Shown here: positions 1-64,000 of the stretch, piece by piece
Layout of the letters: each line of letters begins with the position of its first letter
Position numbering within the stretch: position 1 is the stretch's first letter
Source: Saprospiraceae bacterium
GTDB taxonomy: Bacteria; Bacteroidota; Bacteroidia; Chitinophagales; Saprospiraceae
NCBI GenBank assembly: GCA_020627785.1
Contig: JAHDGF010000001.1
Span: forward strand, 199,056 to 263,055
Length of the DNA stretch: 64,000 nucleotides
Direction of reading: 5' to 3'
Made by a program: the position numbers and the translations under genes
Notes under the pieces: generated by a model
What the model was told of the DNA's origin: nothing
Seen by the model: only the letters and a program-made list of their open reading frames with translations
Database searches by the model: none

Positions 1-854
1 CCTAGACCAGAAATGCTTAAATCTTCTCTATAGGTTAAGTTAGTGAAGACTGGTAATTCATCTGCTGAATCTGTTTCATTGTATTCTTTATATTCTTCAA
101 AGGATAGGAAGGGCATGGCAACGGACACGCCGAAATTAAATTTGTTATCAAAGTTTCCTGCCCAAGCAAGAGCAAGTTCATTCATTTTTCCAGAGCGATC
201 AATGAATTGATTTTTATTTACCAATGAAATAGTGTCGAAGAAATCAGTTTCATAGAAAAGATCATCATTTTTATCAAAGATTGCTCCTGAGTCATAAGCT
301 GGACCCGCTTCAAAACCATCTAAGTCATCCAAACCGAGACCATTGGCAACTTCCGCAAATCTTTCAGTGATTGATCCTCTCGTTTTTCCTGAATAAGAAA
401 ACTCTTCTGTAAAATTATTAGTCTGACTAAAACCAATCGTAATGTTAGAACTGAAGAGGCCAGATGGTGGTCGAAGGGTAGAGATGTAACCAATGTGGTT
501 GATATTTAAGTTTAGGTCATTTACATCTTGTCTGTTTGCACTATCATTTACTAAGAAACTTTCATTGTTGATAGCGTCCATAGAAAATCCAAAATTGAAT
601 TGGGACTTGTAGAAATCTCCTAATCCAGCGGGATTAATATTTATTGAACCAAAGTCACCACCCATGGCACCAAAGCTACCTCCTACACCTGCTGTTCTTG
701 CTGTTCCAGAAATTTGTTGATTTGTAAATCTGACTGCATCGGTCAGGGATTGTGCATTTATGAATAGAGGTAATGAGATTAAAGCAATAAGTATTTGAAA
801 TCGAAAACTGAGACTTTTAATTGAGTCTTTTATTTTAATTTGAGATAATCGCAT
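1..854 (-). CDS. OmpP1/FadL-family outer membrane protein (partial)
   Basis: This gene runs off the left edge, so only about 284 N-terminal residues are visible, read leftward from an ATG at 854. A basic N-terminus and hydrophobic stretch end at a probable signal-peptidase site (FINAQ). The mature start, LTDAVRFTNQQISGTARTAG, followed by MGGDFGSININPAGL, is the hallmark of Bacteroidota FadL/OmpP1-like barrels, often annotated as hemin receptor or aromatic transporter. The family forms outer-membrane beta-barrels for hydrophobic substrates; the substrate here cannot be read. The visible part is rich in short alternating strands. The transcript is separated from the next minus-strand gene by a terminator hairpin. 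Family assignment is fairly sure, function is not. Confidence 0.8.
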   Translation of the reverse strand, partial: MRLSQIKIKDSIKSLSFRFQILIALISLPLFINAQSLTDAVRFTNQQISGTARTAGVGGSFGAMGGDFGSININPAGLGDFYKSQFNFGFSMDAINNESFLVNDSANRQDVNDLNLNINHIGYISTLRPPSGLFSSNITIGFSQTNNFTEEFSYSGKTRGSITERFAEVANGLGLDDLDGFEAGPAYDSGAIFDKNDDLFYETDFFDTISLVNKNQFIDRSGKMNELALAWAGNFDNKFNFGVSVAMPFLSFEEYKEYNETDSADELPVFTNLTYREDLSISGL

Positions 855-932
855 AATATAAAATTTAGAAGTGATGGAAGTATTGTATGGAAAAAGAGCT
901 TTGCTGTAAGCTTAAGAATTGAGATCTTACCT

Positions 933-968
933 TTAAAAAAAGGTGGACATAAAACTTACATCCACCTT
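933..968 (-). terminator. Intrinsic terminator of the Ser/Arg repeat-protein gene
   Basis: An 8-bp inverted repeat, AAGGTGGA (940-947) and TCCACCTT (961-968), is followed on the minus strand by a run of T residues. It lies just past the stop of the repeat protein (995) and before the FadL-like gene, so those two genes are probably separate transcripts. Confidence 0.75.
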
Positions 969-994
969 CTATACTTTATAAATTAAAATCTAAT

Positions 995-2314
995 TTATTT
1001 TCCTCCTCTTTTAGAGCTTGATCTAACAGAACTACTTCTACTTGAAGATGATCTTGTTGAAGATGATCTGCTTGAAGAGCTTCTTGATGAACTTCTTGTA
1101 CTTGAACCTGAGCTTCTACTTGATCTACTTGGAGTATAGCTTCTAGAGCTAGAACTTCTTGTTGATCTTGTACTTGTTTTAGGCGCTGAGCTTCTAGTAG
1201 AAGTTCCTCTAGTCGAAGTCCCTCTTGTAGAAGTTCCTCTGGTTGAAGTTCCTCTGGTTGAAGTTCCTCTTGTTGAAGTCCCTCTTGTAGAAGTTCCTCT
1301 TGTAGAAGTTCCTCTTGAGTAATCGCTACCTGAAGAAATTCCTCTTGATCTTTGTTGTTCGACAGTAGTGCTTCTTTCACCTCTGAAGACGCTTGATCTA
1401 GGTGTTTTAGTGTTAGTAGAAGGTGCAGGCGAAATATCAGATCTGCTTGTTCCTCTACTTGTATTAGGTCTAGAAGTTACTCCTGAATCAGTTCCAGTAC
1501 CTCTGTTGTATTTAGTTATCCTTGGTCCAGATTCTGTTTGTAATATTCTAGTTTTTCCTGATCCAGTTGCAACTCCTGCAGGCTGAGATCCTCCTTTAAT
1601 ACCTCCAGCTGTCGGCGTATTTGGAGAAACTGTTCTAGGTCCGTTCAATCGACCTCCTTTGCTGCTACTCGTACTTCCGCCAGTTCTTGGTCCATAGTGT
1701 CCATTAGCATTGGTCGTGTAGTTATAGGTGTTATTGTTGTTGTTTCCATAGTAGTTATTATTCCATGAATTACCCCAACCGTTGTTCCATCCCGGCGGAC
1801 ATGGATATCCCCAGTTGTTGATGTATGCATAATTGTTGTATCCCCAATAATTATACGCCCAGTTGTTGTGACCCCAGTTGTTGTATCCCCAGTTGTGGTA
1901 TCCCCATCTATTGAATCTTCTATTTCTGTTGTATCCCCAACCTCTATTATTTATAAAGTAGAAACTTGGGCCTCTGAAATTGTTAGCATAAGAAAAATAT
2001 GGATCATAACCGTAAAAATATGGATCTACGAAACATACATTATCAAATCCGAATCTAGAATAAGATCTGTGAAATCTTCTGATTCTTGAGCTGTAGTAGT
2101 AGTCATAATCATTCCAATAATCAAATTCTTCATAGTCCGCATCATCGTAGTAGTACGAATCGTCGTCATAACCAGTGTTAGAAAAGTCTGTTGATGCTTC
2201 GTAGTTATAATCCACATTATCTGGATTGTAGTACAAATCATCAAATTGAGCGGTGGAAGAAATAGCAAACCCGAGAACTAGAATCATAACCGTGCAAAAC
2301 CTTAGCTGTTTCAT
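995..2314 (-). CDS. Secreted Tyr/Asn-rich, Ser/Arg-rich low-complexity repeat protein
   Basis: I do not recognise a family. I chose the ATG at 2314 (439 aa), because it starts a clean signal peptide (MKQLRFCTVMILVLGFAISS, then TAQ); an in-frame ATG at 2347 adds 11 polar residues. The mature protein has three zones. Residues about 20-90 are rich in Asp and Tyr. Residues about 130-210 carry WGYNNWGH-like Asn/Trp/Gly/Tyr repeats. The C-terminal half is Ser/Thr/Arg-rich, with eight perfect GTSTR units (about 333-372) and then an SSSRSSS tail ending SKRGGK. There is no T9SS sorting domain. The shape suggests a secreted, highly basic, disordered surface or matrix protein. A minus-strand terminator follows. 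Coding potential is supported by the signal peptide and by repeat units that change at the third base while keeping GTSTR. Confidence 0.75.
   Translation of the reverse strand: MKQLRFCTVMILVLGFAISSTAQFDDLYYNPDNVDYNYEASTDFSNTGYDDDSYYYDDADYEEFDYWNDYDYYYSSRIRRFHRSYSRFGFDNVCFVDPYFYGYDPYFSYANNFRGPSFYFINNRGWGYNRNRRFNRWGYHNWGYNNWGHNNWAYNYWGYNNYAYINNWGYPCPPGWNNGWGNSWNNNYYGNNNNNTYNYTTNANGHYGPRTGGSTSSSKGGRLNGPRTVSPNTPTAGGIKGGSQPAGVATGSGKTRILQTESGPRITKYNRGTGTDSGVTSRPNTSRGTSRSDISPAPSTNTKTPRSSVFRGERSTTVEQQRSRGISSGSDYSRGTSTRGTSTRGTSTRGTSTRGTSTRGTSTRGTSTRGTSTRSSAPKTSTRSTRSSSSRSYTPSRSSRSSGSSTRSSSRSSSSRSSSTRSSSSRSSSVRSSSKRGGK
1200..1319. repeat. Tandem array of eight 15-bp units (GTSTR-coding)
   Basis: Eight contiguous 15-bp units of the form GAAGTTCCTCTTGTA run from 1200 to 1319, with only scattered substitutions (TTGT, GGTT, AGTC ends; T or C at one position). 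Read on the minus strand each encodes Gly-Thr-Ser-Thr-Arg. The differences are synonymous, so protein sequence is held while DNA drifts. The unit is a multiple of three, so slippage would change copy number without breaking the frame. Confidence 0.9.
1806..1910. repeat. Degenerate CCCCAGTTGTTGTAT repeats coding WGYNNWG-like motifs
   Basis: Imperfect copies of CCCCAGTTGTTGTAT-like blocks recur across this stretch. On the minus strand they encode repeated Trp-Gly-Tyr-Asn-Asn motifs inside the low-complexity protein. Confidence 0.65.
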
Positions 2315-2374
2315 AGTCTTATATTTAGTATTATTAGTATTCAACATTAGCGTTTAATTACATCCTCAATTTAT

Positions 2375-2382
2375 TAGTTTTG
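2375..2382 (+). promoter_or_regulatory. Possible Bacteroidota -7 element upstream of proS
   Basis: TAGTTTTG fits the TAnnTTTG -7 consensus, on the proS strand and 132 bases before its start codon. A TTG at the expected upstream spacing is not present, so this is only a partial match. Confidence 0.35.
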
Positions 2383-2514
2383 CGGGTGAAATGCTGTTAA
2401 TGCTCTATTAAAGTGGATAATTAAATCTGTTAAAATCGGTTAAAAACAGGGTATTTCGTAAGATTTGCACAATTAAGATGAAAGAATCGCGATGAATTCG
2501 CAATAAAGACTAAA

Positions 2515-3981
2515 ATGGCTAAAGAAATTACAAAAAGAGAGGATAACTACTCTCAATGGTATACAGATATTGTTAAGAAGGCTGCTTTGGCAGATCATTC
2601 GGCAGTAAGGGGGTGCATGGTTATTAAACCGACTGGTTTTGCTATCTGGGAGAAGATGAAAGACCAATTGGATAAGATGTTTAAAGATACGGGTCATGTC
2701 AATGCATATTTTCCTCTATTTATCCCTAAAAGTTTTTTAAGCAAAGAAGCAGAGCATGTTGAAGGCTTTGCCAAAGAATGTGCAGTTGTTACTCATCATC
2801 GATTGATGAATAATCCCGATGGGCCTGGAGTAGTGGTCGATCCTTCTGCAAAGCTTGAAGAAGAATTGATTGTACGACCGACTTCAGAGACGATTATTTG
2901 GAATACTTACAGAGATTGGATTAAGAGTTATAGAGACCTGCCTTTGTTGATCAATCAATGGGCTAACGTGGTTCGATGGGAAATGAGAACTCGTCCATTT
3001 TTAAGGACTGCTGAGTTTTTGTGGCAGGAAGGTCATACAGCTCATGCGACTGAGCAAGAAGCGATTGAAGAGTCTCGAATGATTCATGATTTATACGCCC
3101 AATTTGCAGAAGAGTATATGGCGATGCCAGTGATAAAAGGAGCTAAAACTGCCAATGAACGGTTTGCTGGGGCAGTTGAGACTTTTACCATTGAGGCAAT
3201 GATGCAGGATAAAAAGGCTTTGCAAGCAGGAACTTCTCATTTCCTTGGGCAGAATTTTGCCAAGGCATTTGAGGTGAAGTATTTAAATAGTGAAAATAAA
3301 GAGGAATATGTGTGGGCTACTTCTTGGGGGGTTTCAACAAGATTGGTCGGTGGATTAGTAATGACTCATTCAGATGATGAAGGATTGGTATTGCCACCAA
3401 AGTTGGCTCCTATTCAAGTGGTCATTGTACCTATACCTAAGCCTTTGCCAGAACTTTTAGAAAAAGGAGCACAGATTGCTAAATTATTAAGAGACAAGGG
3501 AATTTCAGTAAAGATAGATCAGGATCCAACGAAAAGGCCAGGCTTTAAGTTTGCTGAATATGAAATGAAAGGCATTCCAGTGCGTATAGGGATTGGACCT
3601 AGAGACTTGGAAAAGAATCAAGTTGAGGTTGCTCGTAGAGACACCAAAACAAAAGAAGGCGTATCAATTGATGGCATTGTTGATCATGTAAGTAAACTTT
3701 TGGTTGATATTCAGGAAAATTTATTGGTTAAAGCCAAGGCATTTAGAGCAGAGAATACACACACTGCTGATACCTATGATGACTTTAAATCTTTACTAGA
3801 TGAAAAGGGAGGATTTATAGAAGCTCATTGGGATGGAACCACTGAAACAGAATTGAAAGTGAAGGGAGATACTGGTGCTACAATAAGATGTATTCCTATT
3901 GAGGGTGATAAAGCTCCAGGCAAATGTATGGTTACTGGTAAAGATTCTACTCAGAAAGTAATATTTGCGAAAGCATACTAA
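2515..3981 (+). CDS. proS: Prolyl-tRNA synthetase (archaeal/eukaryal type)
   Basis: Charges tRNA-Pro with proline in the cytoplasm using ATP. The protein is 488 aa, the length of the archaeal/eukaryal-type ProRS that lacks the bacterial editing insertion. Visible class II motifs are RPTSET (121-126), motif 2 with [20 protein letters not shown] (152-171) and motif 3 with [19 protein letters not shown] (272-290). The anticodon-binding domain follows ([11 protein letters not shown]), and then the C-terminal domain of this class, ending in tyrosine (FAKAY). ProRS of this type is standard in Bacteroidota. The ATG at 2515 gives the expected N-terminus ([10 protein letters not shown]). A tRNA-Pro gene lies about 380 bases downstream, beyond its own promoter. 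Confidence 0.97.
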
Positions 3982-4155
3982 AGATTATTTCTTGTATAAG
4001 TTAAATGAGTAATACCAACCAATTCTTCAATCTTTATGGTGGTTTTGCACATATGGAATTTAGTATTTCAAGCATTATAGTTCAATTGAAGCAACCAAAC
4101 GTTGAACTAAAAAATGACCCTCTATTGTCATGGTGTGAAAAATTCCAAAATGCAC

Positions 4156-4186
4156 TTGTTTAATGCTTAATTCTTAATTACATTTG
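4156..4186 (+). promoter_or_regulatory. Promoter of the tRNA-Ser/tRNA-Pro transcript
   Basis: TTG (4156-4158), a 20-base spacer and TACATTTG (4179-4186) match the Bacteroidota housekeeping consensus TTG-N19-21-TAnnTTTG fully. The first tRNA base lies 57 bases downstream of the -7 box. The 3982-4243 gap holds nothing else I can support. Confidence 0.8.
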
Positions 4187-4243
4187 CATCGCTTTTCTCA
4201 CAGGAGAGAAGCTTACTAGAAGAAGAAAATATTAAAACCATTT

Positions 4244-4332
4244 GGTGAAGTGGGTGAGTGGCTGAAACCACCGGTTTGCTAAATCGGCGTACTTGGAAAC
4301 AGGTACCGGGGGTTCGAATCCCTCCTTCACCG
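4244..4332 (+). tRNA. tRNA-Ser (anticodon GCT)
   Basis: An 89-nt class II tRNA. The acceptor stem is GGTGAAG paired with CTTCACC, with G as discriminator base. The anticodon loop TTTGCTAAA carries GCT at 4278-4280, reading AGC/AGU serine codons. A long variable arm (TACTTGGAAACAGGTA) and the T loop TTCGAAT are clear. CCA is not encoded. Confidence 0.96.
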
Positions 4333-4360
4333 CTCTGGTTTTAAAAAGAAATAATAGGAT

Positions 4361-4435
4361 AGGGATGTGGCGCAGTCCGGTTAGCGCACTTGGTTTGGGA
4401 CCAAGGGGTCGAAGGTTCGAATCCTTTCATCCCTA
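4361..4435 (+). tRNA. tRNA-Pro (anticodon TGG)
   Basis: A 75-nt tRNA. The acceptor stem AGGGATG pairs with CATCCCT, with A as discriminator. The anticodon stem CTTGG/CCAAG frames the loop TTTGGGA with anticodon TGG, and the T loop is TTCGAAT. It lies 28 bases after tRNA-Ser and is probably co-transcribed with it. CCA is not encoded. Confidence 0.96.
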
Positions 4436-4447
4436 CTATCTAATAAG

Positions 4448-4490
4448 AATGACCCCGATGATCTATAGATTATCGGGGTCATTTCTTTTT
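4448..4490 (+). terminator. Intrinsic terminator of the tRNA operon
   Basis: A perfect 12-bp stem, AATGACCCCGAT (4448-4459) and ATCGGGGTCATT (4472-4483), is followed by CTTTTT. It starts 13 bases after tRNA-Pro. Confidence 0.9.
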
Positions 4491-4662
4491 ATCCTTTCGT
4501 TTAATTGTCACACCTCAGCATTTCGGATCTTATATCAATACATGGGTTAGAAAATAATTGGGATATTAATACCCCTGGAAAAAGACCTTTGTCGGTTAGA
4601 CTCCTATTTAAAGGAACAAACGGCATCATATTTATAGTTATAGAGATATAATTCCAAAAAAC

Positions 4663-5310
4663 ATGAAACCTATATTAATCTCATCTCTATTATTGATATA
4701 CTTTAATGTACTATCGGCTCAGAATTATGTCGATGCCTTAATTGTAAAATCTGACGATTCCGTCATTGAGTGCTCTATTAAGGCACCTTTTAGTGCTTTT
4801 AAGGATGAGATTCAGGTGAAAAAATCGGAAGATGGAAAGCCTACGAAGTTTGCAAGTGAGCAGATTAAATATTTAGTGCTTCTCCCAGGAACGGATTCAG
4901 AAACTGTACTGGTATTTACAAAGTTCACGCAGTTCAATGCCAAAGGTACTTCATCACGTCCAATAAAAAATGGACTTTGGTTACGACTAATGAGTGGTTG
5001 TGAGGAAATAGAATTGTATGAATCTATCTCCAGTATAAAATACTCAAGATCAAAGCTATATATGGTTTATCTACAGGACGGTTTTACAAATTATTATTTG
5101 AGAAGGGAAAATGAAAAAATCCCTACAATGGTCTGTATGAATTTAGATGCTTTTAAGGCAAGTTCTACTGGAATGCCTGGAGGTAAAAAATATAATCAAA
5201 GAATCTTATCTGCTTATTTCAAGGATAAGCCAAAATTGCAAGATCAGATTGGTGCAGAAAAGGTTAGTCTCAATACCTTATTTGAAATAGTAAAATCATA
5301 TTGTAATTAA
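4663..5310 (+). CDS. Secreted protein of unknown function, tandem paralog 1 of 3
   Basis: I do not recognise the family. The protein is 215 aa with a signal peptide (MKPILISSLLLIYFNVLSAQ), so it is exported. The mature start, NYVDALIVKSDDSVIECSIK, is matched by the next two genes. Shared landmarks are a K-x-DGS-like turn near the N-terminus, a block like IKYLVLLPG, a block with WLRLMSGCEEIELYE, an aromatic strand near FTNYYLRR, a conserved [EK]IPT, and a C-terminal Cys two residues before the end (YCN). The middle Cys and the C-terminal Cys occur in all three paralogs and might form a disulfide after export. The next gene starts 6 bases after this stop, so the set is probably one operon. Confidence 0.8.
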   Translation: MKPILISSLLLIYFNVLSAQNYVDALIVKSDDSVIECSIKAPFSAFKDEIQVKKSEDGKPTKFASEQIKYLVLLPGTDSETVLVFTKFTQFNAKGTSSRPIKNGLWLRLMSGCEEIELYESISSIKYSRSKLYMVYLQDGFTNYYLRRENEKIPTMVCMNLDAFKASSTGMPGGKKYNQRILSAYFKDKPKLQDQIGAEKVSLNTLFEIVKSYCN

Positions 5311-5316
5311 AATCTA

Positions 5317-5949
5317 ATGAAAAATTTAATCATACTTCTATTTGTGATTGGTGTAACTACTAATCTTACAGCCCAGGGCTTTGTTGATGCTATTTTGATT
5401 AAAAAAGATGGATCACAGACCCAAGGATTGGTTGAGTCAAATTTTCGAACGGGAACGAAAAAATTAAAATTTAAAGCCAATAAGAAAGCAAAGACTCAAT
5501 CCATTCAAAGTGAATCACTAAGATATTTGATCATTAAAAAAGGTGGCGTCGAGTTGATGTTGAAATACACCAATTGGTTTCAACCCAATTTCACATTAAC
5601 CAAGACTGTTGAGAAGGATAAAAAGTTTTGGTTGGTCGTGTTGAATAGATGTCCAGCGATGGAATTAATGTCGCATGTTTCTGCGATTAAATCTTCGAAG
5701 GATGAATTGACATTTATCTATGATCCAGATACTAAACGATATACATTTGTCCAAAGAGCAGAGGAAAGAATTCCTACGGTTGTCGCACAACTTTTAGATC
5801 CCTACAATCCAGATAGGTCTAGCATGTTTAATGATGTAAACAAAGATCTATTTAAAAATTATTTAGAATCTGGAGGTGATGATTTTGATCTGCCTGCTGA
5901 ATTGAGCTTAAGATTTATTTATCAAGTGGCGAATACGAAGTGTGATTAA
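5317..5949 (+). CDS. Secreted protein of unknown function, tandem paralog 2 of 3
   Basis: A 210-aa protein with signal peptide MKNLIILLFVIGVTTNLTAQ. It aligns by eye with its neighbours: GFVDAILIKKDGSQTQGLVE at the mature start, LRYLIIKKGG, FWLVVLNRCPAMELM with the conserved Cys, then a Tyr-rich strand (KRYTFVQRAEERIPT), and a final KCD. It begins 6 bases after paralog 1. No enzyme motif is visible. The repeated beta-strand pattern and small size would suit a periplasmic or surface-associated beta protein, but that is inference. Confidence 0.8.
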   Translation: MKNLIILLFVIGVTTNLTAQGFVDAILIKKDGSQTQGLVESNFRTGTKKLKFKANKKAKTQSIQSESLRYLIIKKGGVELMLKYTNWFQPNFTLTKTVEKDKKFWLVVLNRCPAMELMSHVSAIKSSKDELTFIYDPDTKRYTFVQRAEERIPTVVAQLLDPYNPDRSSMFNDVNKDLFKNYLESGGDDFDLPAELSLRFIYQVANTKCD

Positions 5950-5988
5950 GATTATTGGAATGTTTTATCATCCTTGAATTTAATTAAG

Positions 5989-6645
5989 ATGCGTTACCTT
6001 TTATTTGTAATTCTTTTACTATCGGGACAAAGTCTAGTTGCACAAGTGTATGTAAATGCAACGGTAAGTAAGAATGATGGTTCCTCAATAAACATGTTAG
6101 TGAAGACGCCTTTTCCAACTGGAAAAAGTTTCAAGTATAAAATTACAGAAAATGGCAAGTCTCAGAAAATGAGGCTTGACAAAATTAAAATGGTAAAATT
6201 TAATCCTGGAACAGAATCAGAGATTATTTTGAAGCATACAAAGTATTGGTTGAATAGAGTTTCAGATGGTCAGATTGTGGGAGATACAGAACTTTCAAAA
6301 TCCTTTTGGTGGCTGAGAGTAGTAGATTCCTGCGATAAAATAGAATACCTCGAACAGATCTCTCTTTGTTATGGAACAAGATTCGATACGTATGTAATGT
6401 ATCACTCAATATCAGATTTTTATACCTACCATTATCAACGGAATGGAGAGGAATTTCCTACCCGTATCGCTAGCCATTTAAATCCGACTATTAGAAATCA
6501 AGAGGGAAATGATTATCTACAGGAACTAAATCAAATGTTATTGGTAAATTATTTTAAGAATGATCCAATGATTTTAGATGAATTAGATGGCATGCCAATT
6601 ACATTAAAATCACTAGGTGAATTTATGAGATTCATTTGTGATTGA
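5989..6645 (+). CDS. Secreted protein of unknown function, tandem paralog 3 of 3
   Basis: I chose the ATG at 5989 (218 aa), because it begins a normal signal peptide (MRYLLFVILLLSGQSLVAQ); an in-frame TTG at 5974 would add five residues. The same landmarks as in the two genes before it are present: VYVNATVSKNDGSSINMLVK, IKMVKFNPGTESEIILKHTK, FWWLRVVDSCDKIEYLE with the conserved Cys, YHYQRNGEEFPT, and a last-three-residue ICD. The gap to paralog 2 is 39 bases. The three copies differ widely in sequence, so the duplications are old. The last member of the set; glpK follows after 125 bases. Confidence 0.8.
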   Translation: MRYLLFVILLLSGQSLVAQVYVNATVSKNDGSSINMLVKTPFPTGKSFKYKITENGKSQKMRLDKIKMVKFNPGTESEIILKHTKYWLNRVSDGQIVGDTELSKSFWWLRVVDSCDKIEYLEQISLCYGTRFDTYVMYHSISDFYTYHYQRNGEEFPTRIASHLNPTIRNQEGNDYLQELNQMLLVNYFKNDPMILDELDGMPITLKSLGEFMRFICD

Positions 6646-6770
6646 TTTTTTGGTTTCTGATAATTATGGATTTATTTTTCTGAATGTTTGTAGACATGGT
6701 TTTAATTAATCGTTTGATATGACTTAATAGTCTTTGGCAATTCATTAAATTGAAGTTCTAAAGACTTACT

Positions 6771-8264
6771 ATGAAAAAGAAATATGTGATAGCCCTTGAT
6801 CAAGGGACCACTTCTTCTCGAGCCATAATATTTTCAAAGGCTGGCAAAATTGTACATACTTCACAAAAAGAATTTAAGCAGATTTTTCCAAAACCAGGAT
6901 GGGTAGAGCATGACCCAATGGAAATTAGGAAAACCCAATTGGGGGTTATGAAAGCGGTCTGTAAAGACAAAGGAATTGATGGCAATTCAATTGCTGCAAT
7001 AGGCATTACCAATCAAAGAGAGACCACGGTTGTATGGGATAGAAAAACAGGCAAGCCGATATATAATGCCATTGTTTGGCAGGATCGAAGAACAGCGGAA
7101 TACTGTGATCATCTGAAATCAAAAGGCCATGCTAATATGGTCAAGAAAAAAACGGGACTTGTCTTAGATGCTTATTTTTCGGGTACAAAAGTTAGATGGA
7201 TTTTAGAGCATGTGAAGGGTGCTCGTGCGAAAGCGAGACGGGGTGAACTGGCTTTTGGTACGATTGATTCATGGATTCTATGGAACTTAACTAAAGGGCA
7301 AGTGCATGTAACGGATGTTACAAATGCGAGTCGTACGATGATGTTTAATATTAAGACATTGGAGTGGGACGATGAATTGTTGAAGATGCTCGATGTTCCA
7401 AAATCCATGTTGCCGGAGGTCAAAAGTTCTAGTGAGATTTATGGGCATACTACCCTTGCTGGTGCATCCATACCTATTGCAGGAATTGCTGGTGATCAGC
7501 AAGCTGCGTTATTTGGTCAGATGTGTGTGCGACCTGGGATGGCTAAGAATACTTACGGGACCGGTTGTTTTCTGGTGCTCAATACCGGAGATAAAATTGT
7601 ACGGTCAAAAAATAATCTGTTGTCCACTATAGCTTGGCAAATAAATGGCAAGACCACCTATGCTTTGGAGGGTTCCGTGTTTGTAGCTGGAGCTGCGATT
7701 CAGTGGTTGCGTGATGGACTTAATATCATTGATACTGCTGCGGAGAGTGAAAAACTTGCGAAGAAGGTCAAAGATAATGGAGGAGTTTATTTTGTTCCAG
7801 CATTGACTGGATTGGGTGCACCGCATTGGGATCAATATGCTCGGGGAGCTATTGTAGGCATAACAAGAGGTACTACTAAGGCACACATAACAAGAGCAGC
7901 TATTGAGAGTATTGGATTTCAAGTAGCAGAGGTAGTGAATGCTATGAAGTCTGACATGGGTGGAAGTTTGAAAGAATTAAGAGTCGATGGAGGAGCGGTA
8001 GCTAATAACTTATTATTACAGAATCAAGCCGACTTATTAGGTAGTAAAGTGGTGCGTCCTAAGGTTTTGGAAACGACCGCATTGGGTGCAGCATATCTTG
8101 CAGGTTTGGCTACTAAGTTTTGGTCGGGTACTAATGAGATAAAGAAGCAATGGAAAGAGGATAAGACTTTTAAGTCTACTATCAATGCGAAAACGAGAGA
8201 AGATAAAATGTCAGATTGGGATCGAGCAGTTAAGCGATCAAAGGGCTGGATAAATTCAAAATAA
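6771..8264 (+). CDS. glpK: Glycerol kinase
   Basis: Phosphorylates glycerol with ATP to sn-glycerol 3-phosphate in the cytoplasm, trapping it after entry. At 497 aa it is full length for the FGGY family. The N-terminal phosphate-binding motif DQGTTSSR (10-17) and the glycerol-contact segment [11 protein letters not shown] are visible, as are [18 protein letters not shown] and [17 protein letters not shown]. The aquaglyceroporin gene begins 13 bases after its stop, which gives the classic uptake and trapping pair. No glycerol-3-phosphate dehydrogenase gene is in the window. Confidence 0.97.
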
Positions 8265-8276
8265 AACCAAAAGTTT

Positions 8277-9011
8277 ATGACACCATTTATTGCAGAAATC
8301 GTTGGAACGATGTTACTTATTTTATTGGGTAATGGAGTTGTTGCAAATTGTTTGTTGAAGGATACCCTTGGAAATAATGGCGGCTGGCTGCTGATAAATT
8401 TAGCTTGGGGCTTGGCGGTTTATGTTGCAGTTGTTGTTGCTGGACCCATTAGTGGGGCACATTTAAACCCAGCTGTGAGTGTTGGTTTGGCAGTGGCTGG
8501 GAAATTTGCCTGGGCTAAGGTAGGTCCGTATGTGTTGGCTCAATTTATAGGTGCTGGTCTGGGTTCTATTTTGGTCTGGTTGACTTATCGAGATCATTAT
8601 AAAGCCACCGATGATGTCGATGCAAAACTTGGGACCTTTGCTACTGGAGCTGTTTATAGAAATCCAGTTTTTAATGTAATGACTGAGTTGATTGGAACCT
8701 TTGTTTTGGTCTTTACGGCTTTGTATATAGCGGGGCCTACTTTTGAGGCTAGTGGAATTTCTGAAGTGAGTTTTGGTCTGGGTTCAGTAGGTGCATTGCC
8801 GATTGCATTGACAGTAGTTGTTATTGGAATGAGTCTGGGGGGTGCAACAGGTTATGCCATCAATCCTGCACGTGATTTGGGACCTAGAATAATGCATGGT
8901 CTATTGCCGATTGGAAAGAAGCGAGACGGTGATTGGTCGTATTCATGGGTTCCAGTTGTCGGTCCCATTTTGGGCGCAACTATTGCAGCCTTGCTTTATA
9001 ATGTATTTTAA
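8277..9011 (+). CDS. glpF: Aquaglyceroporin (glycerol facilitator)
   Basis: A 244-aa inner-membrane channel of the MIP family that lets glycerol diffuse into the cell. Both NPA half-helix motifs are intact: HLNPAVSVG (NPA 64-66) and YAINPARDLGPR (NPA 196-198). The Asp directly after NPAR (D200) is the usual mark of glycerol-conducting members rather than strict water channels. Six hydrophobic segments can be seen. It is placed 13 bases after glpK, so influx and phosphorylation are probably co-expressed. Confidence 0.95.
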   Translation: MTPFIAEIVGTMLLILLGNGVVANCLLKDTLGNNGGWLLINLAWGLAVYVAVVVAGPISGAHLNPAVSVGLAVAGKFAWAKVGPYVLAQFIGAGLGSILVWLTYRDHYKATDDVDAKLGTFATGAVYRNPVFNVMTELIGTFVLVFTALYIAGPTFEASGISEVSFGLGSVGALPIALTVVVIGMSLGGATGYAINPARDLGPRIMHGLLPIGKKRDGDWSYSWVPVVGPILGATIAALLYNVF

Positions 9012-9091
9012 ACATAAAATAACCTTGACTTTTTGATAACACTTTCGAATGGTTCGGATGCGTTATTCTCTAAGAGATTAAAAAGAATACT

Positions 9092-9460
9092 ATGAAATAT
9101 TTAAAATCGCTTTTATTGATAGGTGCACTTTCATTTGCGCAAGCGTCAACTGGACAAGTAATTGTAGACGGAGTAAATATAAATAAGAAGGAGGATGTAG
9201 AAATTGTACAACTACTTGCCTTAGGGAACCTCTTTTCAAAGAAGGTAACCATCATTATCGATTACGGTCAATTTATAAAATTCGGATCGAATAAGGGCAG
9301 CGTCGTAACTGACACTCGAGGAGATTTAAAAAAGTTTAACTCGAGTATGGCAGCCATAAACTACATGGAAAACAATGGCTGGGAGTTGATTGATGTCAAC
9401 TCAGTACCTAATCCAAATTCAAATGCTGTTGTTTATTATTTCTTCAGGCGCAAAAAGTAA
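9092..9460 (+). CDS. Small exported protein of unknown function
   Basis: A 122-aa protein with a signal peptide (MKYLKSLLLIGALSFAQA, then STGQ). The mature part is about 100 residues: a strand VTIIIDYGQFIKFG, a middle helix (SSMAAINYMENNGWELIDV) and a final strand VVYYFFRRKK. The MENNGWELI block resembles a pattern seen in many small Bacteroidota proteins in which a strand follows a helix ending in NGWEL, but I cannot name a family. It is convergent with the DoxX gene, with a 10-base gap. Confidence 0.7.
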   Translation: MKYLKSLLLIGALSFAQASTGQVIVDGVNINKKEDVEIVQLLALGNLFSKKVTIIIDYGQFIKFGSNKGSVVTDTRGDLKKFNSSMAAINYMENNGWELIDVNSVPNPNSNAVVYYFFRRKK

Positions 9461-9470
9461 TAGAATAAAA

Positions 9471-9890
9471 TTATTCCTTGTTCTTGGATAGTAAGGCATC
9501 CACGGAATAGGAGCCACTGCCCAGAAAAAATAAAGAAAAGTATATCGCAAGATATAATAGAGCCATTTCTTTGTCTTTGAATGGATCTCCTCCATGAATA
9601 ACAAGTGCTGCAACTAGCATAGTAATCAGTAGTGGTACTGTTGCGGCTTTGGTCTTAAATCCCACGAGTATAAAAATGGCGCATAGCACCTCAGCAAAAA
9701 CGGTCAATCCTAAGGTGGCCGCTGGACCTATCCCGAAAGGGTCTGCAAATTGAATGGGACCATCTCCGAAGAGTTTCATCATCTTGGGTATTCCATGACT
9801 CAACATAAATCCACCTCCTACGATTCTTAACCATAAAATGGGAAGGCTAGCTCTTGGGTGTTGAATATTGCTGGAAAAAATGCTTTTCAT
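9471..9890 (-). CDS. DoxX family membrane protein
   Basis: A 139-aa inner-membrane protein with four hydrophobic segments. The family signature is plain: LRIVGGGFMLSHGIPKM near residues 22-38, then GLTVFAEVLCAIFILVGF and a closing ALLYLAIYFSLFFLG helix. DoxX-like proteins in bacteria are linked to thiosulfate/quinone or oxidative-stress functions, but most Bacteroidota members are uncharacterised. It stands alone between two plus-strand genes. Confidence 0.88.
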   Translation of the reverse strand: MKSIFSSNIQHPRASLPILWLRIVGGGFMLSHGIPKMMKLFGDGPIQFADPFGIGPAATLGLTVFAEVLCAIFILVGFKTKAATVPLLITMLVAALVIHGGDPFKDKEMALLYLAIYFSLFFLGSGSYSVDALLSKNKE

Positions 9891-9955
9891 AATGTTTTGA
9901 TTTTATACTAATTTTCAACAACTAATATATTTATTTTCTTCTTATATGTCATTTA

Positions 9956-9963
9956 TATATTTG
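9956..9963 (+). promoter_or_regulatory. Candidate -7 element upstream of the first Cys-rich T9SS gene
   Basis: TATATTTG matches TAnnTTTG, about 59 bases before the start at 10022. No TTG is found at the proper spacing, so support is partial. Confidence 0.4.
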
Positions 9964-10021
9964 TGCTTATATTTATGATTCATCCTACCCGATGACTTCC
10001 AAAACCAATAAATTATAAGAT

Positions 10022-11065
10022 ATGATGGTAAATACGCTAGGGAAAGGTTTTTTACTGTTTGTATTTCTTTTAGGTTCTGTGTGTGGTTTACAGGCACAAT
10101 GTGATATTGAGCTTGAGATCGAGATAGACAGTTCTACCTATGATATTGTGCCTTTTGATGCAGATTCTTGCACTCTAGAAGTCTTGTATTGTGTCACCAA
10201 TAATGGGCCATGTGATTTAGATACCTTTTTTATTGATCTAGATGCAATCACTCCATTGGATGATATGCAGACTTTAACTACTGGTGGAGGCCCATTGGCT
10301 GTTGGAGATTCTCTTTGCTTCAATATCGATTTTGTTTCTCCAATCTTTTCAGACATGGGGGTATGTTTTGATACTTTGGATGTGAAATATTTATTAGAAG
10401 TGTCAGATTTAATGCCGCCTGTTCCTACAACAATCTTTATTGATTGCCCTTCGGGATTAGGAGTATTAGAAGTTTGTGCTAGTAACCCTGCCATTGCCTG
10501 CTCCTCCACTGGAGCTGCCGGATGTGTGATGCCAATAAATATGGATTATTTTGAAGGTCATATGAAGGATTATTCTGCGGTATTGGAGTGGGGAACTTGG
10601 ACTGAGTTGAATAATGAAATGTTTGTTGTTGAACATTGTATGGATAATCAGTCCTTTAAGGAGGTTGGAAAACTAGATGGGAGCGGAACGAGTTATGAGC
10701 ATTTAGAATACCAGTTTATTCATGAAAATCCAGGGGTTGGAAATAATTACTATAGAATTTATCAGCAAGATTATGATGGAACAAGGAGTTATTCTCATGT
10801 TTTAAGTTTGGATTTTGAACTTGAGAGAAATTTTCAGATGTCTCCAAATCCTGCTACTGACGAGTTGAACATACTATGGGATGTAGATAGAATGAGTAGA
10901 GAAATAAGAATTACAACGATGGATGGTAAAATCTTATATTCTCAATTTTTAGAAGAAGATCAGACGAAATTGAGTATTGATGTTTCAGCATTGAATCCGG
11001 GACTTTATTTCTTACATACTCAAAATGGTTTTAGAACTAAATCCGAAAGATTTATCAAATTATAA
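10022..11065 (+). CDS. T9SS-exported protein with one Cys-rich repeat
   Basis: A 347-aa secreted protein. A signal peptide ends near GLQAQ. Residues about 26-170 form a Cys-rich module that starts CDIELEIEID, has NNGPCDL in the middle and ends CPSGLGVLEVCASNPAIAC. It is the same module present three times in the following gene. After it comes a strand-rich linker typical of Bacteroidota surface proteins (AVLEWGTWTELNNEMFVVEH) and a C-terminal sorting domain (MSPNPATDELNI ... LNPGLYFLHTQNGFRTKSERF), so export should be by the type IX system. No catalytic motif is seen; an adhesive or structural role is only a guess. Confidence 0.85.
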   Translation: MMVNTLGKGFLLFVFLLGSVCGLQAQCDIELEIEIDSSTYDIVPFDADSCTLEVLYCVTNNGPCDLDTFFIDLDAITPLDDMQTLTTGGGPLAVGDSLCFNIDFVSPIFSDMGVCFDTLDVKYLLEVSDLMPPVPTTIFIDCPSGLGVLEVCASNPAIACSSTGAAGCVMPINMDYFEGHMKDYSAVLEWGTWTELNNEMFVVEHCMDNQSFKEVGKLDGSGTSYEHLEYQFIHENPGVGNNYYRIYQQDYDGTRSYSHVLSLDFELERNFQMSPNPATDELNILWDVDRMSREIRITTMDGKILYSQFLEEDQTKLSIDVSALNPGLYFLHTQNGFRTKSERFIKL

Positions 11066-11093
11066 ACCTTAAGAATATTTTAATCTTTACGCT

Positions 11094-11128
11094 AAAGCGG
11101 CGGTAAACTCATTGTTTATCGCCGCTTT
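11094..11128 (+). terminator. Hairpin terminator between the two Cys-rich genes
   Basis: A 15-bp stem with one G-T wobble, AAAGCGGCGGTAAAC (11094-11108) and GTTTATCGCCGCTTT (11114-11128). The following bases are AT-rich rather than a pure T run. It suggests that the two related genes are transcribed separately. Confidence 0.7.
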
Positions 11129-11283
11129 ATATATTAGCAAAGTTCTTATGGGACGATATTTCAATTTTACTCAAGCCTCTTTTTTTTATTGCTTCCGTTT
11201 TGGAGCTGTATTACGATAGTACTTCGTAATTATTTTTCCAAAGATAGGTTACTTACTAATTGACCTCAAAATTCAAATGAATT

Positions 11284-13218
11284 ATGAAGGAAGCCATTGC
11301 TATATCCATAAACAAAACCATTGCACAAGTTGGGATTTTATTAATCTTGAGTTTTGCTATTTTAAAAAAGGCAAATGCCCAATGTGAAGGTGAAGCTATT
11401 GTTACGATAGACAATACACTTGTCACAATTAATAGTATTGGAAATGGATTCTGTACGATTCAGATTCCTTACAACATTATTAATCCTGGTCCTTGCGATA
11501 TTTCAGGATTCACTTTATTTTTTAGTGTTACTTCTATAGAGGGTACAGAAAATATTGCAACTCAAGTTGTAGGGCCGCTTAGCGCAAATGTAAATCATCC
11601 TTTTACAGTAAGCATTCCTTCATTGTTACTATTTAACGATGTAGATGACGTTTGTTTTGATGTTGATCAGCTGGATATTAATGCATCTATATCCCCATTT
11701 AATGGGCCTTCACCGCTAACAACTGTGGAGCCTTGTCCTTATGGAAATGGGCTAGTCATGGTATGTCAGAATGACTCATCAATTATTTGTGATGATAGTT
11801 TTTGTGATCCTTATGATTGCGATTCACATGTAAGTGTATTTTTTGAACCAGAAGATTTAATACTTGCTGATGTACCTGGAGATTCTTGCTTTATTCAAAT
11901 ACCATACACTCTTACCGGTAGTGGAAGCTGTGATCTTGGAGCTTTTGATATTATTTTTATGTTAGAGACGGCAGATGGTGCAGTAACTATGTCTCAGCCA
12001 GTCAGTGGCTACACTATGGGCACGAATATGAATGGTTCCTTTATGTTTAGTTCAGATCTTTTGGAGGATGAGGATGGAAATTGTTATGACGTGAATGATA
12101 TTACTTTAATACCGTCTATACCAGTGCAACCAGATATTGAAACTGAAACAGTTCAATGTCCATTTGGTGCTGGAGAAATTATAGTATGCGCGAGTAACCC
12201 ACTAATCGTATGTGATGATAGTGCATGTATCCCTCCTACCTGCGAGTTGATGCTTAGTGTAATAGCAGATCAAGAAAATATAAATTTTATAAGTTCGGCG
12301 AATGGGGAATGCCAAGCAGAGATAGCATATACAATCAATAATAATGGTTTCTGCGATTTAGGTGCGTTTAATTATGACTTAGTAGTTAATACTCCTATCG
12401 GAACAGAAGTTATTGATGTCAGTGTGGCAGGACCACTTGCTGCTGGCACAAGTGTCAGTGGATCTGTGAATTCTACAAGTTTAATCTATGCAGATGGATC
12501 TGGAGCTTGTCTTAATTCATCGGATGTATTTCTGAATTTTGTAATGTCACCTCTTCAACCTGCATTGCCAATGACGACCACAGTTGCTTGTGAAGGGTCC
12601 TTAGGAACTATGGAAGTTTGTATAAATAACCCAAGCATAGTATGCGACGATTCTGAGTGTGAAGTTGTATTGCCTGTTGATCTTTTAAATTTCGAGGTTA
12701 AGGGAGTAAAAGGAGAACGTGTAAGATTAGATTGGCAGACTGTGACTGAAATAAATAATGATTATTTCTTCGTATTGCATAGTACTAATGGTTCAGAATT
12801 TGAAGCCATTGGAATGTTGAAAGGACAATTGAATTCATATGAATTAACCAGTTATGAGTTTATTCATGAGGATCCATGGTATGGTACAAATTATTATAAG
12901 CTGGCCATCCAGGATTTGAATGGAAATATGGAATATTCAGAAGTAAAAGCGGTTACCCTTGAGAAAGATAATAGAGGTTTTACTCTAGCGCCAAACCCGG
13001 CCATGGATTTTATTGATATCCGAGGTTTAGAGTGGATTGAAGGAGAGATAGAGTTACAGATATTTACCCTAGACGGAAGGTTAATGTCTAGGAAGGTTGT
13101 TAATAAATTGGAGACTTTAGTCTATCGGTTGGATATTTCATATTTGCCGGAAGGCATGTATTATATCCAATCGAGTGGATATGAACATAAGTTGGTTAAC
13201 AAGTTTTTGAAAATATAA
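11284..13218 (+). CDS. T9SS-exported protein with three Cys-rich repeats
   Basis: A 644-aa secreted protein. A hydrophobic leader ends near KKANAQ. Three diverged copies of a roughly 140-residue module follow (about 34-172, 180-322 and 325-465). Each starts with a Cys, has a [PSF]CD[IL]xxF turn in the middle and closes with a [PEG]xGxxxVCxxxxxIxCDD element. The previous gene carries one copy of this module. Then comes a LLNFEVKGVKGERVRLDWQT linker module and a sorting domain (LAPNPAMDFIDIRG ... YLPEGMYYIQSSG). The Cys pattern repeated per module points to internal disulfides. Function is unknown; the repeat looks like an extracellular beta-sandwich. Confidence 0.85.
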   Translation: MKEAIAISINKTIAQVGILLILSFAILKKANAQCEGEAIVTIDNTLVTINSIGNGFCTIQIPYNIINPGPCDISGFTLFFSVTSIEGTENIATQVVGPLSANVNHPFTVSIPSLLLFNDVDDVCFDVDQLDINASISPFNGPSPLTTVEPCPYGNGLVMVCQNDSSIICDDSFCDPYDCDSHVSVFFEPEDLILADVPGDSCFIQIPYTLTGSGSCDLGAFDIIFMLETADGAVTMSQPVSGYTMGTNMNGSFMFSSDLLEDEDGNCYDVNDITLIPSIPVQPDIETETVQCPFGAGEIIVCASNPLIVCDDSACIPPTCELMLSVIADQENINFISSANGECQAEIAYTINNNGFCDLGAFNYDLVVNTPIGTEVIDVSVAGPLAAGTSVSGSVNSTSLIYADGSGACLNSSDVFLNFVMSPLQPALPMTTTVACEGSLGTMEVCINNPSIVCDDSECEVVLPVDLLNFEVKGVKGERVRLDWQTVTEINNDYFFVLHSTNGSEFEAIGMLKGQLNSYELTSYEFIHEDPWYGTNYYKLAIQDLNGNMEYSEVKAVTLEKDNRGFTLAPNPAMDFIDIRGLEWIEGEIELQIFTLDGRLMSRKVVNKLETLVYRLDISYLPEGMYYIQSSGYEHKLVNKFLKI

Positions 13219-13241
13219 AACTTGGAATGTTTGGTATTAGG

Positions 13242-13283
13242 AAGCGTATAATCAGATTTAGTCTCAGATTATGCGCTTTTTTT
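13242..13283 (+). terminator. Intrinsic terminator of the three-repeat T9SS gene
   Basis: A 12-bp stem with one wobble, AAGCGTATAATC (13242-13253) and GATTATGCGCTT (13267-13278), runs into a tract of seven T residues. Confidence 0.85.
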
Positions 13284-13328
13284 ATGTTCAATTCGAGCAG
13301 GATATCTTCATTAAATCTTAATAATAAG

Positions 13329-13336
13329 TAATTTTG
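13329..13336 (+). promoter_or_regulatory. -7 element immediately before the DUF5916 start codon
   Basis: TAATTTTG matches TAnnTTTG and ends only four bases before the ATG at 13341. If used, the transcript would begin at or near the start codon and be leaderless. An upstream TTG at the normal spacing is missing. Confidence 0.4.
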
Positions 13337-13340
13337 CAGC

Positions 13341-15590
13341 ATGAATCGAATTTGGTTTTTGTTGTTCTTTATTTGCCCATTCTTCATGGTTTCTCAAGAA
13401 GAATCGGAGCAAATAACATCAAAAAGTATAGATGTTGTTTATACCGATGAGACCATCGTAGCTGATGGTGTATTAGACGAGGCGATTTGGAGTCGATGCG
13501 TGCCAGCCAAAGATTTTAGTCAATATTTTCCATTTGATAGTTTACCTGCCATTAGTGACACTGAGCTGTACTTTGCCTATGATGATGAAAATCTTCATGT
13601 GGCAATAATTGCTCACACGGTAGGGGATGATTTTTTAGTTCAGAATCTTAAAAGGGATTATGGATTTAGAGGGAGTGATAATATTAGTATCCTATTTGAT
13701 TCCTTTAATGATTATACCAATAGTTATATGTTTGGTATAAATGCTTATGGAGCTAGACGTGAGGCTTTGATAGCCAACGGAGGTAGATTGGGGAGTGATT
13801 TTGATAATAGTTGGGACAATCGATGGTTTGGTGATGCAAAGAGGCATGATGATAAATACATAGCAGAGTTAACCATACCATTCAAGGCCCTAAGGTTTGA
13901 AGAAAATACGGAGAAGTGGCGGATTCAGATCTATCGATTTGACTCTCAGAGCAATGAGATGACAACATGGACTGATTTTTCAAGAAATTACATCTTGATG
14001 AATATGTCTTTCATGGGTGATTTAAATTTTGAAGAGCCTTTAAAGCGGACAGGTAATAATCTTACGGTGATACCTTATGTCATTGGCTCAGCAGTTAGTG
14101 ATTTTGAGGATTCAGTTGATGATCCTGAGTTCAATTTTAACACTGGTGGTGAGGTTAAATATGGTATTACTTCTGGTTTAAATCTTGACTTGACCATTAA
14201 TCCTGATTTTTCTCAGGTGGAGGTTGATCAACAGGTAACTAATTTAGATCAATTTGAAATTTTCTTTCCTGAGAGGCGACAGTTTTTTCTTGAAAACGCA
14301 GATCTTTTTTCAGGTTTTGGTCAGCGGACATTAAATCCATTTTTCAGTCGGAGAATTGGTGTAGCTATTGATACGGCTACTGGAGTTAATATTCAGAATC
14401 AGGTTCATTATGGTGCAAGATTAAATGGAAAAATTAATGAGAATCTAAGAATAGGTGTTCTCAATATGCAGACTGCCGCTGATGTAATCAATGATGTTCC
14501 CATTTTTAATTATTCCATCGTTGCGCTTCAGCAGCAAGTGTTTACCAAGTCTAACATTGCCTTTTTAGCTTTAAATAAAATGGCCTTGGGTAATAAAGGG
14601 TTAGGAGAAAGTCTTGATCCATATAACAGAATGGCTGGAGTAGAATATCGGCATTTTTCAGATAATGATAAGTGGTACGGAAAGCTATCAATTATGCGCG
14701 CGTTTTCTTCCAGTGAAAAGGAAAATAATTGGGCAAACTTGGGGAGAATCGGATATAATGTCAGAGGTTTTAGCGCGGAGTGGGAACACATGATTATCGG
14801 TGACGGATTTGATGCAGAGGTTGGTTTTGTGCCGAGGCGAGATGTGTTTAATATGACACCTTTTGTGAGATTTGAATTTTTCCCTCAAGAAACCATTCTA
14901 TCAAATCATAGTATAGAGTTTGGATTAAATCATTTTTTCAAATTAGGAAAAGAGGTAGATAGTATTGTTGAAGATTTTAGACTGATTGATGCAGAATATA
15001 ATTTAAGGTATAACATGTCTTTTCTTTCTGGAGCAAGATTTAATCTTAGGTTGAGTAATCGACAAATCTTTCTTTTGGCCGATTTCGATCCGACCAGAGT
15101 CCAAGAAGAAGAGATATTTTTATCAGCAGGAACAGAGTATAATTTTACAAGCCTAAATTTAAATTACAGATCTGACAACCGGAAGATCATTAGTTATGAT
15201 GCGAATGTAAGGGTAGGAGAATTCTATAATGGTTATATATATGGTATTCAAGGCCAACTGAATTATCGTATCCAGCCTTTGGGTGTTATTTCTATGAGTG
15301 TAAACTACAATCGAATTGATTTAGAAGACCCATTCATACCAACAAATTTGTGGTTGGTTGGACCAAAGTTTGATTTAAGTTTTAGTAAGAATCTTTTCTT
15401 TACAACTTTTATTCAATACAACAACCAACTAGAAAATTTGAATATTAATGCTCGTCTCCAATGGCGGTATAAACCTGCATCAGATATATTTATCGTTTAT
15501 ACGGACAATTATATAACAGAACCTTTCGATCAATTTGCCTCACGAAATAAAGCTTTTGTATTGAAGATGAATTATTGGTTAAGTTTGTAG
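13341..15590 (+). CDS. DUF5916 protein with N-terminal CBM9-like domain
   Basis: A 749-aa exported protein. A signal peptide (MNRIWFLLFFICPFFMVSQ) is followed by a carbohydrate-binding-module-9-like domain whose start, ETIVADGVLDEAIWSRC, and later ELYFAYDDENLHVAIIAH are typical. The long rest matches the DUF5916 pattern: YGITSGLNLDLTINPDFSQV, then FPERRQFFLENADLFSGFG, then a series of amphipathic strands ending in an aromatic-rich terminus (FVLKMNYWLSL), as in an outer-membrane beta-barrel. Its biochemical role is not known for the family. The hisC-like gene begins one base after its stop, so they are probably co-transcribed. Confidence 0.88.
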   Translation: MNRIWFLLFFICPFFMVSQEESEQITSKSIDVVYTDETIVADGVLDEAIWSRCVPAKDFSQYFPFDSLPAISDTELYFAYDDENLHVAIIAHTVGDDFLVQNLKRDYGFRGSDNISILFDSFNDYTNSYMFGINAYGARREALIANGGRLGSDFDNSWDNRWFGDAKRHDDKYIAELTIPFKALRFEENTEKWRIQIYRFDSQSNEMTTWTDFSRNYILMNMSFMGDLNFEEPLKRTGNNLTVIPYVIGSAVSDFEDSVDDPEFNFNTGGEVKYGITSGLNLDLTINPDFSQVEVDQQVTNLDQFEIFFPERRQFFLENADLFSGFGQRTLNPFFSRRIGVAIDTATGVNIQNQVHYGARLNGKINENLRIGVLNMQTAADVINDVPIFNYSIVALQQQVFTKSNIAFLALNKMALGNKGLGESLDPYNRMAGVEYRHFSDNDKWYGKLSIMRAFSSSEKENNWANLGRIGYNVRGFSAEWEHMIIGDGFDAEVGFVPRRDVFNMTPFVRFEFFPQETILSNHSIEFGLNHFFKLGKEVDSIVEDFRLIDAEYNLRYNMSFLSGARFNLRLSNRQIFLLADFDPTRVQEEEIFLSAGTEYNFTSLNLNYRSDNRKIISYDANVRVGEFYNGYIYGIQGQLNYRIQPLGVISMSVNYNRIDLEDPFIPTNLWLVGPKFDLSFSKNLFFTTFIQYNNQLENLNINARLQWRYKPASDIFIVYTDNYITEPFDQFASRNKAFVLKMNYWLSL

Positions 15591-15591
15591 T

Positions 15592-16683
15592 ATGAAGATA
15601 TTTAAAGAAGAACTTGTAAAGAGTAAGAATTATATAGGTGGAAAATCTATAGAAGAGGTTGCAGGACCAGGAAGAAAAATTTATAAATTGTCTTCTAATG
15701 AGAATGCCTTAGGTATTTCTCCTAAAGCTGTTGAAGCAGCGCAGAAGGCAGCTTCGGAGCTTCATATTTATCCGGATGGAACTCCTGATAAACTGGCCAA
15801 GGCCATAGCAACAAGTTATGATAATAAGGTAAGCCCTGAACAAGTATTGATAGGCAATTCTGGGTCTGAGGTAATTGAGATCTTGGTGCGAGGGTTGTTA
15901 GATAAAGGTTCAGAATACATCGTGGCAAATCCGACTTTCCAATTGTATAGAATACTTGGAATAAAGATGGGCGCCGAACAAGTCGATGTACGTTTGAAGG
16001 AAAATTGGGAATTAGACATTGAGGGAATTGTTAATTCTTTCAATGATCGTACGAGACTGTTATATATTACCAATCCTAATAACCCTACAGGAACGATTTA
16101 CTCTTACCAGGAGCTTGATGAATTATTCAAGCATGTGCCAGAAGGTGTAGTTATTGTTTATGATGAAGTATATGAGCGATACGTTGATAATGACAATTAC
16201 TCCACAGCCATGCGATGGCTTGATCAAGGGAAAGACATTATAGGTATCAATAGCTTTTCTAAAATGTATGGCATGGCTGGCATGCGTCTTGGATATGGTT
16301 ATACCAATGATAAGTTAGCGGATTATTTGCGAAAGCTTACTCGTCCTTTTATGATAAATAGCATTGCTATCGCTGCTGGAATTGCAGCTATAAATGATGG
16401 TGCATTTATTGAGAAATCTGTAAGTCATGTCAAGCAAGAGAAGAAATATTTATACGCAGAGCTTGACCGTCTTGGCGTTGAATACTGGAAATCGGAAAGT
16501 AATTTCATCATGATCCGATTATCTGAAAGAGCTTCAGAATTTGAAGAATTTATGTTGGCCCAAGATGTAATGGTGCGACCTGTAGGATATTTTGGAGCAG
16601 AAGGCTGTGTTAGAGTGACTATCGGAACAGAAGACGGGAATCGTGCCTATATAAAAGGTCTTGAAAAGTTTTTGGCGCAATAA
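15592..16683 (+). CDS. hisC: Histidinol-phosphate aminotransferase (class I/II PLP enzyme)
   Basis: A 363-aa cytoplasmic fold-type I aminotransferase; HisC converts imidazole-acetol phosphate to histidinol phosphate with glutamate as amino donor. PLP-site residues are visible: NPNNPTG (161-167), DEVY (191-194) and the Schiff-base lysine in SFSKMYGMAG (K224), followed by MRLGYGY. The C-terminal Arg for the carboxylate sits in EGCVRVTIGT. Length and motifs fit HisC. However no other his genes are here, and the partner is a DUF5916 barrel gene, so a different aminotransferase substrate (for example aromatic amino acids) is possible. Confidence 0.85.
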   Translation: MKIFKEELVKSKNYIGGKSIEEVAGPGRKIYKLSSNENALGISPKAVEAAQKAASELHIYPDGTPDKLAKAIATSYDNKVSPEQVLIGNSGSEVIEILVRGLLDKGSEYIVANPTFQLYRILGIKMGAEQVDVRLKENWELDIEGIVNSFNDRTRLLYITNPNNPTGTIYSYQELDELFKHVPEGVVIVYDEVYERYVDNDNYSTAMRWLDQGKDIIGINSFSKMYGMAGMRLGYGYTNDKLADYLRKLTRPFMINSIAIAAGIAAINDGAFIEKSVSHVKQEKKYLYAELDRLGVEYWKSESNFIMIRLSERASEFEEFMLAQDVMVRPVGYFGAEGCVRVTIGTEDGNRAYIKGLEKFLAQ

Positions 16684-16791
16684 ATAAAGAGAATTAAATA
16701 AGCGCTCGCATCCATCGAAGATTCATCCACGCTAATCGAATAAATATTCATTATTTTTGGTAAAAGTTCAATTTACCATCAAAATCAATCG

Positions 16792-17694
16792 ATGACCGTA
16801 CTTTCCTTGGATAATGTTGTCAAACGTTATCATAATCACACTGCCTGTGACCACATCACCTTTGATATAAAGAAAGGAAGTGTGTTTGGCCTATTGGGAC
16901 CGAATGGAGCAGGTAAAACATCACTCATTAGAATCATCACGACGATAACAGTTGCAGATGAAGGTTCCGTGAAAATAAACGGGGAGAACTTGAACTCTTC
17001 GCATATCATGAATATTGGATACATGCCTGAAGAGCGTGGTCTTTACAAAAAAATGAAGGTTGGTGAACAACTAATGTATTTGGCGCAATTGAAGGGTATG
17101 ACTAAGTCGGAGGCAAGAGCTGCGATTAAGCATTGGATGGAGAAATTTGAGATTACGGATTGGTATCAGAAGATGGTAGAGGAACTCTCTAAGGGTATGC
17201 AGCAAAAGATACAATTCATTTCGACAGTGATGCATGACCCTGATTTGTTAATCTTGGATGAACCTTTTTCAGGACTTGATCCAATTAATACGAATTTAAT
17301 TAAAGATGAAATTGCAGCTCTGAATGCGAAGGGAACAAGCATCATATTTTCAACCCACAGAATGGAACAAGTGGAAGAAATATGTGAAGAGATTGTTTTG
17401 GTAAATCAAGGTAAAGTAATTCTTCATGGCGAGGTTCAGGAAATCAAAGATCAATACAAGCAAAACATATTTGAGTTTGTTCTTGCACCTGGACAAGGAG
17501 CTCCAGACTTCTCAGGTTACACGGTGCTTTCTTCTGATGGCAGGAGATTCAAGTTGCAATTAGGTGATACTCAAAATCCAAATGAGGTATTAAAGTCTTT
17601 AATAAATGGCGGATTTCAGATTCAAGAATTCCAAGAAGTCCTGCCTTCATTGAATGATATTTTTATTAGAACCGTAGAAAACCAAAGCGCATGA
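16792..17694 (+). CDS. ABC transporter ATP-binding protein (NatA-like)
   Basis: A 300-aa ATPase of the ABC-2 export class, working on the cytoplasmic face of the membrane. Walker A GPNGAGKTS (36-44), a Q-loop region, the signature LSKGMQQK (132-139), Walker B LLILDEP (152-158) and the D-loop SGLDP are all intact. The switch His lies in FSTHRMEQ. A C-terminal DUF4162-like tail follows. The stop overlaps the next start by four bases (ATGA), so ATPase and permease are translationally coupled. The layout equals sodium-extruding NatAB systems, but the substrate cannot be read. Confidence 0.93.
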   Translation: MTVLSLDNVVKRYHNHTACDHITFDIKKGSVFGLLGPNGAGKTSLIRIITTITVADEGSVKINGENLNSSHIMNIGYMPEERGLYKKMKVGEQLMYLAQLKGMTKSEARAAIKHWMEKFEITDWYQKMVEELSKGMQQKIQFISTVMHDPDLLILDEPFSGLDPINTNLIKDEIAALNAKGTSIIFSTHRMEQVEEICEEIVLVNQGKVILHGEVQEIKDQYKQNIFEFVLAPGQGAPDFSGYTVLSSDGRRFKLQLGDTQNPNEVLKSLINGGFQIQEFQEVLPSLNDIFIRTVENQSA

Positions 17695-19019
17695 ATAAGT
17701 TGTGGTTGATTATACAGAGAGAATACTCCATCCGTGTAAAGCGTAAAATGTTTATTGTTACGACCTTGCTTACGCCTTTTGGTTTCGGTTTATTGATGCT
17801 CGTGGCGGGTTATCTTGCCAACGAAACTACGAAGTCTGATAACACTATCTTGGTAAAAGATGAGACAGGAATATTAGCTGAAAAAATTGAGAGTAGTTCA
17901 ACATTGGTATTTGAATTTGATGATGGTCCAATTGAAGAATTAAAGGAAAGTTATGAGGAGAAAGGAGCCAATATTTTACTGCATTTAGAGAATAAATCCT
18001 TGGATAAATTAGAACCCAAATATTACAGTCAGGAGAAGCTTGGGATTATTGTCATAGAACGGATTGAAGGGAAAATATCGAAAGCTGTAAAAGAGCATAA
18101 GATTGATTTGTCAGGATTTGATCGGGAGGTATATGATAGTTTTAAAACCAACGTTTCTCTGGAAAATGGAGCTGTAGGCGACGAAGATGGAGCAGCAGAT
18201 ACCTCTAGTAAACTCACAACAATTATAGCCACTGTAATCGGTGGAGTCATGGGTTTTCTGATGTATTTGGTCATCTTCATATATGGTGGGATGGTTATGC
18301 GTTCAGTCATGGAAGAAAAAATAAATCGAATTGTTGAGGTTATGATTTCAAGTGTAAAGCCTTTTCAGTTGATGTTAGGAAAGATCATTGGTGTAGGCGC
18401 TGTAGGTTTAACACAATTAGGAATCTGGATTGTATTGATACCTACAATGATGTATCTCGTGCAAATGTTTATGGGTGGAGGTGCCGCAGATCCGGACCAA
18501 TTGAGAGACCTTACAGATCAGATGAATGGCTTGCCTCAAGATTCATTGGATGATTTTAATATTCAGCAAATTATCTCAGAGTTTATGGGATTAAATTGGG
18601 CATTGATACTGCCTTCTTTTGCACTGTTTTTCTTTGGTGGTTACTTTATTTATTCTGCTTTATTTGCTGCGATTGGTTCAGCTGTAGGAGATGACATGGG
18701 AGAGAGTCAGCAGTTAATGACACCTATCATTATTCCAATAGTACTTGCTTTTGTAATGGCACAGTCTGTCATTCAAAATCCCAATGGATCGATGGCTGTT
18801 TTTGGTTCTATGTTTCCATTGTTTTCGCCGATACTTATGCCAGTACGTTTGGCCTTTGAGCCACCATTGTGGCAGATCGGACTGTCCTTACTTATCTTAA
18901 TACTTACTTGTATATTCTTTGCGTGGATAGCGGGGCGTATTTACCGAGTAGGTATCTTAATGTACGGTAAGAAAGTTTCCTTTAAGGAATTATGGAAATG
19001 GATGTTTTACAAGGGCTAA
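17691..19019 (+). CDS. ABC transporter permease (NatB-like, ABC-2 family)
   Basis: A 442-aa integral membrane protein. One N-terminal transmembrane helix (FIVTTLLTPFGFGLLMLVAG) is followed by an extracytoplasmic domain of about 150 residues. A cluster of five or so helices then starts with TIIATVIGGVMGFLMYLVIF, with the cytoplasmic element EEKINRIVEVMISSVKPFQL typical of the ABC-2 permease fold. It overlaps the ATPase gene by four bases and forms an exporter with it. It is convergent with the flavoprotein gene, with only 11 bases between the stops. Confidence 0.92.
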   Translation: MNKLWLIIQREYSIRVKRKMFIVTTLLTPFGFGLLMLVAGYLANETTKSDNTILVKDETGILAEKIESSSTLVFEFDDGPIEELKESYEEKGANILLHLENKSLDKLEPKYYSQEKLGIIVIERIEGKISKAVKEHKIDLSGFDREVYDSFKTNVSLENGAVGDEDGAADTSSKLTTIIATVIGGVMGFLMYLVIFIYGGMVMRSVMEEKINRIVEVMISSVKPFQLMLGKIIGVGAVGLTQLGIWIVLIPTMMYLVQMFMGGGAADPDQLRDLTDQMNGLPQDSLDDFNIQQIISEFMGLNWALILPSFALFFFGGYFIYSALFAAIGSAVGDDMGESQQLMTPIIIPIVLAFVMAQSVIQNPNGSMAVFGSMFPLFSPILMPVRLAFEPPLWQIGLSLLILILTCIFFAWIAGRIYRVGILMYGKKVSFKELWKWMFYKG

Positions 19020-19030
19020 GTGATTAGTTT

Positions 19031-20116
19031 TTAATCCTCGTATACAATTTCTACGACTGCGCTTTCAGCTCTTGCTTGACAAGTAAGGATATAGCCTTCT
19101 TCTATTTCATCATCGTCTAGGGCGAAACAGGTGTCCATACTTACTTGACCGCTAGTGGTTTTGGCAATACAGGTAGAGCACGCTCCAGCAGTACAAGAGT
19201 AGGGAGGATTTTTACCAGCGGCTACGATTGTTTCAAGAATGGTTTTTTCATTATCGTGATCAAGTTCAAAAGTTTCTCCTTCTAAAGTAATTTTGACTTT
19301 TGCTTTTCCTCCAACTGCGGCTGCAGGTTTTTTTGCATCATCTGGGCTTGAAAAGAATTCTTTTTTGATACTGCTTTTTTCGTTTCCAGCACTCAACAAA
19401 ACTTCTTCTGTGAAGCTTATGAAATTACCTGGTCCACAGATGAAAAATTCATTTTTCCTAGACTTGGAAGGATGAAGCTCTAGGAATTTATGGATCATTT
19501 CATTATCAATTCTTCCTTTCCAACCTTTCCAATTAATAACCCCTTTACTGAAGAAGCCTCCGATACCCCCTTTCTTTTCTTTCTTTGGTTTGCTCAGCGT
19601 ATAATTCACCAAAAGTTGATCTCTATATTCACTCATCATCTGATCGAGTTCTTCTTTAAAGATTATGTCCTCCTCGGTACGATTACCATACAATAGATAT
19701 GTTGTACTTTTTGGTTCCTGTTCTAGCACAGTCTTAATCATGGACATGATCGGAGTAATGCCAGAACCTGCCGCAAAAAAGTAGTAATCTTTTCTTAATT
19801 CAACATCTGGGAGTAAGACAAATTTCCCATCTGGGCCGAACATTTTTAATGTTGATCCTTCTTGAATTGAATCAATCATAAAATTTGAAACTCTTCCTTT
19901 ATCTACTCTTTTTATGCTAAACGCAAGTAGTTCGTCATAAGGCGCTGAAGAAAGGGAATACGATCTTCTCAGGGTTTCTCCTTTAACTTCAACTTCAATG
20001 GTGATGTATTGACCTGCTTTTGGCTTCCAATCTAAACCTTGCGATTTTGGATCTACAAAAAATGTAGTCACATCATGCGTTTCCTTCTTTACCTTGACTA
20101 TTTTTAATTCTTGCAT
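19031..20116 (-). CDS. Ferredoxin-NADP reductase-like flavoprotein with 2Fe-2S domain (PaaE-like)
   Basis: A 361-aa soluble electron-transfer protein that passes electrons from NAD(P)H through FAD to a 2Fe-2S cluster and on to an oxygenase. In order: an FAD domain with [10 protein letters not shown] (50-59), an NAD(P) domain with [12 protein letters not shown], and a plant-type ferredoxin domain with cluster ligands C308, C313, C316 and C346 ([10 protein letters not shown] ... LTCQAR). The order and length match PaaE, the reductase of phenylacetyl-CoA epoxidase, but PaaABC are absent from the window. Other partners such as fatty-acid or ring hydroxylases are possible. PaaI- and PaaH-like genes lie 4-6 kb away. 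Confidence 0.85.
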
Positions 20117-20263
20117 ACTTTCTTATATGAATCGCGAAAATACTTTCTTAATGATGAAGAGAATAAATTATTGACGTTAAAATTAAAGACCACCGAGTCT
20201 CTTGTGATGTCGGAGTCAGAGTAGAAGTAACAATAAGTTATTCTTTGAGTTCAAATATCTTAT

Positions 20264-20746
20264 ATGGAATGGACCAATTTTAATAGAAATATTCGGATAA
20301 AGGCACCTATCTCAGAGGTTTACAAGGCTTGGGTGGATATAAACTTGCTCCAAAAATGGTTTTTAAACAAGGTTGAAATTATCAATCGAAAGGGAACCTC
20401 CATTTGCCGAAAGGCAGATAAGGTAAACTGGACGTGGAATAATGCTGATTTTACTACAGAGGTTATGATGCTCGAGGCAAATGAAGTTGATCTTTTAAAA
20501 TTTACTTTCGGACATGGAATGGAGGTAGAAATTAGGTTGGAGACCAAAGATGAATGGACAATTTTAAGATTACATCAGACTAAAATTCCAACGGATGAAG
20601 CCTCGAAATTCAACTTTTATGCTGGTTGTAAAGGGGGATGGACCTTTTGGTTGACGAATCTTAAGTGTTATTTAGAGTTTGGGGAGGTATTGCATGATGC
20701 AATGTTGGGGAAAAGGGAGGATTTATATGACTTTGTAAATACTTAA
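20264..20746 (+). CDS. START-like / SRPBCC (AHSA1-type) domain protein
   Basis: A 160-aa cytoplasmic single-domain protein. It starts IRIKAPISEVYKAWVDINLLQKWFL, the standard helix-grip opening of AHSA1/SRPBCC proteins, and ends with a long C-terminal helix (KGGWTFWLTNLKCYLEFGEV). Such domains bind hydrophobic ligands or act as Hsp90 co-factors; the ligand is not readable. It appears monocistronic, with no signal peptide. Confidence 0.88.
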   Translation: MEWTNFNRNIRIKAPISEVYKAWVDINLLQKWFLNKVEIINRKGTSICRKADKVNWTWNNADFTTEVMMLEANEVDLLKFTFGHGMEVEIRLETKDEWTILRLHQTKIPTDEASKFNFYAGCKGGWTFWLTNLKCYLEFGEVLHDAMLGKREDLYDFVNT

Positions 20747-20794
20747 ATGTCCTTGTTTCTTATATGAATTGTCTATTAGATTCTTCATTGTAGA

Positions 20795-20825
20795 TTGAGC
20801 ATTCAATATCAATTACTTATATTTG
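20795..20825 (+). promoter_or_regulatory. Consensus promoter of the bTHX gene
   Basis: TTG (20795-20797), a 20-base spacer and TATATTTG (20818-20825) form a full Bacteroidota promoter match, 25 bases before the ATG of the small ribosomal protein gene. Confidence 0.8.
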
Positions 20826-20850
20826 CCGCTCAACTAATAAAACTACCACA

Positions 20851-20973
20851 ATGGGTAAAGGAGACAAAAAGACTAGAAAAGGTAAAATAGCAAGATCATC
20901 TTATGGTAACTCAAGACCACAAGGCGAGAAAAAGAAGGCCTTAGCTAAGAAAGTTGCAGAGAAAAAAGCTTAG
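20851..20973 (+). CDS. 30S ribosomal protein bTHX
   Basis: A 40-aa highly basic protein, MGKGDKKTRKGKIARSSYGN at its start, which is the diagnostic N-terminus of the small ribosomal protein THX (bTHX); it binds at the head of the 30S subunit and stabilises 16S rRNA. The tail after SRPQG is a Lys/Ala helix of about 15 residues, longer than the core of the Thermus protein. A textbook promoter lies 25 bases upstream. Its TAG stop touches the stop of the FKBP gene on the other strand, with no spacer. Confidence 0.9.
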   Translation: MGKGDKKTRKGKIARSSYGNSRPQGEKKKALAKKVAEKKA

Positions 20974-21540
20974 TTAATTAACTAGCGTTTCAAGATTAAA
21001 TACCAAAGGTTCGTTCGGACCAATTAAGCCAGGAAAACCTCTCGTTCCGTAAGCCAAATGCGAGGGTATCAATAGAGTGGCTTTAGAGCCTGGATTCATC
21101 AATAATAATGCTTCATTCCAACCTGGAATCATCTGCCCATGCGTGAATTCTAAAGGAGCGCCTCTTTTGTAACTATTATCAAATTCAGTTCCATCCAAGG
21201 TCATACCCTTATAGTTAGCCTTAATTTTCACACAAGGTTGAGCGGTACACCTAGTATAGTTTTCTGATTCGTTGGTCTTTTCAATGATATAATATAGACC
21301 TGAGGCAGTTTTTTGAACATCAAGGTTATTGGCAACAGCATATTCTATCAATCGATTTTCATCTTTCTGAGGCTGAGTTGCGGGTGTTGAATGATAATTG
21401 GCGTATAATTTTTGAGCCAATGGCCCTTCTGGGATTTTAACTTTTGCAGGCTGAGTCTCGTCAGCTGTAGGGCTTGTAGGTGCTGGTTTACATGCTATAA
21501 AAAGCAATCCTAAGGAAAGTGCTAGTAGAATATTTCTCAT
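20974..21540 (-). CDS. FKBP-type peptidyl-prolyl isomerase lipoprotein
   Basis: A 188-aa envelope lipoprotein; the lipobox LLFIAC puts the acylated Cys at residue 17. A spacer rich in Pro, Thr and Lys follows, then an N-terminal helical region and one FKBP domain: YKGMTLDGTEFDNSYKRG, LEFTHGQMIPGWNEALLLM and SHLAYGTRGFPG cover the usual Asp, Trp and Tyr of the active site. It catalyses cis-trans isomerisation of Xaa-Pro bonds and would help fold exported proteins. Bacteroidota carry several such lipoproteins, including gliding-associated ones, but nothing here ties it to gliding. Confidence 0.92.
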   Translation of the reverse strand: MRNILLALSLGLLFIACKPAPTSPTADETQPAKVKIPEGPLAQKLYANYHSTPATQPQKDENRLIEYAVANNLDVQKTASGLYYIIEKTNESENYTRCTAQPCVKIKANYKGMTLDGTEFDNSYKRGAPLEFTHGQMIPGWNEALLLMNPGSKATLLIPSHLAYGTRGFPGLIGPNEPLVFNLETLVN

Positions 21541-21599
21541 GTACTAAAGGTACTATTTTGCGCTTTTATTCTTTTGGATTTTTGCTTGTTCTCTCAATT

Positions 21600-23417
21600 T
21601 TAATTTGATGAAATTTGATTGAAGACATCATATAAATGTGCTTTCATAAATGGGTTTGTTAAGCTACCATCAATAAAATCTAACTTCAGTGCTCTTCTTT
21701 TTCCATTTTTTACATCAAAAAGAATGGCATAGAAAAAGGTGTCATCGTTGTAAACTACTTTATCAAAAATTCGAGACGCAAAGGCCGGAGGAAATACAAC
21801 TCCAAGCCCTACAGCTAATGGTTTTATCTTGTTTCTTCCAACTGAAATTAATCCAGTCCAAAGAAAATAATCAGTGCCATAGCTTTCTGCAATGTCATTG
21901 ATTTTAGTTTGGTTAGTACTTGGATGTAAGCCTTGAGAAGGCAGTTCAAGTTGTTGTTGGAAATAGGTATCTAGCTCGTTTAAATTGTTGAAGGATTCTA
22001 AATCGGTTCCAGATAATTCACCCAAGCCTAAAAGCTTAACATCAAGATTACTCATTTTGGAAACTTCAACAATTTCATTTCGAAATTCAGCTTGCTTTTC
22101 TTCAGATTGAATGTATTGAACGGACCTGTCTTTATTTGATTTTAACTTTACATATTCAGGATTGACAACAACGATTTTATCGATATCAAGTGATACTGAA
22201 TTATTAACCATGTAATAAGTATTATTACGTCGGGATTTTCCTTCGTCTTCTTCTCTTGCGGTTACTATTTCTTTAGCTTTATTAAATCTGTTTTGAAAAT
22301 CTTCATCATCCAGATAGTCCACGAAAGCAAATAATCGAGAATCATCAACTACTTCATTGGAATTGGCTTTTTTGATTTTTTCTTCTCTTGTTAGTTCTTT
22401 GCCATCTTCTATTTCCTCCTTTAGTTCTGGTTTGCTATCATCTACTTTAGGTCTTGGTTTATTCGAAAATTTATCAAGGTTATCATAGTGTGTTGCCAGA
22501 TCCACCATTAGTGAATGGACAGCCATATTTAATTGTTCATCTTCTGGATCATCCAACCATGCTTCATAATTACGTTTTAATGCAAGTACTGTTAATTCCC
22601 TTGCCTTCATTTTTTTGAATATATATTCAACACGTTGTATCGCTCCTTCCATTTTGTTGACATGGTTGTAAAGCGAAAGACGACTTTCGGAATTTTCATC
22701 AGCCGTTCTTTGCCTCTTTACTTCCATATATAATGCCTTTGCAATCAATTTTTTAAGTGCTTGATCGTCTGGGTACTTTTTTAATAAAATATATGCGTTA
22801 TAAATTGCTCTACCATTATCCCCATTATCTAAGCATAGGAATGGCAATTGATATCGAGCTATTTTTTGAATTTCTTTGAATCGATCTTCTCCTAATAAAA
22901 ATCCATGATCTTCTTCTATGTGTGAAATTTCGTGTGCAAGTATAAACGCGAGTTGAGCTTCGGTTTCTACATTGGCAAGCAAACCGAGTGTAACAAAAAT
23001 TATTCCTTGGTCTGTGGCGAAGGCATTTACGTCATTCGAGTTAACGATATATATTCTAGGATTTTTCCTCTTCTTTAACTCATCGCTGATCGGTAATTGA
23101 TTCATTACTTCATTGGCATATTTACCGAGTTCATCATTAAAGAGGGCGTAGCCACTTTGAAGTAAATCGTCAATGTTGAAGTTAGAGGCCAGGTAAAATT
23201 CTTCCTTTCCTTTTTTGGTTTTAAAGTCATCTTTGTTCCTTTGATTTCTTTCGTATTCTTCAATCGTTTGCTTATACTTGATAGAACTGGGTGTCAAAAA
23301 TTCTTGGGGTATGGTTCCTTGTGAGGAAATAATTTTTGGACTTTGTGCGGAGCAACATAGTGTAAATCCAATTGAAAAGAATAGTAGACTTAATAATTTT
23401 ATGAAGTTATTGATCAT
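21600..23417 (-). CDS. Exported M48-family metallopeptidase
   Basis: A zinc peptidase of 605 aa from the ATG at 23417, chosen because it begins a normal signal peptide (MINNFIKLLSLLFFSIGF, ending CCSAQ). An earlier in-frame ATG at 23456 overlaps the previous gene's stop. The catalytic motif HEISH sits at 162-166 in ILAHEISHIEEDHG, preceded by NAFATDQGIIFVTLGLLANV, as in BepA/Oma1-like periplasmic M48 enzymes. Unlike BepA there is no evident TPR region; instead a charged linker (about 340-420) and a C-terminal domain of unknown type follow. A probable outer-membrane protein lies directly upstream, so a role in envelope quality control is plausible. Confidence 0.88.
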   Translation of the reverse strand: MINNFIKLLSLLFFSIGFTLCCSAQSPKIISSQGTIPQEFLTPSSIKYKQTIEEYERNQRNKDDFKTKKGKEEFYLASNFNIDDLLQSGYALFNDELGKYANEVMNQLPISDELKKRKNPRIYIVNSNDVNAFATDQGIIFVTLGLLANVETEAQLAFILAHEISHIEEDHGFLLGEDRFKEIQKIARYQLPFLCLDNGDNGRAIYNAYILLKKYPDDQALKKLIAKALYMEVKRQRTADENSESRLSLYNHVNKMEGAIQRVEYIFKKMKARELTVLALKRNYEAWLDDPEDEQLNMAVHSLMVDLATHYDNLDKFSNKPRPKVDDSKPELKEEIEDGKELTREEKIKKANSNEVVDDSRLFAFVDYLDDEDFQNRFNKAKEIVTAREEDEGKSRRNNTYYMVNNSVSLDIDKIVVVNPEYVKLKSNKDRSVQYIQSEEKQAEFRNEIVEVSKMSNLDVKLLGLGELSGTDLESFNNLNELDTYFQQQLELPSQGLHPSTNQTKINDIAESYGTDYFLWTGLISVGRNKIKPLAVGLGVVFPPAFASRIFDKVVYNDDTFFYAILFDVKNGKRRALKLDFIDGSLTNPFMKAHLYDVFNQISSN

Positions 23418-23436
23418 GATCCTAGCTTGTGGAATT

Positions 23437-24249
23437 TTAAAATAGTAGATAGGCAAGGTTTAATTCAAATCTTACCAATCCATGTAGTAAAATTCTTCTT
23501 TCTAAGTCTACATCAAAGTGCGCCTGATTATTATTAAAGCCCCAATCTTCATGTGAAGTTTTTTCTCCATATTCTGCCAGTTGAATTAGGGCGTTGAATG
23601 GTAATCTAAGGCTGCCACCAGGTTTAATAAGTATTTTTTCTGTCAATGGAATTGAGATCATATACCTGAAAATAAAATTAAAGAAGCTATGTTCTTGCTC
23701 AAAGTTTTGGACATCAGCAGGATTTACTGTTGATATTCCTTTTTGATTTATTAATATAAAATCGGTGATTTCTCCAGTCAGCGAAACTCTTTCAAAACCA
23801 TAGGAAGTAAATCGTCCAATGGGAGCAAGTGCTCCTTGTTTAGATCTAAATCTATTAAATACTGCACCTATTGTTTTGGCATTAATTAAGTGGAAGGTTT
23901 CAGCATGATTGACCACAAAGATGGAAACGTCTGAAGGGAGGTGTAATCTAGTAGTTAAACCTGTTTGGTATTGATTATAAAATATACCTACAGATCCATA
24001 ACGTCCTGTAGTGTAATCTGCCGAAATTTCTAGTGCATAATTTAAGCCGATGGTGTTTCTTTGAGGATTTTCATCTAGTACGAAGTCGACTCCTCCTTTG
24101 TTTCCTTTGGAAGGACCTTCAAAGGCAGGATAGAATGCTCCACCAAGATTAATTGATAATTTCTTACCTAAGAACCCTGGGACTTGCGCATTGATTCCTA
24201 AGGAGAGAAAAAGTAATATTAGTAAAGCGCCGAATTTCGATATTTTCAT
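23437..24249 (-). CDS. Exported beta-strand-rich protein, possible outer-membrane barrel
   Basis: I do not recognise a named family. The ATG at 24249 (270 aa) begins a clean signal peptide (MKISKFGALLILLFLSLGIN, then AQ); a longer reading from 24306 adds 19 residues without a leader. The mature part starts with LSINLGGAFYPAF and continues with alternating strands (YALEISADYTTGRYGSVGIF), and the C-terminus is FELNLAYLLF, ending in Phe as outer-membrane barrels often do. The M48 peptidase start is about 20 bases after this stop, so the two are probably one operon. Confidence 0.72.
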   Translation of the reverse strand: MKISKFGALLILLFLSLGINAQVPGFLGKKLSINLGGAFYPAFEGPSKGNKGGVDFVLDENPQRNTIGLNYALEISADYTTGRYGSVGIFYNQYQTGLTTRLHLPSDVSIFVVNHAETFHLINAKTIGAVFNRFRSKQGALAPIGRFTSYGFERVSLTGEITDFILINQKGISTVNPADVQNFEQEHSFFNFIFRYMISIPLTEKILIKPGGSLRLPFNALIQLAEYGEKTSHEDWGFNNNQAHFDVDLERRILLHGLVRFELNLAYLLF

Positions 24250-24474
24250 GGAACTTGTTTTATACTTTGATTCAGAGTTAATAAAGTACAACAAATTCAA
24301 TATCAATAAGCAGATTGCCTAAATTTTGCTAGACAACATTTACGATTATGAGTGGTTCATACTTGATTACCTAAGTATAATACCCTATTATGAAAAAAGG
24401 TGACATTGAAACCGATATTTTTTCTCAAATAGCAAAAAAGTCTTGAGATACTAATTGATTTAATTACAATTCTT

Positions 24475-24888
24475 CTATTTCCATTCCTTCTTCGTGCGAT
24501 AGACCATTCCATGAAAGAGGGCGACTAGATCTCCATTATCTTTTGTAATCTCAACTCGATACTTGCCGAGTTTATCATTGAAATATTCTTCCTTCGCTTC
24601 CGCAAATATGATATCACCTTCCATGAGCTTTTCCAGATGGTTGATTCCAGTTTCAATAGAGTAGGAAAGCCTGCCTCTAGAATTGGAAGCAAATGCGAAC
24701 GCACTGTCTGCAAAGCTGAAACTTATGCCTCCATGAGCAATTTTGAAACCGTTTAACATTTCTGATCTAATGGTCATAGATAGTCTGGCATAGCCTAGAG
24801 AAATTTCTTCCACTTTAATTCCTAGCCATTGGCTAAAGGCATCTTCTTTGAACATTTTTTCATGGACGATTTCTTCTGGAGTGATCAT
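24475..24888 (-). CDS. paaI: PaaI-like hotdog thioesterase
   Basis: A 137-aa cytoplasmic hotdog-fold acyl-CoA thioesterase. The family core is present: LNGFKIAHGGISFSFADSAF, where HGG and the acidic residue three to eight positions later line the active site, then LEKLMEGDIIFAEAKE. PaaI hydrolyses (hydroxy)phenylacetyl-CoA and related CoA esters, rescuing CoA from dead-end products. It starts four bases after the 3-hydroxyacyl-CoA dehydrogenase stop, so the two are coupled, as in phenylacetate gene clusters. Confidence 0.9.
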   Translation of the reverse strand: MITPEEIVHEKMFKEDAFSQWLGIKVEEISLGYARLSMTIRSEMLNGFKIAHGGISFSFADSAFAFASNSRGRLSYSIETGINHLEKLMEGDIIFAEAKEEYFNDKLGKYRVEITKDNGDLVALFHGMVYRTKKEWK

Positions 24889-24892
24889 GGCA

Positions 24893-26041
24893 CTATACTT
24901 TTATGAGGTAGGGTGAAGGTCGATATCTTTCTTCCCTATAGATGGTATGTAATTCATTTAATGTGTTCTTAATTTTATCCCAACCAATTTCTTTCCCCCA
25001 AGCAAGAAGTCCCTTGGGATAATTTACACCGTATTGCATGGCTGTGTCGATTGCCTCTTCACTTCCTACTCCCCAGAAAGCAGCATCACAAGCTTCATTT
25101 ATAAGTAAGGCAATGATCCGATCAAAGAGCGGTTGCAGAATTGCGCGTTCAATTTTCATCTGTTGATCTGGCGGAGTATCTGAAGTATAATCATAAAATC
25201 CTTTACCAGATTTTTTACCCAGATATCCTGCTGCCACTAAATTTTTTTGAGTAAAAGAAGGCTTGTATCTAGGTTCATGATAAAATGACTTCCACACGGT
25301 TTCTGTTACTTTGAAATTTACATCATGACCAATGAAATCCATTAATTGAAATGGTCCCATTTTAAATCCGCCGATTTCTTTCATGGCCGTGTCAATGGTC
25401 AATTCATTTGCAAGACCTTCTTCTAAAATCCTTAAGGCCTCACTGTAGAAGGGTCTAGCAACTCTGTTTACAATGAAGCCAGGGGTGTCTTTCGCATAGA
25501 CGGGTAGCTTGCCCCAGTTCTCCATCAATTGAAAGCTTGAACTCTTTATTGCCTCATCTGTTTGTACCGCAGGAATCACTTCCACTAATTTCATAAGTGG
25601 TGCCGGATTGAAAAAATGTAGCCCGATGAAACGCGATGGATTTTTTAATCCTCCAGCTATTGCACTGATTGAAAGAGAAGAGGTATTACTGGCCAGAATA
25701 CAATCATCAGCTACAATGCCTTCAAGTTTTTGAAATAAGTCTTGTTTGATTTCAAGATTTTCAACGATTGCTTCAACGATCAATCTACTATCAGATACAC
25801 TTTCTAGATTTTCAATGGCATACAACTTCCCAAATATTGCTTTAGCTTGGGCATCATCCATTCTTCCTTTCTCTACTGATCTATTTAAAAAGTATTGGAT
25901 TTTTTCAAGTGCTTTCTGAATAGCTTTAGGATCTCTATCGTAAAGATATACCTCATGTCCTGCAATGGCTGCAACATGTGCGATCCCCATGCCCATGGTT
26001 CCAGCGCCTATAACAGTAACTTTATCTTGTGCGTTTAACAT
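24893..26041 (-). CDS. 3-hydroxyacyl-CoA dehydrogenase (PaaH-like)
   Basis: A 382-aa NAD-dependent enzyme that oxidises (3S)-3-hydroxyacyl-CoA to 3-oxoacyl-CoA. I placed the start at 26041 (MLNAQDKVTVIGAGTMGMG), since the longer frame to 26167 adds 42 unrelated residues and crosses a divergent gene's start. The Rossmann motif GAGTMGMG, the catalytic region LHFFNPAPLMKLVEVIP and GFIVNRVARPFYSEALR are intact. A second C-terminal dehydrogenase domain follows (PLFDRIIALLINEACDAAFW). The neighbour PaaI suggests the phenylacetate or a related beta-oxidation pathway. Confidence 0.9.
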   Translation of the reverse strand: MLNAQDKVTVIGAGTMGMGIAHVAAIAGHEVYLYDRDPKAIQKALEKIQYFLNRSVEKGRMDDAQAKAIFGKLYAIENLESVSDSRLIVEAIVENLEIKQDLFQKLEGIVADDCILASNTSSLSISAIAGGLKNPSRFIGLHFFNPAPLMKLVEVIPAVQTDEAIKSSSFQLMENWGKLPVYAKDTPGFIVNRVARPFYSEALRILEEGLANELTIDTAMKEIGGFKMGPFQLMDFIGHDVNFKVTETVWKSFYHEPRYKPSFTQKNLVAAGYLGKKSGKGFYDYTSDTPPDQQMKIERAILQPLFDRIIALLINEACDAAFWGVGSEEAIDTAMQYGVNYPKGLLAWGKEIGWDKIKNTLNELHTIYREERYRPSPYLIKV

Positions 26042-26111
26042 TATTGCTATTTGATTTTTAAACAATGTGAAAATACAGTTGTTATATTTCTTTTTACTAA
26101 AAGCAGAACTA

Positions 26112-26279
26112 ATGTTCGGAATATTTAAAGGAAAAAGTGAGAAGCAGAAGTTAATGGATAAATACAAGAAGCTCCATGAGGAAGCCTTTCGTTTATCTAA
26201 GGTCGATCGTACACAGTCTGATGCTAAATTTGCGGAAGCGGAAGAATTGATGAAAGAAATAGATAATCTTCCTGATTAA
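26112..26279 (+). CDS. Lacal_2735 family small protein
   Basis: A 55-aa cytoplasmic protein. It begins MFGIFKGKSEKQKLMDKYKK and continues with a helix that ends AEAEELMKEIDNLPD, the standard shape of the Bacteroidota Lacal_2735 family (short, two-helix, function unknown). The ATG at 26112 is preferred over the in-frame ATG at 26067, which would add 15 hydrophobic residues. It is divergent from the 3-hydroxyacyl-CoA dehydrogenase, with 70 bases between the starts. Confidence 0.85.
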   Translation: MFGIFKGKSEKQKLMDKYKKLHEEAFRLSKVDRTQSDAKFAEAEELMKEIDNLPD

Positions 26280-26290
26280 TTAAAATTCTT

Positions 26291-27343
26291 CTATTGCAGT
26301 TGCACTAATTTAATGGTATAACTATTTTCTTGTTCATCAGATATTCTTAGGTAATAGACCCCTTGACCTTCTGGCAATTTTATTTGCTTTTTATTAAATG
26401 CTTCTTCTATAAGTATAAGTTGCCCAATCTCGTTGGTCAGGAGAAGGTGGAAGTTTTTATCAGGCCATTCTACTTGATAGTTTTCTGTACTTGGATTTGG
26501 AAAAACTTTGGGGCTTACTAAAATTGATTCAGATACAGGAACTGTGGCACAAGCTGCATCAGTCATTGGACAATAAAGTCTCGAAGCCAAACTACAATCT
26601 AAAATGAATGGATTTTCTTTGTCACTCTGGTATTTAGCAATCATTTGATTTCTATTCCATTCATCTTCATCTACAGGATCTGCCCAATGCCAGTCACAAA
26701 GTGTGTTTAATTGTTGATCAAAGAAAGTTGGATTAGCATCCATGGCTTCATCTCGATACATGGTGTAGAAATAAAACATGGCCCTTGCCACATTACCTTT
26801 ATGCGCTTCCTTAGGTTCGAAGCCGTTTTTTCTATCCTCACTCCAAAGATCGATATCGTTGCTAGGAATGTTTGATTGATTCTGATTTAGGTAATACCAA
26901 TTATTGGTCTGTGCATCTGGGATTTCTGCAAAGGGATCATTTCCTCTGGCTGAATTTACCGAGGACCTTGTAGGAAATAAATGGTGCATGTCAGCTTCTG
27001 CATTTCCATCTGCTGCGCCCATTGATCTTGGATACGTGTGCTCTGTATTTATGCCATTGGATCCACCATTTTGATAAGCACTCACAGTAGGATCTTCGTC
27101 TGGATCTAATTCAACCGTATGTCCTGTGTATACGCATTCGAGAATATTATCTCTAGCATACACTACAGCAAAAAGTGTATCTCGGGATTGATTAAACGGT
27201 AGAATGGCCTCTGGTTTAAAATCCTCAACCAGTTTTTCAAACAATTCATCACCTTCTAGTCCATTGAAGACTGATTGATGATCATATTGACCGAAACTTA
27301 TATTACTGAAAAGTAGTAGAAGTAAGATATATCTTAGAATCAT
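26291..27343 (-). CDS. Secreted endonuclease I with T9SS sorting domain
   Basis: A 350-aa extracellular nuclease of the endonuclease I (EndA/NucM) family, which cuts DNA and RNA without base preference. Start ATG 27343 gives a signal peptide (MILRYILLLLLFSNISFG). Active-site segments are visible: NTEHTYPRSMGAADGNAEAD with the catalytic His, DMHHLFPTRSSVNSARGN, and KGNVARAMFYFYTMY. After a Cys-containing linker comes a C-terminal sorting domain (VFPNPSTENYQVEWPD ... GVYYLRISDEQ), so export by type IX secretion is expected. It would serve nutrient or phosphate release from external nucleic acid. Confidence 0.92.
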   Translation of the reverse strand: MILRYILLLLLFSNISFGQYDHQSVFNGLEGDELFEKLVEDFKPEAILPFNQSRDTLFAVVYARDNILECVYTGHTVELDPDEDPTVSAYQNGGSNGINTEHTYPRSMGAADGNAEADMHHLFPTRSSVNSARGNDPFAEIPDAQTNNWYYLNQNQSNIPSNDIDLWSEDRKNGFEPKEAHKGNVARAMFYFYTMYRDEAMDANPTFFDQQLNTLCDWHWADPVDEDEWNRNQMIAKYQSDKENPFILDCSLASRLYCPMTDAACATVPVSESILVSPKVFPNPSTENYQVEWPDKNFHLLLTNEIGQLILIEEAFNKKQIKLPEGQGVYYLRISDEQENSYTIKLVQLQ

Positions 27344-27391
27344 TGTATAAAGGTACGCCCCTTTAAGTTGTAACTCAATTCCTTGATACAC

Positions 27392-27733
27392 TTAGTTCAT
27401 GTAACCCTTAGAGAATAGGATGCCCTTTTTAGCATCATAACCAGGTTTAACGCCGGAATGAATCAAGGACTTTTTGTAAGGATTTCTTTTGGTATCGATG
27501 ATATAAATTTTACAACCAATGGCATGCTTTAGTTCGGAATGATTGTTCTTCCAAATGTTGGCCATTTCTAATGCAGTAGTATTGTAATCCTTATCCCATT
27601 TTCTAGATAGTACAACTTCTATAGTTATAATACCAGATCTAAAGTTTAAGATTTTGGATGATAGACCATAACCGACACGGTAGTACATGTCCGTTTCTAC
27701 AAAGTGTTTTCTATTTATCTCTTCGATGTTCAT
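27392..27733 (-). CDS. Hypothetical protein
   Basis: A 113-aa protein I do not recognise. No signal peptide or membrane segment. It is moderately basic, with a strand-helix-strand pattern: GIITIEVVLSRKW, then TTALEMANIWKNN, then IGCKIYIIDTKRN, and a Gly-rich, basic C-terminus (GVKPGYDAKKG). It ends 48 bases before the endonuclease I start on the same strand, so the two may share a transcript. Confidence 0.6.
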   Translation of the reverse strand: MNIEEINRKHFVETDMYYRVGYGLSSKILNFRSGIITIEVVLSRKWDKDYNTTALEMANIWKNNHSELKHAIGCKIYIIDTKRNPYKKSLIHSGVKPGYDAKKGILFSKGYMN

Positions 27734-27919
27734 AGTTAATCTAAGAGATGCAGAAACTATGCCATAATCACCTTTGATTGTGCCTAAATTCCGACATTAT
27801 ATCCGCGCATAAAGATTTGGTAGTCAATACATTAGATAAAAAAAGTATACGACTGATAAATTGCATATTAATAAGTTTTCTACTTTAGAAAACCTTGATT
27901 CTGAGGCCATTATAAACTC

Positions 27920-27948
27920 AAAAAGCCTTCTCTGAGGACAGAGAAGGC
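27920..27948 (-). terminator. Intrinsic terminator after the giant dockerin protein gene
   Basis: An 8-bp stem, GCCTTCTC (27925-27932) and GAGAAGGC (27941-27948). On the minus strand it is followed by TTTTTGAG, so it terminates leftward transcription from the gene ending at 28066. Confidence 0.75.
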
Positions 27949-28029
27949 AATTGAAGTAAAAGTTCGCTTTCGGAATTTCTTCCGAACATGAATCTGATTA
28001 AAAAAATTTTAAAACAAAAGGGTATTGAG

Positions 28030-28052
28030 GTTGGCCATATTCAAAGGCCAAC
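28030..28052 (-). other. Short hairpin just after the giant gene stop
   Basis: A 7-bp stem, GTTGGCC (28030-28036) and GGCCAAC (28046-28052), 14 bases past the stop on the minus strand. It lacks a direct T run and may only protect the mRNA end. Confidence 0.5.
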
Positions 28053-28065
28053 ATTTATAAATTAT

Positions 28066-31000
28066 TTATCTTACTAAAACCATCTTTTTAATGGCGGTAT
28101 AATTTTCTGCTTCTAATTTGTAATAAACGACACCAGTCGTATTTATTCTTTCCGCTGACACCTCAATGGTTGATTTACCTTTAGGGTAAGAACCATCAAT
28201 TCGATAGATTTCGAGACCAGAAATATCATAGAATATTAGTGAAGCTGATTGAGCTTCACTCAAACTAATGCTAATTTCAGTATCTTCTGAGAATGGATTA
28301 GGTTTGTTTTGGCCTAAAGAATTCTCAAAGTCTCCCATATCTCCGACTTTTAGATTTAGAGATTTAACCTCTAAGCTTTCTCCAACGTATACCTCATTCT
28401 GGAAGTTAAATTGGTCAAGCATTATTCCTTCTTTCAAGCTTCCATTCTTAGTGGCTAAAACTTTCAACTCAAATAATGGCTTATCACTAAATCCAACTGT
28501 ATGGCTATCATTCCATGAGAAAGTTATCTTCTGTTGATCTAAAGAGTAGTTATGATCTTTAATCGGTAATAAACCTCCTTCAACTCCAAGGATTCTTAGG
28601 CCTTGGGTTTTCATGGCAAACTGAAGTCCATAGATGTCTGTAAAATTTTCGCTGTAAACAGGGATCTTATAGATTGCTCCCTCCAATACTTCCAGTGCAT
28701 CAATTCTAAGGTTTAAACCTTGACTTCTTGATTCGATATTGCCATCTGTCAAGCCCATATTGATGGAATTATTTACATCACCAATTTTTACAGCTGTGAA
28801 GTCATGATTGTTACTCGGAGTATTCATTCCTTGTATATAAGCTTCATCAGAATAGTCCCACGGATGTGTCGGATCTGGGAATGTATATTCATTGTCTACA
28901 AAAACCCATGATTGTTGATTCGGGAATTTATCGTAAACGCCTAAGATTAATTTTCTTATTTGAATTAAATCACTCGCTGAAATACTTTCTGAGTTATTCA
29001 CATCTGCAGCAATAAGCTTATACGGTGAATCCAATTCTTCTAGTCCTAAAATGTGTTTTTGAATTAAAACCAAATCTAGTGTAGAAACTCCCTGTTCATG
29101 ATGTAAATCATGGCTAGGCTTTATCATGTAATTGTTATTTTCCGTCAAAGAATTGAATACATAATTCCCTTCTTCATCAGACATGTTATATGCCATCTCA
29201 TCCATTGTCATATCTTCCAAGGAAACTTCAAAATCTGGTACTGGCTCTCCGTTTTCAGTGGTTAATCGTCCGCTGACATTGTAAGTTCCTCCTCCAGTTG
29301 TTGAATTTCCACATACATTTAATACATCTCGTAAGTGCAACACAGAGGTACACGTAGAATAAAATCCAGCAGCATCACTTACCCAGATTGTTACAGGTAG
29401 TACCAATACTGAATTACCATTCAATGAATTACAATCATAGAATATATTTGGTGTTGAAGTAAAACTTGGATTTGTAAAAGAGTAGGTGAGGTTATAATCT
29501 GATCCGTCACATCCTCCTGCACTATTGAAGTCAAAGTCTGAGGCCCATATCTCAGCTACACCATTTGGACTTAATGTCCAATGTAATTCAGTTAAGCAAC
29601 TTGCATTTACACCACCAGTAGCACCTCCTTGACCTGCTTCTACAACTAGATCGTATGTACAAGTTCTTGAGTTGTTACAAGCATCTATTGCTGTAACTGT
29701 AATTGGATGCGTCCCTAGCGGCATAGATGAAGTGATTGTGAGACTAGTTCCACTTATATCGTTGGCTGGATTTCCATCATTTAAAACATCGATGGTCCAA
29801 CTAATATCTAAAAGTGAAGCTGGCGTGCAATTGTCAGTTACCATAATGGTATGACTGATCTGATTATCACAATCAACATCCTCCGTGAACAACCAAACAT
29901 CTTCACAGTCAATCGCTGGTTTGATTTGGTCATTTAATTTTATAATCTGTTCAAAGGTATAAATACCGTTACCCATGCTATTGTCCACACACCAATCGGT
30001 AATGGTCCATGTTCTTTTTATCTGCTGACAGTATCCGTTTCCTCCAGTTATAATTTCATCATCGTATTCTGTAGTAATACTAATACAGGTAGAATAGGTA
30101 GAATTAATTACTGGTTTCCCTCCAATCACATCTGGGTCTAAAGCACTTCCATCGTATTGATCACAGGTGTTTATTGTGATCATAGACTCTACCTGGATAT
30201 CAGTAGGATCCAAAGGATTTCCTGCTTCCACAAATATTTTATGATTGCAAGTCCGTACGATCCCTCCTGTAAAAGTTACAGTGACTGTTCTGATTATGAA
30301 TCCTAAACCACATCCATCTAGATTAGAAGTATCGAAAGAATCATCTACGGAGAAATCTGGATTTGAGGTTCCACATCCATGATCATGATAATCGAAAGTG
30401 ATGTCTGGATAATTATAGTAGTTATAATCTTGATTACAATCTAAGGTAATGTCATCTGGACATTCGATGTCAGGAGTCCCTGTTCCTCCGCCACTAGAAC
30501 CTGGAACAACAGTCACCTGTCCCTCACATACTGAAGAGTTACCATCTTCATCATACACAGCAAGGAAAACCCATAAGGTCGATCCTACATCATCGCAACA
30601 GAAATGTACTTCGTCACTCCAGTCAATATCGGTTTCATGACCATCGCAATATCCTTGTCTTTTAATTTTAAAATCATAAATTTCACCGCATTGATCGGTA
30701 CTATGGTCATCAACGGATTCTGCTAGTAATATTGCATACCCATAGTCATCCAATGTAACAGTTGTATTACCTTCACAGATTGCCGTAGGAGGTGCCCCAT
30801 CTACTAATTGCACTTCAAAGTAACAACTTATGGCATCATCACTTTCTTCAGGACTATCAAGAATAGGCATGTTCTCACAAGCATCTAAAATCCTATATCT
30901 AATCCATACGAATTCATCAGTAATGGTTGGTAAAGTATAAGTGCTATCGGACTCAAATACAACACCTGCAGAAGTATATTCTCCGTCTGCCAATGGTTGT

Positions 31001-32334
31001 GCAGTGCCTGGTTCTGCTCTTAAATATTCTACGGTTAGTGTTACACTCGAACAGTCGATCAATAATTGTAAGGCGCCCATTCCGTGAACTAAATCCCATG
31101 GATCAAGATTTATATCTGCGGTACAGCCATATTGAGTAGGGTACATTACATCTTCTGGACAAGTTTTTATCGCTGGTTCATCGTCAACAACTTTAATAAT
31201 CTGTTCACCATGAGCAATTTCACCAGTACACCAATCCACAACAGTCCACCTACGTAGTATTTTTCTGCTCGCTCCGCATAATTCAAACTCGGTATCTTCC
31301 CAGAAAGAAACATAATTTGGACAAGTAGAATTTGTTGGATAACCTAGATTATCTGGGTGTAAAAATTCATCCGTAAATACGTCACAACTCGTGGTCTGAT
31401 CGTATTCTATATCTTCGTTGCCTGGGAAAACAACATCAGCAATTCCTAGAGCCTGAATATTAATGGTCTGTACACACTGGCCTATGAAATCACCATCCCC
31501 ATTTAAGGCTGTCCATGTTCTTTCTATGGCATTTGCATATCCATTCATACACATGACTGATAAGGTATCATCTTCAAAGCTGAAGGTGACATCATCTTCC
31601 ATTGTGCAATTCCCGTTTAGATTAGGTATGTGGATGTCTCCTGAATTACCTGCCTCAAACTCTGCGCAAGACAATACATAGTCTCCACAATTTTCAAACA
31701 TGGCACCAGTCTTATCTTCCACGGTAATCTTACCCCAACATGCGTTACCGCAAAGGTCTTGAATCTCGTATGTTATCGTCTGACCTATGAAAATACCTAA
31801 ATCATCTCCGGTATGAATAACACCACTTTCATCTGTAAAAGTAAGTGTATAAAATTCATCGGTTAAATAATTAGAAACGAATGCTTCTGGCGTTAGAACT
31901 GCCTCGCAATCTCCATTAACAGCTACGTTTATCTGTGAGTAACAACCAATGGTGTTTTCGCAGTTTACGTAAATATTTACCGGGTCACATACAAGGTCGT
32001 CTATTGGATCTAAATGACCGATGGTTACACGTATTAATGCGCCATTGTAGGAACAAGGCGCTTCAGCTTCAATGAAAGTCTGGCCAGTCTGACCAGTTGA
32101 AACGAACCCTGAACCTAGATCGATTTCCCAATTGTAAGTTAAGGGATCTGGATTTGGGCTAGTGGCAGTTAAAGAAATTTCACTTCCTTCGCAGACAGCA
32201 ACATCTTCCAATCCCCCGTCTGAGAGTATGGCATTGTTTGCATGAAGTTGATTTGAGGTAAATCCCAAAAAGACAAAGCCCAATAAGAGCAAGAGTGTTT
32301 TTGGAGTTGAATGGCTCAAACTAATCTCTAACAT
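28066..32334 (-). CDS. Giant secreted multidomain protein with dockerin-like region and T9SS sorting domain
   Basis: About 1422 aa from the ATG at 32334, which begins a signal peptide (LEISLSHSTPKTLLLLLGFV); in-frame ATGs at 32367 and 32427 are possible. The long N-terminal part is Cys-rich, with Ig/HYR-like units of the kind common in Saprospiria (RTWTITDWC, RRWTVVDWCTGEI, ITVTAIDACNNSRTC). Toward the end a carboxypeptidase-regulatory-like module (VSGRLTTENGEPVPDFEVSL) is followed by a dockerin type I-like pair (DLVLIQKHILGLEEL, then AADVNNSESISASDLIQIRK). The sorting domain ends it (NKPNPFSEDTEISISLSEAQ). It is probably a calcium-binding surface adhesin or scaffold; the role is inferred from domains only. 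Confidence 0.85.
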   Translation of the reverse strand: MLEISLSHSTPKTLLLLLGFVFLGFTSNQLHANNAILSDGGLEDVAVCEGSEISLTATSPNPDPLTYNWEIDLGSGFVSTGQTGQTFIEAEAPCSYNGALIRVTIGHLDPIDDLVCDPVNIYVNCENTIGCYSQINVAVNGDCEAVLTPEAFVSNYLTDEFYTLTFTDESGVIHTGDDLGIFIGQTITYEIQDLCGNACWGKITVEDKTGAMFENCGDYVLSCAEFEAGNSGDIHIPNLNGNCTMEDDVTFSFEDDTLSVMCMNGYANAIERTWTALNGDGDFIGQCVQTINIQALGIADVVFPGNEDIEYDQTTSCDVFTDEFLHPDNLGYPTNSTCPNYVSFWEDTEFELCGASRKILRRWTVVDWCTGEIAHGEQIIKVVDDEPAIKTCPEDVMYPTQYGCTADINLDPWDLVHGMGALQLLIDCSSVTLTVEYLRAEPGTAQPLADGEYTSAGVVFESDSTYTLPTITDEFVWIRYRILDACENMPILDSPEESDDAISCYFEVQLVDGAPPTAICEGNTTVTLDDYGYAILLAESVDDHSTDQCGEIYDFKIKRQGYCDGHETDIDWSDEVHFCCDDVGSTLWVFLAVYDEDGNSSVCEGQVTVVPGSSGGGTGTPDIECPDDITLDCNQDYNYYNYPDITFDYHDHGCGTSNPDFSVDDSFDTSNLDGCGLGFIIRTVTVTFTGGIVRTCNHKIFVEAGNPLDPTDIQVESMITINTCDQYDGSALDPDVIGGKPVINSTYSTCISITTEYDDEIITGGNGYCQQIKRTWTITDWCVDNSMGNGIYTFEQIIKLNDQIKPAIDCEDVWLFTEDVDCDNQISHTIMVTDNCTPASLLDISWTIDVLNDGNPANDISGTSLTITSSMPLGTHPITVTAIDACNNSRTCTYDLVVEAGQGGATGGVNASCLTELHWTLSPNGVAEIWASDFDFNSAGGCDGSDYNLTYSFTNPSFTSTPNIFYDCNSLNGNSVLVLPVTIWVSDAAGFYSTCTSVLHLRDVLNVCGNSTTGGGTYNVSGRLTTENGEPVPDFEVSLEDMTMDEMAYNMSDEEGNYVFNSLTENNNYMIKPSHDLHHEQGVSTLDLVLIQKHILGLEELDSPYKLIAADVNNSESISASDLIQIRKLILGVYDKFPNQQSWVFVDNEYTFPDPTHPWDYSDEAYIQGMNTPSNNHDFTAVKIGDVNNSINMGLTDGNIESRSQGLNLRIDALEVLEGAIYKIPVYSENFTDIYGLQFAMKTQGLRILGVEGGLLPIKDHNYSLDQQKITFSWNDSHTVGFSDKPLFELKVLATKNGSLKEGIMLDQFNFQNEVYVGESLEVKSLNLKVGDMGDFENSLGQNKPNPFSEDTEISISLSEAQSASLIFYDISGLEIYRIDGSYPKGKSTIEVSAERINTTGVVYYKLEAENYTAIKKMVLVR

Positions 32335-32586
32335 AGGGCGCGCCGCCCCTTTAGCTAAGAGTAGCATAGAATATAAGTTATGGTTAATAATGGTTTTAGT
32401 TATAGCCAAGATGAATGGGGAATTCATCGAGAACTAATACTTCATGCCAATTAGGTACCAAATTCTATGCTAGGGACTCTTTTCAGAGGGGTATTTATTG
32501 AATATACTTTTCTACTAAGGATAACCCTTTTGAAAAATAATTACTTACACATTTAAAACCATTAGAATATTAATTTTACCCTCTTC

Positions 32587-35088
32587 TTATTCAAACTTTA
32601 AAAGTTTATGAACTTCAACTTTTGAACCCATTTTAGTGGATAAATAGTAAATGCCTGGGCTGTAGGTCGTGAAGTCTAAAGAAATTTCTGAGGATGTATC
32701 AGATATTAATGCCATTTCGAATTTCTCTAAAACTACCCCTTCAGTTGAGTAGATGGCGCCACTAAGATTTCCTTCTAATAACCCATTCACCTTTAGATCT
32801 AAACTTTCAGTAATCGGATTGCTAAAAGAAATAGAATAGAATGCTTCATCCTTGTAATTGATAGAAACTACCTCACTTGTATTAAAATCTTCAGATGATT
32901 TATAAGCAACAAGCTTGTAATAATTTTCACCATTAATTAATTCATGATCGATATATGCATTTGCGCAAGCGTCATAACAGACATGAATAGTTCTCCATTC
33001 CTCATTGATTAATTTTAAAATTTCAAATCGATTAATTTTAAAAGCATCCACAACGTCCCAAGTCAATTGAACTTTATTATTTAAAAGTTCTGCAGTTAAG
33101 GAAACGTCTTGAATATCTACAGTTCCCAATCCGAGTCCAGCGCTTACATCATTGATGTTATAAGCTGATAATAAAGCAAAAAATGGACTAGTATTATATC
33201 CATTGCTATGATCAAAGAAATTTGGAAAAGGCTGAGGGATGATATCATAATTCGCCGGTGGATCAATAATTAAGTAATAATCATCTGGTGTCAGATTACT
33301 AAATAAATAGTTGCCATTTGAATCTGTAAAGGCGGTTCCAAGTAATTGTAAATCATTATTGAAAATTTCAATCATTGTATTTTGTGATGCTGATTCATTT
33401 GCATCAAAAATGCCATCAGAATTTAAGTCAAACCAAACAGTTCCACCAATCTCTCCCTCTTGAAAAAATCCTCCATCAAAATCTATAAGGTCTTGGCCTT
33501 GGGTGAGATTCATAATTGGAGTAGTGTTAGGGGCGAAGTTATTTCCTACATAGTTGTCTACTGAGTATCCAGTAAATAAATAAGTGGAACCTACCATAAA
33601 TTCTAAGTAGTAGTCCATCGGATAAACTTGCGAAAATTCATATTGACCATTGTTGTCTGAACTCACTTGATCTATGGTTGTCCCATCAGGTAATTTCAGT
33701 TGTACCTGGATAGAGTTAAGCATAGGATCTGTAGACTGTTGTACAGCATCGGCATTCATATCTTCCCAGATTTCTCCAGAGACTGTTGCATAACTTAAAA
33801 GTGGAATGTCCTGCGTGTAAGAAATATTTGCAGCGATAGGTGCACAGCCAGAATAGCTTAACCAGATTGGGTGTACGCCTCTTGTATTAGGTAGATCGTT
33901 TTGATTTATTAATAGATAATAATTCCCTGGTGTAACATCATTAAAAGTGTATTGACCATTTGAATTTGTCTCGTCACTATCTACCAATACGTGATTACAA
34001 TCATATAGTAAACATTGAATATTACCTTCTTTTGGTTCGCTTGTATTTATGTTTCCATCTCCATTGCTATCATGCCACAAAGTTCCTGAAATTACAGCTG
34101 CATCATTTGGCACATAGCCAGGGCTATTAAGAATGGATTCTCGCCATTCACCACTTGTAAAATTATTTCTCATGACACATTTCTGACCTTCTGTGTATAG
34201 CAGTTGGCACTGGTCATATGTGTATTGCATGTAATTTTCTAGCATCAGTGTATTACCACATTCGACGATCGGTGCAGCACAAGAATAGTGAACTCCAACC
34301 TGTGCCGGCGTATCTGCTATTCCATCGTTAATCGCACAATCGGCATTGGCAAAAAGATGTCTAAGATCTAGCCAGTGTCCCACCTCGTGAACGCAAGCTT
34401 TCCCTAAATCATAGTTTACATAGGTAGCTCCAGTACCAATATTACCAAAGTATTCATAATTAATCACCACACCGTCTAAATGAGTCGCAATGGTATTTGG
34501 GAAAGACCCGAAGCCTTTCAATAAATAATCCATATTACAGACCCAGATGTTTAAATAATCTGTGTGCGGCCATGCATCTGCTCCCCCTTGACTTGAAAGT
34601 TTCATGTAAGTGTTCTGCGGATAATCCAGTGGCTGAGCAGGATCTATATCGAAGCTTGTAACGCTGGTACTAGTTCTTGTAATTCCAGATGTAACATTCC
34701 CGTTAGGATCTCGATTAGCTAATACAAATTCAATATCAAGATCTGCGGCCTGTGGATAGAATTGCTGAATCCAAGGTGCCTCTAAATCGAAAGCAGCATT
34801 GAGAACATCTATTTGGCTTTGAATCTGTGCATCTGATATATTTTCAATCGGAGCATTATGTATGACATGCACCACTACTGGAATCGTAATAATGCCAAGG
34901 CCATCATTATTCCTTTCAGGGTTAGAAAAGAGATTGCTTATCCTTTTATGGTAATCTTTTGTAGCCTTAGGACTTTCATGAAAGTGATTCTCTGACATAC
35001 AGGTATGTGCATGTTCGCTTTGCGCAAATGAATTATTTCCTATAAGAGAAGCGACTACAATTACTAAAAATGCTGATATTCTAGACAT
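32587..35088 (-). CDS. Secreted M43 (pappalysin/cytophagalysin-like) metalloprotease
   Basis: An 833-aa exported zinc protease. A signal peptide (MSRISAFLVIVVASLIGNNS) precedes a propeptide-like region, then the M43 catalytic domain with HEVGHWLDLRH (234-244), the extended zinc motif HExxHxxxxxH of the metzincins. The domain's Cys residues (CAINDGIADTP, YSCAAPIVECG) follow. Three SdrD-B-like units come next, with ISGTLWHDSNGDGN, VSGEIWEDMNADAV and GGTVWFDLNSDGIFD at their starts. A FN3-like linker and a sorting domain finish the protein (SFSNPITESLDLKVNG ... YSPGIYYLSTKMG). It probably digests external protein on the cell surface. Confidence 0.92.
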   Translation of the reverse strand: MSRISAFLVIVVASLIGNNSFAQSEHAHTCMSENHFHESPKATKDYHKRISNLFSNPERNNDGLGIITIPVVVHVIHNAPIENISDAQIQSQIDVLNAAFDLEAPWIQQFYPQAADLDIEFVLANRDPNGNVTSGITRTSTSVTSFDIDPAQPLDYPQNTYMKLSSQGGADAWPHTDYLNIWVCNMDYLLKGFGSFPNTIATHLDGVVINYEYFGNIGTGATYVNYDLGKACVHEVGHWLDLRHLFANADCAINDGIADTPAQVGVHYSCAAPIVECGNTLMLENYMQYTYDQCQLLYTEGQKCVMRNNFTSGEWRESILNSPGYVPNDAAVISGTLWHDSNGDGNINTSEPKEGNIQCLLYDCNHVLVDSDETNSNGQYTFNDVTPGNYYLLINQNDLPNTRGVHPIWLSYSGCAPIAANISYTQDIPLLSYATVSGEIWEDMNADAVQQSTDPMLNSIQVQLKLPDGTTIDQVSSDNNGQYEFSQVYPMDYYLEFMVGSTYLFTGYSVDNYVGNNFAPNTTPIMNLTQGQDLIDFDGGFFQEGEIGGTVWFDLNSDGIFDANESASQNTMIEIFNNDLQLLGTAFTDSNGNYLFSNLTPDDYYLIIDPPANYDIIPQPFPNFFDHSNGYNTSPFFALLSAYNINDVSAGLGLGTVDIQDVSLTAELLNNKVQLTWDVVDAFKINRFEILKLINEEWRTIHVCYDACANAYIDHELINGENYYKLVAYKSSEDFNTSEVVSINYKDEAFYSISFSNPITESLDLKVNGLLEGNLSGAIYSTEGVVLEKFEMALISDTSSEISLDFTTYSPGIYYLSTKMGSKVEVHKLLKFE

Positions 35089-35123
35089 GAATCTGGATTA
35101 TTGGGTGCCGTAAATGGGAATAC

Positions 35124-35131
35124 CAAAGATA
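35124..35131 (-). promoter_or_regulatory. -7 element of the M43 protease gene
   Basis: CAAAGATA on the plus strand is TATCTTTG on the minus strand, matching TAnnTTTG, 35 bases before the protease start codon. The TTG element at the usual distance is missing. Confidence 0.5.
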
Positions 35132-35189
35132 AATACATATTATAAATTTTTATAATATGTTAGTTGCTAATTACTAATAAAATGTAGGA

Positions 35190-35378
35190 AAACTGTTAAA
35201 TATGGAGGAATTTGACTATTTTAAACCTAGAGGAAGCGAAATCGAAGTTTTGGCGTTCTCAATACGAGAAAGTCCATTTCTCAAGATAAATAAGAGGAAG
35301 AATCGCAGACCAAGGTTTGCTATTTTTGAGAGTCCATTCAGGGATAGGCAACTAAGTTGGTTCTATCCCTGTTTTTTT
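35190..35378 (+). ncRNA. Candidate structured small RNA ending in an intrinsic terminator
   Basis: This intergenic stretch lies between two minus-strand genes but ends in a plus-strand terminator, which no known plus-strand gene needs. Two further hairpins precede it: TTCTC-AATAC-GAGAA (about 35256-35270) and GCAGAC-CAAG-GTTTGC (about 35305-35320). AGTCCATT occurs twice, 60 bases apart. A weak 67-codon open frame starting at 35202 runs through the terminator into the next gene and looks spurious. I could not find a strong promoter. I see no match to rnpB, tmRNA or a known riboswitch. Confidence 0.4.
35339..35378 (+). terminator. Orphan plus-strand intrinsic terminator
   Basis: A perfect 9-bp stem, CAGGGATAG (35339-35347) and CTATCCCTG (35363-35371), runs into seven T residues. 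On the other strand no T run follows the stem, so it faces right. Confidence 0.85.
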
Positions 35379-36012
35379 ATCTTTTCCAATCTGGTAACTC
35401 TTTAACTCGAGCGTATGGGTATTCGCCCTTTAACTTTAATTCATAATACCTGTTTAATCCAGAAATTCCAACAGCACCTAGTGTTTCTAAATCAAGCTGG
35501 CCCTCTTCATTTAGTGCGGTTTTTGAAACCTGGAGAAGTTCAACTTGGCCAATAATCATAATGGTGCCATTGCTCTTAATGGGAATTTCTTCTACTTTCT
35601 TAAGACCCATTTTTATGTGACTTTCTTGAACAAATGGAATGGGAAAATCTTCTAAATACTGTGGAGTAAATCCACAATGTAAAAATTCAGATTCCTGACT
35701 TTCAAACTTGGCAGAAGTGTAATGTGCTTTTTCTTCAAATCCGGAAGGCACTTGGTTTATGGTATAGTAATTCTGCGCTTGGATGTTGTCATAGGTATCC
35801 CTTCTAACTTCCCCAGATGGTCTCATAATAAAACCAATAAGCGGTGGATTACTGCCCATGTGCACAACTGAACTTATGATGGCTAAGTTCTCATGATTGT
35901 CCGTTGACATTGACCCAACTAGATTGGCTGGTTTAATCCCTGTGATTGAATTTATGAGATTTATTCTATAAAGGCTTTCTAGCTCCCCGATTTCTTTTCC
36001 CGTCAATATCAT
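35377..36012 (-). CDS. Flavin reductase family protein
   Basis: A 211-aa cytoplasmic FMN-binding split-barrel protein of the flavin reductase-like (DIM6/NTAB) family. Typical features are GIKPANLVGSMSTDNHENLA and SSVVHMGSNPPLIGFIMRPS, which form the flavin-binding core, and QNYYTINQV. Members reduce flavin with NAD(P)H or act as flavoprotein oxidoreductases; the substrate here is unknown. It follows the amidohydrolase gene by 16 bases and is probably co-transcribed with it. Confidence 0.88.
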   Translation of the reverse strand: MILTGKEIGELESLYRINLINSITGIKPANLVGSMSTDNHENLAIISSVVHMGSNPPLIGFIMRPSGEVRRDTYDNIQAQNYYTINQVPSGFEEKAHYTSAKFESQESEFLHCGFTPQYLEDFPIPFVQESHIKMGLKKVEEIPIKSNGTIMIIGQVELLQVSKTALNEEGQLDLETLGAVGISGLNRYYELKLKGEYPYARVKELPDWKR

Positions 36013-36028
36013 ATAGATTATTTGTTTT

Positions 36029-37633
36029 TTAAGGTCTTTCTATTCTTTTGAAAAATTCATCTAAACCTGGTTGATTTATTTTAAAACCTTCCGCTTGTTT
36101 CTTTTCCTCAACCAGAATGCGCACATCTTCAAGCAATTGTTTTGCATCATAAACCACACCATCTTTAATGGTATATTGTACACCACCCACTCTGACAATT
36201 TCGTTGTCTTCTGTAAGTTTGATGGCACCGGTACCATAAAGAACTTTTAAATTCTCTAATGGATTTTCTTTGATGAGAATCATATCGGCTTTCTTACCTA
36301 CTTCAACACTGCCTATTTCGTCTTCAAGACCTAAGGCCTCCGCGCCATGTAAGGTGGCAGATCTAATGACCTCTAGAGGATGAAAGCCCGCTTCTCTTAA
36401 TAGTTCTAATTCTCTGATGTAACCAAAACCATATAGTTGAAATATAAAACCAGAATCTGATCCTGCTGTTACTCGACCACCACGATTTTTATATTCATTA
36501 ATAAAGGTCATCCATAGTTTGTAGTTCTCTCTCCAATCGACCTCTTCTTCAGTACCCCAAAAGTGCCAATAAGACCCATGCGATATTTTACTAGGCATAT
36601 AGAATCTCCAGAGATCAGGAAGGGTAAAAGTTTCATGCCATTCTGCTCTCCTTGCTCTTTGTAAATCTCTACTTGCTTCATAAATATTGAAGGTAGGATC
36701 AAGCGTAAAATCTTGATCTAATAAACGCTGCATGACAGCATTCCAGTGATCAGAATAAGGAGCAGCTGCTTGTTTCCAAAGTCTCCCTGCCTCACCAAAT
36801 CTATGTTGCTCATTTTGGTAATTATAGTCTAGTGGATAATCTTGGATTCTTTTGTTTTCAAACAAAGCCTCTGGTAATCCATACCAATGTTCCATTGATG
36901 TCAATCCAGCTTCTGCGGAGTTGACCACATTCCATCGAGCCACTTCCAACTGTGCATGGTGGCAGGCAGATCTTAGGCCGAGCTTTTTATTTTCTCTCAA
37001 AGCTGCATCAAAAATCTTTGGCGATAAACCAAAAAATTTGATGCCATCTGCTCCATTCCTTGCGTTGGTTTGCACCCAAGTCCTAGCTTGCTCCGGTGTA
37101 CTAATCGGGTCATCACTTCCTTGCCCAAAGACGGTATAAGCCATGATTCTTGGGGCTGTAATTTTATTTTCTTCGCTTAACTTTTTATGCTTCAATGTCC
37201 AATCAAGCCCGTTACTACAAGAGGGGTCCCTGATGGTTGTTATCCCATGGCCCATCCATAGTTTGAACACATATTCTGCATCTGCTCCTTGAGATTTACC
37301 ACCAATATGACCATGCATGTCCACAAAGCCTGGTAACAAATACATTCCTTCTGCTTGAATCTCTTTTCCTCCTTCTTGGAGTTTTGGTCTTTTCTCTTCA
37401 TTTATCTCAACTCCAGGATAACCAACAACTTTTATGTTTTTTATGATATTGTTTTCAACAATAACATCTACAGGTCCTATGGGTGGCGCACCCGCTCCAT
37501 TTATTAAGGTCGCCCCACGGATGATTAATTGATTAAAAGGACCTTCCCCTTCTTGAATAAGTGGAGCTTCTTTAACTTGTCCCAGCAGTAGGGTATAGCT
37601 TAAAAGCAGAGAGATGATTGCAATTAGTCTCAT
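36029..37633 (-). CDS. Exported metal-dependent amidohydrolase
   Basis: A 534-aa enzyme of the amidohydrolase superfamily (imidazolonepropionase/prolidase-like branch). The ATG at 37633 gives the signal peptide MRLIAIISLLLSYTLLLG; an ATG at 37651 adds six residues. The metal-binding HxH is GFVDMHGHIGG, then AARs typical of the barrel: SACHHAQLEVARW, AGLTSMEHWYG and the final Asp region VTAGSDSGFIF. The C-terminal composite-sandwich signature VGKKADMILIKENPLENL is intact. It would cleave an amide, lactam or peptide-like bond in the periplasm. The flavin reductase gene follows after 16 bases. Confidence 0.88.
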   Translation of the reverse strand: MRLIAIISLLLSYTLLLGQVKEAPLIQEGEGPFNQLIIRGATLINGAGAPPIGPVDVIVENNIIKNIKVVGYPGVEINEEKRPKLQEGGKEIQAEGMYLLPGFVDMHGHIGGKSQGADAEYVFKLWMGHGITTIRDPSCSNGLDWTLKHKKLSEENKITAPRIMAYTVFGQGSDDPISTPEQARTWVQTNARNGADGIKFFGLSPKIFDAALRENKKLGLRSACHHAQLEVARWNVVNSAEAGLTSMEHWYGLPEALFENKRIQDYPLDYNYQNEQHRFGEAGRLWKQAAAPYSDHWNAVMQRLLDQDFTLDPTFNIYEASRDLQRARRAEWHETFTLPDLWRFYMPSKISHGSYWHFWGTEEEVDWRENYKLWMTFINEYKNRGGRVTAGSDSGFIFQLYGFGYIRELELLREAGFHPLEVIRSATLHGAEALGLEDEIGSVEVGKKADMILIKENPLENLKVLYGTGAIKLTEDNEIVRVGGVQYTIKDGVVYDAKQLLEDVRILVEEKKQAEGFKINQPGLDEFFKRIERP

Positions 37634-37791
37634 TTTGGCATTTTCAATCAAGATAAGAGAAAGAATAAGTTTTTACTAAATGGTGGTTTGACTTTATTGA
37701 AACTGAAACAAAGCCTTATTCATATTGTTTAATATGATATTGTTAGTCATTCAATCTTTGAAGTGCTAAAAAACTAAATTTTAAGTCGTAC

Positions 37792-38457
37792 ATGAAAATT
37801 TTATCCACCATACTAATACTTAGTTTTTCAATCATGATACAAGCTCAAGAAAAAATTCAATTAATTTATGTTGGTGATCCAATGTGTTCTTGGTGTTATG
37901 GTATAGCTCCAGAATTGGCAAAAGTAATGGATCATTACGGTGATAAGATTGAGGTAGAATTAGTCCTTGGTGGACTTAGGCCATATAATAAAGAATCCAT
38001 TCTCAGTCTTAAAGATTTTTTGACCCATCATTGGGAGGACGTATCCAAAGCAAGTGGGCAAGAATTTAATTATGAGATTTTAAATCGAGGAGACATAAGC
38101 TATGACACGGAACCCCCATCAAGAGCGACCGTAGTTGTTCGCGAAATGGATGCATCTAAAGAAATTACGTTTTTTAAAAAGTGTCAAACAGCCTTTTACT
38201 TGAATAATAAAAACATGCATCTGGCAGAAAGCTACCATGATATATTGAATGAACTCGATTTAGATATTTCAACCTTTGAAAAGCATTTTAATTCTGATGA
38301 AATGAAGAGTAGGGTTAAAGCTGATTTCATCAAGGCTGGTGAAATGGGTGTGAGAGGATTTCCAACCTTGCTAGTAAAAAAAGGAGATCAATACATACAG
38401 ATAGCGAACGGTTTTGCAAAAACCGAAAGAATAATTCAGTCTATTGATACGATATAA
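37792..38457 (+). CDS. DsbA-family thioredoxin-fold protein
   Basis: A 221-aa protein of the DsbA/FrnE-like family. A hydrophobic leader (MKILSTILILSFSIMIQAQ) suggests export. The redox motif CSWC is in YVGDPMCSWCYGIAPELAKV, and the cis-Pro loop is in GVRGFPTLLVKKGDQ. It should catalyse dithiol-disulfide exchange outside the cytoplasm, which suits a region where many exported proteins are Cys-rich. It stands 27 bases before the CotH gene, so they may be co-transcribed. Confidence 0.88.
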   Translation: MKILSTILILSFSIMIQAQEKIQLIYVGDPMCSWCYGIAPELAKVMDHYGDKIEVELVLGGLRPYNKESILSLKDFLTHHWEDVSKASGQEFNYEILNRGDISYDTEPPSRATVVVREMDASKEITFFKKCQTAFYLNNKNMHLAESYHDILNELDLDISTFEKHFNSDEMKSRVKADFIKAGEMGVRGFPTLLVKKGDQYIQIANGFAKTERIIQSIDTI

Positions 38458-38484
38458 TTCTTCTAAGCGCTTACATTAGCAGAT

Positions 38485-40653
38485 ATGAGAGTTAGCATTT
38501 GCATCCTTACCTATATATTTATTCAAACATCTATATCTGCTCAAATTAATCATTTTGAAACCATTGTTTATGGAGATGATGAATGGTCCTATCTAGTCTC
38601 AGATGCAGACCCAGTTTCTAATTGGCGTGATTTAGGTTTCGATGATTCATCTTGGTCCAAAGGTAATGGGAGTATCGGTTATGGCGATGGTGATGACCTC
38701 ACAGAATTGGAACCCTGCCAATCAGTATTCATGCGTCGCGAATTTGAAATAATTGACAAGGATGATATTTCCCATTTGATTTTTCATGCAGATTATGATG
38801 ATGGCTTTGTGGCTTATCTAAACGGTCAAGAAATTGTGCGATCCAATATGGTTGGACAATTTCCAAATTTTAATCAAGATGCAACTGACTTACGTGAAGC
38901 CGAAATGTATCAAGGAGGTATACCCATTGAATATAACATCGATGAGGCAATACTTAATAATTATTTGACAGATGGTGTAAATATTCTGGCCATTCAAACG
39001 CATAATTTCAATGGCACAAACAGTTCAGATATGACCTCGCTTTATTGGCTTTCTGCAGGTCTAAAATCTGAGGATATATCCTATGGGGAAGTGCCAGATT
39101 GGTTTTCTAGCAATAACTTTTTCCAATCAACTTTACCAATCGTGCGGATAAATACCTTAGGTCAACAAATTCCAGATGAACCGTCCATCAATGCCCTTAT
39201 GGAGATTGTATACAATGGTCCAAATGCTTTGAATGATTCACAAGAACCAGCCAATGAATTTTCTGGAAATATTTCGATCGAACTACGTGGTAACTCCTCC
39301 CAATTTCTTTTTCCTAAAAATAATTTTGGAATAGAAACTAAAGATGCTGATTGGATTGAAGATATAGATACTTCCTTTTTAAATTTTCCTACAGAAGAGG
39401 ACTGGGTATTTCATGGTCCTTATTCCGATAAAACTCTGATGCGAAATGTTTTGGTAATGCAGATTGCACAAGACATGGGGAACTACGCTAGTCGAACACA
39501 ATTCGTAGAGTTATTTATTAATGGTTCATATTGGGGAATTTATGTAATCATGGAAAGAATTAAAAGAGACAAGAATAGAGTAGATATAGCAAAATTAAAT
39601 CCAGAAGAAAACGAAGGGGATGATCTAACGGGTGGTTATATTTTAAGGATTGATTGGGGAGAGCCTAATTGGATTTCTCAATACAACTTTGCCAATAATC
39701 CATCTGAAGCTCCAGGTTTTCAGATTGTGTATCCTCGCAATGACGATTTATCTTTTGTCCAAGAACAGTACATTCAATCTTACGTTGATAGTTTCGAAAA
39801 TGCTATGGCATCTCCTGATCATTTTTTTGCTGGCAAGCATTACAGTGAATATATAGATGTGAACTCATTTATTGATCGTCTGGTTTTGAATGAGATTTCT
39901 AAAAATGTAGATGGTTACAGGCTTAGTGAATATTTCCACAAGGATAAAGATTCAAATGGTGGTAAACTAAAGGCTGGTCCTATTTGGGATTTTAACTTGG
40001 CGTTTGGGAATGCTGATTATTGTAATGACGTCTGGGAAGACTATGGTTGGATTTATCAAGATTTCTGTATAAATAACACACCCTTTTGGTGGCGTGAATT
40101 TTTTACGGATCAAGATTTTGTCAATCAACTAAATTGTCGTTGGCAAGAACTAAGAGCAGAAGTTTTAAGCTTTGATTACTTAGACTCATTTATTGATGAA
40201 AAAGTCGAAGAAATAAATCCTGCTTTGCAACGAAACTTTTCTCGTTGGCCAGTCCTTGATCAGTTCGTTTGGCCAAACCCTGAGGTAACAGGATCTTATG
40301 AATCTGAGGTTGAAAACCTAAAAGATTTTCTTTCAGCAAGACTTTCATGGATGGACATAAATATGCCAGGATCCTGCGTTACCTCCATAGATGAACATCT
40401 ACATCAAACTAAATTTGGCCTATTCCCAAATCCTAATAATGGGATGCTTAATATTGATAGTAAAGGATTTAATTATGGCTTGGCTTCTTTAAAGCTCTTT
40501 GGTCCACTTGGTAATTTACTAGATTTTCGAAAAGTGGAATTATCTGGAATTCTTAGCCTTAATTATAGCACTATTATGGAAGAAGCTGGAAGCTATGTTT
40601 TAGAAATACAATCGGATGAACTCTCAGAAATCTTTCGAATTATTAAGATGTAG
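38485..40653 (+). CDS. Secreted CotH kinase-family protein with T9SS sorting domain
   Basis: A 722-aa secreted protein. After a signal peptide (MRVSICILTYIFIQTSISAQ) comes a galactose-binding-like beta domain (DDSSWSKGNGSIGYGDGDD, VFMRREFEI). The CotH domain follows: SIELRGNSSQFLFPKNNFGI, then YWGIYVIMERIKRDKNRVDI, and GPIWDFNLAFGNADYCND. CotH proteins are atypical secreted kinases; here the substrate is unknown. The C-terminus is a sorting domain (LFPNPNNGMLNIDSKG). A bidirectional hairpin closes the transcript. Confidence 0.9.
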   Translation: MRVSICILTYIFIQTSISAQINHFETIVYGDDEWSYLVSDADPVSNWRDLGFDDSSWSKGNGSIGYGDGDDLTELEPCQSVFMRREFEIIDKDDISHLIFHADYDDGFVAYLNGQEIVRSNMVGQFPNFNQDATDLREAEMYQGGIPIEYNIDEAILNNYLTDGVNILAIQTHNFNGTNSSDMTSLYWLSAGLKSEDISYGEVPDWFSSNNFFQSTLPIVRINTLGQQIPDEPSINALMEIVYNGPNALNDSQEPANEFSGNISIELRGNSSQFLFPKNNFGIETKDADWIEDIDTSFLNFPTEEDWVFHGPYSDKTLMRNVLVMQIAQDMGNYASRTQFVELFINGSYWGIYVIMERIKRDKNRVDIAKLNPEENEGDDLTGGYILRIDWGEPNWISQYNFANNPSEAPGFQIVYPRNDDLSFVQEQYIQSYVDSFENAMASPDHFFAGKHYSEYIDVNSFIDRLVLNEISKNVDGYRLSEYFHKDKDSNGGKLKAGPIWDFNLAFGNADYCNDVWEDYGWIYQDFCINNTPFWWREFFTDQDFVNQLNCRWQELRAEVLSFDYLDSFIDEKVEEINPALQRNFSRWPVLDQFVWPNPEVTGSYESEVENLKDFLSARLSWMDINMPGSCVTSIDEHLHQTKFGLFPNPNNGMLNIDSKGFNYGLASLKLFGPLGNLLDFRKVELSGILSLNYSTIMEEAGSYVLEIQSDELSEIFRIIKM

Positions 40654-40665
40654 TTTGCTCTAAAT

Positions 40666-40697
40666 AAAAAAGCCAAGCCTCTCGGCTTGACTTTATC
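40666..40697. terminator. Bidirectional terminator between CotH and barrel genes
   Basis: An 8-bp stem with one wobble, GCCAAGCC (40672-40679) and GGCTTGAC (40684-40691), loop TCTC. It is flanked by an A run on the left and a T-rich stretch on the right, so it can serve both converging genes. Confidence 0.8.
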
Positions 40698-40717
40698 ATA
40701 TAATGTATATGAAGAAA

Positions 40718-41563
40718 CTATCTTGGTAGTAAGTTAATTCCAAAATTTATTGGTGTTAACTCTGGTCCTTTTTCTGCTTGGAATAAATTATCTAAACCGT
40801 ATTGAAAGTAGAAGTTGACTGGCCCATATCCGGCTCTCACTTCTAGCATTCCTATGTTTTTATTTAGATTATAATCGTCTTTAATTTTCAATTTTGTATC
40901 CGATTCAGCTTTCGATCTGTGATTGCTTCCAAGTAATAAATTATAAACATATCCTACCGCTAGATTAAAAGACTTTGAAGACTTAGATGGATTAGTATTT
41001 AATTCAAGCATAACTGGAAGAGCGAGGTAACTTGCGTATAGTCTGTGATTTTTCATTTCCTCAACATCTCTATTGATTGCACTGAAAAAGTCTACTTGAT
41101 CCCTGTCCAATATGAAGTTTTCTTCAAAGCTATAGTGTACCATATTAAATCTAACGCCAGTTGATATTCCGACTACTTGAGGATTATTTTTTCCCGCCAA
41201 ACCAAACTTTAAATTTATCGCTTGTATCCCAACGTTGATTGATTTAGCCAATCTTTGATCCATGTATGAATATTCATCAGGCATGTTTAAATCACCATCG
41301 GCTAAATAACTACTGATTCCAAGATCAAGCATTCCAAATCTAATTTTACTTCTTTTGACCTTTTTGTCTCCATCATCATAGTGATCGTGATCGTGATCGT
41401 GATCGTGATCATGGTCGTGGTCGTGGTCATGGTCATCTATATCTCCCTCGTTTATTTCAATTTTAAAGTTTGTTCCCTTCTTTTTATTATCATTTTCTTC
41501 TTGAGCAGAAAGTTGAAGACTAAAGAAAAATAAAAGGGGTAGTAGTAATTTTAATGATTTCAT
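40718..41563 (-). CDS. Exported barrel-like protein with an (Asp-His)n segment
   Basis: A 281-aa exported protein with signal peptide MKSLKLLLPLLFFFSLQLSA. Right after a short charged spacer is an uninterrupted Asp-His alternation with nine His (residues about 44-61), encoded at 41378-41437. The rest, starting IRFGMLDLGISSYLADGDLN, has the strand pattern of an outer-membrane beta-barrel (VGIQAINLKFGLA, FNLAVGYVYNLLLGSN, LEVRAGYGPVNFYFQYG) and ends in NLLPR. The His-rich tract is like metal-buffering segments in zinc, nickel or copper proteins. It is the last gene of a run with an anti-sigma-like protein five bases upstream. Confidence 0.78.
   Translation of the reverse strand: MKSLKLLLPLLFFFSLQLSAQEENDNKKKGTNFKIEINEGDIDDHDHDHDHDHDHDHDHDHYDDGDKKVKRSKIRFGMLDLGISSYLADGDLNMPDEYSYMDQRLAKSINVGIQAINLKFGLAGKNNPQVVGISTGVRFNMVHYSFEENFILDRDQVDFFSAINRDVEEMKNHRLYASYLALPVMLELNTNPSKSSKSFNLAVGYVYNLLLGSNHRSKAESDTKLKIKDDYNLNKNIGMLEVRAGYGPVNFYFQYGLDNLFQAEKGPELTPINFGINLLPR
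41378..41437. repeat. 6-bp GATCGT-like repeat coding the Asp-His run
   Basis: About nine GATCGT/GGTCGT units in a row encode alternating Asp and His on the minus strand. Two codon styles (GAT-CAC and GAC-CAC/CAT) form two blocks, so the tract grew by slippage and was kept in frame. Confidence 0.85.
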
Positions 41564-41568
41564 AGTGT

Positions 41569-42462
41569 TTATTTTTTAGTGAATGTTTCAGGTATAAATG
41601 ATTGCAATAATTTTCTTTCTTTCATAAAATCGTTGACAGATTCGGAGCTTAGAGATTCTCGTAAGTCAACATCTTTATATGCATTGGTAGCAAAAACTTT
41701 TTTTAGATCTTTCCAGTTACCATCTCTTTTTTCTATAATTTTTTTATTGGAAAAATTCATGTTTAAACCTTTAGTTTCTGTTTTAATGTCTAGGTCAGAT
41801 CTTTCTGTTTGTAGTGATGCGATTCCAGTTATGACTTCTCTGTTTGCAACAGGTTCTGCGTCTGCTTCTTTATCAATTACTTCTATATCAATTTTTGCAA
41901 CTTCGGTTTCAGCTTTTATTATTTCCGTTTTCACAAATCTTGGTTCTGCTTTTTTGACCATAGCTTTTTTGACAATTGGAGTAGTTTTGCTTGCAATAAC
42001 TTTAGTTGTACTAGCTATTGGCATCTGTTCTTCAATTTCAGTAACCACTTCTTTAGTTTCTAATTCTAAATTATCACTCAAATTAATTTTGGCCTCTTCT
42101 TTGATTTCTTTAATTGGCTCTACTTGCGCAAGAGGCATTGTTTTATTTATTTCTTCAGCTGGCACCTTATTTACTTGTTCTTTAGTGCCAAAGAACAATA
42201 AACAAAAAACAACAAGGAGCACTGGAATTAATAACCAAGCATACTTGAATTTCGATTGATCAACCAATAGTAATTCTTTGTTTTCAAAAATGATGCTTTC
42301 ATCTTCTTTGAGAATTGGAGCTGAAATAAATTCCTTGATTTCATCATAGATTTCAGGGTGATCTACTATAAAGAAGTCAAAAGCTTCCTTCTGCTCTCCC
42401 GAAAGATTTCCTTCGATGTAATCGATCACAAAATTTTCGTAGTTAAGCTTATTGATTTTCAT
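41569..42462 (-). CDS. Anti-sigma-factor-like membrane protein
   Basis: A 297-aa inner-membrane protein with one transmembrane helix (YAWLLIPVLLVVFCLLFFG, about 74-92). The cytoplasmic N-terminus (NYENFVIDYIEGNLSGEQ, then EAFDFFIVDHPEIYDEIKEF) resembles the zinc-less anti-sigma heads found beside Bacteroidota ECF sigma factors. The external part is a long low-complexity Lys/Glu/Ile/Val-rich tail, then a short folded end. Its start overlaps the sigma factor stop by four bases, so the two are translationally coupled. This is the classic regulator pair; the signal is unknown. Confidence 0.8.
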   Translation of the reverse strand: MKINKLNYENFVIDYIEGNLSGEQKEAFDFFIVDHPEIYDEIKEFISAPILKEDESIIFENKELLLVDQSKFKYAWLLIPVLLVVFCLLFFGTKEQVNKVPAEEINKTMPLAQVEPIKEIKEEAKINLSDNLELETKEVVTEIEEQMPIASTTKVIASKTTPIVKKAMVKKAEPRFVKTEIIKAETEVAKIDIEVIDKEADAEPVANREVITGIASLQTERSDLDIKTETKGLNMNFSNKKIIEKRDGNWKDLKKVFATNAYKDVDLRESLSSESVNDFMKERKLLQSFIPETFTKK

Positions 42463-42986
42463 CTCTGGTTTCTGTTGTAGCTTGAGTCAATTTTTGTTAC
42501 AATACTTTTCATCTGCTTTCTTGCTCTAAATAAATTGACTTTTACCTGACTTAAATTAATATCTAGAATTTCTGCAATTTCCTCATAGCTAAACCCACTC
42601 CAATCTCTCAGCAGAATTATTCGCTTCTTTTTTTCATCCAATTGTTGGAAAGCTTGTTCTATTATTTCTTTTTCCTCATTATATAATTTACCTCCGTCCT
42701 GCTTTTCAGGTAGGATATCCATGGTCTGAATCCTTTTCATTTTACGTTTGTCATCAACCATTTTATTGAATAGAACTCTGTAAAGAAACGGTCTTGCATA
42801 TGATACCTCTACCTTATCTCTATTAGCCCAAAGCTTAAGAAAACTCTCCTGTACCAAATCTTTTGCGGAAGCAACATTATTAGTCAACTTAAGAGCATAT
42901 CTGTACAATGGATCAGATACAGTTCCCACGATCTCGTTATATTCTGAGCTTTTCAATGTTTTTTCGTTCGTTTCTACTACTATCAC
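42459..42986 (-). CDS. ECF-type RNA polymerase sigma factor
   Basis: A 175-aa sigma-70 family group IV factor. Region 2 is visible as YNEIVGTVSDPLYRYALKLT, ASAKDLVQESFLKLWAN and RPFLYRVLFNKMVDDKR; region 4 is QLDEKKKRIILLRDWSGFSY with EEIAEILDINLSQVKVNLFR, the helix-turn-helix that reads the -35 element. The gene overlaps the anti-sigma-like gene by four bases and is preceded by cutC with a 43-base gap. It probably controls its own operon, including the Asp-His barrel. Confidence 0.93.
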   Translation of the reverse strand: MIVVETNEKTLKSSEYNEIVGTVSDPLYRYALKLTNNVASAKDLVQESFLKLWANRDKVEVSYARPFLYRVLFNKMVDDKRKMKRIQTMDILPEKQDGGKLYNEEKEIIEQAFQQLDEKKKRIILLRDWSGFSYEEIAEILDINLSQVKVNLFRARKQMKSIVTKIDSSYNRNQR

Positions 42987-43029
42987 GTATAGCAGTCCAA
43001 TAAGTTACAACAAGATGAAAATTATTTTT

Positions 43030-43674
43030 TTAAACGATTCTTCTACCGTGGTAATGTGTGGCTTGAAGCTGGTTGTGTAAGCTTATAACATTTTCAGCTG
43101 TCACCTTTCCTGCTGGGATCACAGTTAATTGATTGTTAGACTGCCGAATGAAATTTTTAAGGTTGTTTACTCCTGCTAATGCTGTTGATTCTCCTCCTGA
43201 AGTAAGTAGGTGTGTAAAGTTTTTTAAATCCTTTAAGACCTCAATGGCTATTGTAAAATCCGCAATTTCATCAAATGCCTTATGGAAGGTAATGGTAGAA
43301 TCTTGAACAGATTCCGAAATGCGTTCAAGAGCTTCGATATCAATTGTATTTTCAGAGCTTAAGGCACCGAAAACAAACTGATTTATCCCGATGTTTTTAA
43401 ATTCTAAAATTTGTTCTTGCATGATCGCAAGATCTTCAGAACTGTATACAAAGTTACCTCCCCTAGACCGGATCATTACTTTTATAGGAATATCTAATTC
43501 CGATAAACATTTTTGGGTAAGTTCTAAACTAGGAGTTAAACCATCTAGATGTAGATTAGAACATAATTCGATTACATCAGCTCCATTGTTTTGTGCAGAT
43601 TTCGCTTCCGCAAATGTTTCGACACAGGCTTCTTTTAGAAATGAAGCCTTCCCATCATTCAAAACCATTGACAA
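43030..43674 (-). CDS. cutC: CutC-family copper homeostasis protein
   Basis: A 214-aa cytoplasmic TIM-barrel protein. Family motifs are ACVETFAEAKSAQNNGADVI followed by ELCSNLHLDGLTPSLEL, IKVMIRSRGGNFVYS, FVFGALSSENTIDIEALERI, TFHKAFDEI and LLTSGGESTALAG. It is a little short at the C-terminus (YHGRRIV). CutC was linked to copper tolerance, though the biochemical activity is debated. Its start overlaps the end of the upstream lipoprotein gene by 20 bases, and the sigma factor follows after 43 bases, so it sits inside a possible metal-related operon. Confidence 0.9.
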   Translation of the reverse strand: MSMVLNDGKASFLKEACVETFAEAKSAQNNGADVIELCSNLHLDGLTPSLELTQKCLSELDIPIKVMIRSRGGNFVYSSEDLAIMQEQILEFKNIGINQFVFGALSSENTIDIEALERISESVQDSTITFHKAFDEIADFTIAIEVLKDLKNFTHLLTSGGESTALAGVNNLKNFIRQSNNQLTVIPAGKVTAENVISLHNQLQATHYHGRRIV

Positions 43675-44188
43675 TCAACTTAAACCGAAGTGTTCCATCG
43701 ATTTGCTCTGTATTAAAACCTCTGAAATTTATTCTAAATTCTAAGTCCACAGTTTCATCTGTGAAAAAGTCCTTTACATTTACAATCGACCCAATCATTG
43801 GGATTTCAGTCTTGGTGCCAAATGGAATCTGATCATTAAAAACATATAAAACTTCTTTCCGGAGGCTATGGTCTTGCTTATCTAATACATGGAGGCCAAT
43901 ATCAGAAATCACATCTAAGTTCAGGCCGGTCACTCTAGTGGTAAATTCTCCGGTTGCTCCCAAAATCTGATCAACCTCATCTATTGTGAAACCATTAGCA
44001 GTTAATTGTTGCTCAAAAAAAGTTGGAACATCTTCAATGATAAAAAAGTGATCCTCGATTGTATTCAGTCCTACCGGTATGTTTATATCGAAAAACATAT
44101 CCATTTCGAAAAGCACGGGTTGTTGCTTCCTGCAGGAAAAGCTACTAAGGCAGATGATCAAGCCTAGAATGTAATGTCGATAATTCAT
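43655..44188 (-). CDS. Lipoprotein of unknown function
   Basis: A 177-aa lipoprotein: leader MNYRHYILGLIICLSSFSC has a lipobox (SSFSC) with the acylated Cys at residue 19. The mature part begins RKQQPVLFEMDMFFDINIPV and is rich in beta strands, as in small Bacteroidota surface lipoproteins; the end is LEFRINFRGFNTEQIDG, then TLRFKLIVNGFE. I cannot name a family. The next gene, cutC, starts 20 bases before its stop, so both are on one transcript. Confidence 0.75.
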   Translation of the reverse strand: MNYRHYILGLIICLSSFSCRKQQPVLFEMDMFFDINIPVGLNTIEDHFFIIEDVPTFFEQQLTANGFTIDEVDQILGATGEFTTRVTGLNLDVISDIGLHVLDKQDHSLRKEVLYVFNDQIPFGTKTEIPMIGSIVNVKDFFTDETVDLEFRINFRGFNTEQIDGTLRFKLIVNGFE

Positions 44189-44209
44189 AGCTTAGTAACG
44201 GTTAATTGT

Positions 44210-44217
44210 CAAACTTA
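44210..44217 (-). promoter_or_regulatory. -7 element of the lipoprotein-cutC-sigma run
   Basis: CAAACTTA on the plus strand is TAAGTTTG on the minus strand (TAnnTTTG), 21 bases before the start of the lipoprotein gene. No TTG element at the usual spacing. Confidence 0.45.
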
Positions 44218-44279
44218 GTTATGTCAATATGTTAATTATTACCTGCAATTTGATGTATATTTATTTCAAAACAAAGCAG

Positions 44280-46199
44280 ATGGGCGAACAGAAAGTATCT
44301 CTTGTAGAAGATAGTCAGCAAATGAACCGATTTATTCGCGCTTTACTAAATGATGTGAAGGCATTGGAATATATGTTGGAGAATGATTGGTTCAATAAGG
44401 ATGTGATGCACATTGGTGCCGAACAAGAGATGGCCCTCGTGGATTTGAAAAATTATAAGCCTGCATGCATAGCCGTAGAGGCCATGGAAAAAATGTCAGA
44501 ATATGATTGGCTTGAAACAGAGTTGGCAAAATTCAATTTGGAAATTTGTCTTACTCCTCAGCGATTTGCCGAAGATTGTTTTACTAAGCTACATTCCGAA
44601 ATTAGTTCAAGACTAGACATCATATCCGCCAATCTAAATGAATTAGGAGCAGATTTAGTACTTACTGGTATTCTACCCACTTTAAGAAAAAAGAACCTTG
44701 AGCTAGATAATCTTACGCCAAAGAAAAGATACTACGCATTGATGGAAGGCATGAGGCGACAGTTGATCGGAAGTAATTTTGAATTAAGGCTTGATGGAAT
44801 TGATGAGATGATGCTTAAGCATGAAAGCCCTTTACTAGAAGCGGTGAATACTAGTTTCCAGGTTCATCTTCAAGTTACGCCCAATGAGTTTGTAAAAATG
44901 TACAACATTTCACAAGCTTTGACAGCACCCATAATGGCCATTGCGGCTAATTCACCTCTTGTTTTTGGAAAACGTTTATGGCATGAATCTAGAATTGCTA
45001 TGTTCCAGCAAGCGATTGATACTAGAACAACACACAATCACATGAGAGAACGTTCACCTCGAGTGAATTTTGGGAACAGGTGGTTGGATAAATCGATTTT
45101 AGAAATATACCAAGAAGATATATCAAGGTTTAGGGTTTTGATAAGCTCTGATGTGGAAGAAGACTCATTAGAATCAATTGAAGCAGGTAAAACACCCCAT
45201 TTGAGAGCTTTGCAGGTTCATAATTCAACCGTGTACCGATGGAATCGACCCTGCTATGGAATCAGCCCTAATGGCAAGCCGCATTTGCGAATTGAAAATC
45301 GAGTGATTCCTTCTGGGCCTACCGTATTAGATGAAGTAGCAAACTCCGCACTTTGGCTTGGAGCAATGAAAGGAATGGATGCAGAAATTGAAGACATCCG
45401 TACCCGGATGAGTTTTGCAGATGCTAGAGACAATTTTGTCAAAGCGGCCAAGTATGGGATCGATTCAAAATTCACTTGGTTTGATGATGAGAAAATTACG
45501 GCCTGCGATTTAGTGAAGAACAAGCTTGTCCCAATGGCTCGGAAAGGATTACTGAAAATGGGAGTTATTCAATCCGACATTGATAAATACATGCAGGTCA
45601 TAGAAGAACGCGCGGATGCACATATGAATGGTGCAAGATGGATGCTCAGATCTTACACTCATTTAAAAGATCAGTTTCCTCAAGCCGAATCATTGACTGT
45701 ATTAACGCACGCCATTCACGAAAATCAAAAGTCTAATACTCCGGGCCATAAGTGGCCAATGCCGGAGGTGAAAAGTACCCAACATTTCCACCCTTCTGAA
45801 TTGAAAGTTTCTGAGTTTATGCAGACAGATTTTCAAACAGTCCAGAAAGGGGATATTCTTGATTTTGTAGCAGAACTCATGGCTTGGGGTAAAGTTAAAT
45901 TTACACCCGTCGAAAATTCCAAAGCTCATTTAGTAGGCTTAGTATCGAGCGATCAGATTCTCCAATCTTTGACCAATGCTAAAAGAAGCAAACAAGAATT
46001 TGTTACCGTTGATCAAATCATGCATCGTGATCCAATAACCATTGATCCAGAATCATCCATTCAGGATGCAATGAAAATAATGAAGGAAAATAAAATTGGC
46101 TGTCTTCCGGTTGTGCAGAACGATGAACTAATAGGATTAATTACCGAAAGTGATTTTATAGGCGTATCAAGAAGATTATTTGATCGAGCTGGCGATTAA
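44280..46199 (+). CDS. Glutamate-cysteine ligase (GCS2)-like protein fused to CBS domains
   Basis: A 639-aa cytoplasmic protein. I placed the start at 44280 (MGEQKVSLVEDSQQMNRF); the frame is open to 44229, but those 17 residues look non-coding. Residues about 30-480 resemble the GCS2/carboxylate-amine ligase fold: HIGAEQEMALVD, TELAKFNLEICLTPQ, EGMRRQLIGSNFELRLDG, NTSFQVHLQVTP and PIMAIAANSPLVFGKRLWHE. The C-terminal 135 residues are a tandem CBS pair (VSEFMQTDFQTVQKGDILDF, DQIMHRDPITIDPESSIQDA, then NKIGCLPVVQNDELIGLITE). CBS pairs usually sense adenosine nucleotides, so ligase activity may be allosterically controlled. The true substrate (glutamate plus an amine) is unknown. Confidence 0.85.
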   Translation: MGEQKVSLVEDSQQMNRFIRALLNDVKALEYMLENDWFNKDVMHIGAEQEMALVDLKNYKPACIAVEAMEKMSEYDWLETELAKFNLEICLTPQRFAEDCFTKLHSEISSRLDIISANLNELGADLVLTGILPTLRKKNLELDNLTPKKRYYALMEGMRRQLIGSNFELRLDGIDEMMLKHESPLLEAVNTSFQVHLQVTPNEFVKMYNISQALTAPIMAIAANSPLVFGKRLWHESRIAMFQQAIDTRTTHNHMRERSPRVNFGNRWLDKSILEIYQEDISRFRVLISSDVEEDSLESIEAGKTPHLRALQVHNSTVYRWNRPCYGISPNGKPHLRIENRVIPSGPTVLDEVANSALWLGAMKGMDAEIEDIRTRMSFADARDNFVKAAKYGIDSKFTWFDDEKITACDLVKNKLVPMARKGLLKMGVIQSDIDKYMQVIEERADAHMNGARWMLRSYTHLKDQFPQAESLTVLTHAIHENQKSNTPGHKWPMPEVKSTQHFHPSELKVSEFMQTDFQTVQKGDILDFVAELMAWGKVKFTPVENSKAHLVGLVSSDQILQSLTNAKRSKQEFVTVDQIMHRDPITIDPESSIQDAMKIMKENKIGCLPVVQNDELIGLITESDFIGVSRRLFDRAGD

Positions 46200-46213
46200 T
46201 ATCTAACCAGCTC
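46186..46213 (+). other. Hairpin spanning the GCS2-CBS stop codon
   Basis: A 7-bp stem, GAGCTGG (46186-46192) and CCAGCTC (46207-46213), encloses the TAA stop. There is no T run, so it may be an mRNA-end structure or coincidence. The converging T9SS gene ends at 46232. Confidence 0.45.
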
Positions 46214-46231
46214 AATCAAATAGTTGTACTT

Positions 46232-49200
46232 TTATAACTTAACGATCCGTGCGAGTTTGTTTAAATCCTCTTCTAAGAATTTTAAATAGTAAACTCCAGC
46301 TGGATATGCATAAATTGAAAGCTCTGTAGTAAATACTCCATCATATTTACTCATGTTTCTTTTCTGAATTAATTCGCCTTTCGAACTAAATACTTGGAAT
46401 GACATGGAAGACTTGTTTGTTGTATAATTCTCAACGGAAACTTTAACCACACCCTCTGTAGGATTTGGTGTCGTAATTATTCTGACCTCATCAATGATTA
46501 AGTCTCCTACAGAAGACAACATGCCTACGGTTACTACTTCTTCATAGAAACAGTTATCATCGTCTGTAATTATGGTTACTGTATAATCGCCTGCAGGAAG
46601 GTCTGTAAAAATATTTTCTTCTTGAAAATTCTGTCCATCTATACTATAGAGGAAAGTAGAAGTTCCACCACTTGCAGTTATCATGATGCTTCCATTATTA
46701 TCTGGCGTAGCATCTGAAATATCGAAACTAGCCTCAATTTCACATCCTATATCAGCAGGGCAGAAGTCTAATGATTCAATGAAGCTAAACTCTCCATCTC
46801 CAAAACCCAGGGTCGCCCCGTTACTATTTAAAATCTCATATTGTCCTTCTCCAAAACTACAACAGATGCCATCTCCGATACTATCAAAAATTATGAAAGT
46901 GTAGCAATCATTTGGGTCAAGACACAGGTCAAAATCATAAACTGTTTCTCCATCTTCAAATGGTCCGCCACTCTCAATAATTGATCCTGAATTCTGGGAC
47001 GTTAATGCCCATGTTGTTTCTTCAGGAAAATCATCGGTTGTGATTCGGATGGTAATAAATCCTTCTTCTGGAATAAGTGTATTAGAAACTTCTATTGAAT
47101 TATTTGATGGATCAAAATCATCACCTCCAGCATTTTTTAGTACAAACTCAAAAGTATTTTCATTCTGGGTGGTGTTGCTAAATTCATAATCGACAGCAAC
47201 GGATTCATCAAATTCTAAATTTACTGGAAAGCTAATTGTTTCCTCAAATTGGCCATTGACAAAAACATCAACCAAAGCTTCTGACAAATTAGCTCCCCCG
47301 TTATTTGTTATGATTAGGCTAAATGGAATCACATCACCACAAATAAATTCTTCTGCTTGCACAGCAATGATTCCATCGATGGCTGGTCTTTGATTTACAA
47401 CGATTTGGAAGGTGTCATTTCGAGCGAAGTTATCTGGATTGTGTACAACAAAGGCTGTAATTTCATATTCTCCAATGGTGCTTAGGTCAATCGTCTCTCC
47501 AAAGGTATGTGTCGTAAATTCTCCAGTCCTTAAAGAATCTTGAATCATTGTACGTTGAATTTCAACACCATCTAAAAGGTACCCAATCTCATAAGCACTC
47601 ACTGATTCAAGTCCATTATTTTTAATCTTAATTTTTACTTGTTCTGCATCCGTAAGTAAATGTGAAGAGATCGGTTCAGAAATTTCTGTAACTGCTAAAT
47701 CAAAGGTATCGGAAGCCAATTTAAAAGATCCAATTCTGGTGAATGCTCGAGCATTTGGTCCAGCGTATTCTGAAGTAAACCAAAACGTAGATTCATCCAC
47801 TGGGTCAAGAGAAATATGTGAATAATCTGCAAATCTTCCTCCACTCTGCAAGGTGCTTAAACCCTCAACAATAGATGCTTCTTTGATCGTCATTACTCCA
47901 AGACTATCATCTGCAAATCTTCCAGTAAACCGCATTCCTGCAAAAGTCGAATCACTCACTACATTATACCCTAATCCCATATTGCCATTTCTATCCATAC
48001 TTATACCTGGCATAAACCTATGGTCGCTATCAGGGGCATAGGTTCCTTCTTGATACAAACTCCATTCAGTTCCATTAGTCTTTCTTAACTCCATCCATCG
48101 GATGGCTGAATGATTATTTCCGTTGGTCGCATCAGTTACAAATGAAAGTGCAATCGACTCATGTGTTCCAAAATTTCTATAGGGTGGTACATGCATGATA
48201 AACTCCGGGAGTGCGTCAAGGCCATTTCCATTTGGTTGAGGTACACAAGCAAATCCACCAGTTTCTGAGGCACATGGATAACTATCGTAAGGACTTACAT
48301 CTATGAGGATTGATTCAACCGTTGTTAAATTGGCATCATCGTAATTGATGTTAAATCGGAACATTTCAATGGCATCATTTGCTACTTCTCCCCATGAGGA
48401 GTCATTTAATTTTACAACAAGGGGATTAGAATCATTAGGTCTGACCGTTCCTTCCCAATCAATTGGAGTCGAAACTATAAATCCCTGTTCTGAGCCCTGC
48501 GTGCCAGTGATCTCAACTCTTTGCAAACGTACATTTTCTTCCCCGGTCATGATTGCAGCTCTATCGATAAAATACTGATGAAGTCTTCCTGCTCCGGTAG
48601 ATATTTCATTAGATGTTACAACAATATGCTCTGACCAAATTCCATACTTGGGGTAATCTGGAAAATTAGGCGTACTAAAACTATAAGCGAAATAACTTCC
48701 AAGCGGATCAGAGGTTTCAGATATTGCAATCAATAGATTGGCAGGGTCTGTAAATTCTGTAACGACCCATTGAGATCTTTCTTGATCAAATAAAATAATT
48801 GGATCACCCGCAGAGCTTGCTCCTAAATTTGACCATAAGGTATTCATGTTAAATTCAGTGACAAAGTCTCCTTCTTTTGTCCAAACACCTACTCTGGTAG
48901 AGTTAACTGCCTGGAGATAATAATCAAGCCCAACACTTCCTGTAGGATCGGAGGGCGAACCAAATCCTGAATTTAATCCGTCAAAAGAAAATATAGGATC
49001 TATGGTATCACTCGAAAAACTTTTGAGAGGTCCAACCAATGGATCAACGCCTTGGTGTTCGAGTTCTGGTATTACAACCTTACTCTGTCCCAGTCTGTTT
49101 GGGAAGTTTTTCGGAATCTTTTTGTTTTGTTTAAACTGAGCCTTTTTCTTTTGATCTGTTGAAACCGCCTGTATCAAATTTGAAATGGTTTCTGACTTAC

Positions 49201-49312
49201 CCAGAAAAGTTAATTGGCTTTGAGAAACATTTATATTATCTATTTTTTTGCTTTGCGCAAATGATAGTAATACAAAAGATGAAAGTGTGATCGAGAGTAG
49301 GAATTTTTTCAT
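46232..49312 (-). CDS. Large T9SS-exported protein with CARDB-like and SprB-like modules
   Basis: A 1026-aa secreted protein. Leader MKKFLLSITLSSFVLLSFAQ, then a propeptide-like stretch and a large beta domain (SFDGLNSGFGSPSDPTGSVG, YYLQAVNSTRVGVW, DPIILFDQERSQWVVTEF, GIWSEHIVVTSNEIS). CARDB-like units follow (KIKNNGLESVSAYEIGYLLD, SLIITNNGGANLSEALVDVF). Then a SprB-type repeat (SDATPDNNGSIMITASGGTS, TFLYSIDGQNFQ) and a sorting domain (TTPNPTEGVVKVSVENYTTN). SprB-type modules occur in gliding adhesins. The N-terminal beta domain is not one I can name. Confidence 0.88.
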   Translation of the reverse strand: MKKFLLSITLSSFVLLSFAQSKKIDNINVSQSQLTFLGKSETISNLIQAVSTDQKKKAQFKQNKKIPKNFPNRLGQSKVVIPELEHQGVDPLVGPLKSFSSDTIDPIFSFDGLNSGFGSPSDPTGSVGLDYYLQAVNSTRVGVWTKEGDFVTEFNMNTLWSNLGASSAGDPIILFDQERSQWVVTEFTDPANLLIAISETSDPLGSYFAYSFSTPNFPDYPKYGIWSEHIVVTSNEISTGAGRLHQYFIDRAAIMTGEENVRLQRVEITGTQGSEQGFIVSTPIDWEGTVRPNDSNPLVVKLNDSSWGEVANDAIEMFRFNINYDDANLTTVESILIDVSPYDSYPCASETGGFACVPQPNGNGLDALPEFIMHVPPYRNFGTHESIALSFVTDATNGNNHSAIRWMELRKTNGTEWSLYQEGTYAPDSDHRFMPGISMDRNGNMGLGYNVVSDSTFAGMRFTGRFADDSLGVMTIKEASIVEGLSTLQSGGRFADYSHISLDPVDESTFWFTSEYAGPNARAFTRIGSFKLASDTFDLAVTEISEPISSHLLTDAEQVKIKIKNNGLESVSAYEIGYLLDGVEIQRTMIQDSLRTGEFTTHTFGETIDLSTIGEYEITAFVVHNPDNFARNDTFQIVVNQRPAIDGIIAVQAEEFICGDVIPFSLIITNNGGANLSEALVDVFVNGQFEETISFPVNLEFDESVAVDYEFSNTTQNENTFEFVLKNAGGDDFDPSNNSIEVSNTLIPEEGFITIRITTDDFPEETTWALTSQNSGSIIESGGPFEDGETVYDFDLCLDPNDCYTFIIFDSIGDGICCSFGEGQYEILNSNGATLGFGDGEFSFIESLDFCPADIGCEIEASFDISDATPDNNGSIMITASGGTSTFLYSIDGQNFQEENIFTDLPAGDYTVTIITDDDNCFYEEVVTVGMLSSVGDLIIDEVRIITTPNPTEGVVKVSVENYTTNKSSMSFQVFSSKGELIQKRNMSKYDGVFTTELSIYAYPAGVYYLKFLEEDLNKLARIVKL

Positions 49313-49358
49313 TTATGTTTTATTAATTCTTGATGTCAATTTTTTTATCAGGTCTGCA

Positions 49359-49757
49359 TTATCTTCCTTTAATCGGTCCAGTTCTTGTGACCTTTCCTCC
49401 AGGTAAATTCTGAGCACCAGTCTTGCCTTTGGGTGCAATTTTCGCATTAACTACGAGTGGATGATTTCTCATTTCATTTAATAAATCTTCACCGGATTGC
49501 CCTCTAAGTATAACCTTAAATAGTACTTCATTGATGGTTTTATTCGAAAGTGAAGACTTCACAAATTTATAATCCGAAAGATCAGAGCTGATCTGATTCG
49601 CCTTTGTATTCTTTTTTAGTTGGGCAAGAACTAATATTTCCATTTGTGTATTATCCTCTAAATGGCTTTTAGTGCCACAGGCCTGAACAAGTATTATTGC
49701 ACCAATGCATAGAATGGTAATACCTAGATATGTGAAAAGACTAAAATTGAATTGCAT
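49359..49757 (-). CDS. Small lipoprotein of unknown function
   Basis: A 132-aa lipoprotein from the ATG at 49757 (MQFNFSLFTYLGITILCIGA). The lipobox is ILVQAC, then GTKSH. An earlier ATG at 49814 would add 19 residues in front of the leader. The mature part has a helical region, a strand block LFKVILRGQSGEDLLNEMRN resembling an ACT-like or inhibitor-like alpha-beta fold, and a basic Gly-rich tail. It lies 46 bases before the large T9SS gene on the same strand. No family recognised. Confidence 0.68.
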   Translation of the reverse strand: MQFNFSLFTYLGITILCIGAIILVQACGTKSHLEDNTQMEILVLAQLKKNTKANQISSDLSDYKFVKSSLSNKTINEVLFKVILRGQSGEDLLNEMRNHPLVVNAKIAPKGKTGAQNLPGGKVTRTGPIKGR

Positions 49758-49964
49758 GAATAAATGTAATTTGAATATTAACGGGTAAAGAATCTTTTTG
49801 TTAAAATTTACCAACGCTTCTTATAATTAAGTCGTCATTTGCACCACATTTTTTCTCTTGTGTAATAATCCACTCTAAGAAGCTTTTCTATTTGAATATT
49901 TAGACTTGGCTTAAAATAATTTTAGGGTCCTCTAAAAATATTAGAATTTTTCATAATATGTTCT

Positions 49965-49972
49965 TATCTTTG
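49965..49972 (+). promoter_or_regulatory. -7 element of the sucB gene
   Basis: TATCTTTG matches TAnnTTTG, 16 bases before the start codon of sucB. A degenerate TTAG lies at the expected upstream distance. Confidence 0.55.
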
Positions 49973-49988
49973 TAAAAAAGTAAAAAAT

Positions 49989-51209
49989 ATGAGCATAGTT
50001 GAAATGAAAGTCCCGACCATCGGAGAATCAATATCTGAAGTTACTCTTTCCCAATGGTTAAAGGAAGATGGAGATTATGTAAATATAGATGAACCGATCT
50101 GTGAGTTTGAATCAGATAAGGCCACTTTAGAGTTTCCTTCAGAGGCTGCCGGTAAGTTAATTTACGCCGCAGCAGAAGGAGATGATTTAGAAATAGGTGC
50201 CTTAGTAGCTAAAATAGATACCAGCGTTGCTGCTCCTGCAGCATCAGCAACTCCAGCACCTGCCAAAACAGAAACCCCGACTGAAACCGCTGCACCAGCT
50301 ACAGCAAAAGGTGGCCATCCTTCCCCAGCGGCTGCTAAAATTCTACGTGAAAAAGAAGTTAGTCCTTCAGAAGTTGCCGGTTCTGGTAAAGGAGGAAGAA
50401 TCACTAAAGCAGATGCAGTGGCAGCTCAGAAAAGTTCTAGTGCTCCTTCACCAGCAGCAAAATCAGCTCCTGCAATACAGGCTCCACCAGTAAATACTGC
50501 TTCTTTCTCAAGAGGGGAGACTCGAGAGAAGCTGAGTAGAATGAGAAGAACCATTGCCTCAAGGTTGGTATCTGCTAAAAATAACACAGCCATGTTGACC
50601 ACTTTTAATGAAGTGGATCTCACAGAAATAAAAGCGCTTAGAAAAAGATATCAAGAGAAATTTATCGAAAAGCATGGAATCAAGTTGGGATACATGTCTC
50701 TTTTTACAAAAGCCTGCGCTACTGCACTGATGGAAATGCCGATGGTCAATTCGTTCATTGACGGTGATCATGTTATTTATCATGACTATGCGGACATCTC
50801 AATTGCCATTTCTACACCTAATGGTCTGGTAGTGCCTCCTGTTAAAAATTGTGAATCTTTAGGCTTTGCTGATATTGAATATGCCATTAAAGGTTTGGCT
50901 GCAAAGGCAAGGGAGGGAAAGCTGACCTTAGATGAAATGCGTGGAGGAACTTTTACCATAACCAATGGTGGAATTTTCGGCTCTATGATGAGTACTCCAA
51001 TTTTAAATGAACCACAATCTGCTATATTGGGAATGCATACCATTCAAGATCGTGCGGTTGTAATAAATGGAGAGGTTGTTGCACGTCCAATGATGTATCT
51101 CGCCCTTTCTTACGATCACAGAATTATTGATGGTAGTACTTCAGTTACCTTCCTCGTCAGAGTAAAGGAATTACTTGAAGACCCAATGACCCTAATGATG
51201 GGTATATAA
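49989..51209 (+). CDS. sucB: 2-oxoglutarate dehydrogenase E2 (dihydrolipoyl succinyltransferase)
   Basis: A 406-aa core enzyme of the 2-oxoglutarate dehydrogenase complex, transferring succinyl from lipoamide to CoA in the TCA cycle. Domains in order: lipoyl domain with the lipoylated K44 in ESDKATLE; an Ala/Pro/Thr-rich linker; the E3/E1-binding domain ([31 protein letters not shown]); the catalytic domain, with H377 and D381 in SYDHRIIDG. The first residues ([20 protein letters not shown]) are typical of SucB rather than the pyruvate enzyme. E1 (sucA) is not adjacent. A small membrane protein gene follows 10 bases later. Confidence 0.96.
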
Positions 51210-51219
51210 ATAGACAGGC

Positions 51220-51723
51220 ATGACCTTAGGTGAATTTTTTACGAAGTGCGGAGATAGCCCAGCAATTATATTATTCTATTTCGCAGCGATCCCGCTTATT
51301 GCAATTTTATTGTTTTTGTGGGCCCGTGATGAAGGGCATAAATCACCTTGGAATTATGTGTATAGCGCATTGATCTACATGGTTTGCGTACCCGGAATTT
51401 TCGCCATAACCTTAAGCGCCTATCTCTTTTTATTTGAACGTAAGAGTATTTTCGATACGGATGTTTATCTTCAGATTATTCCGGTCGTAAGTATGATGAT
51501 CACCTTATGGTTGATTAAATTAAATGTTCAGTTTAGGGAAATTCCAGGCTTTGGTAAGATCAGTGCTTTAATGCTAGTTATAGCTGTTGTGATGACTTTA
51601 TTGATGCTATTAGAAAAGTTACACATCATTGCCTTTACCTTCATTCCATTCCATTATGTTCTCTTTATTTTAATCGGAATATTTGGAGCTGTATACTTTG
51701 GTTCTAAGCGAGTCTTTAAATAA
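51220..51723 (+). CDS. Multi-pass membrane protein of unknown function
   Basis: A 167-aa inner-membrane protein with about five hydrophobic segments: IILFYFAAIPLIAILLFLWA, YMVCVPGIFAITLSAYLFLF, QIIPVVSMMITLWLI, ALMLVIAVVMTLLMLL and YVLFILIGIFGAVYFG. No family recognised. It begins 10 bases after sucB, so co-transcription is likely, but no functional link can be read. Confidence 0.75.
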   Translation: MTLGEFFTKCGDSPAIILFYFAAIPLIAILLFLWARDEGHKSPWNYVYSALIYMVCVPGIFAITLSAYLFLFERKSIFDTDVYLQIIPVVSMMITLWLIKLNVQFREIPGFGKISALMLVIAVVMTLLMLLEKLHIIAFTFIPFHYVLFILIGIFGAVYFGSKRVFK

Positions 51724-51873
51724 GTTTATTTATTCTGACACTTACGTGCAAATCTAGATTTACTGAGGAGTAATTTTATTTCCAATATTTGATGAGTAAA
51801 CCTGAAACCACATTTGCGAAAGCGGGTAATATTTAAATATTACTATCCTTTAAATAACAATTTCAATCTAGTG

Positions 51874-53511
51874 TTATAGGCTATATACGGCAAACTTGTC
51901 TACGTTTAAATGTTCAACAAATACCATAAATTCTGAATCAGAAATCCAGTTGATGTGATGCCATCGATATGAAGGACTTGTATCTGTCCTATTAGATAAT
52001 TGCTTGTATTCTTTGGTACTTAAATTGTAGGCCCAAAGTTCTTTAAAGCCAGTTTGGTTACTTACAAAAACAAGATTTTCACCTGTGCCATCAATGGAAA
52101 GATGTTCTTCTTTGTAATCAGTCATTAGCACCGGAGTTCTAGTCTGAGTTGCAGCATCATAATAGTAAATATCTATTCGGTCTTCTACTACTAAAAATCC
52201 TCCAAAACCTGGTGATTTATCTCCATATCTCGCTCCGAGAATATAGAAATTTCCAGGACGTTGTGGATCCTCAATAAAATCACGCATTTCAAATTCCTCG
52301 GGATAAAAATCCGTAATTTGTTTAAGCTCTTTGGTCTCCAGATCTAGGTGGAAAATATTTTCATAAATTCGATTGTCATAGCCTACATCTCCAATATCCT
52401 TGTTAGACTGAAAGTAAATAGATTCCCCATCCAATGAATAATGAAATTCATGAATCCAATAATCTTCTGTATCATCAACTTCGTGTAATATTTCCTGATT
52501 ATTGTTTTCTGTATTTATTCTTATTAGACTTTTTGACTTCCAAGCATTATCAATTATATGTTGGAGAACAAAGGCCACTTCATTATCATCCTGCGTACTC
52601 CATTCACCATGAAAGGCATCTACTGCTATGTTATAATTGCTGTTAGAATTTAAAGAGGTGTGTCTCCAGTCATTTGCATAATTTCTGACAACCATGTGAT
52701 TTCCATCTTTAGACAATCGAAAATCTTCAATTGAAACGCTTGGTGGAAGAGTGTTTTGAATAAAGGTAGGTAAAGGGATCACTCCCGCCGTTACTGCGAA
52801 TGGTCCAAGTTGTATGGGATTTAGATCGCAATGAGCATTGACCATTTTTATAAAATACGTTCTTCCATTTTGTAAATCACCAATGGTGTGTGGTGATGTG
52901 TATGGATTAACTCTAACAACTTTTTCGAAAGTGATGTTGTCTTCTGAAATGTAAAAATCAATGGCATCTGGGTTGCACACTTTTCCAGGAACATCGATAA
53001 TAGAATTTTGACCATAAAACAAATTAATAGCACCTTCTATTCCTTCAACTCCAAAGGCAAACGGATTTAAATAATCACAACCTTCTTCTGCACATGGTAG
53101 ACTTATGAAACCTGTTTTAATAGAGACTAGATTTGATTCAAAGTGTTTTAATGAAGAATGGATGTGAACCGCCTTTATGAAGTATTCTTTATCCGTTTCC
53201 AGCCCATCTATCAAGTAGGGTGATTCACCTGTTAATAATCTAGCAATCAACTCAAATTCCACATTATCTTCTGATAAATATATATCTAGGGCATCCGGTT
53301 GACATACGACCTGACTATTGCCAAGACGTTCTTTGATGTAAAATAGTTTAATAGAATTTATCCCTGATTCTGCTGATAGAAAATAAGGATTGATAACTTC
53401 ACAATTGTCTGAACTAGGTCCTGTATTTTTTTTAAAAATTTCCGAAGAAGGTAACTCTTCCTTGCTACAAGAAATTAAAATCAAGAACATCAGTAATAGA
53501 GAATGTTTCAT
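51874..53511 (-). CDS. Lipoprotein with two FN3-like modules and a TolB-like propeller
   Basis: A 545-aa lipoprotein: leader MKHSLLLMFLILISC with the acylated Cys at residue 15. Two related modules follow (about 35-130 and 138-240), each running from an NP[FY] element (INPYFLSAESGINSIKLFYI; LNPFAFGVEGIEGAINLFYG) to a YFIK strand. After that comes a propeller-like series (FRLSKDGNHMVVRNYANDWR, HYSLDGESIYFQSNKDIGD, SIDGTGENLVFVSNQTGF, KELWAYNLSTKEYKQLS), typical of PD40/TolB-type repeats. It is probably a surface lipoprotein that binds a ligand; no catalytic motif seen. Confidence 0.8.
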   Translation of the reverse strand: MKHSLLLMFLILISCSKEELPSSEIFKKNTGPSSDNCEVINPYFLSAESGINSIKLFYIKERLGNSQVVCQPDALDIYLSEDNVEFELIARLLTGESPYLIDGLETDKEYFIKAVHIHSSLKHFESNLVSIKTGFISLPCAEEGCDYLNPFAFGVEGIEGAINLFYGQNSIIDVPGKVCNPDAIDFYISEDNITFEKVVRVNPYTSPHTIGDLQNGRTYFIKMVNAHCDLNPIQLGPFAVTAGVIPLPTFIQNTLPPSVSIEDFRLSKDGNHMVVRNYANDWRHTSLNSNSNYNIAVDAFHGEWSTQDDNEVAFVLQHIIDNAWKSKSLIRINTENNNQEILHEVDDTEDYWIHEFHYSLDGESIYFQSNKDIGDVGYDNRIYENIFHLDLETKELKQITDFYPEEFEMRDFIEDPQRPGNFYILGARYGDKSPGFGGFLVVEDRIDIYYYDAATQTRTPVLMTDYKEEHLSIDGTGENLVFVSNQTGFKELWAYNLSTKEYKQLSNRTDTSPSYRWHHINWISDSEFMVFVEHLNVDKFAVYSL

Positions 53512-53688
53512 AGAAGTTGATTTTATCTGTATAAGTTACCTGCTAAAAAATTTAAATATGGATCATCCAACAATTTTAACTTGTGACAATTACATCAAGT
53601 CATCCTAGCGACTTGAATAAAATGCAAAGTGTTGGACCCTCAATTAATATATTTGAGTGGATTGTCTTTTGTTGCAGATAAATATGAA

Positions 53689-56121
53689 TTAGAAATCAAT
53701 TCTATAATAAAAAAGTGGTAACCTTCCTAGCTGAAATTCATCAACTACTGGTCCCTCTGGATGATCAGGAGCGTACGTTTTTTTCAATATGTTTTGAGTG
53801 TCAAAAACGTTGACTAGGTCAATGGCAATTTCATGCGTTATTTTTTTCGTGTTAATCTTGTAAGCTAATTTTACATCAGACCTAAAGTACGGCCTGAATT
53901 TTTTAGTATTGACGGTTTCGTCAATGTAGATTACATCTTGTTGTAATTGTGATTTTTCAGTATCAATATCTCCATACCAGCCTCCACCGACACTTGTTAT
54001 TTTTGTTCCTAAATTTAGACTTGAACCTTTTTTAAATACCCACTCTTTTGCTATTAAGCCATTCACTGCATAACGCCCATTGAAAGATGTGTTTCTCCAC
54101 ACATTTTCTAGTGTTCTATATTTTGAATCGAAGAGGGAGCCAGTTACTAGGAAATAATAACCGCCGCTAAAAAATCTTTCTAGGGTTAATTCAACACCAT
54201 AGTTTCTCGCATTTCCTCCCGTGGTCAATTGCTCAGGAAAGAACCGAGAAAAACCTGCTCCCGAGTTTATAAGTGAGAATGAAGAACCTGAAGCAGATAC
54301 AGGAAGGTCATATAAATATTGGTAATACACCTCGGCCTTTAGTCGACTAACGGAACCGAGTAGACGATCATAGCTTAGAACAGAGTGAAAACTTTTCACC
54401 AAGTCAATTTCATCTTTGTTATATGTAATTAATTCTCCAGCAGAATTGGTTTCATTTCCATAGTAATAGAGGTAGGGCGCCTGAGCCTGCGAATGTAAGC
54501 CTAATCCGAAACCTATTTTTTGATTTTCGTCTACTTGATAACTCAAACCGAGTCTTGGTTCGACCGGTGATATGCTTTTATCATTGATTCCAAAATAAAA
54601 CGAACTCAGTCCTGCAGTACCACTTAATTTTTCTGAGAATCTATATTTCGCTTGCGCAAATAATTGTACCTGTGGTATAAGGTCTTCGGCGTCCCATCTT
54701 GTCTGCCATGGGCTGAATTCAACAAAATCAGGATCTGTTAGGGAAAGGGAAACTGTTTTACCTTGATCTTTATAATCTACATCAAGCAAATCAAAATTTA
54801 AACCCGTTTTAAAACTGAGTTGCTTGTTTATTTTTCTAACATAATTGAAGTAAGCTGAATGTTTGTTTTCAGTGAATACATAGTCCAAAATTGGTTCAGT
54901 ATTATTTAATTTGAATTTTCCGTCCACAATTGATCTATCAATATATTCATGATATGCATTTACACTTGATTGCGAACTAGCTATGGTTGCTTTAAAATAA
55001 CTGTCTGCGTCCAGTGGCTGCGAATATGTTAAACCAACCATATACATGTGACTTCCAAAAAATTGATCTCTATCATTAGATCCATAGATTAGAGTTTCTT
55101 CGCTCGGAGCTTCTTCTGTGCTTATTAAAATATCTATATCGCTTATTCCACCGATTCCGAATAGGGCGATATTACCTCCATTTTTTCTAGGAAAATTTAT
55201 TCTGAAAGAAGCGTCTTGATATTTAGGAATAGCATTGGTTCCGACGTCGATTCCTAAACCTGTGAATAGTTGCAAACTAGAATATCGATAGGTTGCGAGG
55301 TACGATGATCTTGAGTTTTTGGAAAGTGGTCCTTCTGCTAATAACTCTGTTCCTAAAAAACCTAGTTGGCCACTGAATTCATGTTTTTCATTGTTCCCAT
55401 TTCTCATCTTGAGATCAAAAACTCCAGCAATTCCATTGGCGAATTCTGCTGGGAATGCACCGGTATAGAAGTCTGAATTTTTAAGAAACTTATTGTTTAA
55501 AATTGTGACTGAACCACCACCAGTTCCAGGGATCGTAAAGTGGTTGGGATTTGGAATATTTACGCCATCTAATCTCCATAATACCCCAGCTGGAGTATTA
55601 CCTCTAATGACAACATCATTTCTGGAATCATCAGCTCCTTGCACACCAGCGAAATTTGAGGCCATTCTAGCGGGCTCACCACGACTTCCGGCATATCGAT
55701 TCGTTTCTTGAACTGAGAATTCTCGAGCGCTTACTGTTGCCATTTCATTGGTTACTTCACCATTCCTTCTGGCGGTTATTACTACTTCAGAAATTTCAAC
55801 CATGGATTCTTCCATCTCTACAAATAGGATGGTCTCTTTTCCTGCATTCACAATGATGTCTGAAAGAACTACTTCTTCGTAGCCGAGGTATGAAATGGAA
55901 ATGGTTTGTCGACCGAGCGGGACACTTTCAATTTTAAAATATCCATCTAAATCAGAACTTGAACCAAGTCCAGATAACCCTTCGACCATTACATTTACTC
56001 CAATGAGTGGAAACTGTGATTCTTTGTCGACGATTTGTCCTCTAACTGTTTGAGAACTTTGGCCGTTTGCATTAGTGAAAAATAAAAGACTAATGAAGAT
56101 AAAAAGAAGTGCATTTTTCAT
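53689..56121 (-). CDS. TonB-dependent receptor with carboxypeptidase-like N-terminal domain
   Basis: An 810-aa outer-membrane receptor. Signal peptide MKNALLFIFISLLFFTNANG, then a carboxypeptidase regulatory-like beta domain (VRGQIVDKESQFPLIGVNVM, YFKIESVPLGRQTISISYLG), a plug (RNDVVIRGNTPAGVLWRLDG, SDFYTGAFPAEFANGIAGVF), and a 22-strand barrel ending LPLFYYRIDF, with the final Phe of outer-membrane proteins. It is energised by TonB/ExbBD. There is no SusD partner, so it is not a typical glycan pair; the substrate is unknown. It appears monocistronic. Confidence 0.93.
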   Translation of the reverse strand: MKNALLFIFISLLFFTNANGQSSQTVRGQIVDKESQFPLIGVNVMVEGLSGLGSSSDLDGYFKIESVPLGRQTISISYLGYEEVVLSDIIVNAGKETILFVEMEESMVEISEVVITARRNGEVTNEMATVSAREFSVQETNRYAGSRGEPARMASNFAGVQGADDSRNDVVIRGNTPAGVLWRLDGVNIPNPNHFTIPGTGGGSVTILNNKFLKNSDFYTGAFPAEFANGIAGVFDLKMRNGNNEKHEFSGQLGFLGTELLAEGPLSKNSRSSYLATYRYSSLQLFTGLGIDVGTNAIPKYQDASFRINFPRKNGGNIALFGIGGISDIDILISTEEAPSEETLIYGSNDRDQFFGSHMYMVGLTYSQPLDADSYFKATIASSQSSVNAYHEYIDRSIVDGKFKLNNTEPILDYVFTENKHSAYFNYVRKINKQLSFKTGLNFDLLDVDYKDQGKTVSLSLTDPDFVEFSPWQTRWDAEDLIPQVQLFAQAKYRFSEKLSGTAGLSSFYFGINDKSISPVEPRLGLSYQVDENQKIGFGLGLHSQAQAPYLYYYGNETNSAGELITYNKDEIDLVKSFHSVLSYDRLLGSVSRLKAEVYYQYLYDLPVSASGSSFSLINSGAGFSRFFPEQLTTGGNARNYGVELTLERFFSGGYYFLVTGSLFDSKYRTLENVWRNTSFNGRYAVNGLIAKEWVFKKGSSLNLGTKITSVGGGWYGDIDTEKSQLQQDVIYIDETVNTKKFRPYFRSDVKLAYKINTKKITHEIAIDLVNVFDTQNILKKTYAPDHPEGPVVDEFQLGRLPLFYYRIDF

Positions 56122-56230
56122 GACTGTTCATTTATTTGCCGAAAGGTAGAAAAGTGACTGCTTGAATGCTGAACTTAATAATAAACAGTAAATATTAAAT
56201 TTTACATATTATCAACAAGCGTAAAAGTCT

Positions 56231-57895
56231 TTAAGAATTTTGATTTCTTAATTCTCGGCGAAGAATTTTACCAACATTAGATTTTGGAAGTTCTTTCATG
56301 AAATCCACAATCTTGGGAACCTTATATCCGGTCATGTTTTCTCTACAGAAATCAATTACTTCTTTTTCAGTCAGTGACTTTTCTTTTTTTACGATGCATA
56401 CTCTGACCACTTCTCCAGACTTGGCATCATCAGCTCCTACAGCTGCTACTTCAGAAATTTTTGGATGACTTGCAAGGACGTCTTCAATTTCATTAGGGTA
56501 AACATTAAAACCTGAAACTAAAATCATATCCTTTTTACGGTCGACAATTTTAAAATATCCGTCTTCCATCATGGTACCTAAGTCGCCAGTATTCAGCCAG
56601 CCATCAACAATTGTTTTCGCTGTCTCTTCAGGTTGCTTGTAATACCCACGCATAACTTGAGGTCCTCTTACCTGAAGTTCACCAACTTCTCCTTGTGCTA
56701 CGACTTGACCAGAATCGTCTACTAGCCTTACGTCAGTTGAAGGAATCGGTAAACCTATTGAGCCTATTCTTGCCGATTCATTAAGTGGGTTTGTTGTAAC
56801 AACTGGAGAGGCTTCTGTCATCCCATAACCCTCACAAAGTCGTACTCCTGTTATTTCTTCCCATCTTTCCGCAACTGGCTTTTGTACGGCCATTCCGCCA
56901 CCTACTGCCGCTTTCAATTGTGAGAAGTCAATTTTCTGAAAATCTTCGTTGTTGTTTAATGCATTGAACAAGGTATTAATGCCAGTCATCAAAGTAATTT
57001 TATTTCTTCCGAACTCCTTTACAATGGATGATAGATCTCTTGGATTCGTGACCAGCACAGTTTTCGCGCCAAATGACATTAGAGCTAATGCATTAACTGA
57101 AAAGGCAAAGATGTGGTACATCGGAAGTGGAGATAGTGCAATTTCTTTTTTCTCTTCAAGGAAAGGGTGTAGCCAATTTCGCATTTGCAGCATGTTGGCG
57201 ATCATGTTTTTGTTGGTTAACATGGCTCCTTTAGATACACCAGTAGTGCCACCCGTATACTGGTGCAAGATGACGTCTTCTGCACTTGAATCCAGCTTCG
57301 GAATATCAAAACTTTTGCCAATGTTCAAGGCCGTTTTAAAGTTTACAGTATTCTTTAAGTTGTACTTAGGGACAACTCTTTTAATATTCTTTAATGCAAA
57401 GTTTATAATTCCTCCTTTTACAGATCCCAGCATTTCGCCTATGGAGGTTGTGATTATGACACTTATTTCAAGTCTGTCAATAATCTTCTCCAGGTTGGCA
57501 GCGAAATTTTCAGCGATAACGATGGCTTTAACTTCACTGTCTTTGAATTGATGTTCCATTTCACGTGGAGTATACAATGGATTCGTGTTTACGACAATCA
57601 AGCCTGCCTTTAGTGCACCGAAAAGGGCGATGGGGTATTGAAGTAAATTGGGCATCATGAGTGCAATCTTATCTCCTGGTTCTAAACCTCTTGAAACAAG
57701 ATATCCAGCAAATTGATCGCTGTATTTGTTGAGTTGTTTATAAGTAATGGATTTGCCAAAATTCTCGTACGCGGGTAGTTTTTTATATTTCTCGAAGCAT
57801 TCTAAGACAAAGTCCATTAAAAGTTCATATTTAGAGGTGTCTATATTTGCGGGAACGCCTGCCGGATATTGAGCTAACCAAGGTTTATTTTCCAT
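56231..57895 (-). CDS. fadD: Long-chain fatty acid-CoA ligase
   Basis: A 554-aa cytoplasmic adenylate-forming enzyme that activates fatty acids to acyl-CoA with ATP. The P-loop YTGGTTGVSKGAML (about 212-225), the GYGMTEASPVV motif, the hinge (LNTGDLGTMMEDGYFKIVDR) and the catalytic C-terminal Lys region (PKSNVGKILRRELRNQ) are intact. Length and motifs match FadD. The PaaI- and PaaH-like beta-oxidation enzymes are 30 kb away. It has no close operon partner. Confidence 0.93.
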   Translation of the reverse strand: MENKPWLAQYPAGVPANIDTSKYELLMDFVLECFEKYKKLPAYENFGKSITYKQLNKYSDQFAGYLVSRGLEPGDKIALMMPNLLQYPIALFGALKAGLIVVNTNPLYTPREMEHQFKDSEVKAIVIAENFAANLEKIIDRLEISVIITTSIGEMLGSVKGGIINFALKNIKRVVPKYNLKNTVNFKTALNIGKSFDIPKLDSSAEDVILHQYTGGTTGVSKGAMLTNKNMIANMLQMRNWLHPFLEEKKEIALSPLPMYHIFAFSVNALALMSFGAKTVLVTNPRDLSSIVKEFGRNKITLMTGINTLFNALNNNEDFQKIDFSQLKAAVGGGMAVQKPVAERWEEITGVRLCEGYGMTEASPVVTTNPLNESARIGSIGLPIPSTDVRLVDDSGQVVAQGEVGELQVRGPQVMRGYYKQPEETAKTIVDGWLNTGDLGTMMEDGYFKIVDRKKDMILVSGFNVYPNEIEDVLASHPKISEVAAVGADDAKSGEVVRVCIVKKEKSLTEKEVIDFCRENMTGYKVPKIVDFMKELPKSNVGKILRRELRNQNS

Positions 57896-58029
57896 ATTAT
57901 TTGAGGATTTCTATTGATACAAATTATCAAATATCCCTCGTTCATTCAAATATTTCTAAAACTGCCGGTTTTTACCTAAAAAACACAGGATTAATAGCAG
58001 TTTAAGTATCATTATTCAAAATAAAGGTT

Positions 58030-58037
58030 TAATTTTG
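58030..58037 (+). promoter_or_regulatory. Candidate -7 element of rpsA
   Basis: TAATTTTG matches TAnnTTTG, 55 bases before the rpsA start. A TTG at proper spacing is missing. Confidence 0.45.
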
Positions 58038-58092
58038 CGCTCTATTTTTTAATCTCTCATGGTAGCTATACTATGATACAAACCTGATTCTT

Positions 58093-60501
58093 ATGTCTGA
58101 CGAGAAGAATCCTGTAGAAGACGGCAAGCAAGATGCACCTGCCGCTGAAACAACAAACACAGAACAAGTAACTGAAACTGCTGCTCCAGCCGATGATAAA
58201 TCTGCTGCAGAGACGATTGCAGAAACTGTTGCAAAAGATGAGAAACCAGCAATTCCAGAAAAAAAGTGGGATGATGAGACCGACAGAGGTCCTCACGATG
58301 ATTTTGACTGGTCTATTTCTAACAGAAATACCATCAATTATACTGAAAGTGAAATTGAGGAGTACTTAAAAGACTACGACAACACTTTTGGGAATTTAGC
58401 TGAATACGAAATTGTAAAAGGTAAGGTCACAGCCATCAATGGTGGTGATGTTATTTTGGACATTAACTACAAGGCGGACGGTCTAGTTCCTTTATCTGAA
58501 TTCAGAGGAATGGATTCAGAGCTAGCAGTCGGAGACTTGGTTGATGTTTACGTTGAAAGCAAAGAAGATGAAAAAGGGCATTTAGTACTTTCAAGAAGAA
58601 AGGCTAAATTATTAAAGGCCTGGGAGATGTTGGTTGATTCATATGAGAATGGAACAATCATCAAAGGAATTATTATTTCTAAAACCAAAGGTGGTCTTAT
58701 TGTAGATGCTGGAGGTTTAGAAACTTTCCTTCCTGGATCACAGATTGACATTAAGCCAATCACAGATTACGATTCATATGTGGGTAAAACCATGGAATTT
58801 AAAGTTGTTAAGATAAATGAGAAGATCAAGAATGCGGTAGTATCACACAAAGCATTAATTGAATCTGACCTTGCTGAACAAAGAGATGCGATTATCTCAG
58901 GTCTTGACAAAGGACAAGTACTTGAAGGTGTTGTTAAGAACATTACAGACTTTGGAGCCTTTATGGATCTAGGAGGTGTTGATGGACTTTTATACATCAC
59001 AGATATTTCATGGGGAAGAATCAATCACCCAGAAGAGGTACTTGAGTTGAACCAGAAGTTAAACGTAGTGGTGTTAGACTTTGATGAAGATAAGAAGAGA
59101 ATATCACTAGGACTTAAGCAATTACAGCCACATCCATGGGATGTATTAGAGAAAGAGGTGAATGTAGGCTCAGTGGTTAAAGGTAAGATTGTGAACATTG
59201 AAGACTATGGAGCATTCTTAGAAATCATTCCAGGTGTTGAAGGATTGATTCACGTTTCTGAGGTTTCTTGGAGCTCACAGCCAGTGAATGCAAGAGACTA
59301 CTTTAGCTTACAGACAGAGTTTGATGCGAAGGTTGTAACGATTGATAGAGATGAGAGAAAAATGTCTCTTAGTATCAAGCAATTGAGCAAAGATCCATGG
59401 GAAGAAATCGGAACGAAATATCCAGAAGGTACGAAGCATAAAGGAGAGGTTAAGAATTTAACTCCATATGGTGTTTTCGTTGAGTTGGAATCTGGCATCG
59501 GAGGAATGGTTCACATTTCTGACTTAAGTTGGATTAAGAGATTCTCACACCCTTCAGAATTCACTAAAGTAGGAGAGAAGATTGACATCCAAATTTTGGA
59601 CATTGATACAGATAGCAGAAAACTTTCTTTGGGTCATAAGCAATTGGAAGAAAATCCATGGGACACTTTCGAAAAAGTATTCCCAGTTGGATCTTACCAT
59701 GAAGCAACAGTACTTAAGAAGGATGATAGAGGTGCCATCGTACAGATGCCATATGGTTTGGAAGCATTTGCTCCAAGCAAGCACTTGAAGAAGGAAGATG
59801 GTAACTATGCGAAGGTTGATGACACGATAACAATGAAGGTTATTGAATTCAACAGAGATGATAAGAGAATTATCGTTTCTCACTTGAGATATCTAGAAGA
59901 CATAAGAAGAGAGGCAGAAGGAGAGGTTAAACAAGCAGAAACGAAGGAAAGAAATGATACTAGAAAGCAGATCACTAAAACACAATCTAAGGTAGAGATG
60001 ACAACCTTGGGTGAATTAGAAGCATTCTCACAATTGAAAGCGCAACTTTCAGGTGATGAGGCTCCTGCACCGACGCCACCACCTGTAAAAGAGGAAGCGG
60101 CGCCAGTAGTAGAAGAAGTGAAGGCTGAACCTGAAGTTGCTGCAGAAGCACCTACGGAAGAAGCTGCTCCAGTTGTAGAAGAAGCTCCTGCAGAAGAAGC
60201 TGCTCCAGCTGCGGAGGCTGCTGCACCTGCTGCTGAAGTAAGCTCAAGTCCTGATGATCTTAAAAAGATTGAGGGAATAGGGCCGAAGATTGCGGAATTA
60301 ATGGTTAATGGCGGTGTAGATACGTTTGCAAAAATGGCTGCTGCTGATGTTGATCATTTAAAGTCCCTTTTGGAAGCTGCAGGAAGTAGATATAGAATGC
60401 ATGATCCGACAACTTGGCCACAGCAAGCTCAATTAGCAGCTGATGGGAAGTGGGATGAGCTAAAGGTATTACAAGATGAATTAGATGGAGGAAAGGCGTA
60501 A
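58093..60501 (+). CDS. rpsA: 30S ribosomal protein S1 with C-terminal helix-hairpin-helix module
   Basis: An 802-aa RNA-binding ribosomal protein that helps mRNA engage the 30S subunit. After a 75-residue acidic, Ala-rich N-terminus, six S1 domains follow (about 108-605); their diagnostic starts include VLEGVVKNITDFGAFMDLGG and VVKGKIVNIEDYGAFLEI. Then comes a low-complexity Ala/Glu/Pro linker (about 655-720) and an 82-residue end (721-802) with LKKIEGIGPKIAELMVNGGV, a helix-hairpin-helix, plus SRYRMHDPTTWPQQAQLA. The same module is known at the C-terminus of other Bacteroidota proteins, such as ribosomal protein L21. A strong terminator follows the stop. Confidence 0.95.
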   Translation: MSDEKNPVEDGKQDAPAAETTNTEQVTETAAPADDKSAAETIAETVAKDEKPAIPEKKWDDETDRGPHDDFDWSISNRNTINYTESEIEEYLKDYDNTFGNLAEYEIVKGKVTAINGGDVILDINYKADGLVPLSEFRGMDSELAVGDLVDVYVESKEDEKGHLVLSRRKAKLLKAWEMLVDSYENGTIIKGIIISKTKGGLIVDAGGLETFLPGSQIDIKPITDYDSYVGKTMEFKVVKINEKIKNAVVSHKALIESDLAEQRDAIISGLDKGQVLEGVVKNITDFGAFMDLGGVDGLLYITDISWGRINHPEEVLELNQKLNVVVLDFDEDKKRISLGLKQLQPHPWDVLEKEVNVGSVVKGKIVNIEDYGAFLEIIPGVEGLIHVSEVSWSSQPVNARDYFSLQTEFDAKVVTIDRDERKMSLSIKQLSKDPWEEIGTKYPEGTKHKGEVKNLTPYGVFVELESGIGGMVHISDLSWIKRFSHPSEFTKVGEKIDIQILDIDTDSRKLSLGHKQLEENPWDTFEKVFPVGSYHEATVLKKDDRGAIVQMPYGLEAFAPSKHLKKEDGNYAKVDDTITMKVIEFNRDDKRIIVSHLRYLEDIRREAEGEVKQAETKERNDTRKQITKTQSKVEMTTLGELEAFSQLKAQLSGDEAPAPTPPPVKEEAAPVVEEVKAEPEVAAEAPTEEAAPVVEEAPAEEAAPAAEAAAPAAEVSSSPDDLKKIEGIGPKIAELMVNGGVDTFAKMAAADVDHLKSLLEAAGSRYRMHDPTTWPQQAQLAADGKWDELKVLQDELDGGKA

Positions 60502-60524
60502 AGCCTCATACTTTAATGAAATAT

Positions 60525-60557
60525 AGGGATGCTATTAATTTAGCATCCCTTTTTTTT
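60525..60557 (+). terminator. Intrinsic terminator of rpsA
   Basis: A perfect 10-bp stem, AGGGATGCTA (60525-60534) and TAGCATCCCT (60541-60550), with loop TTAATT, runs into a run of T residues. It lies inside the upstream extension of the crtI frame, so crtI must start further right. Confidence 0.95.
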
Positions 60558-60611
60558 GTTCTGAACTTTGTTCAGAAGAGTTTGTTAATAATTTTTACCT
60601 TAATCGAAATA

Positions 60612-62108
60612 ATGAGAACTAAAGTAACAATTATAGGTTCAGGCTACTCAAGTATGGTCGCTGCATGTTGTCTTGCACAACAAGGGGTAGAGGTAGATGT
60701 CTACGAAAAAAATGATGCTGCAGGAGGCAGAGCCAGTTACTTTGAGTCAGATGGATTTAGTTTTGATATGGGGCCTTCTTGGTATTGGATGCCGGAGGTT
60801 TTTGAGAATTTCTTCAACAAATTCGGTAAAAAAGCAAGTGATTACTATGACTTAGTCCAACTTGATCCAGGATATCAAGTCTATTTTAAAGAGGCTGAAG
60901 CTGTGAAAATTCCAGCAAGTAAGAATGAGCTTCTAGAACTATTCGAATCGATCGAAGAGGGATCTGCTAAGAAGCTTGAGCAATTCTTAGCAGAGGCTGA
61001 ATATAAATATAGAGTAGGGATGGATGAATATGTGTGGAAGCCAGGTCGGAGTATTACGGAATTTATGGATATAAAGGTGTTGAAGTCCTTTACAAAACTT
61101 CAAATGTTATCTTCTGTCACAAAGGCCGTTCATTCATTGTTCAAGGATGAGAGATTGCGTCAGATACTTGAATTCCCTGTTTTATTTCTTGGGTCGATGC
61201 CCAATAGAATTCCTGCCTTATATACATTGATGAACCATGCGGATTTAAGTTTAGGAACTTGGTACCCTAAGGGAGGCATGTATAAGGTTTCGGAAGCTTT
61301 TTACACTTTGGCAGTATCTTTAGGTGTGAAATTTCATTTCAATACGCCAATTGAAGGTGTCGAAATTAAAAATAAGAAGATCGTTGCGTTGAGAAGTGGA
61401 AATGAAAATATCCCAGTTGAATTCATTATTAATGGATCAGACTATCACCATTTTGATAAGGAAATACTTCCTGCTGCCTATTCTAATTATTCGGATAGCT
61501 ATTGGGATTCAAGAGAGATGGCTCCTTCATCATTGCTATTTTATCTAGGAATAGATAAGAAGATTTCAGGTTTAGAACATCATAATTTATTCTTTGATTC
61601 TGATTTTGAAACACATGCTTCTGAGATTTATGAAACTAAGGAGTGGCCTTCCGATCCTTTATTTTATATCTGTGCTCCTTCGAAAACAGACAAGGAATGT
61701 GCTCCATCTGGCTGTGAAAATTTATTTGCTCTGATTCCAATAGCTCCTGGTCTTGAGGAAGATAAAAATTTGCACCAGCGATATTTAAATGAAATTATTC
61801 GCAGGATAAAAGATAAAACTGGCGAAGACATTACAAATCATATAGTTTATAAAAAGAGTTTCAGTATTAGTGATTTTAAAAGTAGATACAACGCTTTTAA
61901 AGGCAATGCATATGGACTTGCTAATACACTAAAACAGACAGCTGTATTAAAGCCTAAGTTTTATAGTAAGAAACTTGATAACCTGTATCATACAGGCCAG
62001 TTAACTGTTCCAGGTCCGGGAATGCCGCCTGCGATAGTATCAGGGCAATTGGTTGCAGAGCAATTTTTAGAAAGACATAAAATCAAAGCAAATGGACAGC
62101 TTATTTAA
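60612..62108 (+). CDS. crtI: Phytoene desaturase
   Basis: A 498-aa FAD enzyme at the membrane that introduces double bonds into phytoene toward lycopene. The ATG at 60612 is preferred, since the longer frame from 60516 includes the rpsA terminator. The FAD-binding motif VTIIGSGYSSMVAACCLAQQ (about 5-24) leads into EKNDAAGGRASYF and FDMGPSWYWMPEVF. The C-terminal FAD motif is DNLYHTGQLTVPGPGMPPAI, followed by the last helix. It overlaps crtB by 17 bases, so the two carotenoid genes are coupled. Confidence 0.93.
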   Translation: MRTKVTIIGSGYSSMVAACCLAQQGVEVDVYEKNDAAGGRASYFESDGFSFDMGPSWYWMPEVFENFFNKFGKKASDYYDLVQLDPGYQVYFKEAEAVKIPASKNELLELFESIEEGSAKKLEQFLAEAEYKYRVGMDEYVWKPGRSITEFMDIKVLKSFTKLQMLSSVTKAVHSLFKDERLRQILEFPVLFLGSMPNRIPALYTLMNHADLSLGTWYPKGGMYKVSEAFYTLAVSLGVKFHFNTPIEGVEIKNKKIVALRSGNENIPVEFIINGSDYHHFDKEILPAAYSNYSDSYWDSREMAPSSLLFYLGIDKKISGLEHHNLFFDSDFETHASEIYETKEWPSDPLFYICAPSKTDKECAPSGCENLFALIPIAPGLEEDKNLHQRYLNEIIRRIKDKTGEDITNHIVYKKSFSISDFKSRYNAFKGNAYGLANTLKQTAVLKPKFYSKKLDNLYHTGQLTVPGPGMPPAIVSGQLVAEQFLERHKIKANGQLI

Positions 62109-62931
62109 AAAGACTTCATTTGAGTGCAGTGAATTAATAACAAAGAGATACAGTACTTCCTTCTCTTTGGGTATAAGAATGTTTGAAAAAAAATTTCGAG
62201 CACCGATTTATGGTATTTATGGCTTTACAAGATTTGCAGATGAAATTGTGGACTCTTTTCATAATTCAAATAAAAGAGAATTACTGACGCGATTTAAAAA
62301 TGACACGAGATTGGCGATTGATGAAGGGGTCAGTTTAAATCCAGTGCTTCAGAGTTTTCAAGATGTGGTAAATACTTATCGTATAGAATGGGATCTTATT
62401 GAATCATTTTTGCACAGTATGGAAATGGATATAGAAAAGACCTTTTATGAAAAAGAGTCTAGCTATAAAAAATATATTTATGGTAGCGCAGAGGTCGTAG
62501 GTTTAATGTGTTTGAAAGTTTTCACTTACGATTCTCCAGAAAAATATGAGGTCTTAAAAGCTGATGCTTCAGCCTTAGGAGCTGCTTTTCAGAAAATTAA
62601 TTTCTTGAGGGATATTAAGGCGGATTATGATGAAAGAGGTCGGGTCTATTTTCCGAATGTTGATTATTTAAATTTTACTGAAGAAGAGAAGCTCGAAATT
62701 GAAAACGATATTGAAAAAGATTTTAATGATGGATTAAGAGGTATTCGAAATTTACCAAGCGGGGCCAAATTCGGTGTTTATGTCGCATACATCTATTACG
62801 TCAATCTTTTCAACAAAATAAAATCAGCCCCGATCTCCGAAGTAAAATCTAAGCGGATCAGAGTAAAGAACCGATGGAAGATTTACCTATTAGCCAAATC
62901 TATGGTCAAGTCTCGTTTGAATCTAATTTGA
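62092..62931 (+). CDS. crtB: Phytoene synthase
   Basis: A 279-aa squalene/phytoene-synthase family enzyme that joins two geranylgeranyl diphosphates to phytoene. The first Asp-rich motif is DEIVD (50-54) in YGFTRFADEIVDSFH. The second Asp-rich region is FLRDIKADYDERGRVYFP. The opening STSFSLGIRMFEK is also typical. The start overlaps the crtI stop by 17 bases. No lycopene cyclase or hydroxylase is visible before the window end. Confidence 0.93.
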   Translation: MDSLFKKTSFECSELITKRYSTSFSLGIRMFEKKFRAPIYGIYGFTRFADEIVDSFHNSNKRELLTRFKNDTRLAIDEGVSLNPVLQSFQDVVNTYRIEWDLIESFLHSMEMDIEKTFYEKESSYKKYIYGSAEVVGLMCLKVFTYDSPEKYEVLKADASALGAAFQKINFLRDIKADYDERGRVYFPNVDYLNFTEEEKLEIENDIEKDFNDGLRGIRNLPSGAKFGVYVAYIYYVNLFNKIKSAPISEVKSKRIRVKNRWKIYLLAKSMVKSRLNLI

Positions 62932-63035
62932 GAAATTACTTTTAAAGTCTTACTTCATTTGCCTTGAGCATATTTATGATGTTCCATTTTTATCAGTTGC
63001 CTAAACTGGCGGCATCTCTCAGAATTTCAATTTAA

Positions 63036-63278
63036 AAGGAAACAATTTCATCTGGTGAAGATCTAATAGTCGATCTTTTGAATATAACTGGAGTTGTGGT
63101 GGCGGAAGATTTGGTAGGTAAGTACGTTGATGGGAAGTGGAGGTATGACTTTAATGGTCAAGATTTAGAACCTGGGGTATATTTCGTACGTGTACGTTCT
63201 GATACAGGTCTTAAAGTTTTAAAAGTAATTAAAATAAAGAGGCCTGGCAATCTTTCGATTGCCAGGCCATCTACATAA
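63036..63278 (+). pseudogene. Remnant of a T9SS C-terminal sorting domain
   Basis: The frame after a stop at 63033 reads KETISSGEDLIVDLLNITGV and then EPGVYFVRVRSDTGLKVLKV, which is the pattern of a type A T9SS sorting domain lacking its first strand and the whole exported body. There is no ATG; only a TTG exists at 63078. The native end would be near KVIKIK, but the frame runs on through the terminator hairpin to a stop at 63276. It is likely the 3' scar of a lost secreted-protein gene. Confidence 0.6.
63241..63268. terminator. Perfect 12-bp hairpin, probably bidirectional terminator
   Basis: GGCCTGGCAATC (63241-63252), loop TTTC, GATTGCCAGGCC (63257-63268). On the minus strand it is followed by TCTTTATTTT, which suits the NifU gene; on the plus strand the tail is weaker. 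Confidence 0.8.
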
Positions 63279-63294
63279 CCTGAACTGTTTATTC

Positions 63295-63912
63295 TTATCC
63301 CATCTCAGCGACTACCTCTGTTACTTGAGGTACCATACGTTTAAGCATCCCTTCAATACCAGATTTTAGGGTAACGGTTGAAGATGGACATCCACTGCAA
63401 GAACCTTGAAGTACCACACTGACAACTCCTTGATTAAAGGATTTAAATTCAATGTTTCCTCCATCCATTTCTACGGCTGGTTTTACATAGGTGTTTATTA
63501 GTTCTTTAATTTTCTTTACGAGCTCTGCTTCATCTCCAGTGTATTCAAACTTAGAGTTTTCGGCTTCAAGCTTTGCCATAGCTTCTTCAAAACCTTCATT
63601 TATGATCGGTTTTTCTTCTTCTATGTATGCTTTTATAAATTCTTTTCCTCTATCCTTTACATCTTCCCAATTATAATTCAATTCTTTCGAAAGGGTCACA
63701 AAATTATTACTGATGTAAACACCTTTCACATAGGGCAGTTCAAATAAAGCTACTGCTAGGGGAGACCATTCCTTTGCTAATTCTTCTGTGCGAAAATCTG
63801 CGGTTCCTCTATATAGCATTTTATTAGTAACAAACTTCAGAGACTCAGGATTCGGGGTCTGCTCTGTGTAGATCATTACTGGACTTTTTGTTATTGTATC
63901 CATATTATTCAA
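63295..63912 (-). CDS. NifU/NfuA-type iron-sulfur cluster carrier protein
   Basis: A 205-aa cytoplasmic Fe-S cluster carrier. The N-terminal Nfu domain opens with IYTEQTPNPESLKFVTNKML, and the C-terminal NifU domain has the cluster-binding CxxC in VVLQGSCSGCPSSTVTLKSG, preceded by YVKPAVEMDGGNIEFKSF. It would deliver 4Fe-4S clusters to target enzymes. Start could be 63912 or 63903 (second Met). The hairpin at 63241-63268 follows the stop closely. Confidence 0.93.
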   Translation of the reverse strand: MNNMDTITKSPVMIYTEQTPNPESLKFVTNKMLYRGTADFRTEELAKEWSPLAVALFELPYVKGVYISNNFVTLSKELNYNWEDVKDRGKEFIKAYIEEEKPIINEGFEEAMAKLEAENSKFEYTGDEAELVKKIKELINTYVKPAVEMDGGNIEFKSFNQGVVSVVLQGSCSGCPSSTVTLKSGIEGMLKRMVPQVTEVVAEMG

Positions 63913-64000
63913 TTTATCCTATCAACACTTATTGTAATAAAATGTTTCTAGGTTGTGGGTTCAGTTTATACAGTTAAATCTATATTTAATTCTTTTAATT

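Follow-up and report, generated by a model that had tools for sequence, protein, structure and literature searches.

Dma proteins of the Dma/Das system of Bacteroides thetaiotaomicron carry a sigma-binding domain, a transmembrane helix, a disordered tether and a C-terminal beta-barrel in one chain, and the dma genes adjoin the gene of an ECF21 sigma factor, according to the part of PMC13088901 that describes their architecture. Here we analysed a 64,000-nucleotide stretch of DNA from a Saprospiraceae bacterium (the window), which shares with this system the phylum Bacteroidota and an ECF sigma factor gene beside that of an anti-sigma factor. The modelled window anti-sigma factor, which has only weak matches to RslA, shows the layout described for Dma (an N-terminal domain, one transmembrane helix and a long disordered tether), and a beta-barrel belongs to both systems. 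The difference is that the barrel in the window is encoded by a separate gene, while the anti-sigma chain itself ends in a helix. A second comparison is offered by the GFO_1088/PG0214 sigma factors, whose model NF058625 is the best-scoring NCBIfam model for the window sigma factor and finds all 18 sigma factors of one alignment with E values of 1e-10 or lower, but the window protein reaches 118.3 bits, below the membership cut-off of 130. In the annotation given in PMC10101095, P. gingivalis PG_0214-PG_0218 comprise a DUF4252 protein and hypothetical proteins, with no named barrel. A limited literature search found no description of a trio with separate genes, or of a His tail like the one reported below.

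We propose, with a probability of roughly 0.7, that the sigma, anti-sigma and barrel genes of the window are a module that occurs across Bacteroidota, is transcribed from its own ECF-type promoter and acts as an autoregulated envelope sensor resembling Dma split over two genes, and that the lipoprotein and cutC genes beside it are separate neighbours.

Layout of the locus and gene order in relatives

The five consecutive minus-strand ORFs described in the initial annotation are real (Table 1), with gaps or overlaps of 20, 43, 4 and 5 bases when the starts chosen there are used. The names CutC, ECF sigma factor and barrel were also borne out by Pfam (PF03932; PF08281 and PF04542; PF13568). The CutC protein scored 174.6 bits against a cut-off of 23.3, which places it in the family, and matched four PDB CutC sequences (best E 5.8e-36). 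Its more likely start is ATG 43668, so that the gene overlaps the lipoprotein gene. The lipoprotein had no match in the Pfam search; when 60 genomes were searched, a relative turned up in 26, among them that of the window, and within the genus its gene adjoins cutC.

Table 1. Features of the locus, in window coordinates
Feature	Coordinates	Strand	Basis
Putative lipoprotein gene, 177 aa, first gene of the lipoprotein-cutC pair	43655..44188	-	ORF; lipobox Cys by eye
CutC-family gene	43030..43668	-	PF03932 E 2.2e-51; PDB CutC sequences; gene order in relatives
ECF-type promoter motif TTGTAAC-N16-CGTGATA ahead of sigma	42981..43010	-	Motif search
ECF sigma factor gene, 165 aa from TTG 42956	42459..42956	-	PF08281/PF04542; starts of same-genus orthologs
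Anti-sigma factor gene	41569..42462	-	AlphaFold model; weak RslA matches; found with sigma in relatives
Eight-stranded outer-membrane beta-barrel protein, 281 aa	40718..41563	-	PF13568; AlphaFold model; NspA/OmpA likeness
Asp-His run, nine His, residues 45-61 of the N-terminal tail of the barrel protein	41381..41431	-	Translation; model
Terminator-like hairpin and T run past the barrel gene	40669..40694	-	Hairpin scan

The five genes had been read as one operon. In all four other same-genus genomes in which the trio was read, however, the lipoprotein and cutC genes lie apart from it: two opposite-strand sugar genes separate the pair from the sigma gene in G002 and G005, the pair lies beyond dsbA in G003, and it is absent from the stretch read near the trio in G004. 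On this gene order we rejected a single five-gene operon, which is not supported. Judged from the relatives, the region is made up of two neighbouring units, the lipoprotein-cutC pair and the sigma/anti-sigma/barrel trio, of which the former is a genus-level pair that adjoins the trio by chance, is unrelated to it and is not part of the sigma unit. When gene order was compared across other Bacteroidota, the linkage of sigma, anti-sigma and barrel held, whereas the lipoprotein-CutC pair had no conserved tie to them; of 74 loci with a related barrel, 2 had CutC in the vicinity. The neighbours of CutC amounted to 55 ORFs at 23 of 29 loci, with glycosidases, redoxins and asparaginase the commonest among the 25 of 60 families listed; the remaining families may include a metal gene. 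Because the copper phenotype of E. coli CutC is credited to the MicL RNA in the passage of PMC6538781 concerned with it, the presence of CutC is weak evidence for a link to copper.

The promoter motif and the sigma factor

The sigma factor is a short protein with Sigma70 regions 2 and 4 (PF04542, 4.4e-11; PF08281, 3.5e-17) and without further domains, as is typical of the ECF group. Its initially annotated start, GTG 42986, lies within the -10 element of a conserved promoter motif. The position of TTG 42956 is where the four same-genus orthologs start; initiation at this TTG, and with it a true gap of 73 bases between cutC and sigma, is therefore more likely. Of 68 such sigma genes, 53 have the motif TGTAAC-N16/17-CGT upstream, compared to a frequency of 0.18% in mononucleotide shuffles; that of the window is one of the 53, with the motif in the gap after cutC. 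This count leaves out L130, L131, L146, L147, L157 and L158, whose genomes were already in the set, and the divergent loci L165 and L166. The motif was missing from the other 15 upstream regions, and in L153 and L156 it falls inside the called ORF.

Given this promoter motif in the gap, the transcription unit probably starts at sigma. The scan for terminator-like sites (4 in the stretch, 2.0 expected from shuffles) found none between cutC and sigma, so read-through from cutC is possible in this species. Since the conserved motif stands ahead of sigma and the trio is itself conserved, the sigma factor likely drives the barrel gene, as the initial annotation had suggested; its further claim, that the sigma factor senses metal stress, found no support. 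With a stricter pattern, the sole exact copy in the assembly is the one ahead of sigma. Sites with one mismatch numbered four, compared to 14 (6 and 8) for the reversed control pattern, and no wider regulon could be named from them.

Spread of the trio

All three genes are in line at 45 of 74 related Bacteroidota loci, a set that over-represents barrels with one particular loop, as it was fetched by a single peptide pattern of the barrel. At another 11 loci sigma and barrel are present but no gene between them was recognised, and at 2 these genes are divergent, while sigma was not seen at 16, of which 5 had fewer than 700 bases upstream of the barrel. When the anti-sigma domain was used for the search, sigma adjoined it at all of the 20 best loci, one of which is that of the window. 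At 9 of 18 other anti-sigma loci that were extended by further DNA a related barrel lies downstream, and at the other 9 none was found within the fetched DNA; judged from these loci, the barrel is therefore a common, not an obligate, partner of the anti-sigma factor. This sample is not independent of the first, because the query was built mostly from the 74 barrel loci and because two of its nine loci with a barrel, L259 and L266, sit on contigs whose lengths equal those of L163 and L179. Records that carry the trio are titled Saprospiraceae, Chitinophagales, Bacteroidales, Flavobacteriales and Sphingobacteriales.

The barrel protein and its Asp-His run

The barrel protein matches PF13568 (OMP_b-brl_2) with E 2.1e-07 and 31.6 bits, above the cut-off of 27. 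Its AlphaFold model has eight main strands (pLDDT 84.3) and resembles NspA (Z 13.2, rmsd 3.0 over 149 residues) and OmpA (Z 13.1), with which it shares the eight-stranded fold at about 6-11% identity to the top entries. An acidic tail at the N-terminus, which holds the Asp-His run, sets it apart from these barrels and from OMP_b-brl_2. The loop K-x-K-x-K-D-D-F-N-L is conserved, which was partly forced by the search pattern, but several of its positions are nearly invariant also in 20 barrels chosen without that pattern.

The reported strict alternation of nine His with Asp was confirmed, and DNA coding for HDHDHDH has no second place in the 4.69-Mb assembly. The spread of the run is limited: of 20 barrels read, three have it, and these belong to one genus; it is absent from two of five same-genus orthologs and from the barrels read outside the genus. 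ZrgA and other His-rich metal-uptake proteins likewise are envelope proteins with a segment rich in His and Asp. However, the ZrgA match covers only the low-complexity residues 37-63, the remainder of the window protein being a barrel, and the scores (16.3 of 27.4 bits for PF10986; 14.1 of 185 bits for NF047873) keep it out of that family. Kinship with ZrgA, DmeF, HypB, Zip or UreE was rejected, as these were low-complexity matches below the cut-offs, and far below them for ZrgA, DmeF and Zip.

The barrel may be a mere target of the sigma factor and not a sensor, and the run a neutral expansion by hexanucleotide slippage in a disordered acidic linker. We consider this quite conceivable, at somewhat less than even odds. 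The run is a six-base repeat and its His count varies between the three species (9, 9 and 6). It falls in the low-confidence N-terminal tail, where ten-residue blocks have a mean pLDDT of 45 to 65; this acidic tail, expected from the model to be in the periplasm, is near-constant at 47-51 residues, and the barrels of G003 and G004 lack the run, yet have tails of similar length. On the other hand, the codons are mixed (CAT/CAC and GAT/GAC) in all three species, so the repeat is not pure, and most of the alternation is kept at 58-60% overall protein identity. In a tree the window, G005 and G002 were set apart from G003 with weak support (61), and a single gain of the run is possible on these sequences.

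The anti-sigma factor

The anti-sigma factor had no match in the Pfam search. Its AlphaFold model (whole-model pLDDT 63.9) shows an N-terminal domain of three helices, one transmembrane helix at about residues 69-96 and a C-terminal helix at 276-287; the tail, predicted to be periplasmic, is of low confidence or disordered, and the model contains no strands. Seven of nine Foldseek matches in the PDB were RslA chains of M. tuberculosis, all weak (best E 1.7), and the comparison with RslA gave a Z of 5.2 and 2.8 Å over 53 residues, a low Z that may mean only a common helical arrangement.

The trio could be a Dma-type trans-envelope sensor in two pieces, in which the barrel offers a docking site on its periplasmic side to the anti-sigma tail; once the tail came off, the sigma factor would be freed and outer-membrane or vesicle output altered. 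We put this forward tentatively, as possible but doubtful. Dma proteins hold the same parts in one chain beside an ECF21 sigma gene (architecture as given in PMC13088901), and the window has the first three parts in one gene and the barrel in the next. In addition, fused anti-sigma proteins of 505-516 aa with a C-terminus that is beta-rich by eye lie beside the sigma gene in L070 and L277, two genomes of one genus among 248 family genomes searched. However, comparison of the L070 C-terminal part with the window barrel detected no relation, so that this link is by eye, and it has no Pfam match; the C-terminal ends of anti-sigma factors also vary between groups. That one Saprospiraceae genus has added to such a two-protein system a His-Asp segment, placed at the periplasmic side of the contact between tail and barrel, which makes the sigma switch answer to periplasmic metal or pH, is improbable.

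Discussion

We favour the reading of the trio as an autoregulated envelope module. The N-terminal helical domain of the anti-sigma factor would tether the sigma factor to the inner membrane, while its long disordered periplasmic tail would reach towards the outer membrane, the site of the eight-stranded barrel. An envelope signal would break this hold, and the sigma factor would then transcribe its own operon, so that sigma, anti-sigma and barrel rise together in a positive feedback with a built-in shut-off. The barrel could be either the product of the response or the sensor's arm in the outer membrane, the latter arrangement resembling a Dma whose barrel has turned into a separate gene. Gene linkage, the promoter motif, the folds and the limited spread of the run come from sequences or models, whereas binding of the anti-sigma to the sigma factor, autoregulation, any contact between anti-sigma factor and barrel and any role of the Asp-His run are inferred; the run would be a recent elaboration of the disordered acidic tail and could bind divalent metals or protons in the periplasm. 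Nothing in the module requires metals.

The five-gene metal response of the initial annotation, in which metal stress is sensed by the sigma factor, a metal-binding barrel is under its control and CutC and the lipoprotein are partners in copper handling, would fit the closely spaced co-directional genes, the absence of a terminator-like site between cutC and sigma and the nine-His run kept with mixed codons in three species, but is very unlikely and unsupported in view of the unlinked cutC in relatives with its other commonest neighbours, the sigma factor's own promoter motif, the confinement of the run to one genus among the barrels read, the weak ZrgA, DmeF and Zip matches on or around it and the attribution of the E. 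coli copper phenotype to MicL.

Many ECF sigma factors of Bacteroidota have yet to be tied to a signal; the window's own assembly alone holds 33 matches to the sigma factor of the trio. The linked trio with its conserved promoter motif offers cultured carriers in which to test how the state of the outer membrane reaches the cytoplasm, and allows one to ask whether fused Dma proteins function in the same way as these separate genes. The full trio is found, for example, in records titled Acidiluteibacter ferrifornacis S-15 (L164) and Labilibaculum sp. K2S (L154), both harmless isolates from the environment. For the Asp-His tail, nature has supplied a small experiment of its own, with three species that have it and two of the same genus that do not.

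Gene order in related genomes

The five minus-strand open reading frames are present where the initial annotation had placed them, in an assembly of 4.69 Mb that is 90.64% complete. The names CutC, ECF sigma and barrel are backed by Pfam, and the sigma factor misses the nearest NCBIfam sigma family (NF058625) by 12 bits. When Pfam was searched to E 1, zero matches were found for the anti-sigma factor and the lipoprotein.

Features of the window and their positions
Feature	Position	Strand	Remark
Lipoprotein	43655-44188	minus
cutC	43030-43668	minus
ECF sigma	42459-42956	minus
Anti-sigma	41569-42462	minus
Outer-membrane barrel	40718-41563	minus
Asp-His run	41381-41431	minus	barrel residues 45-61, nine His
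Promoter motif	42981-43010		ahead of sigma
Glutamate-cysteine-ligase-2-like gene	44229-46199		C-terminal CBS domains (PF04107, PF00571); divergent from lipoprotein gene
CotH-kinase-domain gene	38485-40653		convergent with barrel gene

Open reading frames were read in 20 stretches from related genomes. The lipoprotein-cutC pair lies together in the window and in the same-genus genomes G001, G002, G003 and G005. In G005 and G002, two opposite-strand genes, one for a sugar kinase of the FGGY type and one for an oxidoreductase of the GFO/IDH/MocA type, separate cutC from sigma, and in G003 the pair is found downstream of the barrel, beyond a dsbA-like gene. The stretch of G004 contains neither lipoprotein nor cutC, and its CutC is encoded on a separate contig. 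In G001, the fifth same-genus genome (assembly 67% complete), the best sigma match shared only 28% identity. This gene order indicates that the genus keeps the pair, not its tie to the trio of sigma, anti-sigma and barrel; in these relatives the five genes do not behave as the one linked set proposed initially.

The trio was labelled in full at 14 of the 17 sigma loci in the related-genome stretches, including L071, where a small ORF precedes the barrel. At the remaining three, the middle gene was unlabelled (L073), the anti-sigma was fused (L070) or the barrel was missing (L078). L078 encodes an anti-sigma-like protein (4777-5742) whose end reads as a TonB C-terminal domain, with no related barrel downstream; PF03544 matched one of the 18 members of this set at 7.1e-15, and the match was assigned to this locus by eye. 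Two related barrels stand in tandem downstream of the anti-sigma at L067 (3360-5086) and L171 (5001-6850). Beside the five genes, the glutamate-cysteine-ligase-2-like protein occupies the same position in G002 and G005 (80-85% identity over the part read), and the CotH-kinase-domain protein ends in a weakly matched sorting tail for type IX secretion, at E 0.00092 and under the cut-off.

Distribution of the trio in Bacteroidota

Scanning named genomes with one peptide pattern from the barrel alignment yielded 74 loci. Sigma, anti-sigma and barrel were all in line at 45, sigma and barrel were present with no middle gene recognised at 11, and sigma and barrel were divergent at two. No sigma was seen at 16 barrel loci; at five of these, the DNA ahead of the barrel was shorter than 700 bases. 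Two loci, both same-genus (L130, L131), had CutC near the barrel.

Used as query, the anti-sigma domain had matches in 169 of the 345 genomes that represent the class, and a sigma gene adjoined the domain in all of the best 20 loci (the window's own included). Extra DNA was taken for 18 of the 19 others, leaving out L242 close to a contig end, and a related barrel was found downstream in nine, once beyond an intervening gene (L268) and once as a weak match (L276, E 4e-04). This survey is less biased, still not unbiased, because most of its query came from the 74 barrel-pattern loci and because L259 and L266, both among the nine with a barrel, lie on contigs equal in size to those of L163 and L179. 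As judged by gene neighbourhood, the barrel is a frequent, non-universal partner of the sigma/anti-sigma pair.

A motif, TGTAAC-N16/17-CGT, was found near the sigma start in 53 of 68 loci (spacer of 16 bases in 16 loci, 17 in 37) and was missing there in 15; when these regions were shuffled by mononucleotide, 0.18% of the shuffles contained it. It resembles the -35/-10 arrangement of ECF promoters. In L153 and L156 the motif falls within the called sigma ORF, as it does in the window under the start chosen initially; same-genus orthologs start at the position of TTG 42956. With a stricter pattern, the window's motif is the single exact match in the whole assembly. From these sites we infer that sigma, anti-sigma and barrel may be autoregulated.

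Structure of the anti-sigma and the barrel

The anti-sigma model (whole-model pLDDT 63.9, pTM 0.29) has confident helices up to residue 46 and a TM helix at 69-96; beyond it, a long stretch of low confidence leads to the C-terminal helix at 276-287. Seven of nine PDB matches belong to the anti-sigma RslA (E 1.7 to 8.6). In a second comparison RslA scored Z 5.2 (53 residues aligned at 2.8 A), ahead of a retron-complex chain (Z 4.0). The modelled fold agrees with an anti-sigma domain, which is not proof. The N-terminal domain is seemingly tandem in many relatives (L164, L169, L171, L174, L181, L186, L189, L202 and class-wide matches), with second copies recognised by eye or as two or three class-wide matches in one frame.

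The barrel model (mean pLDDT 84.3) has eight main strands within residues 78-278. Its best structural match is NspA (Z 13.2, rmsd 3.0, 149 residues), followed by OmpA (Z 13.1, rmsd 3.6, 158 residues). Residues 27-48 are below pLDDT 50 and blocks of the Asp-His run score 45 to 65. Both ends of an eight-stranded barrel lie on the same side, the periplasm in known barrels, and the Asp-His tail of the modelled protein should therefore face the periplasm, not the surface.

The Asp-His run and the proposed metal response

The nine-His run is exact in the window, and its DNA pattern occurs nowhere else in the assembly, which was searched whole. It was found in three of the 20 barrels read. Besides the window's, these are the barrel of G005, with nine His and an Asn within the alternation, and that of G002, with six His and a Tyr. 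The same-genus G003 and G004 lack the run: their tails, 51 and 47 residues long, are rich in Asp, Glu, Ser and Thr and hold at most one His. In the barrel-pattern survey, a test for at least five alternating His/acidic residues picked out only the window and L130, the latter being the same genome as G002. Same-genus barrel paralogs (L079, L080, L081), in stretches read without sigma or anti-sigma, have no run; a PhnA-domain gene adjoins that of L079. The codons of the run are mixed, unlike those of a pure repeat at the DNA level. In a nine-taxon tree, the window falls together with G005 and G002 (support 61). We read the run as a recent change within a disordered acidic tail, for which a putative metal affinity is plausible chemistry.

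PMC6538781 attributes the copper-sensitive phenotype of cutC mutants in E. coli entirely to loss of the small RNA MicL, so the name CutC is weak evidence for copper. CutC neighbourhoods were sampled at 23 of 29 loci, dropping same-genus L106, L109 and L114 plus L107, L110 and L113 and keeping L101 from G004. For 55 chosen ORFs on either strand, the commonest among the 25 families listed, of 60 in all, were glycosidase families 2 and 20, redoxins and Asparaginase_2. A metal operon is not supported, given the splitting of pair and trio, the genus-limited run and the weakness of CutC for copper.

Comparison with Dma

Dma proteins, the dual membrane-spanning anti-sigmas of Bacteroides thetaiotaomicron, carry four parts in a single chain (PMC13088901): a sigma-binding domain, a TM helix, a disordered tether and a C-terminal barrel. 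An ECF21 sigma is encoded next to them. In the window, the models suggest a similar set of parts spread over two genes. Since the barrel has its own gene, the trio lacks the one-chain feature and is not classed as Dma; by analogy it may work in the same way, which we consider somewhat improbable. Fused anti-sigmas (505-516 aa) stand beside sigma in two of 248 family genomes (G026 and G154, one genus), and no relatedness of their C-terminal part to the window's barrel was detected when searched for. The trio is a common, conserved signalling set of Bacteroidota, here with an unusual, genus-limited tail.
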